Below, piece by piece: positions 1 to 32,082 of a stretch of 32,082 nt of DNA. The stretch comes from Clostridiaceae bacterium (GTDB lineage Bacteria > Bacillota > Clostridia > Saccharofermentanales > DTU023), in assembly GCA_012839385.1 (NCBI GenBank), contig DUNL01000218.1, positions 1 through 32,082 on the forward strand, written 5' to 3'. The first letter of the stretch is position 1. Every line of letters starts with the position of its first letter. The notes under the pieces were generated by a model. That model did not search any database, had not been told where the DNA came from, and saw only the letters and a program-made list of their open reading frames with translations. The position numbers and the translations under genes were made by a program.

Positions 1-117
1 ACACCTCCTCCTTTATAGTTATAATGTTTGAGGACGGTTAAGTAAATGTAAATTTCTTATTTAGCAGTTTAATAGCTTATTTCATGTAAGTAATATAAAT
101 TTTGGGAGGTATTTAAC

Positions 118-1500
118 ATGAAATCAAAAAGCAAAGTAGGGATTATTCTTCTATTGATCCTGGCATTGCTACTTGTCGCCTGTAACGGGGATAAGCCAAA
201 AGAAGATGAAGCAGGCGGAGATCAGCCTAAAGAAAACGAAGTTGTTGATGACGGAGAAGACATCAAGGAGACAACTGTTGACGAAGAAAGCGAGGAGCCC
301 CCTGAAGAAGATACAGCGGGAGACGCGGATGTAGTTAAGTTGGGCGCTGTGTTGCCACTAACAGGCAGTCAGGCTACAACCGGAGCTAATTTGAAAGTGG
401 CGATGGAATTAGCAGTTGACCTAATCAACAACTCTCATGATCTGGATTGGGATCTAGCTAAAAATGAAGGTATCGCGGCCTTAAATGGCGCTAAAGTGGA
501 ACTTCTATTTGGTGACTGTCAATCTGACGCGACCATCGCCTCAACAGAAGCAACTAATCTCTTGGAACAGGATATCAGCGGTATCGCCGGCGCTTACGCT
601 TCCGGCTTTTCAGCAGCCGTAGCGGCGCAGGCCCTAGAATACAATGTTCCGATGATCTGCGGCTCGTCTTCATCTGCGTCCTTAACTGACGGTAAGACTT
701 ATGACTTTGCCTCAATTTTCAATCGCATAGCCGCTAATGACGAAATGGAAACTATAGAATTCTATAAATTCCTCCAATTACTCAATGATGAGTATGACGC
801 CGGAATTGAAAAAGTCGCCATAGCTTATATCAATAACGCCTACGGCATTCACGCCGATGAAATGTTCGCTCAATACGCGCCGGAATACGGTTTTGAAGTT
901 GTAGCTCAGGTATCCTATGAGCCATCAATTACTGCCGCGGATACCGAAGCTGCTCAGGTTATTGACGCCAAGCCCGACGCAGTCTTCCACGCTTCCTACA
1001 TTGGCGACCTCACCATGTTCGCCCAAGCCTATAATGCTTACGGTTATCAACCAAAGATGATCATGTGCTACTGCGGCGGTTTCCAGGATGCCAGTTTTGC
1101 TGATGTCGCTAAGGAACTTGGTGTCAACTACTATGCCGGTGGTCAGGCCAGCGCCGCTGTACTCACTGAAAAAATGCCGGTTTTCAAATATGTCAACGAA
1201 AAATACAAGGCTGTCACAGGCTTGGACATTGATGGACCCGCATTGGAAGAATTCGCTTCGATAATTCTCCTGGCTCAGGCTATGGAAGCAGCGGAAAGCT
1301 CTGATCCCGCCGATATTATTGAGGCTTTGCGCTCTAATACTTTTGACGCGCCTTATCTGACAGTAGGAAAAATAGCCTTTGATGACAATGGCCAGAACAC
1401 TCATATGGCATCCTTTATCACTCAGTTGATTGATGGTGTCTATCAAGTAGTATATCCACTTGACGAATATGTAACAGCCGAGCCGATTGTCAACAAATAG
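118..1500 (+). CDS. livJ: Branched-chain/polar amino-acid ABC transporter substrate-binding lipoprotein (LivJ-like)
   Basis: Signal peptide with lipobox (LLVAC), then an SBP start VVKLGAVLPLTGSQATTGANLKVAMELAVD typical of Peripla_BP_6/LivJ proteins. GGGAGG RBS just upstream of ATG. Followed by liv permease and ATPase genes. Confidence 0.93.
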   Translation: MKSKSKVGIILLLILALLLVACNGDKPKEDEAGGDQPKENEVVDDGEDIKETTVDEESEEPPEEDTAGDADVVKLGAVLPLTGSQATTGANLKVAMELAVDLINNSHDLDWDLAKNEGIAALNGAKVELLFGDCQSDATIASTEATNLLEQDISGIAGAYASGFSAAVAAQALEYNVPMICGSSSSASLTDGKTYDFASIFNRIAANDEMETIEFYKFLQLLNDEYDAGIEKVAIAYINNAYGIHADEMFAQYAPEYGFEVVAQVSYEPSITAADTEAAQVIDAKPDAVFHASYIGDLTMFAQAYNAYGYQPKMIMCYCGGFQDASFADVAKELGVNYYAGGQASAAVLTEKMPVFKYVNEKYKAVTGLDIDGPALEEFASIILLAQAMEAAESSDPADIIEALRSNTFDAPYLTVGKIAFDDNGQNTHMASFITQLIDGVYQVVYPLDEYVTAEPIVNK

Positions 1501-1515
1501 TAAGCGGAACTTTCT

Positions 1516-1551
1516 GAGTTTTCTCCCGGTCGCGCGGCCGGGAGAAAACTC
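1516..1551 (+). promoter_or_regulatory. Perfect 14-bp stem-loop in the livJ-livH intergenic region (candidate RNA stabiliser, partial terminator or attenuator)
   Basis: GAGTTTTCTCCCGG (1516-1529), loop TCGCGCGG, CCGGGAGAAAACTC (1538-1551). No T-tract follows. Confidence 0.75.
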
Positions 1552-1582
1552 CTAATTAGAATCGGAAAGAGAGGCTACCTAA

Positions 1583-2437
1583 GTGTTATTACAAGTTATT
1601 ATTAATGGAATTATGACCGGCTTTGTATATGCGTTGGTAGCAGTCGGTCTAACTCTGACCTGGGGAGTCATGGATATTATTAATTTTGCCCATGGTGAAT
1701 TGCTCCTCTGGGGAATGTACACAGCTTTCGGCTTGTGGAGTCTATTCTCTTTGGATCCTCTTATCTCTTTACCAGTCGCCGCGGCGATTATCTTCCTGTT
1801 AGGTGTTTTTACTTACTTCGTAGTTGTCAAAAGAGTTCTCAAAGCCTCAGCTCTGACAGCTCTGCTGGCCACATTCGGTCTCAGCATGGTACTTAAAAAC
1901 CTGGCGCAGATGATCTTTACGGCAAATTATAAGAATGTCACTAATACTATTTTTGGTAGCAAAACCATAAAGATTGGCAGTTTCTTTATTCGCCATGATT
2001 ACCTGGCGGCTGCCATCGGCAGTTTAGCGCTAACACTTTTAGTTCTGACATTTATTAATAAAACAAAAACGGGCGTAGCGATAAAAGCCACGTCGATAAA
2101 TAGATCAACCGCCCAGCTCATGGGCATTAATACAGATGGAATTTTCGCAATTACATTCGGCTTGTCAGGTGCCTGTGTTGGCGCCGCGGCGGCTTTGATG
2201 GTTCCTTTTACACCGATTACCCCCGGCTCATGTACCCTATATAGTGTATTAGCGTTCGTAATAGTAGCTCTCGGCGGTTTCGGTAATATCAAGGGCGCGC
2301 TCTATGCCGGATTGATCGTGGGTGTTATGGAAGCAATGGGCGGATATTTTCTGGGAACATCCTTTAAATACGCTGTTATATTCCTTGTCTACCTGATCGT
2401 AATGCAGATTCGTCCAAAGGGGTTGTTCGGATGGTAA
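1583..2437 (+). CDS. livH: Branched-chain amino-acid ABC transporter permease LivH
   Basis: GTG start; LivH-like hydrophobic protein (NGIMTGFVYALVAVGLTLTWGVMDIINFAHGELLLWGMY). Sits between livJ and livM. Confidence 0.93.
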   Translation: MLLQVIINGIMTGFVYALVAVGLTLTWGVMDIINFAHGELLLWGMYTAFGLWSLFSLDPLISLPVAAAIIFLLGVFTYFVVVKRVLKASALTALLATFGLSMVLKNLAQMIFTANYKNVTNTIFGSKTIKIGSFFIRHDYLAAAIGSLALTLLVLTFINKTKTGVAIKATSINRSTAQLMGINTDGIFAITFGLSGACVGAAAALMVPFTPITPGSCTLYSVLAFVIVALGGFGNIKGALYAGLIVGVMEAMGGYFLGTSFKYAVIFLVYLIVMQIRPKGLFGW

Positions 2438-3477
2438 AGATAAAAAATATATTTAAAGAGAATGTATTTGCCCTAGTTCTGTTGGCAATTTTCATCATCG
2501 TGCCCCTAACTGTTGGCAAAAATGCAGATATACATAATATCATTATCTATATCCTCATCTATGCCATGGTTGGCGAAGGCTGGAATCTCATTACCGGTTT
2601 CGCCGGCCAAACTAGTTTTGGTCACGCTGCATATTTCGGTATCGGCGCTTACACCGTCGCTGTTCTGGGCAACAAATACGATATTGTACCCTGGGTCGGC
2701 ATGCTGGTAGGTATCCTGATTTCCGTAATCCTGGCTTTCTTGATAAACTATCAGCTTTTCAGGCTGAAAGGACATTATTTCGCTATCGCGACTTTAGCAG
2801 TAGCGGAAATATTGCGCACCTTATTCAGCGTCTGGACATATGTCGGCGCCGGTGACGGGATAAAAATATTGTTCCGCCCGAAAAATAAAGTATTATGGCT
2901 GGCCATTGATGTCAGAAATCGTTTGCCGTTCCTATATATTACGCTCATTTTATTTGTCCTGATCTTCATCCTCTGTCGATCTTTGGAAAAATCAAAAATG
3001 GGCTTTTATTGGAAAGCGATTCGCGAGAGCCACGAAGTAGCGGAATCTATCGGCATCAATCCACAAAACTACAAAGTCTATGCCATGATACTATCCGCGG
3101 CCATCTCCTCAATAGGTGGCGGATTGTATGTGCAATTCTTCAAATATGTTGACAGTTATGTCTTCTCCTTAGATGTCAGCATGATTTTTGTGCTGGTAAC
3201 TGTCTTGGGAGGTATAGGCAATGTATATGGACCCATTATCGGCTCCATCATATATTACGCGCTGGATCTGGCGATGCGGCGTCTCTTGGGCGGTACCGCC
3301 TCAGGAATTAACCTGATTATCTTCGGTATTTTGTTGGTCGTAGTCGTTGTCTACCAGCCGCGTGGTATCATGGGCATCTATGACGACATAGTAAATAAGA
3401 GGCGACTGGCAAAGGAAAAGTCCTCGCTAAAAGAAGCCGCTAATACAGCTACAGACAAATCCGGAGGTGACGCATGA
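2431..3477 (+). CDS. livM: Branched-chain amino-acid ABC transporter permease LivM
   Basis: Multi-TM protein with the LivM motif GWNLITGFAGQTSFGHAAYFGIGAYT. Overlaps livH by 7 nt. Confidence 0.93.
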   Translation: MVKIKNIFKENVFALVLLAIFIIVPLTVGKNADIHNIIIYILIYAMVGEGWNLITGFAGQTSFGHAAYFGIGAYTVAVLGNKYDIVPWVGMLVGILISVILAFLINYQLFRLKGHYFAIATLAVAEILRTLFSVWTYVGAGDGIKILFRPKNKVLWLAIDVRNRLPFLYITLILFVLIFILCRSLEKSKMGFYWKAIRESHEVAESIGINPQNYKVYAMILSAAISSIGGGLYVQFFKYVDSYVFSLDVSMIFVLVTVLGGIGNVYGPIIGSIIYYALDLAMRRLLGGTASGINLIIFGILLVVVVVYQPRGIMGIYDDIVNKRRLAKEKSSLKEAANTATDKSGGDA

Positions 3478-4229
3478 GTAACGCAATTGAGATTCGCAAT
3501 CTTACCATGAAGTTCGGTGAATTGTTAGCGAATGAAGACGTCAGCTTCGACATCGAAAAGAATAATATTGTCAGCCTGATCGGCCCGAACGGAGCAGGAA
3601 AGACCACCCTCTTTAACTGCGCTACCGGTTTTTATAAGCCTTTCTCAGGAAGAGTAAGTTATTATGATGAGGATGACAAGGAAATTGATATTACCGGTCG
3701 TCCTACTCATGAAATTTGTAAACTGGGAATAGCCAGAACTTTTCAGATAGTCAAGACATTGAACGAGATGACAGTGGAAGAAAATGTCATGACAGGCGCT
3801 TTCTTGCATGTCAACAGAAGCGCTGAGGCCAGAGAACAGGCCCTGGAAGTTTTGCGCAGGACCGGGCTGATGTCCAGACGAAATATTCTGGGCAGGAATC
3901 TGACTATCGCTGAAAGAAAACGTGTTGAGATTGCTCGCGCTCTGGCAACTAAACCCAGGGTTTTAATGCTGGACGAATGCATGGCCGGACTCAATCAAAC
4001 TGAAATAAAGGATGTCATGAATTTAATTCTTGAGCTCAAAGACCATGGTATAACCCTATTAATTGTCGAGCATATTATGGAAGCAATCATGCCTATCTCC
4101 GATAAAATTGTTGTTCTGGACTCCGGCAGAAAAATAGCTGAAGGCAGTCCACAGGAGATCGCTAACAATGACGAAGTAATTAAAGCTTATCTGGGGGAGA
4201 AATTTCATGCTAAAAGTAAAAAATCTTAA
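3474..4229 (+). CDS. livG: Branched-chain amino-acid ABC transporter ATP-binding protein LivG
   Basis: Walker A GPNGAGKTT, Walker B VLMLDE; ATGA overlap with livM. The signature region reads LTIAERKRVEIARALA. Confidence 0.93.
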   Translation: MSNAIEIRNLTMKFGELLANEDVSFDIEKNNIVSLIGPNGAGKTTLFNCATGFYKPFSGRVSYYDEDDKEIDITGRPTHEICKLGIARTFQIVKTLNEMTVEENVMTGAFLHVNRSAEAREQALEVLRRTGLMSRRNILGRNLTIAERKRVEIARALATKPRVLMLDECMAGLNQTEIKDVMNLILELKDHGITLLIVEHIMEAIMPISDKIVVLDSGRKIAEGSPQEIANNDEVIKAYLGEKFHAKSKKS

Positions 4230-4908
4230 CACCGGTTATGGAAATGTTCAGGTATTATATGACTTTTCCTGTGAAGTGAAGTCCGGTGAGGTTGTGTCCA
4301 TGGTTGGCTCCAACGGATCGGGCAAAAGCACACTGCTGAAAGCGATTTCCGGGATTGTTAAGCCTTTCTCGGGTGAAATAGAATTTTTAGGAGAACGAAT
4401 AGACAAATTGCCACCACATAAAATAGTGGCTCTCGGTATCGCTCATGTTCCGGAAGGCAGACAAGTTTTCGGTAAGCTCTCCGTCGCCGAGAATCTTATG
4501 ATGGGAGCCTTTATTGTCAAGGATGAAGCGCAAAAAAAGGATCGACTACAAGAAATGTTCGACCTTTTTCCGATTCTTGCCGAACGTTCAAAACAAGCTG
4601 CTGAAACATTGTCCGGCGGTGAACAGCAGATGCTGGCTATTGCCCGGGGCTTAATGTCAAACCCCAAACTATTGCTGATTGATGAGCTCTCCTTGGGGCT
4701 GGCTCCGGTTCTGGTCGAGCGTGTCCTGGAAGCTATCAATATGATAAGGAAACAAGTTACCATTCTACTTGTCGAACAAAAAGTACAAGAAGCTTTAGAA
4801 ATAGCTGATCGCGGTTATGTTATCCAAAACGGAAAGCTGGTCATTACCGGTACCGGAGCGGAACTGCTGGAAAGTGATATTGTTAAGCAGGCCTATATGG
4901 GTATGTAA
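4207..4908 (+). CDS. livF: Branched-chain amino-acid ABC transporter ATP-binding protein LivF
   Basis: Walker A GSNGSGKST, canonical signature LSGGEQQ, Walker B LLLIDE. Overlaps livG. Confidence 0.94.
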   Translation: MLKVKNLNTGYGNVQVLYDFSCEVKSGEVVSMVGSNGSGKSTLLKAISGIVKPFSGEIEFLGERIDKLPPHKIVALGIAHVPEGRQVFGKLSVAENLMMGAFIVKDEAQKKDRLQEMFDLFPILAERSKQAAETLSGGEQQMLAIARGLMSNPKLLLIDELSLGLAPVLVERVLEAINMIRKQVTILLVEQKVQEALEIADRGYVIQNGKLVITGTGAELLESDIVKQAYMGM

Positions 4909-4949
4909 AATTGATCAGTGACACTATTCCCTCCTAAGGAATAAGTCCG

Positions 4950-4990
4950 GGGCTGTCACGAACACTAAGATCTCGAGACAGCCCTTTTAT
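4950..4990 (+). terminator. Rho-independent terminator of the liv operon
   Basis: GGGCTGTC (4950-4957) pairs with GACAGCCC (4977-4984), with an inner CGA/TCG extension, followed by TTTTATT. Confidence 0.88.
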
Positions 4991-5062
4991 TGACCGTATC
5001 GTGGTAAAAATCTATGATTAATAGCAGTTTATTTTTTACGAACGCTACTGAAAGTCAGCCGG

Positions 5063-5713
5063 ATGATAGAGAAATTGGAACAAATCCTCACAGCTCGCGA
5101 ACAGAGAGCGGACCGGATTAGACGAGCTCAGCTCGCTTACCCCGGGCACTATATAATTTCCTTGAAATTAAATATCCCGGGACCGGACAAAGTTACTACC
5201 GCTTCAATTGCTCTGCTTAAAATCGCCATGGAGCTACTGGAGTGTAGCTTGCTTGGTACTGATCTCCAAATCAGATACCGTAAAAGTACCAGTTCGGCTG
5301 CCGGTCCGGAAGCGATCTACGCGCTACTGTACTGCCCACAAGATGGGCGAGAGACGACAGATACTACCCCAGCTTCAGCAACTGCGCGATCCGAAGTGGA
5401 TTTTGTCAACAACGCGGTAGCTAATTCTCTGGCCTCAAAGGAACATAACTACCCTTCTAGCCTTCGTCAAAAAATTAAACTCTTGTTGGTAAAGATTGAG
5501 GAGACTGATCCTCTGGGGCGATTGTTCGATTTTGATCTCTGGTATGAGGGAAAACAGATTAAACGTTCTGAGCTGGGCCTCCCCGCGAGAAGATGTCTGA
5601 TCTGTTCAGATTTCGCTATCATCTGCAGCAAAGAACAAAGGCATACTTTACGGGAATTACAGTTAAAGATTGATGCTTTATTAAGGGCTGATCCCCGCAT
5701 AAAACTAGAGTAG
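5063..5713 (+). CDS. citX: CitX-like apo-(citrate/citramalate) lyase phosphoribosyl-dephospho-CoA transferase
   Basis: C-terminal block TDPLGRLFDFDLWYEGKQIKRSELGLPARRCLICSDFAIICSKEQRHTLRELQLKIDALL matches the remembered CitX pattern HPLGRLWDIDV...LPPRRCLLC...C...H. N-terminal LTAREQRADRIRRAQ resembles CitX LLVSRDERQARQ. Confidence 0.87.
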   Translation: MIEKLEQILTAREQRADRIRRAQLAYPGHYIISLKLNIPGPDKVTTASIALLKIAMELLECSLLGTDLQIRYRKSTSSAAGPEAIYALLYCPQDGRETTDTTPASATARSEVDFVNNAVANSLASKEHNYPSSLRQKIKLLLVKIEETDPLGRLFDFDLWYEGKQIKRSELGLPARRCLICSDFAIICSKEQRHTLRELQLKIDALLRADPRIKLE

Positions 5714-5836
5714 CATGCATTCTTAATCTGTGATTATGTATTTGTCGGCTGATCTTGTAACGCATGTTTAGAAACAGTAACTGTATTTTCTGTACCGGAT
5801 TTTATGCCATAATTAATGAAATCGTGAGGTGGAATT

Positions 5837-6403
5837 GTGAGCTTTATTGAACTGTTACTGCTAGCTCTTGCTTTGTCGGTTGACGCTATGGTGGCGGCAA
5901 CCACAATCGGGCTATGCAAAGCAGACCTTAAGCTAAGAGACGGTCTTCGCACTGCCACCTATTTTGGTTCTTTTCAAGCTCTGATGCCTTTGTTAGGCTA
6001 TCTTCTAGGTTCCCAATTCAAGAAATATGTTCAGCCCTTTGACCATTGGATCATTTTTTCCTTGTTGCTTGTTATTGGTGGCAAAATGATTTGGGAAGCC
6101 AGAACTATAGAAGATAACACTTGTAACACGGACCCTTGCTCCCACCCTCGACTCTTCATGTTAGCCATAGCTACTTCCCTTGACGCTATGGCTGCCGGCA
6201 TCTCACTATCACTGACCCAAGCCTCCATGCCACGCTCAATCCTGACCATTGGCCTCGTAACTTTCTTGCTTTCTTTCGCCGGGATAATGTGGGGCAAGCT
6301 CTTAGGCAGACGTTTCCGCGGTATTGCTTCGATTGTGGGCGGATTAGTCCTGATCCTGATCGGCGTTAAGGTTGTAGTAGAACATATAGTGCGTAGAATT
6401 TAA
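5837..6403 (+). CDS. mntP: MntP-like putative manganese efflux pump
   Basis: GTG start with an AGGTGG RBS. Six-TM-like protein with two duplicated motifs, LALSVDAMVAATTIGL and AIATSLDAMAAGISLSL, as in MntP/DUF204 proteins. Confidence 0.85.
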   Translation: MSFIELLLLALALSVDAMVAATTIGLCKADLKLRDGLRTATYFGSFQALMPLLGYLLGSQFKKYVQPFDHWIIFSLLLVIGGKMIWEARTIEDNTCNTDPCSHPRLFMLAIATSLDAMAAGISLSLTQASMPRSILTIGLVTFLLSFAGIMWGKLLGRRFRGIASIVGGLVLILIGVKVVVEHIVRRI

Positions 6404-6431
6404 CTCCTTTGCGGCAAAATAGGCCAAATAA

Positions 6432-6475
6432 AAGAGGAGGCCGCGACACGTGATCTCGTCTCAGGGTCTCCTCTT
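6432..6475 (-). terminator. Terminator of the first opp operon, possibly bidirectional with mntP
   Basis: AAGAGGAGGCC (6432-6442) pairs with GGTCTCCTCTT (6465-6475), with one G-T wobble. On the minus strand it is followed by TTATTT. Confidence 0.75.
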
Positions 6476-6504
6476 CTCTTAACTAATTGCTCAAGTAAGA
6501 AGCA

Positions 6505-6535
6505 GCGTAAACAACAAGTTACTTGCTGTTTACGC
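6505..6535 (-). promoter_or_regulatory. 31-nt near-perfect stem-loop directly 3' of oppA
   Basis: GCGTAAACA/TGTTTACGC outer stem plus CAAG/CTTG inner stem around TTA, with a single A-C mismatch. Lies 12 nt after the oppA stop. Confidence 0.7.
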
Positions 6536-6546
6536 GACAAATTACT

Positions 6547-8277
6547 TTAGTGATCTACAATCTCAATTTGGTCAAAGACATATACTCCAACAGGTGAGTA
6601 ATACCAATTGGTCACATAGTTTTTCATCAACATAGGAAGCGAACCGCTGTAGAGTGGAAGCAAAGGATAGTCATTCATGAAGAGATCCTCCGCTTCGTGC
6701 AACAGGGCGTCCGCCTTGGCCGGATCAACTTCCTTGACAGCTTCTTCTACCAGACGGTCATATTCCGGATTTCTCCAGCCCGTTTCCAGAGGGGGCTTGT
6801 CACCGACATAGGTGCTGAGGAAAGCCATGGGATGCATGTAGGTTCCCAGATCGCCCATAGCGCAGATATCGTAATCCAGTTGCAAGGTCTGATCATAGAA
6901 TACCGTCCACTCGGCGCTGACAATTTCCATGTCAATTCCCAGATTTTGTTTATACATCTGCTGTAAAGTTTCAGCGACTTTCTTAGCGGTGTCGTTGGTG
7001 TAATAACCAAGACGCAGCTTCGGGAAGTCGGATAGATCTTCTTTATAACCAGCTTCAACCAGAAGAGCTTTAGCTTCTTCTATCTGAGCGGTTGGTAGCA
7101 TGTCGTAGTCGCCGCCCGCTATACGGAAGTCCTCACCATCAGCCTGAATATAGCCATGCGGAACGTGTCCCATAATGGGCTCGTAAGTGGCCTGCAAAGC
7201 ATCCTCAATTAGAGAGGTGCGATCAATAGCGAGATTCAACGCCTTGCGTACAAGAGGATTGTCTAAGCCGGGAGAAGTACAATTTATCATCCAATATGTA
7301 TTACTGAATTGAGGCATATTATGGAAATCATCTCTGGAACGAAGATTGGGGATTTCAGCGGAAGGAGTGCGAATCATGCCGTCCAGTTCTCCCTTTTCAT
7401 AGGCGGACAAAGCAGTGTTCAGATCCTGCATGATCTTAAAATTTAAAGTCTCCAGCTTAACATTGTCCGCGTTCCAGTGATGTTCGTTCTTAACCAGATA
7501 TAATCCTTCACTCAGCTTATAATCTACCAGCTTGAAGGGACCATTAGAAATGTAATTAGTTGTATCTCTGGCCCAGTCCTCATTAGCCTCTACAACTGCT
7601 TTGCAAACAGGTGAATAGGTCCATGTCGCGACCAGAGACGGGAAGAAAGAACAAGGTGTTTCCAAGGTCACTTCCAGCACATTATCAGAAACAGCAGTTA
7701 TTCCAACATCATCTAATGTGACACCGTCTTCGCCATTATAGGCTTTCTCGCCGTTCTTAATGTATGGATACATCATGTGGGCAGCAGAAGAAGCAAATTC
7801 AGGATCCAGAACACGCTTCCAAGCAAAGACAAAGTCTTCAGCTGTCAAGGGTGATCCATCAGACCATTTCGCGTTTTCACGTAGGGTAAAGGTGTAAACT
7901 AATCCATCATCACTGACTGTATAGTCTTCCGCCACACCGTTAACTAAGTTGTTCTCGGTATCATACTTAAGCAAAGTCTCAAAGGCTGTAAAGAAAAGAC
8001 AACCACCGAAAGTGTTAAGAGTGTAGTTGGGGTCTAGACTGTCAGGATCGTCAAGTACCGCGAAAGTAAGCTTCTGCTCAACGTCAACCTGAGCAGCGGG
8101 CTCTTCCTCTCCTGCCGTGCCTTGAGTTGCTTCTGGTTCTTCCTGCTCTAACTCATTTGGAGTTGTTTCCAGAGCTTCCTTGTCTTCTGTCTTATCTGCC
8201 GTTTCTCCACCGGTAGTACATCCTACAAGTAAAAGGACAGTTACCAGCAAGAGGGCAAATAATTGTTTCGCTTTCAT
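6547..8277 (-). CDS. oppA: Oligopeptide ABC transporter substrate-binding lipoprotein OppA
   Basis: Lipobox LLVGC; SBP_bac_5 pattern (KLTFAVLDDPDSLDPNYTLNT, LRENAKWSDGSPLTAEDFVFAWKRVLDP). Last gene of an opp operon. Confidence 0.93.
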   Translation of the reverse strand: MKAKQLFALLLVTVLLLVGCTTGGETADKTEDKEALETTPNELEQEEPEATQGTAGEEEPAAQVDVEQKLTFAVLDDPDSLDPNYTLNTFGGCLFFTAFETLLKYDTENNLVNGVAEDYTVSDDGLVYTFTLRENAKWSDGSPLTAEDFVFAWKRVLDPEFASSAAHMMYPYIKNGEKAYNGEDGVTLDDVGITAVSDNVLEVTLETPCSFFPSLVATWTYSPVCKAVVEANEDWARDTTNYISNGPFKLVDYKLSEGLYLVKNEHHWNADNVKLETLNFKIMQDLNTALSAYEKGELDGMIRTPSAEIPNLRSRDDFHNMPQFSNTYWMINCTSPGLDNPLVRKALNLAIDRTSLIEDALQATYEPIMGHVPHGYIQADGEDFRIAGGDYDMLPTAQIEEAKALLVEAGYKEDLSDFPKLRLGYYTNDTAKKVAETLQQMYKQNLGIDMEIVSAEWTVFYDQTLQLDYDICAMGDLGTYMHPMAFLSTYVGDKPPLETGWRNPEYDRLVEEAVKEVDPAKADALLHEAEDLFMNDYPLLPLYSGSLPMLMKNYVTNWYYSPVGVYVFDQIEIVDH

Positions 8278-8349
8278 TAAAGTAAATACCTCCTCAAAAT
8301 GTTTTGTCGCGGTAACAATACCGCGCTATTTGATTCCTAAAGGAAATCA

Positions 8350-9324
8350 TCATAAATAAAGGTGGCAGGCTACGTAATGGGCCCCCTCCAGATTTGTCAA
8401 CGGGGGATTCTCCCGCGAGCAAATCGGCAAAGCCTTGGAACATCTGGGGTGAAAATGGCAACCTGAAGGAGGGTTAATGGGGCTTGGTACTTCCCCTTCA
8501 ATACGGACTCCGGGCCTGCCTCGTACCGTATCCGGATCCGGAATCGGAATCGCCTTCAGCAAGAGTTGCGTATAGGGATGAAGAGGTCGTTCGTAAATCT
8601 CTTCACTGTTACAGATTTCTACCAATCTGCCCAAATACATCACCCCTACATGGTGAGAAACATACCGTACTACAGACAAATCATGGGCAATAAAAAGATA
8701 GGTCAGCCCCAGACTCTCCTGAAAGTCTGTCAGCATATTGATAACCTGGGCCTGAATAGAAACATCAAGAGCGGAAATAGCTTCATCACAAATCACCAGT
8801 TTGGGCTGCAGAATAAGCGCTCTGGCAATACAGATACGCTGGCGCTGTCCGCCGGAGAATTCATGCGGGTAACGTGTCAGAACGTAACTGGGAAGACCTA
8901 CCTGATCCAAAGCCCGGACTATCAAATCCTGTTTTTCGGACGATGTCAAATCAGTAATATTGGCAATAAGGGGTTCGTTCAATATATCCTTTACCGTCAT
9001 GCGAGGATTTAGAGATGAGTATGGGTCCTGAAAAATCATTTGAGCTTTTCTGCGTATGGGGCGAAGCTGACGCTGACTTAGATGGGTAATATCATCTCCA
9101 TCCAAAAAGATCTTTCCGTCAGTTGGTTCATAGACACGCATGACACTCTTGGCTATAGTAGATTTCCCGCAACCGGATTCACCAACCAGACCGAAAGTCT
9201 GACCTTGGGCAACAGAAAAAGTTACTCCATCTACGGCGCGAACAAACTGCTTTTTATTTCCCTTTATGGGGAAATACTGGCGTAGAGAAATGACTTCTAA
9301 AATATTATTTACAGCTTCTACCAT
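8350..9324 (-). CDS. oppF: Oligopeptide ABC transporter ATP-binding protein OppF
   Basis: GESGCGKST, FSGGQRQR, LVICDE; C-terminal oligo_HPY Cys-rich motif GCHFHPRCSKALPIC. Overlaps oppD by 7 nt. Confidence 0.93.
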   Translation of the reverse strand: MVEAVNNILEVISLRQYFPIKGNKKQFVRAVDGVTFSVAQGQTFGLVGESGCGKSTIAKSVMRVYEPTDGKIFLDGDDITHLSQRQLRPIRRKAQMIFQDPYSSLNPRMTVKDILNEPLIANITDLTSSEKQDLIVRALDQVGLPSYVLTRYPHEFSGGQRQRICIARALILQPKLVICDEAISALDVSIQAQVINMLTDFQESLGLTYLFIAHDLSVVRYVSHHVGVMYLGRLVEICNSEEIYERPLHPYTQLLLKAIPIPDPDTVRGRPGVRIEGEVPSPINPPSGCHFHPRCSKALPICSRENPPLTNLEGAHYVACHLYL

Positions 9325-10334
9325 AGTTGCCTCCCGTAAAATGGATTATCTTCACTCGGCGCGTCCGGAAGAAGCAACCAGCAAGCGCTCCGATGAGTAT
9401 CCGAAAGATTAGAGAACACCGGCCTCTCTTCTACGCAGAGCTGGCGACCCCAACGGCAACGAGGGTAAAAAGGACAGCCTTTGGGTGGCTTCAGCATATC
9501 CGGTGGTGAACCACCTATAGGCATAAGTCGTTGTGTTTTTTCCTGATCAAGTCGCGGTACGGATTCTAACAAACCTAAGGTATAAGGATGGGCAGTTTTG
9601 TAAAATATTTCGTTTAACTTCCCTTCTTCCATTATCAGTCCACCATAAAGTACCAGTACCCGGTCGCATATTCCTGCCACAACGCCTAGATCGTGAGTAA
9701 TAAACATAACCGATAGGTTCTGCTTGGCATTCATCTCCTTGAGTAGTTTTATTATCTGATCCTGAATGGTAACGTCCAGGGCTGTGGTAGGTTCATCCGC
9801 GATGATCAGTTCAGGCTCGCAGGAAATTGCTATAGCGATCATCACGCGCTGACGCATTCCGCCGGAGAGTTGATGAGGATATGAGTGGTAACGAGAAGGC
9901 GCCTCAGGTATGTGTACCTTTCTGAGCAGTTCAATAGCCCTCTCCTTTGCTTCCTGGGGCCCCATATTCGGGTTATGCTCGAGAAGCGTCTCAGAAATCT
10001 GCTTACCAACTTTCATCACGGGATTGAGGCTGGTCATAGGATCCTGGAAAATCATTGAGATCTTAGAACCGCGAATCTTTCTGTATTCTTTTTTACTTAA
10101 CCCGATAAGATTTGTTCCGGCAAATTCAACGGTTCCATCCTTTATCCTGGCATTCTCTTCCAGGACACCAAGTATGGATAAAGAAATGACACTTTTACCG
10201 CTACCCGATTCACCGACAACTCCTAAAATCTCTCCTTTGCCCACATCAAAGGAAACACCTCGTACCGCTTGCACTTCTCCTGACTTGGTAATGAAAGAAG
10301 TTGTTAAATTATTAACCCGCAAAATTTTATCCAT
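9318..10334 (-). CDS. oppD: Oligopeptide ABC transporter ATP-binding protein OppD
   Basis: GESGSGKS, LSGGMRQR, LIIADEPTTALDVT; C-terminal GCPFYPRCRWGRQLC. Confidence 0.93.
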   Translation of the reverse strand: MDKILRVNNLTTSFITKSGEVQAVRGVSFDVGKGEILGVVGESGSGKSVISLSILGVLEENARIKDGTVEFAGTNLIGLSKKEYRKIRGSKISMIFQDPMTSLNPVMKVGKQISETLLEHNPNMGPQEAKERAIELLRKVHIPEAPSRYHSYPHQLSGGMRQRVMIAIAISCEPELIIADEPTTALDVTIQDQIIKLLKEMNAKQNLSVMFITHDLGVVAGICDRVLVLYGGLIMEEGKLNEIFYKTAHPYTLGLLESVPRLDQEKTQRLMPIGGSPPDMLKPPKGCPFYPRCRWGRQLCVEERPVFSNLSDTHRSACWLLLPDAPSEDNPFYGRQLW

Positions 10335-10408
10335 TTTTTTACTCGTTTCTACTATCTACGCGCCCAGTAAGCAAGTTGTTCTCTTACTTGCGTCAACGCC
10401 AATACCTA

Positions 10409-11569
10409 CTATCTGAGTGCCCTGGGATCAAAGGCATCTCTCAGTCCGTCACCAATGAAATTGAACGCGAACATAATGAGGCAAATGGCGGCCGCCGGGA
10501 AAAATAACTGGTAAGGAGCTGAATGTAATGTTTCAAGAGCGTCATTGCACATCGTTCCCAGAGAAGCCATAGGCGCTGTTACGCCTAAGCCGATAAAACT
10601 CATGAAAGCTTCAATAAAAATGGCGGCGGGAATTTGCATTGTCGCTGTCACGGTAATGGGGCCTATGCAGTTGACAATTAAGTGCTTGCGAAGAATGTAA
10701 CTACTACTGCTGCCCATAGTACGAGCAGCCATGACAAAGTCTTCTTCCTTGAGGCTCAAGATCTGGCTTCGGACTACCCTGGCCATATTCACCCAGTAAA
10801 CAATACCTAAGGCTAGTATTATACTGATGAAGCCACTGTTATTAAAGAGAACCATAAGCAGGATGACATAGAGATTCATTGGGATAGAACTGATAACATC
10901 AACGATCCTCATCATTACCATATCTACATGTCCTCCCGCATAACCCGCGACACTACCGTATAAAATGCCGATAAGGAGGTTGACTAAAGTAGCTATAAAA
11001 GCCACTGCCAGAGATATTCTCGTTCCATATAACAGTCGCGTGAGTATATCTCGTCCCAAGGCGTCAGTACCCAAGGGATATTGCTTATTCCAAAGTGATT
11101 TTGTACTCTCAATGACATTGCCGTTCTCATCTTCTAAGATAGGGGGATTTTGCCTGTAGCTCAGGAAATAGGGTTTAGAGTCAATTTCATAAACAAAGCG
11201 CTTGTTAACTGAATCATCTTTAATACGAGGTAAAGAATCCAGCAATAAACCATCAGAACTGACAGCTACCAGTTTTTGGTTAGTAGTAATGTAATAGTAA
11301 TCACCCGCGATTTCCACTACCTTCAGCCGAGGCGGAACATTTATATGTGATAAATTCTGGTAGTCATAAGTCTTACCGGTCAACAAGGGGCCGAAGATGG
11401 CTGCCAATACGACTAAAATCACTGTGATCAAACTGATTACCGCGCTTTTCCGACGACTGAACAAATAAATAACATTTTGTAGATAAGTTGTGCCCTCAGA
11501 TGCTATTTTCTCCGTTTCTCGCTGCTCCTGACGCAGCGGCTGCCATTTATTAGATAATGCTTCTGCCAT
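10409..11569 (-). CDS. oppC: Oligopeptide ABC transporter permease OppC with ~80-aa extracytoplasmic insertion
   Basis: BPD_transp motif LGTDALGRDILTRLLYGTRISL and C-terminal NFIGDGLRDAFDPR. Extra hydrophilic segment between TM1 and the LGTD motif. Confidence 0.92.
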   Translation of the reverse strand: MAEALSNKWQPLRQEQRETEKIASEGTTYLQNVIYLFSRRKSAVISLITVILVVLAAIFGPLLTGKTYDYQNLSHINVPPRLKVVEIAGDYYYITTNQKLVAVSSDGLLLDSLPRIKDDSVNKRFVYEIDSKPYFLSYRQNPPILEDENGNVIESTKSLWNKQYPLGTDALGRDILTRLLYGTRISLAVAFIATLVNLLIGILYGSVAGYAGGHVDMVMMRIVDVISSIPMNLYVILLMVLFNNSGFISIILALGIVYWVNMARVVRSQILSLKEEDFVMAARTMGSSSSYILRKHLIVNCIGPITVTATMQIPAAIFIEAFMSFIGLGVTAPMASLGTMCNDALETLHSAPYQLFFPAAAICLIMFAFNFIGDGLRDAFDPRALR

Positions 11570-11580
11570 ATCAAGCCTTC

Positions 11581-12501
11581 CTATGCGTCTATTTTGATCC
11601 GTGGATCAATGATTGTGTACAGAATATCTACAATAAAAACGATCACGATCAACATCGCTGAGTAAAAAACTGTGAAACCCATTATGGCTGTATAGTCACG
11701 GTTGGTAATACTCTGGACAAAAAAACGGCCCATACCGGGTAAAGCAAAAATCTTTTCCACAACAAAAGAACCCATTAACAAGCCGGCAAACAGGGGCCCG
11801 ATTACCGTGATTACAGGAATGATGGCATTGCGCATGCCATGAACACCGATAGTCCTGCTTTCGGATAAACCCTTAACACGGGCTGTACGTATATAGTCGG
11901 AACGTAAAATATCCAGCAGGCTTGAGCGCATGAGCCGGGTAACATAGGCAAGGGAATAACCCGAAAGAGCCAGAGTCGGAAGAACATAACCCTTTAACGT
12001 CTCCACGCCAAAAGTTGGAAACCAACCTAACTTAAAGGCCAGAAAGTACAATAATAGTGTAGCTACCACAAAAGAAGGGATTGTCACGCCGAAAGTAGTA
12101 AAAAAAGAAATAAGAGTATCCTGCCACTTGCCTCGCTTCATGGCGGAAAAGATTCCCAGGGGAATTCCCACAGCCAAAACAAAAAGCATAGAAAAAATTC
12201 CTAGCGAGGCCGAAATAGGAAAGCCCTTAGCAATAAGATCATTGACACTCATACCTTCATATTTGAAAGAAGGCCCCAAATCAAATTTAGCTACTCCCTT
12301 AAGATATTCAAAAAACTGTACCGGCAAAGGATCATCAAGCTTATATTTAGCGTCAATCGCGGCTTGAATCTCTGCCGGCAATCGCTTGCCGGCGCTATAA
12401 GGTCCGCCCGGGATAGAGTGCATAATGATAAAAGTGAGCAAAAGTACAAAGAATAAGGTTAGTACCATAATGCCAATTCGTTTGATAATATACTTTGCCA
12501 T
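11581..12501 (-). CDS. oppB: Oligopeptide ABC transporter permease OppB
   Basis: MAKYIIKRIGIMVLTLFFVLLLTFIIMHSIPGGP start and YIRTARVKGLSESRTIGVHGMRNAIIPVITVIGP motif. Confidence 0.93.
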   Translation of the reverse strand: MAKYIIKRIGIMVLTLFFVLLLTFIIMHSIPGGPYSAGKRLPAEIQAAIDAKYKLDDPLPVQFFEYLKGVAKFDLGPSFKYEGMSVNDLIAKGFPISASLGIFSMLFVLAVGIPLGIFSAMKRGKWQDTLISFFTTFGVTIPSFVVATLLLYFLAFKLGWFPTFGVETLKGYVLPTLALSGYSLAYVTRLMRSSLLDILRSDYIRTARVKGLSESRTIGVHGMRNAIIPVITVIGPLFAGLLMGSFVVEKIFALPGMGRFFVQSITNRDYTAIMGFTVFYSAMLIVIVFIVDILYTIIDPRIKIDA

Positions 12502-12663
12502 AAAAGTACTAATTCCTTTCAGTTTATTATGTAATTAAACAAATATCTTCTCTCAATGTTTATATTAATTATCATTTTTAACTAACCATGCGCAATATTA
12601 ACATATTATTAACAATTTATCTACCTTAAAATAGAATCATAAATTGAGGATTTTGGAACAAGA

Positions 12664-13596
12664 TCAGTCCCAGAGAGAAAGTGAAAATTTGGTTACCGTC
12701 AGCAGGTCAGCCGCGCCGCCCGGGCTTAAATTTCTGTTTGTGAAATCAAGGTCCATTGCATATAGCGCTTTTTCCCAGTTTGCACCTTGAGCATCATTCC
12801 TCAGATAGGAAATAGCTCTGGTTCTGGCATAATTCAGTCCTTCAATGCCACCACGTTTTATTAAAGTCGTGTCATCAGCCTTAGCGAGCAAAGTCATCAG
12901 ATAATCCAGGGCAAGTTTTCTATCCTCGAGCAAGTCAACTTTTCCTTGGTTAACAGCATCTTTTTGAAAAGCGTGAATCTCCAAGAGATTAAGACCATAG
13001 CGAGTTATCGTGGGAAAACCGGCGCTAACCTCAGCTCTGATACCGCCTATCCGATGTCGATGAAAGCTAATCTCGCCCGCTGTTTTAATGTCCTGATCTT
13101 TCATACCAGTCAGATCACTTGCTATCAGATCACCACTTATTATGGGCACGGAAGACAAGAGTTTAGATGAAAGCGACAAACGGTGTAACTCAGAGGTTGC
13201 CTGTTCTTTCTCAATTTTCATATAGGCCGCGGTTGCCAAAACCATAGCCAGACTGAAATGAGCTCCCTTATGCGTATTCCTGCCCCCGGTAGTAGCTAAC
13301 ATTTTTTCTTCCGCTTCTAAACCAAGACGACGGACGCTCCATAAGATTTTGTTCAAAGGCACGCTGGCTCCTATTAGCCAATATTGAGCGAAATATGGCT
13401 CCAACACTTCAGCGCTCCTATAGAACATTTCGATAGTCATATCAGGGTGAGAACCCACATTGTGGCGGTCAACAAGACCGGGTTTGGGAGTGAGATTAAC
13501 TTCAAATAACAGAGCCGCCTTGGCTAGAGCGGCCGCCCGGTGAGCTTTTTCCCACAATTTATTATTTTCTGTTGTGCTATTTTCAGTTGGGGTCAT
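12664..13596 (-). CDS. citG: Triphosphoribosyl-dephospho-CoA synthase (CitG)
   Basis: LLFEVNLTPKPGLVDRHNVGSHPDM and TGGRNTHKGAHFSLAM are CitG-type motifs. Adjacent to citC/F/E/D. Confidence 0.9.
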   Translation of the reverse strand: MTPTENSTTENNKLWEKAHRAAALAKAALLFEVNLTPKPGLVDRHNVGSHPDMTIEMFYRSAEVLEPYFAQYWLIGASVPLNKILWSVRRLGLEAEEKMLATTGGRNTHKGAHFSLAMVLATAAYMKIEKEQATSELHRLSLSSKLLSSVPIISGDLIASDLTGMKDQDIKTAGEISFHRHRIGGIRAEVSAGFPTITRYGLNLLEIHAFQKDAVNQGKVDLLEDRKLALDYLMTLLAKADDTTLIKRGGIEGLNYARTRAISYLRNDAQGANWEKALYAMDLDFTNRNLSPGGAADLLTVTKFSLSLWD

Positions 13597-13637
13597 TTTT
13601 ATCTATTTAGCTCTACTCGTGAAAATATCTTGGTAGA

Positions 13638-14816
13638 TCAATTCATATTAGAGGTAATTTCGCGGTGTTCGCGCAAATAAGCTAGAGTCGCCGGCGGTAC
13701 CAGATCCGCTAACAGTTGCCACTTTTCATTCGCGTAGGCTTTCCTGACTCTAGCCGCAGATATAGGACGACCATCCGGGGACTCGACTCTAGGGACAATT
13801 ACCAATCCCAATTCTCCGCTGAACACTTCCCGCATCACATTATTATATAATTCGGTGGTGCGACTAAGAGGCTCTGTGCCCAGATATCGCCTTCGAATAG
13901 AAAGGGCGGGAGCGACATGGTGCATAAATATTCTGGCATCCAATTCCGCTTGCAGGCCAGTCACTTCTTCCACATCTTCTAGGAAATAGGACGGAAAAGT
14001 AGCTGAGCTGACAAGATAAGGACCGGTAGGATGAACTATTAAATTGGGGATATGCGCCGTAGCCTCCTCCACCAGGAAAAATCTGTCTGCCGCCGGGAAA
14101 AGGGAACGATCTTCAGATAGAACAAAAAGATGAACCAGACTTGACTCCTTAGCGGCAAGTTCGGCTAAATAGAGATGCCCCAAAGTAAAGGGATTAGCGT
14201 GCATTACCAAAGCGGAGATGCTGTCATCAGGCAGCGGGCCTGAGTCAGATGCTTCCACGCGCTCATAAAATCCGGCGTTAAGCTCAGACAGCTCGCCAGA
14301 CTCCGAGCGCGCGAGAAAAAGACTTGTCCTCTGTCTAAGATAATTCAGATAAGCTGTAATGCCACCGCTAGACCCCGCTTTTTCCATGAAAACCAACTTA
14401 TGGTCAACGAAATCCAAGGTTTCAAAGCCATGCCAGGCAAAGGCCTGGGCGCTGATAGCGGAAGTATAAACAAAGACACTATCCCAACCAGGAACCAGAT
14501 ATATATCCACTAATTCTTCGGCGCCGAAATCAATACGCCTTTTAAGCTCGGACATTACTTCGGCTTGATAGTCTTTTACTGATCGCAACAGACGGGCAAC
14601 AATCTGATCAAAGGCTTTTCCTACCTGAAACTCAGGTGCCACCGCCACACATTTAAGAATATTGTTTTGCCTAGATCCGGTAGCTACCAGTTGCTGATCT
14701 ACAAACAAGCCCCAGGTTTCATCCACCTGCTCCGAGCGAATGCCCGCTCGCGACAAAAGATCCAACCATTGTTGCTTGACCGGGGCGGAATCAAGATCGA
14801 GCTTTTGCGTATACAT
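13638..14816 (-). CDS. citC: [Citrate (pro-3S)-lyase] ligase (CitC), acetate:ACP ligase
   Basis: N-terminal acetyltransferase-like segment followed by a nucleotidyltransferase motif (ALVMHANPFTLGHLYLAELAA) and ISAARVRK. Within the cit block. Confidence 0.9.
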   Translation of the reverse strand: MYTQKLDLDSAPVKQQWLDLLSRAGIRSEQVDETWGLFVDQQLVATGSRQNNILKCVAVAPEFQVGKAFDQIVARLLRSVKDYQAEVMSELKRRIDFGAEELVDIYLVPGWDSVFVYTSAISAQAFAWHGFETLDFVDHKLVFMEKAGSSGGITAYLNYLRQRTSLFLARSESGELSELNAGFYERVEASDSGPLPDDSISALVMHANPFTLGHLYLAELAAKESSLVHLFVLSEDRSLFPAADRFFLVEEATAHIPNLIVHPTGPYLVSSATFPSYFLEDVEEVTGLQAELDARIFMHHVAPALSIRRRYLGTEPLSRTTELYNNVMREVFSGELGLVIVPRVESPDGRPISAARVRKAYANEKWQLLADLVPPATLAYLREHREITSNMN

Positions 14817-14819
14817 GCT

Positions 14820-16226
14820 TTAGTTCACCTGTCGGATCAGATCGATGGTGTCACCGTCCCGATACCTTACTTCGGCAACGATACGGCCATCATGTTCCAG
14901 GTCTTTCGGCGTGCCACATATCTTCTCAGCTAGTTGTCGCAATTCGTCTATGGAGCTAATCTTCAGTCCGGCTTGTCGCAGACGTGTGGCCAGCTCTGTT
15001 TGACGCGGATTTACCGCTACGCCATATTGAGTAACCAACATATCCACTGTAGAGCCGGGAGTAGAAATAGTATGTACCCGGTCTACGATCAAAGGCAATC
15101 TGGCACGCGTCAAAGGCGCGATAATAATCGCTAACTTAGCGCCCGCGGCCGTATCGCTATGCCCACCGGAACCACCCATAATCAAGCCTTGGGAATTAGT
15201 ATGGACATTGACATTAAAGTCAGTATCAATTTCAGTCGCGCCCAAGATTACAACATCCAGACTATCGACAACAGCGCTGGCCGCCGTCGGGCTGGCATAA
15301 TGAGCGGCGGAAATCTCCCTATGAGCCGGATTGTCTCTGATTGATCGCGCCGCGTCCAGATCAAAACACTGAACATCTAAAAGAGTCTCAAAGTAGCCCC
15401 AACTGTGCATTTCTACCAACTTTGAAGTTATGCCTCCGGAGGCAAAGCTACCTTGTATTTTCTGACGCTCCATTATCTTTTCCAGAGCATAAGCCACAGC
15501 CAATGAAGCTCCGCCCGCGCCGGTCTGAAAGGAAAATCCGTCCCGCAATAATCCTGAGGCCTCGATAGCTGCCGCTGCCATATCAGCCATCAACAGACCC
15601 ACCGGATCCCTGGTAATCCTGGTTGTACCGGAAACAATACCGGACGGGTCACCAATCTGCTCAACAGCGACCACATAATCAACTTCCGTCTCAGCGATCG
15701 AAAAATCCGCCAAAGGATAGGGCACAAGATTATCCGTGATGGCCACCACCTTATCAGCATAGCGGGCATCAGAAAAAGCATAGCCAAGGGAGCCACAAGC
15801 TGACTGGCCGTATTTGCCGCTGAGATTACCACAAATATCCGCTGTCGGTGCCGCGACGAAGGCGACATCAATATGCGCCGTACCTCTTTCTAAATCCGCC
15901 GGTCTGCCCCCATGACTGCGAAAAACTACAGGCCGTTCTAACAGTCCTCGGGAAAGAGCTCGCCCAACTAAGGCGCCGCAATAATTGCATTCCAGACCCG
16001 TCACGGTACCATCCCTGATCAGATCTAGAAGCGGCAGATGGCAGTCAAAAATCGCGCTGGCATTGATTGTCAGATCCTTCAGACCTAGCTTTCTAGCCGC
16101 CGCCAGCACCATATTCAAGACATAATCGCCATTTCTAAGATGATGATGAAAAGATAAGGTCATCCCATCCTTAAGCTCCAGTAACTGTAAAGCTTCACTG
16201 AGTGATTCTAATACCTTTGATTTCAT
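14820..16226 (-). CDS. citF: Citrate-lyase-type alpha subunit (CitF); probably citramalate lyase alpha, acyl-ACP transferase
   Basis: KDGMTLSFHHHLRNGDYVLNMVLAAA, FRSHGGRPADLERGTAHIDVAFVAAPTAD and GGSGGHSDTAAGAKL are CitF-typical. ATGA overlap with citE. Confidence 0.92.
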   Translation of the reverse strand: MKSKVLESLSEALQLLELKDGMTLSFHHHLRNGDYVLNMVLAAARKLGLKDLTINASAIFDCHLPLLDLIRDGTVTGLECNYCGALVGRALSRGLLERPVVFRSHGGRPADLERGTAHIDVAFVAAPTADICGNLSGKYGQSACGSLGYAFSDARYADKVVAITDNLVPYPLADFSIAETEVDYVVAVEQIGDPSGIVSGTTRITRDPVGLLMADMAAAAIEASGLLRDGFSFQTGAGGASLAVAYALEKIMERQKIQGSFASGGITSKLVEMHSWGYFETLLDVQCFDLDAARSIRDNPAHREISAAHYASPTAASAVVDSLDVVILGATEIDTDFNVNVHTNSQGLIMGGSGGHSDTAAGAKLAIIIAPLTRARLPLIVDRVHTISTPGSTVDMLVTQYGVAVNPRQTELATRLRQAGLKISSIDELRQLAEKICGTPKDLEHDGRIVAEVRYRDGDTIDLIRQVN

Positions 16227-17107
16227 TTTATTGACCTTTCATCATCTACCAGCAGTCCCAGTTCTCTAGCTTCAGTAAGAACCTGGCGGGCGCGAGCGGC
16301 AATCGGAGCGTCGATCATCTTACCATGTAACGAGACAGCTCCTTTTCCCGCGCGCTTACCTGCTTCCAAAGCTGCCATGACTTCAAGCGCGTAGGTAATC
16401 GCTTCCGGCCGGGGACTGAAAACTTCATTAATAGCTTGGAGATGACGTGGTGAAATAGCCGCTTTGCCGGAAAAACCAAGGCCGCGAGCCAGAGTGGCAT
16501 CATCAACAAGCCCCTCATCATCTTGTACATCCGTAAAAGGCGTATCAATAGCATCTATTCCAGCTGCCCTGGCAGCCATAACCAAACGCGATCTGCTGTA
16601 GAATATTTCCCGGCCCTGTTTAGTGCGTAGGCAGCGCAGATCTGCCGCTAGATCCTCCGCTCCTAGAAAAAGAGCCACAACTCTTTCTGAAGCGGTCGCG
16701 ATATCATAGGCTTGTTCAATACCTAGAGCAGTTTCTATAAGAGGAATTATTCGGGTAGAACCTACTTCTATACCGTGTAGCTTCTCCAAGTCGGTTAGAG
16801 CGGAAGAAACCTGTCTAACCGTTTCAACGCAACTCTTAGCTGACATTATTACATCAGGCGCGCGAGGAATTACAGTCTCCAAGTCCTGGCGCCAATGGTC
16901 ACTATCAAGGGGATTAATACGTATAATAATTTCCTGTGAGTAATCGATGGAGCTTAAGGCGGAAGACACAAGCAATCTGGCAGCATCTTTTTGGTCCGGG
17001 GCGACAGCATCTTCTAAGTCCATAATTAAACAGTCCGCAGGCAAAACCGCTCCATTTTGGAGCATAACAGGACTGTTACCCGGCAAGAACAAAAGTGATC
17101 TTCTCAT
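16223..17107 (-). CDS. citE: Citrate-lyase-type beta subunit (CitE); probably citramalyl-ACP lyase
   Basis: HpcH/HpaI fold start RRSLLFLPGNSPVMLQNGAVLPADCLIMDLEDAVAPDQKDAAR; IPLIETALGIEQAYDIA; LGAEDLAADL. Confidence 0.92.
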   Translation of the reverse strand: MRRSLLFLPGNSPVMLQNGAVLPADCLIMDLEDAVAPDQKDAARLLVSSALSSIDYSQEIIIRINPLDSDHWRQDLETVIPRAPDVIMSAKSCVETVRQVSSALTDLEKLHGIEVGSTRIIPLIETALGIEQAYDIATASERVVALFLGAEDLAADLRCLRTKQGREIFYSRSRLVMAARAAGIDAIDTPFTDVQDDEGLVDDATLARGLGFSGKAAISPRHLQAINEVFSPRPEAITYALEVMAALEAGKRAGKGAVSLHGKMIDAPIAARARQVLTEARELGLLVDDERSIK

Positions 17108-17108
17108 T

Positions 17109-17378
17109 TCAGTCCTCCTGCTTGGCCGCGCGCCTGACAGCAGTTTCCAAACGAGCGCGAATAGTGCAGTCCAAAGCGCCCTGATCCTGTAATTTTATCA
17201 CACCCGTCTCAACCTTCAAACGCGCTAAAACCTCTCGGCAGGTTGCCTCGATCTTGTCTCCATACTGGGCCAGAACCGGGGACTCTATTTCCAGACTAAG
17301 GGTTTCGGCAGGATATACGGTTACCAAAACATCACTGGATTCCAGTGTTCCCGAACTGGCTTCACGCAAAATTTTCAT
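17109..17378 (-). CDS. citD: Citrate-lyase-type gamma subunit, acyl carrier protein (CitD)
   Basis: 89 aa; SSGTLESSDVLVTVYP around the prosthetic-group Ser and GALDCTIRARLETAVRRA C-terminus match CitD. Confidence 0.93.
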   Translation of the reverse strand: MKILREASSGTLESSDVLVTVYPAETLSLEIESPVLAQYGDKIEATCREVLARLKVETGVIKLQDQGALDCTIRARLETAVRRAAKQED

Positions 17379-17401
17379 TAATTACCTCTTTAAAGATACG
17401 A

Positions 17402-18331
17402 TTAACCCGGTAAAGTAAGCTGATTCAACTCACTTAACTTAAACTCATGATCAACAGCTACCAGGCCCACCATCATATAGCGTCCTGTAATGGAATCACG
17501 GATAAACTCGTGATATAGCTTAAAATTCTCGATTTCTCCCGTAGATTCGACATGCATTCTCGGGCCGGTACAGAAATGCCTTTGATCGCCTATTAGTATA
17601 TGGGTATCATCCACATACGATACCGGCAGATCTTCCGCTATTAAATCCTTAACTTTTTCTTCGAGCTCACGCAAATCAATCTCCGGTTTTTCATCAAAGG
17701 AAAGAATGAAGCCGTGCCGAACCTCAGCATGTTCGTAGCGATATACCCGATAGTCCGACAAAGAATAGGCTACTAAATCTTCCGCTGTATGGGTCATCCT
17801 GCGGTAGGGAATAGATTTATAGACAATTTTTTTCACATGGTCCGGTTCCGGCCCGAAAATATTAGGACGAGTAACAATAATCTCCTCCCCCAGACCCAAC
17901 ATCAGATGAGCGTTTCTGCCCAGATAAGGATAGATAAGATCGAAATGCTCTACAATTACGCGTTTTTTACGGTCAACCGCCTCGTTGATCGCGCTGGCCA
18001 ACTCATGCATCTGGTAAAAAGCGGATTCAAAGCGAATATCTAAATGGTAAGTGTGGGGGCTAAAAAAGCCTGTATCATCTAAATCCATAATAGGCAACGG
18101 TCTTACATTTACCCCCTCATCATCATTAGTCAACTCTAAACCCGGAAACATACCTTTAATCAAAATACTTTTACCGGAGCCACTATCACCTACCAGTCCA
18201 ATTAAAAGATCAAAAGGACTTAAATACTGCTGAGCGATCTGCATGCCCTGATCTGCCAGACGCGGCATACCGCGTGGAGATAATAAGACACTGTAAAGAT
18301 GATTTTTCTGCATACGGGCCGAATAAGACAT
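17402..18331 (-). CDS. P-loop NTPase fused to an AlaRS/AlaX editing-like (second additional domain) region; uncharacterised
   Basis: Walker A GLVGDSGSGKS (residues ~46-55). The C-terminal half aligns by eye to the AlaRS editing domain: HTAEDLVAYSL vs HTATHLLHAAL; FDEKPEIDLRELEEKVKDLIAEDLPV; FCTGPRMHVESTGEIENFKLYHE vs LCGGTHVxxTGEIGxFKIxxE. Confidence 0.75.
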   Translation of the reverse strand: MSYSARMQKNHLYSVLLSPRGMPRLADQGMQIAQQYLSPFDLLIGLVGDSGSGKSILIKGMFPGLELTNDDEGVNVRPLPIMDLDDTGFFSPHTYHLDIRFESAFYQMHELASAINEAVDRKKRVIVEHFDLIYPYLGRNAHLMLGLGEEIIVTRPNIFGPEPDHVKKIVYKSIPYRRMTHTAEDLVAYSLSDYRVYRYEHAEVRHGFILSFDEKPEIDLRELEEKVKDLIAEDLPVSYVDDTHILIGDQRHFCTGPRMHVESTGEIENFKLYHEFIRDSITGRYMMVGLVAVDHEFKLSELNQLTLPG

Positions 18332-18377
18332 AGCGCGGCTCCTTTCATCGTTTATGGAATTATTCTAGCATAGTAAT

Positions 18378-19625
18378 CTAACGAACCCCCGACTTGCGTA
18401 GGGCAATTATCCTTTGCATCTCGTTATAGGCGATCATGATCGCCTCATCAACGCCCATTCCCGGCTTAGCTAGTATCTGATCAGCCTGAACCGCCATAGC
18501 GACCTGGACACAGATCATGGTAGATCTATCTGTCTCATTACAAGTTCCACCCTGATAGGCGCCGATACCTTTCTCCTTACAGTAGAGAATCGCTTCTATG
18601 GTGTGGTTTAGACCACCCAAGTCAGGAGTTTTAACCTGAATAATATGTCCGGCTTTAGCGTCAGCGAAAGCCATAACATCCTCAACTGTATTGCACCATT
18701 CGTCAGCCACTAACTCTACTGACAAGCCTCTCTTGTCAACTTCCGCGGTCAGTTCTGATAAGCATTTGATCTGAGAATCGCGATCTCCGGCGTCAATGGG
18801 ACCCTCGATTCTAAGCTTAAACGGCTTGACGATTTCTTCCAGCTCAGCTAAATAATCGGCTATACGGGAAATATTATGTACGCCGAAGGCCAAACCTATA
18901 GTACCGTAAACATCGATTTGGATAATCGGTTGATAGCTTTCCTCCGGTCGGATCTCTCTGATACGCTTAACTAACCAATGCAAATATTCCGCCAAAAGCT
19001 CACCTTCTCTGCCTAGCTTAGTCTCTACATTGTTGATCAGAGCATGCGGCAGAACGGGAACACCCTTAATAATCATTTTGTCGGCATTGTTGTAGCGGTC
19101 ATCCCCTGATTGGGTAAAGATCGGAATCAGCTCATCGGCAACGTTCAAACCATACTCTTCCGCGATAACATCGCACATCAACTTATTATTCTTAAGTCCT
19201 ACGGCATGGAGCAGAACCTGACTTACTCCATAGCGGATCGCCGTATGAAGCTTCTTACCATTAACTCTGATATCATCCAGTTCCGCGGCCATTTCCCGAA
19301 AAGTCGTAATTTCTCTGCCTTCAAAATGGGGAGCGACATATTTGTCAATTACCGGGATGTATTCAGATGAGAGAAAGAGCGGATCCCTGCCACCGGCGCC
19401 GGAATACTGCACCGCGGCGCAATCTGCCCAGGCAATTTGATTATCTTCCAATTGCAACATCACCGAAATTGATTCACCGGGTTGGCGCACCGAGGTAAAA
19501 CCCGGCGTTACAGGTTCACCAATATAGCGAGCTCCATCAGCGACAGCTCCCTGCCTGATAGCAAGCTGATCATCAAAGTAGAATCCTGTTAAACCGGGGG
19601 CGCAAACCATTTTTTTAATTTTCAT
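18378..19625 (-). CDS. mal: Methylaspartate ammonia-lyase
   Basis: APGLTGFYFDDQLAIRQGA, AAVQYSGAGGRDPLFLSSEYIPVI, LVADEWCNTVEDVMAFADAKAGHIIQVKTPDLGG, YQGGTCNETDRS and LAKPGMGVDEA closely match the known Clostridium MAL pattern. Confidence 0.95.
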   Translation of the reverse strand: MKIKKMVCAPGLTGFYFDDQLAIRQGAVADGARYIGEPVTPGFTSVRQPGESISVMLQLEDNQIAWADCAAVQYSGAGGRDPLFLSSEYIPVIDKYVAPHFEGREITTFREMAAELDDIRVNGKKLHTAIRYGVSQVLLHAVGLKNNKLMCDVIAEEYGLNVADELIPIFTQSGDDRYNNADKMIIKGVPVLPHALINNVETKLGREGELLAEYLHWLVKRIREIRPEESYQPIIQIDVYGTIGLAFGVHNISRIADYLAELEEIVKPFKLRIEGPIDAGDRDSQIKCLSELTAEVDKRGLSVELVADEWCNTVEDVMAFADAKAGHIIQVKTPDLGGLNHTIEAILYCKEKGIGAYQGGTCNETDRSTMICVQVAMAVQADQILAKPGMGVDEAIMIAYNEMQRIIALRKSGVR

Positions 19626-19666
19626 TCTCTTCTCCTTAAGAAAAATATTATAGAATTTTATAGTAA

Positions 19667-21118
19667 TCAGCGCGGGCGGCCTACCAGTCGCCCTTTACTG
19701 ATAGCATAAACATCATCAATGACCATCTGGAACGAGGCTTGTCTATTTTCATAATTTGCCCTCTCTTCCAGTTTCTGTTTGTGGAAATCAAGCAACTCCG
19801 GTGGTAAAGGAACATTACCGGGATGGAAAAGTCTAATACAACCCTCGTTGTCTCTGGCCGGCAACATCTTGCCGGCGTTAAAACGGCTGGGAGCAAAGGG
19901 AATGTCTAAGACACCGGCTTCAAAAGCCCTGATTGTGCCTTGGGCGACATCGCCTTCTCCAAGCTCCAGCACTTTTTCCAATACCGCTCTGGTTTCCGCC
20001 GCGATAATAACTTTTTCGTCTTTCAAGCTATAGGTGTTCAAGCTTTGCTCACCCAACATAGAAATCAGTTGTCTCGTCGTGCGTAGACCGGCCGCGTTTG
20101 CCTCCTTGGTAGGAACGCCCATCGCCTCATGAGGTGTCTTTACAATAACCTTGGTGGCGTGAGACAAGGCCGCTACCGAGCTACCCCAGGCAATAACGGC
20201 GTAGGCTTTAGCCTCATCTTGAGGAAAACCGCCCATCCATTGGTGCAGTACTGTTGTTACATTGACATCTCCATAACCGAAACGGCGCAGATACTCATCG
20301 GTCAAGGATTGTAGAGTTTGAATCGCGGCTACGTCCTGCACTAAATTACCACATTGTCCGTAGCCGACAGTAATATTGCGTACCCCCTGCTCAGCGGCCA
20401 ATAAGCTTTCGATCACAGCGATCGCGTGAGAAATAAAGGGTGGAACCAGGGTTCCGGTCAAAGGACCATATGGTTCACGATTAATCGGGCAACCGGCTTC
20501 TTCATATAATCCGGTCAATCTATCTACATATTGCCAATCTCTTATTGTCGTCTCTAAAGGCACCGACTTGGCATAGGGTATATTATAGGAGATACTCCCT
20601 CCTTCGTAACTGGTAAAGCCTCCGGCATAGGATATTTCCGTCAGCAGTCTGGCGTCCGGAGTCCCGTGCCGGATTTGCACCGGGATATCGAGACTATCAA
20701 TAATTTGTCGGCAGCCGAACACACCATGATTTACGGCCGGAAAGCCATTTAACATTGACTTGTTCTCACGCACTGACTCTTCAATACCTATTTCTGCTTC
20801 TTTGTACCTGTTCTGGCGCGTATAGCTGTCAATAGTTGTCGGAAGCAGATCCGCCTCACCTTCTTCCTGCAGATAAGTTAATAGTTTAATATGCTGAGGT
20901 ATTAAAGCCACGCCTGCTCGCGGTTGGATCAATGTCGTGCCTTCTTCTTTCGCCTGATTCAATTTATGACTAAAAACTTTCCCGGCGGACAGAGATTGAT
21001 GGTAGGCTACTGCCTCATTGAAGTCAACATCACGACCGGTAGGCCATTGAGAAAGAACCTCATTTTGGACGGCGCTGAATTCGTCCATACTAAGCTTTTG
21101 TGCTGTAAGATTACTCAT
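19667..21118 (-). CDS. glmE: Methylaspartate (glutamate) mutase epsilon subunit
   Basis: 483 aa; [64 protein letters not shown] is typical of GlmE/MutE. Between mutL and mal. Confidence 0.94.
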
Positions 21119-22487
21119 TAAGTAACTCCTTTTTCATAATTCTTATTGCCGTCTCCGGACATCTTTCCGATAGTACGCCCATCGCTGAAAGAATATATTT
21201 TTTATCTATTAAGAAATCAGCTCGTTCCGGTCTTAATATCCCGGCTTCTTGAGGATCATAGAGGGAAAATTTTAAAATATCCGCGAGTTTGCGCGCGTAA
21301 ATTAAAGCCCCCCCGGTGAGTACTATTTTTCTGACAGATCTCAGATCCTTACCTGTTTGAGCGTAAGCAGCTCCCAGCGGAGTATAGAATTCCTCCAGTC
21401 TACCCACATGTCTGCCGCTGGCGATTTTTATGGCCATGCTGGCAAGAGCATAATCCAGGGCTTCCATTTCGTCAGTATTCGGTAAGAGCGCGGGATTCTC
21501 CTGACAAGCTGAACTCCAGTATTCTATACGATCAACGCTAAGTCCGGACAGCTCTGCCAATTTATTTAAACCCGCCTCCTCAACTATTCCCGAGAGCCCG
21601 TACCTCATACCTAAATCCCCTTCCACTGTCCTTTTAGCATATGGTTCCGGCAAACCTTTAACTATTGTTGTGGAAGACAAAGGGAAACCATTAGCGATAG
21701 AATAAATATCCGTCGTAGCGCCACCTAAATCAATGGCCATCAATTCACCGATACCATCTTCTTTTTCTGTGCCTTCCGCCAGGACAATCATCGCTTTAAG
21801 CATTGCTTGCGGAGTAGGCATCATAATTCCGGATATTAGGCCTTCTATTTTTGACAAACCCTTAGCTTTGATAATTCTGGCCAGAAACAGATCACGAATC
21901 TTCTCTTGTACGGGCCCAACATTGATGGCGCCAAGCCTAGGCATTACATTAGGGCAAACAGTAATATCATAATCACGCAGGATCTTTCGGGCTTCATCGG
22001 CAGCAGTCCGATTCCCCGCGTAAACTATGGGACATTTTAACTTGGTCTCAGCTAGTCGTCTGGCATTATAGAGAATAACTTTCCGGTTGCCGCCATCAGT
22101 TCCTCCGGTCAAAAGAAAAATCTCCGGATCTATGGCCATAATGTCTTTTAAATCACTTTCAGTTAACTCATGAGAAAACACTTTAACTACTTTAGCGCCC
22201 GCTCCCAGAGCGGCACTTTTTGCCGCTTCAGCTGTTAGTTCGGGCATGAGTCCTGATACTACCATCCTTAAGCCACCGGCAGCAGATGAACAGGCCATCT
22301 GATCTGTAAATTCAATATTACCTATTCGTTTTTCCAATTTCTCCCGAGCCAAAGTAAGTCCGTCATTGATATCGGTGGCGACAGTAGTGTAGGCGGTAGA
22401 ATTACCAAGTACAATCGCTTGGTCCAGATCAACCGCGGTCAATTTAGTATAGGTACTGCCAAAATCGATCAGGAGAACAGCCTTCAT
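21111..22487 (-). CDS. mutL: MutL/GlmL, ASKHA-family protein associated with glutamate mutase (probable reactivase)
   Basis: [47 protein letters not shown] overlap with the S subunit. Not DNA mismatch-repair MutL. Confidence 0.93.
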
Positions 22488-22963
22488 GTCAACTCCTCTC
22501 TCTTGGCATTTTGCGCTTCAATAAGTTTTCCGGCTTCTTTCTCGGAGCTTGTAAGAATTCCCAGATCTTTTTTTAAATAATAAATGTCTACATCAGGGGG
22601 AGTCCCCGGAGCAAAAACACGATCGAAACCCATCTTCTTGAACCTTTTCTCAACTTCTGAGAAGGGCTGTTTACCAACAACTATATTACCACCTACGTAC
22701 ATTAAAATGCCTTCCAGGCCGGCCTCATCCGCTTTGTCTCTCATGCCTCTGACATCTAATTCACCATGACCATAGAGAGAAGATATTAAAATAGCGTCGG
22801 CAGCAGTCTCTATTGCGGCGGCAATAAATTCTTCCTGTGAAACCATTACACCTAAATTAGTGACTTCAAAGCCTGCTTCACGGAAAGCGTATTCCAGAAT
22901 CCTGATACCAACCGCATGCACATCCGCTCCGATTACTCCAATAACTAAATGCTTCTTGTCCAT
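22484..22963 (-). CDS. glmS: Methylaspartate (glutamate) mutase S (sigma) subunit, B12-binding
   Basis: B12-binding motif GADVHAVG (DxHxxG), SSLYGHGE and YVGGNIVVG. Adjacent to mutL/glmE. Confidence 0.94.
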
Positions 22964-22972
22964 CTTGATCCC

Positions 22973-23980
22973 CTATCTGCGCTTCAGTTTTTGTTTAGCT
23001 TCTTTATAGATAGCTGCCGAGGCTTCCGAAATATATAACCATGACCCGCGATCAACACGTAGATCATAGCGTAGAAGCTTAACATGCTCATGTGTAGCGG
23101 CCCTTAGTCTCTCTTCTTCTCTACGCGATATAAATTCAGTACAATGAGTTGGTACCAGCACCAGCTCTTGCCTCATGAGGAAATTAGTAAAATCTTCAGA
23201 ATCAGTAAGAAGAAATTTTTCTATCTCTGTATTCAGGCTGGCATAGTGTGAGAAATCCTCAACCATCCTGTCGAGAAATGTATGGCTAAAACTGAGTATA
23301 CCTACTTGTGCCTGAGAAGGTATACTACTTAGTTCGGTGACAGTAACAGGGGACAGAGTAAGCGCGAGCTGCATAACGGGTATTTTGCCTCTGACCATCT
23401 GTTCTAACTCAGCTTTGTTTTTTTCTTCACAGACCACGAGATCAAAATCCGCGGCCAATCTAAAGGGTTGTTCTCGTAAATCGGAGAGTAGAAAACGAAC
23501 GAAATCTACATTCGGGATATTAGCCAGGCTGTTAAGCATCACCGACCTTAATTCAGGTGATTCACCTACAATCGCGATACATACATTCCTGAATCTTTCT
23601 TCCTGTTGTCGCATTCTTAACTCCAAGAAAATTTGGATCTCCCGCAAAGAAAAATCAAGTTCCAGGAGGCTTTGTATCATATTATCTATAGCCTCCAGAG
23701 CCTGCTCTTTCCTGCTCCTTTGTTCGCCAACAGCAACTGTGGCGACATAGGTACCGCTACCTTGAATCATCTCAATCTGACCGGAATCTGCCAGCAATTG
23801 ATAGGCATGATTAGCCGTGCCGATTGAAACCTGCTTTTCTCTGGCAAATTCCCTAATAGTAGGAAGTTGTGTTCCAGCCTGAAGCTCACCGGCTTTGATC
23901 TGTCCCGAGACCTCTAAGGCCAACCTCTGGTAGAGAGGTATTTCCATATTATGTTCTGTGATAGCGGATTCAGGATTCAT
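22973..23980 (-). CDS. GntR-family transcriptional regulator with unassigned ~230-aa C-terminal domain
   Basis: N-terminal winged HTH: IPLYQRLALEVSGQIKAGELQAGTQLPTIREFAREKQVSIGTANHAYQLLADSGQIEMIQGSGTYV. The C-terminal region is not an aminotransferase domain. Confidence 0.88.
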   Translation of the reverse strand: MNPESAITEHNMEIPLYQRLALEVSGQIKAGELQAGTQLPTIREFAREKQVSIGTANHAYQLLADSGQIEMIQGSGTYVATVAVGEQRSRKEQALEAIDNMIQSLLELDFSLREIQIFLELRMRQQEERFRNVCIAIVGESPELRSVMLNSLANIPNVDFVRFLLSDLREQPFRLAADFDLVVCEEKNKAELEQMVRGKIPVMQLALTLSPVTVTELSSIPSQAQVGILSFSHTFLDRMVEDFSHYASLNTEIEKFLLTDSEDFTNFLMRQELVLVPTHCTEFISRREEERLRAATHEHVKLLRYDLRVDRGSWLYISEASAAIYKEAKQKLKRR

Positions 23981-23982
23981 TA

Positions 23983-24546
23983 CTATTTTTCACCCTGTTG
24001 TTGTAAATACTCATCCGGTCCCAGCAAATACAAGTCCCTACCTTCAGAGTCAACAGCTACAAATAAAGGGAATTCTTTAACTTCAAGCCTCCTCAACGCT
24101 TCTGTACCTAGATCTTCATAGGCAATCACTTCCGAAGCGATTACCCGTTGAGAAAGCAGAGCTCCCGCGCCACCAACAGCGGCAAAGTAAACCGCTCCAT
24201 TTTTCTTGATAGACGCGACAACTTCTTCACTGCGCGAGCCTTTGCCGATCATTCCTTTTAACCCGTTTTCGAGTAATATTGGCGTATATGGGTCCATCCG
24301 ATATGAAGTGGTTGGTCCCGCAGCGCCAATAACCTGGCCTGGCCGCGGCGGTGTTGGACCCACATAAAATAGCACCGCTCCTGATAATTCAAACGGCAAC
24401 TCTTCCCCTTTACTTATCGTTTCGACAAGGCGTTTATGTCCCGCGTCCCTGGAGGTATAAACTGTTCCGCTAAGTAGAACCCTGTCTCCTGCTTTCAAAG
24501 ACCGCGCTACAGCTTCCGTCAGAGGAGTATTAATCCGTTTTTCCAT
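23983..24546 (-). CDS. Class I fumarase-type hydratase beta subunit; probably mesaconase beta
   Basis: LKAGDRVLLSGTVYTSRDAGHKRLVE, YVGPTPPRPGQVIGAAGPTTSYRMD and GMIGKG are typical of Fumerase_C. Adjacent to the alpha subunit. Confidence 0.92.
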   Translation of the reverse strand: MEKRINTPLTEAVARSLKAGDRVLLSGTVYTSRDAGHKRLVETISKGEELPFELSGAVLFYVGPTPPRPGQVIGAAGPTTSYRMDPYTPILLENGLKGMIGKGSRSEEVVASIKKNGAVYFAAVGGAGALLSQRVIASEVIAYEDLGTEALRRLEVKEFPLFVAVDSEGRDLYLLGPDEYLQQQGEK

Positions 24547-24549
24547 TAT

Positions 24550-25389
24550 TTATAAAACCTCCTCAGCATGTCTCGTGGCATGACAGTTAATATTGACTGC
24601 TACCGGTAGCCCGGCAATATGTGTCGGCAAAGTCTCAATTGCCACTCCTATTGAAGTTGTACGTCCGCCTAATCCCATTGGCCCCAGTCCTGACTCATTA
24701 ATGAGGTTAAGCAATTCTCGTTCTAAGTTCGCGTAATAGGGATCAGGATGACTTTGCCCTAACGGCCGCATGAGTGCCAGCTTAGAAATATAAGCGGCTT
24801 TATCAAAGTTGCCACCGATACCGATACCTACCACTACAGGCGGACAAGGATTGGGACCTGCCTCGCGCACAACCTTCAGAACAAATTGTTTAACGCCTTC
24901 GACACCATCAGCAGGTCTGAGCATGGTAAGCTGGCTCATATTCTCACTGCCAAAGCCTTTGATAGCCAGACGCAATTCAACTTTATCTCCAGGCGCTAGT
25001 TCGGTATAGATCATAGCCGGGGTATTGTCAGCGGTGTTAACTCGCCGCAAAGGATCGCTGACAATCGATTTGCGTAGATAATTTCGCACATAAGCTTGAC
25101 GCACACCTTCTTGAATAGCTTCATAAGGGTCGCCCATAAAATGAACATCCAAGCCCACTTTCAAGAAAACAATAACCATACCGGTATCTTGACAGATAGG
25201 AATAGCTTCACTACGAGCCAGAGCAGCATTTTCCAAAATATCAGACAGGATGGCCTGAGCCGTTATACCATCTTCTCTCGCTCTGGCGGCTTCTAGATGT
25301 GATTGTACGTCCGGAGGCAAAAAAATACAGCTCTCATAAGCCATTTTGCTTACAGCTGCTGTCAGTATTTGCACGTCAAATTCTCGCAT
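24550..25389 (-). CDS. Class I fumarase-type hydratase alpha subunit; probably mesaconase alpha
   Basis: ILENAALARSEAIPICQDTGMVIVF, PADGVEGVKQFVLKVVREAGPNPCPPVVVGIGIGGNFDKAA and LGPMGLGGRTTSIGVAIETLPTHIAGLPVAVNINCHATRH are typical of Fumerase. Confidence 0.93.
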   Translation of the reverse strand: MREFDVQILTAAVSKMAYESCIFLPPDVQSHLEAARAREDGITAQAILSDILENAALARSEAIPICQDTGMVIVFLKVGLDVHFMGDPYEAIQEGVRQAYVRNYLRKSIVSDPLRRVNTADNTPAMIYTELAPGDKVELRLAIKGFGSENMSQLTMLRPADGVEGVKQFVLKVVREAGPNPCPPVVVGIGIGGNFDKAAYISKLALMRPLGQSHPDPYYANLERELLNLINESGLGPMGLGGRTTSIGVAIETLPTHIAGLPVAVNINCHATRHAEEVL

Positions 25390-25408
25390 AATCTCACCAC
25401 TAATTTAT

Positions 25409-25447
25409 ATGTACTATTACAATACATCAGAATGATCTACATTTCAA
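25409..25447 (-). promoter_or_regulatory. Candidate promoter and overlapping palindromic operator for the methylaspartate-pathway operon
   Basis: Minus strand: TTGAAA (25447-25442), 17 nt, TATTGT (25424-25419). Imperfect palindrome ATGTACTATTACAATACAT (25409-25427, 7 of 9 pairs) overlaps the -10. Confidence 0.45.
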
Positions 25448-25611
25448 TTGCAACAATTCGGATTTCGCTTGTCTTAATTTTTCTTTTACCCTGTTGAAAT
25501 CGGATTAAGACAAAGTGACATACCATCCACTTAGAGATAGAATGATCCTATCTTCGTGAAATGTAAGTAAGGAAAGTTACCATGACAAACGCGTCTATTG
25601 GAGTACAGTGA

Positions 25612-26469
25612 ATGCGCATGAAAAACAGAGTAAGATCAACACAAAGAGGCATGAAAAGTTTTTTATTTAGGTTTTTCATAACCTTGCTTATATTAGCCTT
25701 GCTTGGCCTCTTCGCTTGGCGTTTTAATCTGGACTCTCTCAAGGTAACTACCTTGAAACTATCTGATCCCAGGATCAAAGACGAAATAACTTTTGTGCAG
25801 ATATCTGACTTGCATGCCAAAAGCTTTGGCCAAGATAATCAAAGGTTAATCAAGAAGATTCGTCAGCAAGCTCCGGACGCTATCTTCGTTACCGGTGATC
25901 TTTTCAGCAATGCCGATTTGGGCGGTCGTGAGACTGCTACCAAATTGATGAAAGCTTTAGCGGCAGATAAAGCGCCTGTGTATTATGTTACCGGAGAACA
26001 TGATTACAACGAAGATTTCCATGCTCAACTTTCAGCGTTCGGTATCAATATTCTCGCGTTTAATGGCGATATATTGCGCTATGGCGATACCGAGATAGAG
26101 CTCTACGGCATCAACTCTGTTTACTTTTGGGACAGCTATAATTTAGCCAATGCGGTTGAAGCTGATCCCGCTTTGTTTAGTATCCTCTTAGCGCATGTAC
26201 CAAACTGGCCTCAGTACCAAGATGCCGGTTTCGACCTCGTCTTGTCAGGAGATTCACACGGCGGTCAGATTCGTCTGCCTTTTGTGGGGGCTTTATGGTT
26301 GAAAGAATGGTTCCCCGAACTAAAGAAAAAAGATGTGTATATTAAGGGTCTCTACGAAAAGGATGGGAAATATCTGTTTGTCAGCAGTGGATTAGGTACT
26401 ATAGCCCCTCACTTGCGTTTCTACAACCGGCCCGAGATCGTGGTCATTAAGCTTACTCCGGCTCGGTAG
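25612..26469 (+). CDS. Membrane-anchored YkuE-like metallophosphoesterase
   Basis: N-terminal TM, then ISDLHAKSFG, FVTGDLF, YYVTGEHDY, LLAHVPNW, LSGDSHGGQIRLP, FVSSGLGT: calcineurin-like phosphoesterase motif order. Confidence 0.88.
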   Translation: MRMKNRVRSTQRGMKSFLFRFFITLLILALLGLFAWRFNLDSLKVTTLKLSDPRIKDEITFVQISDLHAKSFGQDNQRLIKKIRQQAPDAIFVTGDLFSNADLGGRETATKLMKALAADKAPVYYVTGEHDYNEDFHAQLSAFGINILAFNGDILRYGDTEIELYGINSVYFWDSYNLANAVEADPALFSILLAHVPNWPQYQDAGFDLVLSGDSHGGQIRLPFVGALWLKEWFPELKKKDVYIKGLYEKDGKYLFVSSGLGTIAPHLRFYNRPEIVVIKLTPAR

Positions 26470-26477
26470 CTATAAAA

Positions 26478-26505
26478 AGGCGGGTAACTTATATTTGACC
26501 CGCCT
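26478..26505 (-). terminator. Terminator of the second opp operon, convergent with the phosphoesterase
   Basis: AGGCGGGT (26478-26485) pairs with ACCCGCCT (26498-26505). On the minus strand it is followed by TTTTTATA. Confidence 0.85.
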
Positions 26506-26528
26506 CGCATCAAGCAAACAATTTAAGA

Positions 26529-26855
26529 TCAGCGAAACCAGACATAAATACAAAATAAGATAAACAAGATTAGCCCGGCCATATAGACAGCGCCAATTAA
26601 AAGAGCGGCCACTAAAGAATTACGTGTAAATTGTTTTATATCTTCCTTAGACATTTCCTGCGCAGGTGAAGCGAGTCCACTTGCTTCGCGATCCAGACGT
26701 TTTTTTCGCAGCTCACGAATATCTTCTCGGGCGAACCTGCCGGCAGCTGATTGGAAAATAGAAGGTCTGGTCCAGGGCATTCCCTCGACGTCCATATCTA
26801 CAATCACACGACCATCATCTAATTCATCTTTTTCTCTTAACATAGGACATTCCAT
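26529..26855 (-). CDS. Small hypothetical protein with C-terminal transmembrane segment
   Basis: 108 aa; hydrophilic N-terminus, one long hydrophobic segment SLVAALLIGAVYMAGLILFILFCIYVW. Lies between oppF and the terminator. Confidence 0.65.
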   Translation of the reverse strand: MECPMLREKDELDDGRVIVDMDVEGMPWTRPSIFQSAAGRFAREDIRELRKKRLDREASGLASPAQEMSKEDIKQFTRNSLVAALLIGAVYMAGLILFILFCIYVWFR

Positions 26856-26884
26856 CTATCTTTTCATTTCTGAAAACATTACTC

Positions 26885-27988
26885 TTATTCCGCAACCTGT
26901 TCCGACTCTTCAAGACTATCTTCTGTTCTGGTTTCATAATCTGCCAATTTACTACCTCTATAGAGATGACAGATTGTAAAGTGCTCTTTCTCTACCTCAT
27001 AGGCAAGGGGAGGTATCTGCTTACAGATTTCCATAACTTGAGGACAACGGGTATGGAACTTACAGCCCGGTGGAGGATTTACCGGCGAAGGAATAGTTCC
27101 CTCCAGCGGAATCTTATCTGCCTTATAGTCAGGATCGGGAACCGGTATCGCGCTAAATAGAGCCTGAGTATAAGGATGCAAGGGGTTGCGGAAAATATCC
27201 TCTTTGCCACCGGTTTCCACCAGCTCACCAAGATACATAACGCTAATTATATTAGAGATATGTTCGACAACCGACAAGTCATGAGAAATAAAGAGATAGG
27301 ACAGACCACGACTTTCCTGCAGATCCATCATCAAATTTATTATCTGCGCCTGAACGGATACATCAAGCGCTGATACCGGTTCATCAGCTACAATAAAGTC
27401 CGGTTTGAGAGCAATGGCTCTGGCAATACAGATGCGCTGACGTTGACCGCCTGAGAATTCATGAGGGTAGCGGTTACGATGATAGGGCTGTAGACCACAA
27501 TCAATCATAACCTGATCAATATAATCATCAAATTCATCCGGCGGCACCAGCTTATGCTCTCGTACAGCCTCACCAATTATCTCACCCACAGGAAGTCTTG
27601 GCGAAAGGCTGGAGAAAGGGTCTTGGAATATTATCTGCATTTGTGGTCTCATCTGCCTTAGCTCAGACCGACTAAGACCAAAGACATCAATACCTTTGAA
27701 AAAGACTGAGCCTTCCGTCTTGGGAACCAATCGTAAAATAGTGCGGCCCACTGTTGTCTTACCACAGCCGGATTCTCCCACCAAACCCAAGGTCTCACCT
27801 AGTTTCAAGTCAAAGGAGATCCCGTCAACTGCTTTAACATGGGCAACTACGCGTTGTAAAATGCCGTCCTTGATAGGGAAGTATGTCTTGAGATTGCGTA
27901 CAGTTATCAGATTATCAGCAGGTGGCGTAAGAACTGTAGATTCTGATACTGATTCAACATTGTCATGGTTCTTTGTGTCTTCCAACAT
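26885..27988 (-). CDS. oppF: Oligopeptide ABC transporter ATP-binding protein OppF (second system)
   Basis: GESGCGKTT, FSGGQRQR, FIVADEPVSALDVS; GCKFHTRCPQVMEIC C-terminal motif. Confidence 0.92.
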   Translation of the reverse strand: MLEDTKNHDNVESVSESTVLTPPADNLITVRNLKTYFPIKDGILQRVVAHVKAVDGISFDLKLGETLGLVGESGCGKTTVGRTILRLVPKTEGSVFFKGIDVFGLSRSELRQMRPQMQIIFQDPFSSLSPRLPVGEIIGEAVREHKLVPPDEFDDYIDQVMIDCGLQPYHRNRYPHEFSGGQRQRICIARAIALKPDFIVADEPVSALDVSVQAQIINLMMDLQESRGLSYLFISHDLSVVEHISNIISVMYLGELVETGGKEDIFRNPLHPYTQALFSAIPVPDPDYKADKIPLEGTIPSPVNPPPGCKFHTRCPQVMEICKQIPPLAYEVEKEHFTICHLYRGSKLADYETRTEDSLEESEQVAE

Positions 27989-29181
27989 CAGCTCAGTCCT
28001 CCCTTTCCTTCTTCAAGCTTGGTATTATAACAAGCTGTGAAATGAGTAGGAGATAATTGAATCATTTCCGGATAGACTCCCTTACATACATCCAGCGAGC
28101 GGTCACAACGGTCCAGGAAATAACAATGGTTTGGAAGATCAATCGGATTAGGCACACGTCCCGGTATCGAATACAGGCGTCCGACTCTACGATTAATTAC
28201 TGGTTTTGAAGCCATAAGACCTATGGTATAAGGATGCGCTGGGGTATGGAACACCTCCCTGACAGTGCCTCTTTCTACAATCCTTCCCGCGTACATGACC
28301 ACTACATAGTCCGCCATCTCGGCAACTACACCGAGATCATGCGTGATAAGCATGATGGAACTGTTAATCTGCTCTTTTAAACTGCGCAGAATATCAAGAA
28401 TCTGAGCTTGAATCGTGACGTCCAGCGCGGTTGTAGGTTCATCAGCAATTATTAATGCCGGATCACAAGCTAAAGCCATAGCGATCATGGCTCGTTGACG
28501 CATTCCGCCCGATAATTCGTGGGGATACATATTGTAGACACCTTCACTATTAGCGATCTTAACCAAATTAAACATAGCGATTGTTCGTTGCCTGATCTCG
28601 CTTTTAGTCATCTGAGGATTATGTAGCTCTACAACCTCATCAACTTGATCCCCTACTTTGAAAACCGGATTGAGACTAGTCATCGGCTCTTGGAATATCA
28701 TCGAAACTATATTGCCCCGGATCATGCGCATAGTATCCGTTGGCATTTTTACGACGTCGTAAACCTTCTCGCGAGATACTCGCAATCTTATCTCCCCTTC
28801 AACTATCTGACCGGTAGGCCTGGGTATCAATTGCATAACCGAAAGACTGGTAACGGATTTCCCACAGCCGGATTCACCCACTACTCCAACAGTCTTACCG
28901 ATTGGAACGTCAAAGCTAACACCATCTACGGCTTTTACCGTACCGGTATCAGTAAAGAAATAGGTGTGCAGATTATCAATCTCCACAACATTTTCAGGGT
29001 TCTTCATCTCTGACAGATATTCTGATTCAGGTATATTTTCTCTAGAGCGAAGACGTTCAAATTTATTCATCACTTCGCGATTGTGCTTAGCGATAACTCT
29101 TTGTTCTCTGGTGGAGAGATATTGACTCTTCTGTGACTTCTTCTTATTTTTTAACTTTATCTTTTTACCAATCTTGGCCAT
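27988..29181 (-). CDS. oppD: Oligopeptide ABC transporter ATP-binding protein OppD (second system) with basic N-terminal extension
   Basis: GESGCGKS, LSGGMRQR, LIIADEPTTALDVT; CYFLDRCDRSLDVC. ~60-residue Lys/Arg-rich N-terminal extension. Confidence 0.92.
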   Translation of the reverse strand: MAKIGKKIKLKNKKKSQKSQYLSTREQRVIAKHNREVMNKFERLRSRENIPESEYLSEMKNPENVVEIDNLHTYFFTDTGTVKAVDGVSFDVPIGKTVGVVGESGCGKSVTSLSVMQLIPRPTGQIVEGEIRLRVSREKVYDVVKMPTDTMRMIRGNIVSMIFQEPMTSLNPVFKVGDQVDEVVELHNPQMTKSEIRQRTIAMFNLVKIANSEGVYNMYPHELSGGMRQRAMIAMALACDPALIIADEPTTALDVTIQAQILDILRSLKEQINSSIMLITHDLGVVAEMADYVVVMYAGRIVERGTVREVFHTPAHPYTIGLMASKPVINRRVGRLYSIPGRVPNPIDLPNHCYFLDRCDRSLDVCKGVYPEMIQLSPTHFTACYNTKLEEGKGGLS

Positions 29182-29190
29182 CTCTCTTAC

Positions 29191-30999
29191 CTACCGTTTC
29201 ATTCTAGGGTCAAAGGCATCCCGCAGGCCGTCACCAACAAAATTGAAAGCTAAAACCGTGATGACTATGCAAAACCCGGCAGGGATCCATAGCCAGGGGA
29301 AGTTATTCATATCATAGGAAGAACTAACGCCATTGATAATATTGCCCCAAGTAGCTGTGGGATATTTAACCCCTAAACCCAGGAAACTCAATGTAGATTC
29401 CATAATGATCGTAGAACCAAGGCTCATCGTCGCGGAAACAATCAATAAAGGAATAACATTGGGAATAAGGTGTCTATAGATACGGCGGTTAACCGATAGT
29501 CCGGTTGCCTCAGCCGCCATCATAAACTCTTGCTCACGCAGGGAGAGGATCTGACCTCTGACCATACGCGCGACACCGGCCCAGCTCAATACTCCCAAAA
29601 CTATCATCATATATACCAGGCGTGTATTTCCGCCCAGCTTCAACTCATCCATAATAGCACCCAAGATTATGAGTATCGGCAAAGTAGGAATGCAGAAGAA
29701 AATTTCAACTAGTCGCATTATCAGCATGTCAACAACACCACCGAAGTAACCCGCGAGACCGCCCAGTATAACTCCGATGAACATAGCGATAAAGACAACA
29801 ACAAATCCGACCAGGAGTGACACTCGGCCACCATACATCAGACGAGTGAACATATCCATACCGGTAGCGTCAGTACCAAGCCAATGCTCTCGTGATGGCG
29901 CTGAGCGGATATTAAATACAGTCACAGTTGACATCTCTTGTAGAACCCGTCTTTGATATCTAATTTCAAAGATAAATTCTCGTTCCTCACCGTTGAGGGT
30001 ATAGGTAAAAGAATCGCTGTCCTGATCAATGGCTTCTAAAGCGGCTGTAACAAAACCGATAGGCAAATGCACATCTTGGTTAAGCGCGTTAACCATATGC
30101 CTTGAGAGAGCGGCATATAAAATACCGTCCCGAGTTATTTCCGCTTGACCCTCTTCATCTACAGATACATGATATTGCTGGCCCTCTACCTCAATCTCAT
30201 ATTCACCAGGTCTCTCTATGGTTGCCTCTTCAATAGCAAGCTGGAACTCAAAGCTATTTTGAGAATCGGCACTGTCAAAAGTAACTACATTGTAACTACC
30301 TAGGGCAATCGGTTGGGTTGAATAAATACTATATTCTCTACCCTTAGCCTCAATACTATAGCTCTCTCCCTCAAAATCTATATCAGTCTCTCCGCTCTCA
30401 ATAGCAGTCAATATTTCCCGCTCAAGTTCAGGAGATAACTCCTCGACAGCGTCAAAAACCAGTTTTTTACCCAATTGCATGACTGTAGCTATTTCAGAAG
30501 CGGAGCTTAACAAATAAGCATGATCCGACAGGGGGTCAATATCATAGACTTTGCCGGAATACTCATAAGAACTTCTACCTTCACCTATAGCCTTGAGCAT
30601 ATAAGCTCTTGCCCCAAGCGGGTAGTCAGCTCCCTCCTTAACCAGGAAACGCAAATCTTCATTTTTTTGGATGCCACCAAAGTCTTGTAGACGTTGTTCA
30701 GTTGTATAAAACAGCTCTTGATAACCATAAGGAGAAAGTTCAGCGCCCAAAAAAGAAAAGAGAAACATAAACAACAGAATAACCACTCCAACTATAGCCA
30801 AACGATTGCGAATAAAGCGTCGAAATACAAGAGCGCTGGGGGATAATACTTTAATTCTACGTTCGTCATCTAAAGCCAACTCATCATCAGTGACTTGGGT
30901 AGTTATCTCCGCGGCTTTTATCAGCTCCTCTTTCTCCTGGTCCAATTTATCCTTCTTAAGCAAGGTAGGGTCATCTTTTCTCTTATTAATATCGCTCAT
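29191..30999 (-). CDS. oppC: Oligopeptide ABC transporter permease OppC (second system) with ~280-aa extracytoplasmic insertion
   Basis: 602 aa; TM1 near residues 66-86, then a long hydrophilic insertion, then the canonical LGTDATGMDMFTRLMYGGRVSLLVGF and NFVGDGLRDAFDPR permease core. Confidence 0.92.
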   Translation of the reverse strand: MSDINKRKDDPTLLKKDKLDQEKEELIKAAEITTQVTDDELALDDERRIKVLSPSALVFRRFIRNRLAIVGVVILLFMFLFSFLGAELSPYGYQELFYTTEQRLQDFGGIQKNEDLRFLVKEGADYPLGARAYMLKAIGEGRSSYEYSGKVYDIDPLSDHAYLLSSASEIATVMQLGKKLVFDAVEELSPELEREILTAIESGETDIDFEGESYSIEAKGREYSIYSTQPIALGSYNVVTFDSADSQNSFEFQLAIEEATIERPGEYEIEVEGQQYHVSVDEEGQAEITRDGILYAALSRHMVNALNQDVHLPIGFVTAALEAIDQDSDSFTYTLNGEEREFIFEIRYQRRVLQEMSTVTVFNIRSAPSREHWLGTDATGMDMFTRLMYGGRVSLLVGFVVVFIAMFIGVILGGLAGYFGGVVDMLIMRLVEIFFCIPTLPILIILGAIMDELKLGGNTRLVYMMIVLGVLSWAGVARMVRGQILSLREQEFMMAAEATGLSVNRRIYRHLIPNVIPLLIVSATMSLGSTIIMESTLSFLGLGVKYPTATWGNIINGVSSSYDMNNFPWLWIPAGFCIVITVLAFNFVGDGLRDAFDPRMKR

Positions 31000-31010
31000 T
31001 TCCGCCCCTC

Positions 31011-31997
31011 CTAACTGATACGTACACGTGGATCAACCACGGCGTAAAGAATGTCTTGGATCAGAAGACCTACCAAAGTGAGTACCGACATAAAGGCTAG
31101 ATAAAACATAGTAAAAGGCACATCTCCTTGAGTCATGCATAAATATGAGGTGTAGCCGATACCTTCAATCTGGAATAAAGTTTCTGTGATCATTGCTCCC
31201 GCGAACAATGAAGGCAGTGAGCCACCCAGAATTGTTACTACGGGAATCAATGTGTTACGGAAGGCATGATGATTGATTACCTTACTTTCAACCACACCCT
31301 TGGCACGTGCGGTACGAATATAATCTGAACTTAAAACTTCCAGCATATTGGTTCTGGTATAACGCATCAAGCCACCAATACTTAGAAAAACCAGGACTAT
31401 GACCGGAAGAATATAATGGTATCCGACATCCAAAGTCTGACCAAAGGGTGAGAAAAATTCGTGATTTCTTGAAATCATTCCATATAGGGGAAACCAACCC
31501 AATTTTGTTGAAAAGATATATTTCATGATTTCCGCCAAGAAAAAAGTTGGGAATGAAATAGTTAGCATAGAAAAGAAAGTAATCATATAGTCTGTACGTG
31601 AATACTGTTTAACCGCTGCTTTTATACCTAAAGGAATGGCAATTACAATATGTAAAATAAATTGGATAATATTAAGGACTACTGAATACCAAATCTTGTC
31701 TCGAAAAACAGTCGTAACAGGCTGTCTAAAATGCCAACTCTCACCAAAATTACCCCTGACAGCTTCTCCCGCCCAATTGACATAACCTTCAAGATAGCCA
31801 TCATTCATATGGTATATCTCTTCCAGTTCATCAAGCCAATCCTGATAACTCCTGGTGGTATCCATGGCGGCTCTCTGCCTGGCAATACTGGAAACATAGC
31901 TGGTAGGTAGATTCCGCATCAAAATATAAATGATTAACGTAACACATATTAGGATAAATATACTGATTAATAGTCGTTTGACAATGTATTTCCGCAT
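31011..31997 (-). CDS. oppB: Oligopeptide ABC transporter permease OppB (second system)
   Basis: MRKYIVKRLLISIFILICVTLIIYILMRNLPTSYV start; YIRTARAKGVVESKVINHHAFRNTLIPVVTILGG motif. Confidence 0.92.
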   Translation of the reverse strand: MRKYIVKRLLISIFILICVTLIIYILMRNLPTSYVSSIARQRAAMDTTRSYQDWLDELEEIYHMNDGYLEGYVNWAGEAVRGNFGESWHFRQPVTTVFRDKIWYSVVLNIIQFILHIVIAIPLGIKAAVKQYSRTDYMITFFSMLTISFPTFFLAEIMKYIFSTKLGWFPLYGMISRNHEFFSPFGQTLDVGYHYILPVIVLVFLSIGGLMRYTRTNMLEVLSSDYIRTARAKGVVESKVINHHAFRNTLIPVVTILGGSLPSLFAGAMITETLFQIEGIGYTSYLCMTQGDVPFTMFYLAFMSVLTLVGLLIQDILYAVVDPRVRIS

Positions 31998-32082
31998 ACT
32001 CTCAGCCCTTTACAGTATAGAGAAACTACATCTCTGTCCTACAATCAGGCGAGCCCGCGTTTTACAAAGTCGCGTGAGCCCG

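Follow-up and report, generated by a model that had tools for sequence, protein, structure and literature searches.

A conserved protein with a TsaE-like and an editing-like domain accompanies GlmE in glutamate-fermentation gene clusters

Gene clusters of the methylaspartate pathway were mapped by Kronen and Berg, whose cluster section includes murI, hgdBC and a DUF1446 gene downstream of mal (PMC4682846). That section and the figure legends make no mention of a protein like the one described here, which we call protein X. TsaE (YjeE in E. coli) is an ATPase whose hydrolysis has been seen only with partner proteins, and E108 of YjeE coordinates Mg/ADP (PMC4330362). Among editing proteins, CtdA removes canavanine from canavanyl-tRNA(Arg) in canavanine-exposed bacteria (PMC10018355).

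The window analysed here is a 32,082-nucleotide stretch of contig DUNL01000218.1 from a Clostridiaceae bacterium. The original prediction, made from the sequence alone, placed protein X in a glutamate-fermentation cluster, and Pfam and NCBIfam matches bore this out. The operon around protein X encodes the full methylaspartate pathway: fumAB, gntR, glmSLE, mal, protein X and citDEFCG. The neighbours of protein X were annotated as follows.

24550..25389, minus strand, class I fumarase N-terminal subunit, probable mesaconase (PF05681)
23983..24546, minus strand, class I fumarase C-terminal subunit, probable mesaconase (PF05683)
22973..23980, minus strand, GntR-family regulator (PF00392)
22484..22963, minus strand, GlmS, B12-binding subunit (TIGR01501, 204 bits)
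21111..22487, minus strand, GlmL (MutL) accessory protein (NF040745, 605 bits)
19667..21118, minus strand, GlmE, methylaspartate mutase subunit E (TIGR01503, 764 bits)
18378..19625, minus strand, methylaspartate ammonia-lyase, mal (TIGR01502, 576 bits)
17109..17378, minus strand, CitD, acyl carrier protein of citrate/citramalate lyase (TIGR01608)
16223..17107, minus strand, CitE-like lyase subunit (PF03328; CitE TIGR01588 below cut-off)
14820..16226, minus strand, CitF (TIGR01584, 611 bits)
13638..14816, minus strand, CitC-like lyase ligase (PF08218)
12664..13596, minus strand, CitG-like triphosphoribosyl-dephospho-CoA synthase (PF01874)

CitX (PF03802), which is needed for the prosthetic group of the lyase, is encoded on the opposite strand (window 5063-5713, plus strand), about 7 kb from the other citramalate-lyase genes. 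The Rfam scan of window positions 12000-26500 gave no match.

Upstream, 46 bp separate the gene of protein X from mal; downstream, 23 bp separate it from citD. Its features are given below.

17402..18331, minus strand, protein X ORF, 309 aa, ATG start
17846..18331, minus strand, N-domain, TsaE-like P-loop NTPase, residues 1-162 (TsaE profile-profile alignment and Foldseek)
18167..18190, minus strand, Walker A GDSGSGKS, residues 48-55 (K54 and S55 invariant in 65/65 members)
18038..18049, minus strand, YHLD, residues 95-98, equivalent to the TsaE YHxD motif (profile alignment, consensus)
17945..17950, minus strand, E128-H129 at the TsaE IEW position, E108 and W109 in E. coli YjeE (profile alignment, consensus)
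17405..17845, minus strand, C-domain, tRNA_SAD/AlaX-like fold, residues 163-309 (AlphaFold, Foldseek, hhalign)
17777..17791, minus strand, HTAED, residues 181-185 (first His of HxxxH kept, second His replaced by Asp/Glu)
17552..17572, minus strand, CTGPRMH, residues 254-260 (ThrRS-like CxGP..H with a two-residue insertion)

The original prediction had quoted GDSGSGKS, HTAED and a cysteine block, and these were located at residues 48-55, 181-185 and 253-267 exactly as quoted, the last reading FCTGPRMHVESTGEI. Its two-domain build, a P-loop domain joined to an AlaRS/AlaX-editing-like domain, was upheld by AlphaFold, Foldseek, profiles and family-wide motifs. The altered ligand residues that it pointed out (HTAED, and C-TGPRM-H with a two-residue insertion) were confirmed as well, and both changes are family-wide.

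Protein X was found in 74 of the 399 sampled genomes of the window's phylum, and full-length homologues showed 47–94% identity. In Peptoclostridium acidaminophilum (WP_025436946) it has citC on one side and citX on the other. In a second phylum it occurs in Prevotella nigrescens (WP_004367803), flanked by DUF4387 and by fumarase genes. Both of these copies are annotated as 'hypothetical protein', and not under the name that the original prediction gave, 'alanine-tRNA synthetase second additional domain-containing protein'. Residues K54, S55, D71, D98, E128, H129, H181 and E184 were invariant in 65/65 aligned members. C254, G256 and P257 were identical in all 64 members having a residue there, position 185 was D or E in every aligned member, and R258 and H260 were each kept in 63/64. 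Given this family-wide conservation, the motifs of protein X are not chance matches. The Prevotella copy has Gln for H260 and Phe for H201, which shows that a four-ligand metal site is not universal in the family.

Protein X is duplicated in tandem in L079 and L091 (family f53), with motifs intact in both copies except Lys for Arg258 in one. At L116, around 5040-6029, the frame diverges from the family past about residue 114, which may reflect an assembly error or a pseudogene. Genome G149 encodes the TsaE-like half alone (165 aa; L117:9493-9990, plus strand), with a GlmE homologue on one side and RNase PH on the other.

No entry covering the family was found in Pfam, NCBIfam or the PDB, and no NCBIfam model fitted the window's protein X. 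The PDB sequence search returned Walker A matches and weak ThrRS/EF-1beta matches and nothing else, and no relative was encoded among the viral contigs. The literature search, which covered open-access papers and not subscription journals, found none on the family; TsaE and AlaX were mentioned together there in an unrelated context. Domain-level database annotation of members may exist, and the family is perhaps known as a sequence and not by function.

The N-domain had been predicted to be a P-loop NTPase. The Walker A motif agrees with this; the domain is, however, TsaE-like and not a generic P-loop, resembling the ATPase of the t6A pathway beyond Walker A. Pfam gave Walker A matches only for the N-domain of the window's protein. 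Across the family, PF02367 (TsaE) matched 47/52 members at E<0.1 (best E 3.6e-5), and the best scores of protein X in the genome scan were 20–25 bits, under the Pfam gathering score of 26.6 bits. Profile-profile alignment of the N-domain with TsaE gave a probability of 95.1 over 104 columns. The ABC-ATPase control reached a similar hhalign probability (95.5) but covered only 24 columns. Since the hhalign probability alone does not discriminate, the TsaE assignment, and with it the rejection of a generic P-loop, is based on coverage, motif order (GDxGxGKS, YHxD, E128) and Foldseek. Crossed controls, in which the domains of protein X were compared with the other domain's profiles, gave values of at most 1.5. 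In the Foldseek search of the PDB with the model of protein X, TsaE chains were the sole P-loop matches at E<1e-3, and Thermotoga TsaE matched with a probability of 1.00.

Protein X and TsaE share the domain length, the GDxGxGK[ST] Walker A, YHxD and the Glu of IEW, in the same order. They differ at the position of YjeE W109, which is His in 65/65 members of the X family, and at that of YjeE Y82 (switch II), which is variable in protein X and not Tyr in the members shown. Protein X also has NDD...RPLP where TsaE carries SPT, scores below the Pfam cut-off, and occurs in genomes that encode an ordinary TsaE as well. A separate true TsaE was present in 21/21 genomes checked, which makes a role of protein X in t6A synthesis with TsaB-TsaD unlikely.

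The AlphaFold model of protein X, computed with 52 sequences, had a mean pLDDT of 89 and a pTM of 0.86, and a tRNA_SAD fold was present in its C-terminal half. Foldseek matched the model to AlaX and AlaRS editing domains of the PDB with a probability of 1.00; PLP-transaminase matches with a TM of about 0.2 were judged spurious. When the C-domain was folded alone (pLDDT 91), only AlaX/AlaRS-type structures were found below E=1e-3 (probability 1.00, TMq 0.57–0.64). Two of the C-domain's Foldseek matches (3rfn, 3rhu) are designed epitope scaffolds. The tRNA_SAD profile (PF07973) gave 15.8 bits on the window's protein against a gathering score of 24 bits. It matched 35/52 homologues at E<0.1 (best 2.1e-5), and two homologues passed the cut-off with 24.3 and 24.9 bits. 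The hhalign probabilities of the C-domain were 96.8 for ThrRS and 95.5 for AlaRS. Its cysteine block CTGPRMHVESTGEIENFKL was nearest by sequence to ThrRS CxGP--HVPSTG.I.AFKL, whereas the best solved matches by fold search were AlaX/AlaRS. The likeness to AlaRS proposed earlier holds for the editing-like fold and not for the cysteine motif, which is nearer to ThrRS CxGPHV than to AlaRS CGGTHV.

The C-domain has in common with the AlaX/AlaRS/ThrRS editing domains the fold, the helix with the first His and the CxGP..HV..TGEI..FKL block. It differs in the second His of HxxxH, which is Asp/Glu, in two additional residues between Cys and His, and in a shorter middle part. In place of the HxxxH and CxxxH ligand set, the family has H181xxx(D/E)185 and C254xxxxxH260 throughout. 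TGS-SAD-uridine-kinase-like proteins are fusions of a SAD domain and a P-loop kinase. They likewise join an editing-like SAD to a P-loop domain, but in reversed order (SAD first) and with another P-loop family. A 568-aa frame with both SAD and P-loop matches in genome G262 is a candidate fusion of this kind.

The homology of the C-domain to ThrRS/AlaRS/AlaX editing domains and the likeness of the N-domain to an ATPase of the tRNA t6A pathway are consistent with a trans-editing enzyme. Such an enzyme would clear mischarged tRNA of 3-methylaspartate or of some other non-protein amino acid that the pathway contains, and the TsaE-like domain would aid tRNA binding or release. CtdA provides a precedent as a standalone editing protein (PMC10018355). 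It would have only this logic against a non-protein amino acid in common with protein X; CtdA has a B3/4 fold and no sequence kinship to protein X, and is experimentally proven. We consider this main rival reading somewhat doubtful, as the family departs throughout from HxxxH at the second His and from CxxxH in its spacing. Furthermore, protein X occurs in ten genomes that lack both GlmS and mal, where 3-methylaspartate should not be made, and is missing from glutamate-mutase bacteria such as E. coli. RNase PH, encoded directly after protein X in 43/58 loci, would also speak for trans-editing, but the murI...rph neighbourhood described below accounts for this link. Net charge was uninformative as a sign of tRNA binding: the domains of protein X are mildly acidic, and so are ThrRS/AlaRS editing regions.

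The SAD pocket is conserved, but the family has lost the canonical catalytic His, and Prevotella has Gln in place of H260. These features would also fit a protein with a free small molecule as its target or with a regulatory role in the pathway, namely a SAD-type amino-acid sensor with an ATPase domain relaying the signal. A GntR regulator is present in the X cluster in several families, in line with this. We find a sensor unlikely: H181, E184, C254 and P257 are invariant where aligned, fitting an active site over a loose sensor, and protein X carries no DNA-binding domain.

GlmE was scored by PF06368, and co-occurrence was counted per genome in the 399 genomes. Both proteins were found in 71 genomes, protein X only in 3, GlmE only in 15 and neither in 310 (Fisher p about 1.7e-59, which overstates the case since related genomes are not independent). 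The frequency of GlmE was 71/74 in genomes with protein X and 15/325 in those without. The three X-only genomes showed a stop-containing remnant beside RNase PH with no GlmE in the genome (G063), a weak partial match (G074) and a genome completeness of 63% (G319). In L118, around 2025-2501, an X remnant with an in-frame stop adjoins RNase PH-RdgB-YfcE in a genome without GlmE. The methylaspartate-gene linkage anticipated by the original prediction was supported by strong co-occurrence in the genome-neighbourhood survey, but the constant partner is GlmE, since protein X persists without GlmS or mal. Records of E. coli, Salmonella, Rhizobium, Ensifer and Fusobacterium carry GlmE and no protein X, as do the 15 genomes of the phylum. 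The enterobacterial, rhizobial and Fusobacterium cases indicate that glutamate mutase does not in itself require protein X.

Protein X occurs in the same cluster across two phyla. In most loci, glmS-glmL-glmE-mal is followed by AtuA-DUF4387 and/or HGD-D/BadF/MBL and sometimes by fumAB, and X comes after these. The downstream branch varies: citDEF occurs in the window and P. acidaminophilum, and AtuA-DUF4387 or HGD-D/BadF/MBL in most others. Protein X is present with every branch and is therefore independent of which downstream set occurs. The AtuA-DUF4387 and HGD-D/BadF/MBL sets recur between mal and X (e.g., L056:6325-8012 and L067:7001-9551) and replace citDEF in most genomes.

RNase PH-RdgB-YfcE directly follows X in 22/32 families, and in family f36 protein X evolves at about the rate of RNase PH. 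Both observations would suit a factor that works with RNase PH in translation or on RNA, with the fermentation genes as bystanders. This is very improbable, because protein X is essentially absent from GlmE-less genomes and lacks a neighbouring rph in the window's family, other families, P. acidaminophilum and Prevotella. In addition, murI (glutamate racemase) lies near the cluster start in 17 X loci, and the same murI-GlmE-...-rph frame was found without X in L122, L123, L124 and L132. The position next to RNase PH was accordingly no longer taken to prove a task in tRNA metabolism. Most simply, the cluster occupies a murI...rph neighbourhood and X is its final gene, which leaves RNase PH a weak functional clue.

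Eleven X genomes (families f36, f47, f20 and f80) had a GlmE homologue and no GlmS over the family cut-off, and mal was absent in 10 of them, the exception being G170. GlmL/MutL-type proteins were encoded elsewhere in some of these genomes. Their GlmE proteins occupied at least three separate places on the GlmE tree. The key Arg/Glu motifs of GlmE, whose roles we take to be those in the Clostridium cochlearium enzyme, were kept in f47, lost in f36 and partly lost in f20 and f80. In f36, X lies 3–50 bp downstream of a GlmE without the arginine-claw motifs. The dN/dS values of the f36 pair L101/L110 were 0.07 for both protein X and RNase PH, and 0.26 for GlmE; many other pairs were saturated at silent sites, and protein identities gave the same pattern. 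Protein X is strongly constrained where 3-methylaspartate should not form. Its retention with GlmE in the absence of GlmS and mal indicates that its constant companion is GlmE and not methylaspartate. Orphan GlmE genes were also observed in genomes without recognisable GlmS (L122, L123 and L124 of f52, L132, L094 and L071), in the murI to RNase PH interval; their key motif arginines are mostly intact.

We propose, with a probability of roughly 35%, that protein X assists GlmE-type proteins as an ATP-dependent accessory factor, its SAD pocket recognising an amino-acid moiety. The TsaE-like domain would bind and slowly hydrolyse ATP, and the ATP cycle would switch protein X between a GlmE-bound and a free state, as TsaE does on TsaD-TsaB. 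The SAD domain would serve as a pocket for glutamate, 3-methylaspartate or a derivative, and protein X may thereby sense, protect or repair the loaded GlmE subunit. The domain folds, the conserved residues, the co-occurrence with GlmE and the place in the operon are observations, whereas we infer that protein X binds GlmE physically, hydrolyses ATP, recognises an amino acid and serves in repair or regulation. The 71/74 co-occurrence, the shared cluster in two phyla, the independence of the downstream branch, the retention without GlmS and the constraint in f36 argue for an accessory factor, as does the parallel of TsaE, whose ATP hydrolysis needs partner proteins to be seen (PMC4330362). Against it, the co-occurrence is in part due to inheritance of a single gene cluster from common ancestors, and protein X also persists with seemingly catalytically dead GlmE, where mutase repair makes little sense. 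The many bacteria having GlmE without protein X make it auxiliary at most, and GlmL is already presumed, in the cluster literature, to be the reactivation chaperone of the mutase (PMC4682846). It is also conceivable, although distinctly unlikely, that protein X joins with GlmE-type proteins in a two-component machine acting on an aminoacylated substrate, apart from glutamate-mutase catalysis. The TsaE-type ATPase and editing-type pocket would then act with the B12-mutase barrel, the mutase role being one use of GlmE, and this would explain protein X beside claw-less GlmE and without GlmS.

Protein X is widespread and apparently unstudied, and joins an ATP-binding domain to a domain like those used in tRNA-synthetase proofreading. 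Glutamate mutase is a classic B12 enzyme with a gene cluster thought to be understood, and GlmE is tracked over two phyla by a predicted ATPase that is conserved but unnamed and has an editing-like domain. The retention of this protein after the loss of GlmS and the ammonia-lyase suggests that GlmE has a partner, or a second function, that has so far escaped notice. Alternatively, amino-acid fermenters may depend on protein X for a tRNA quality-control step not described before.
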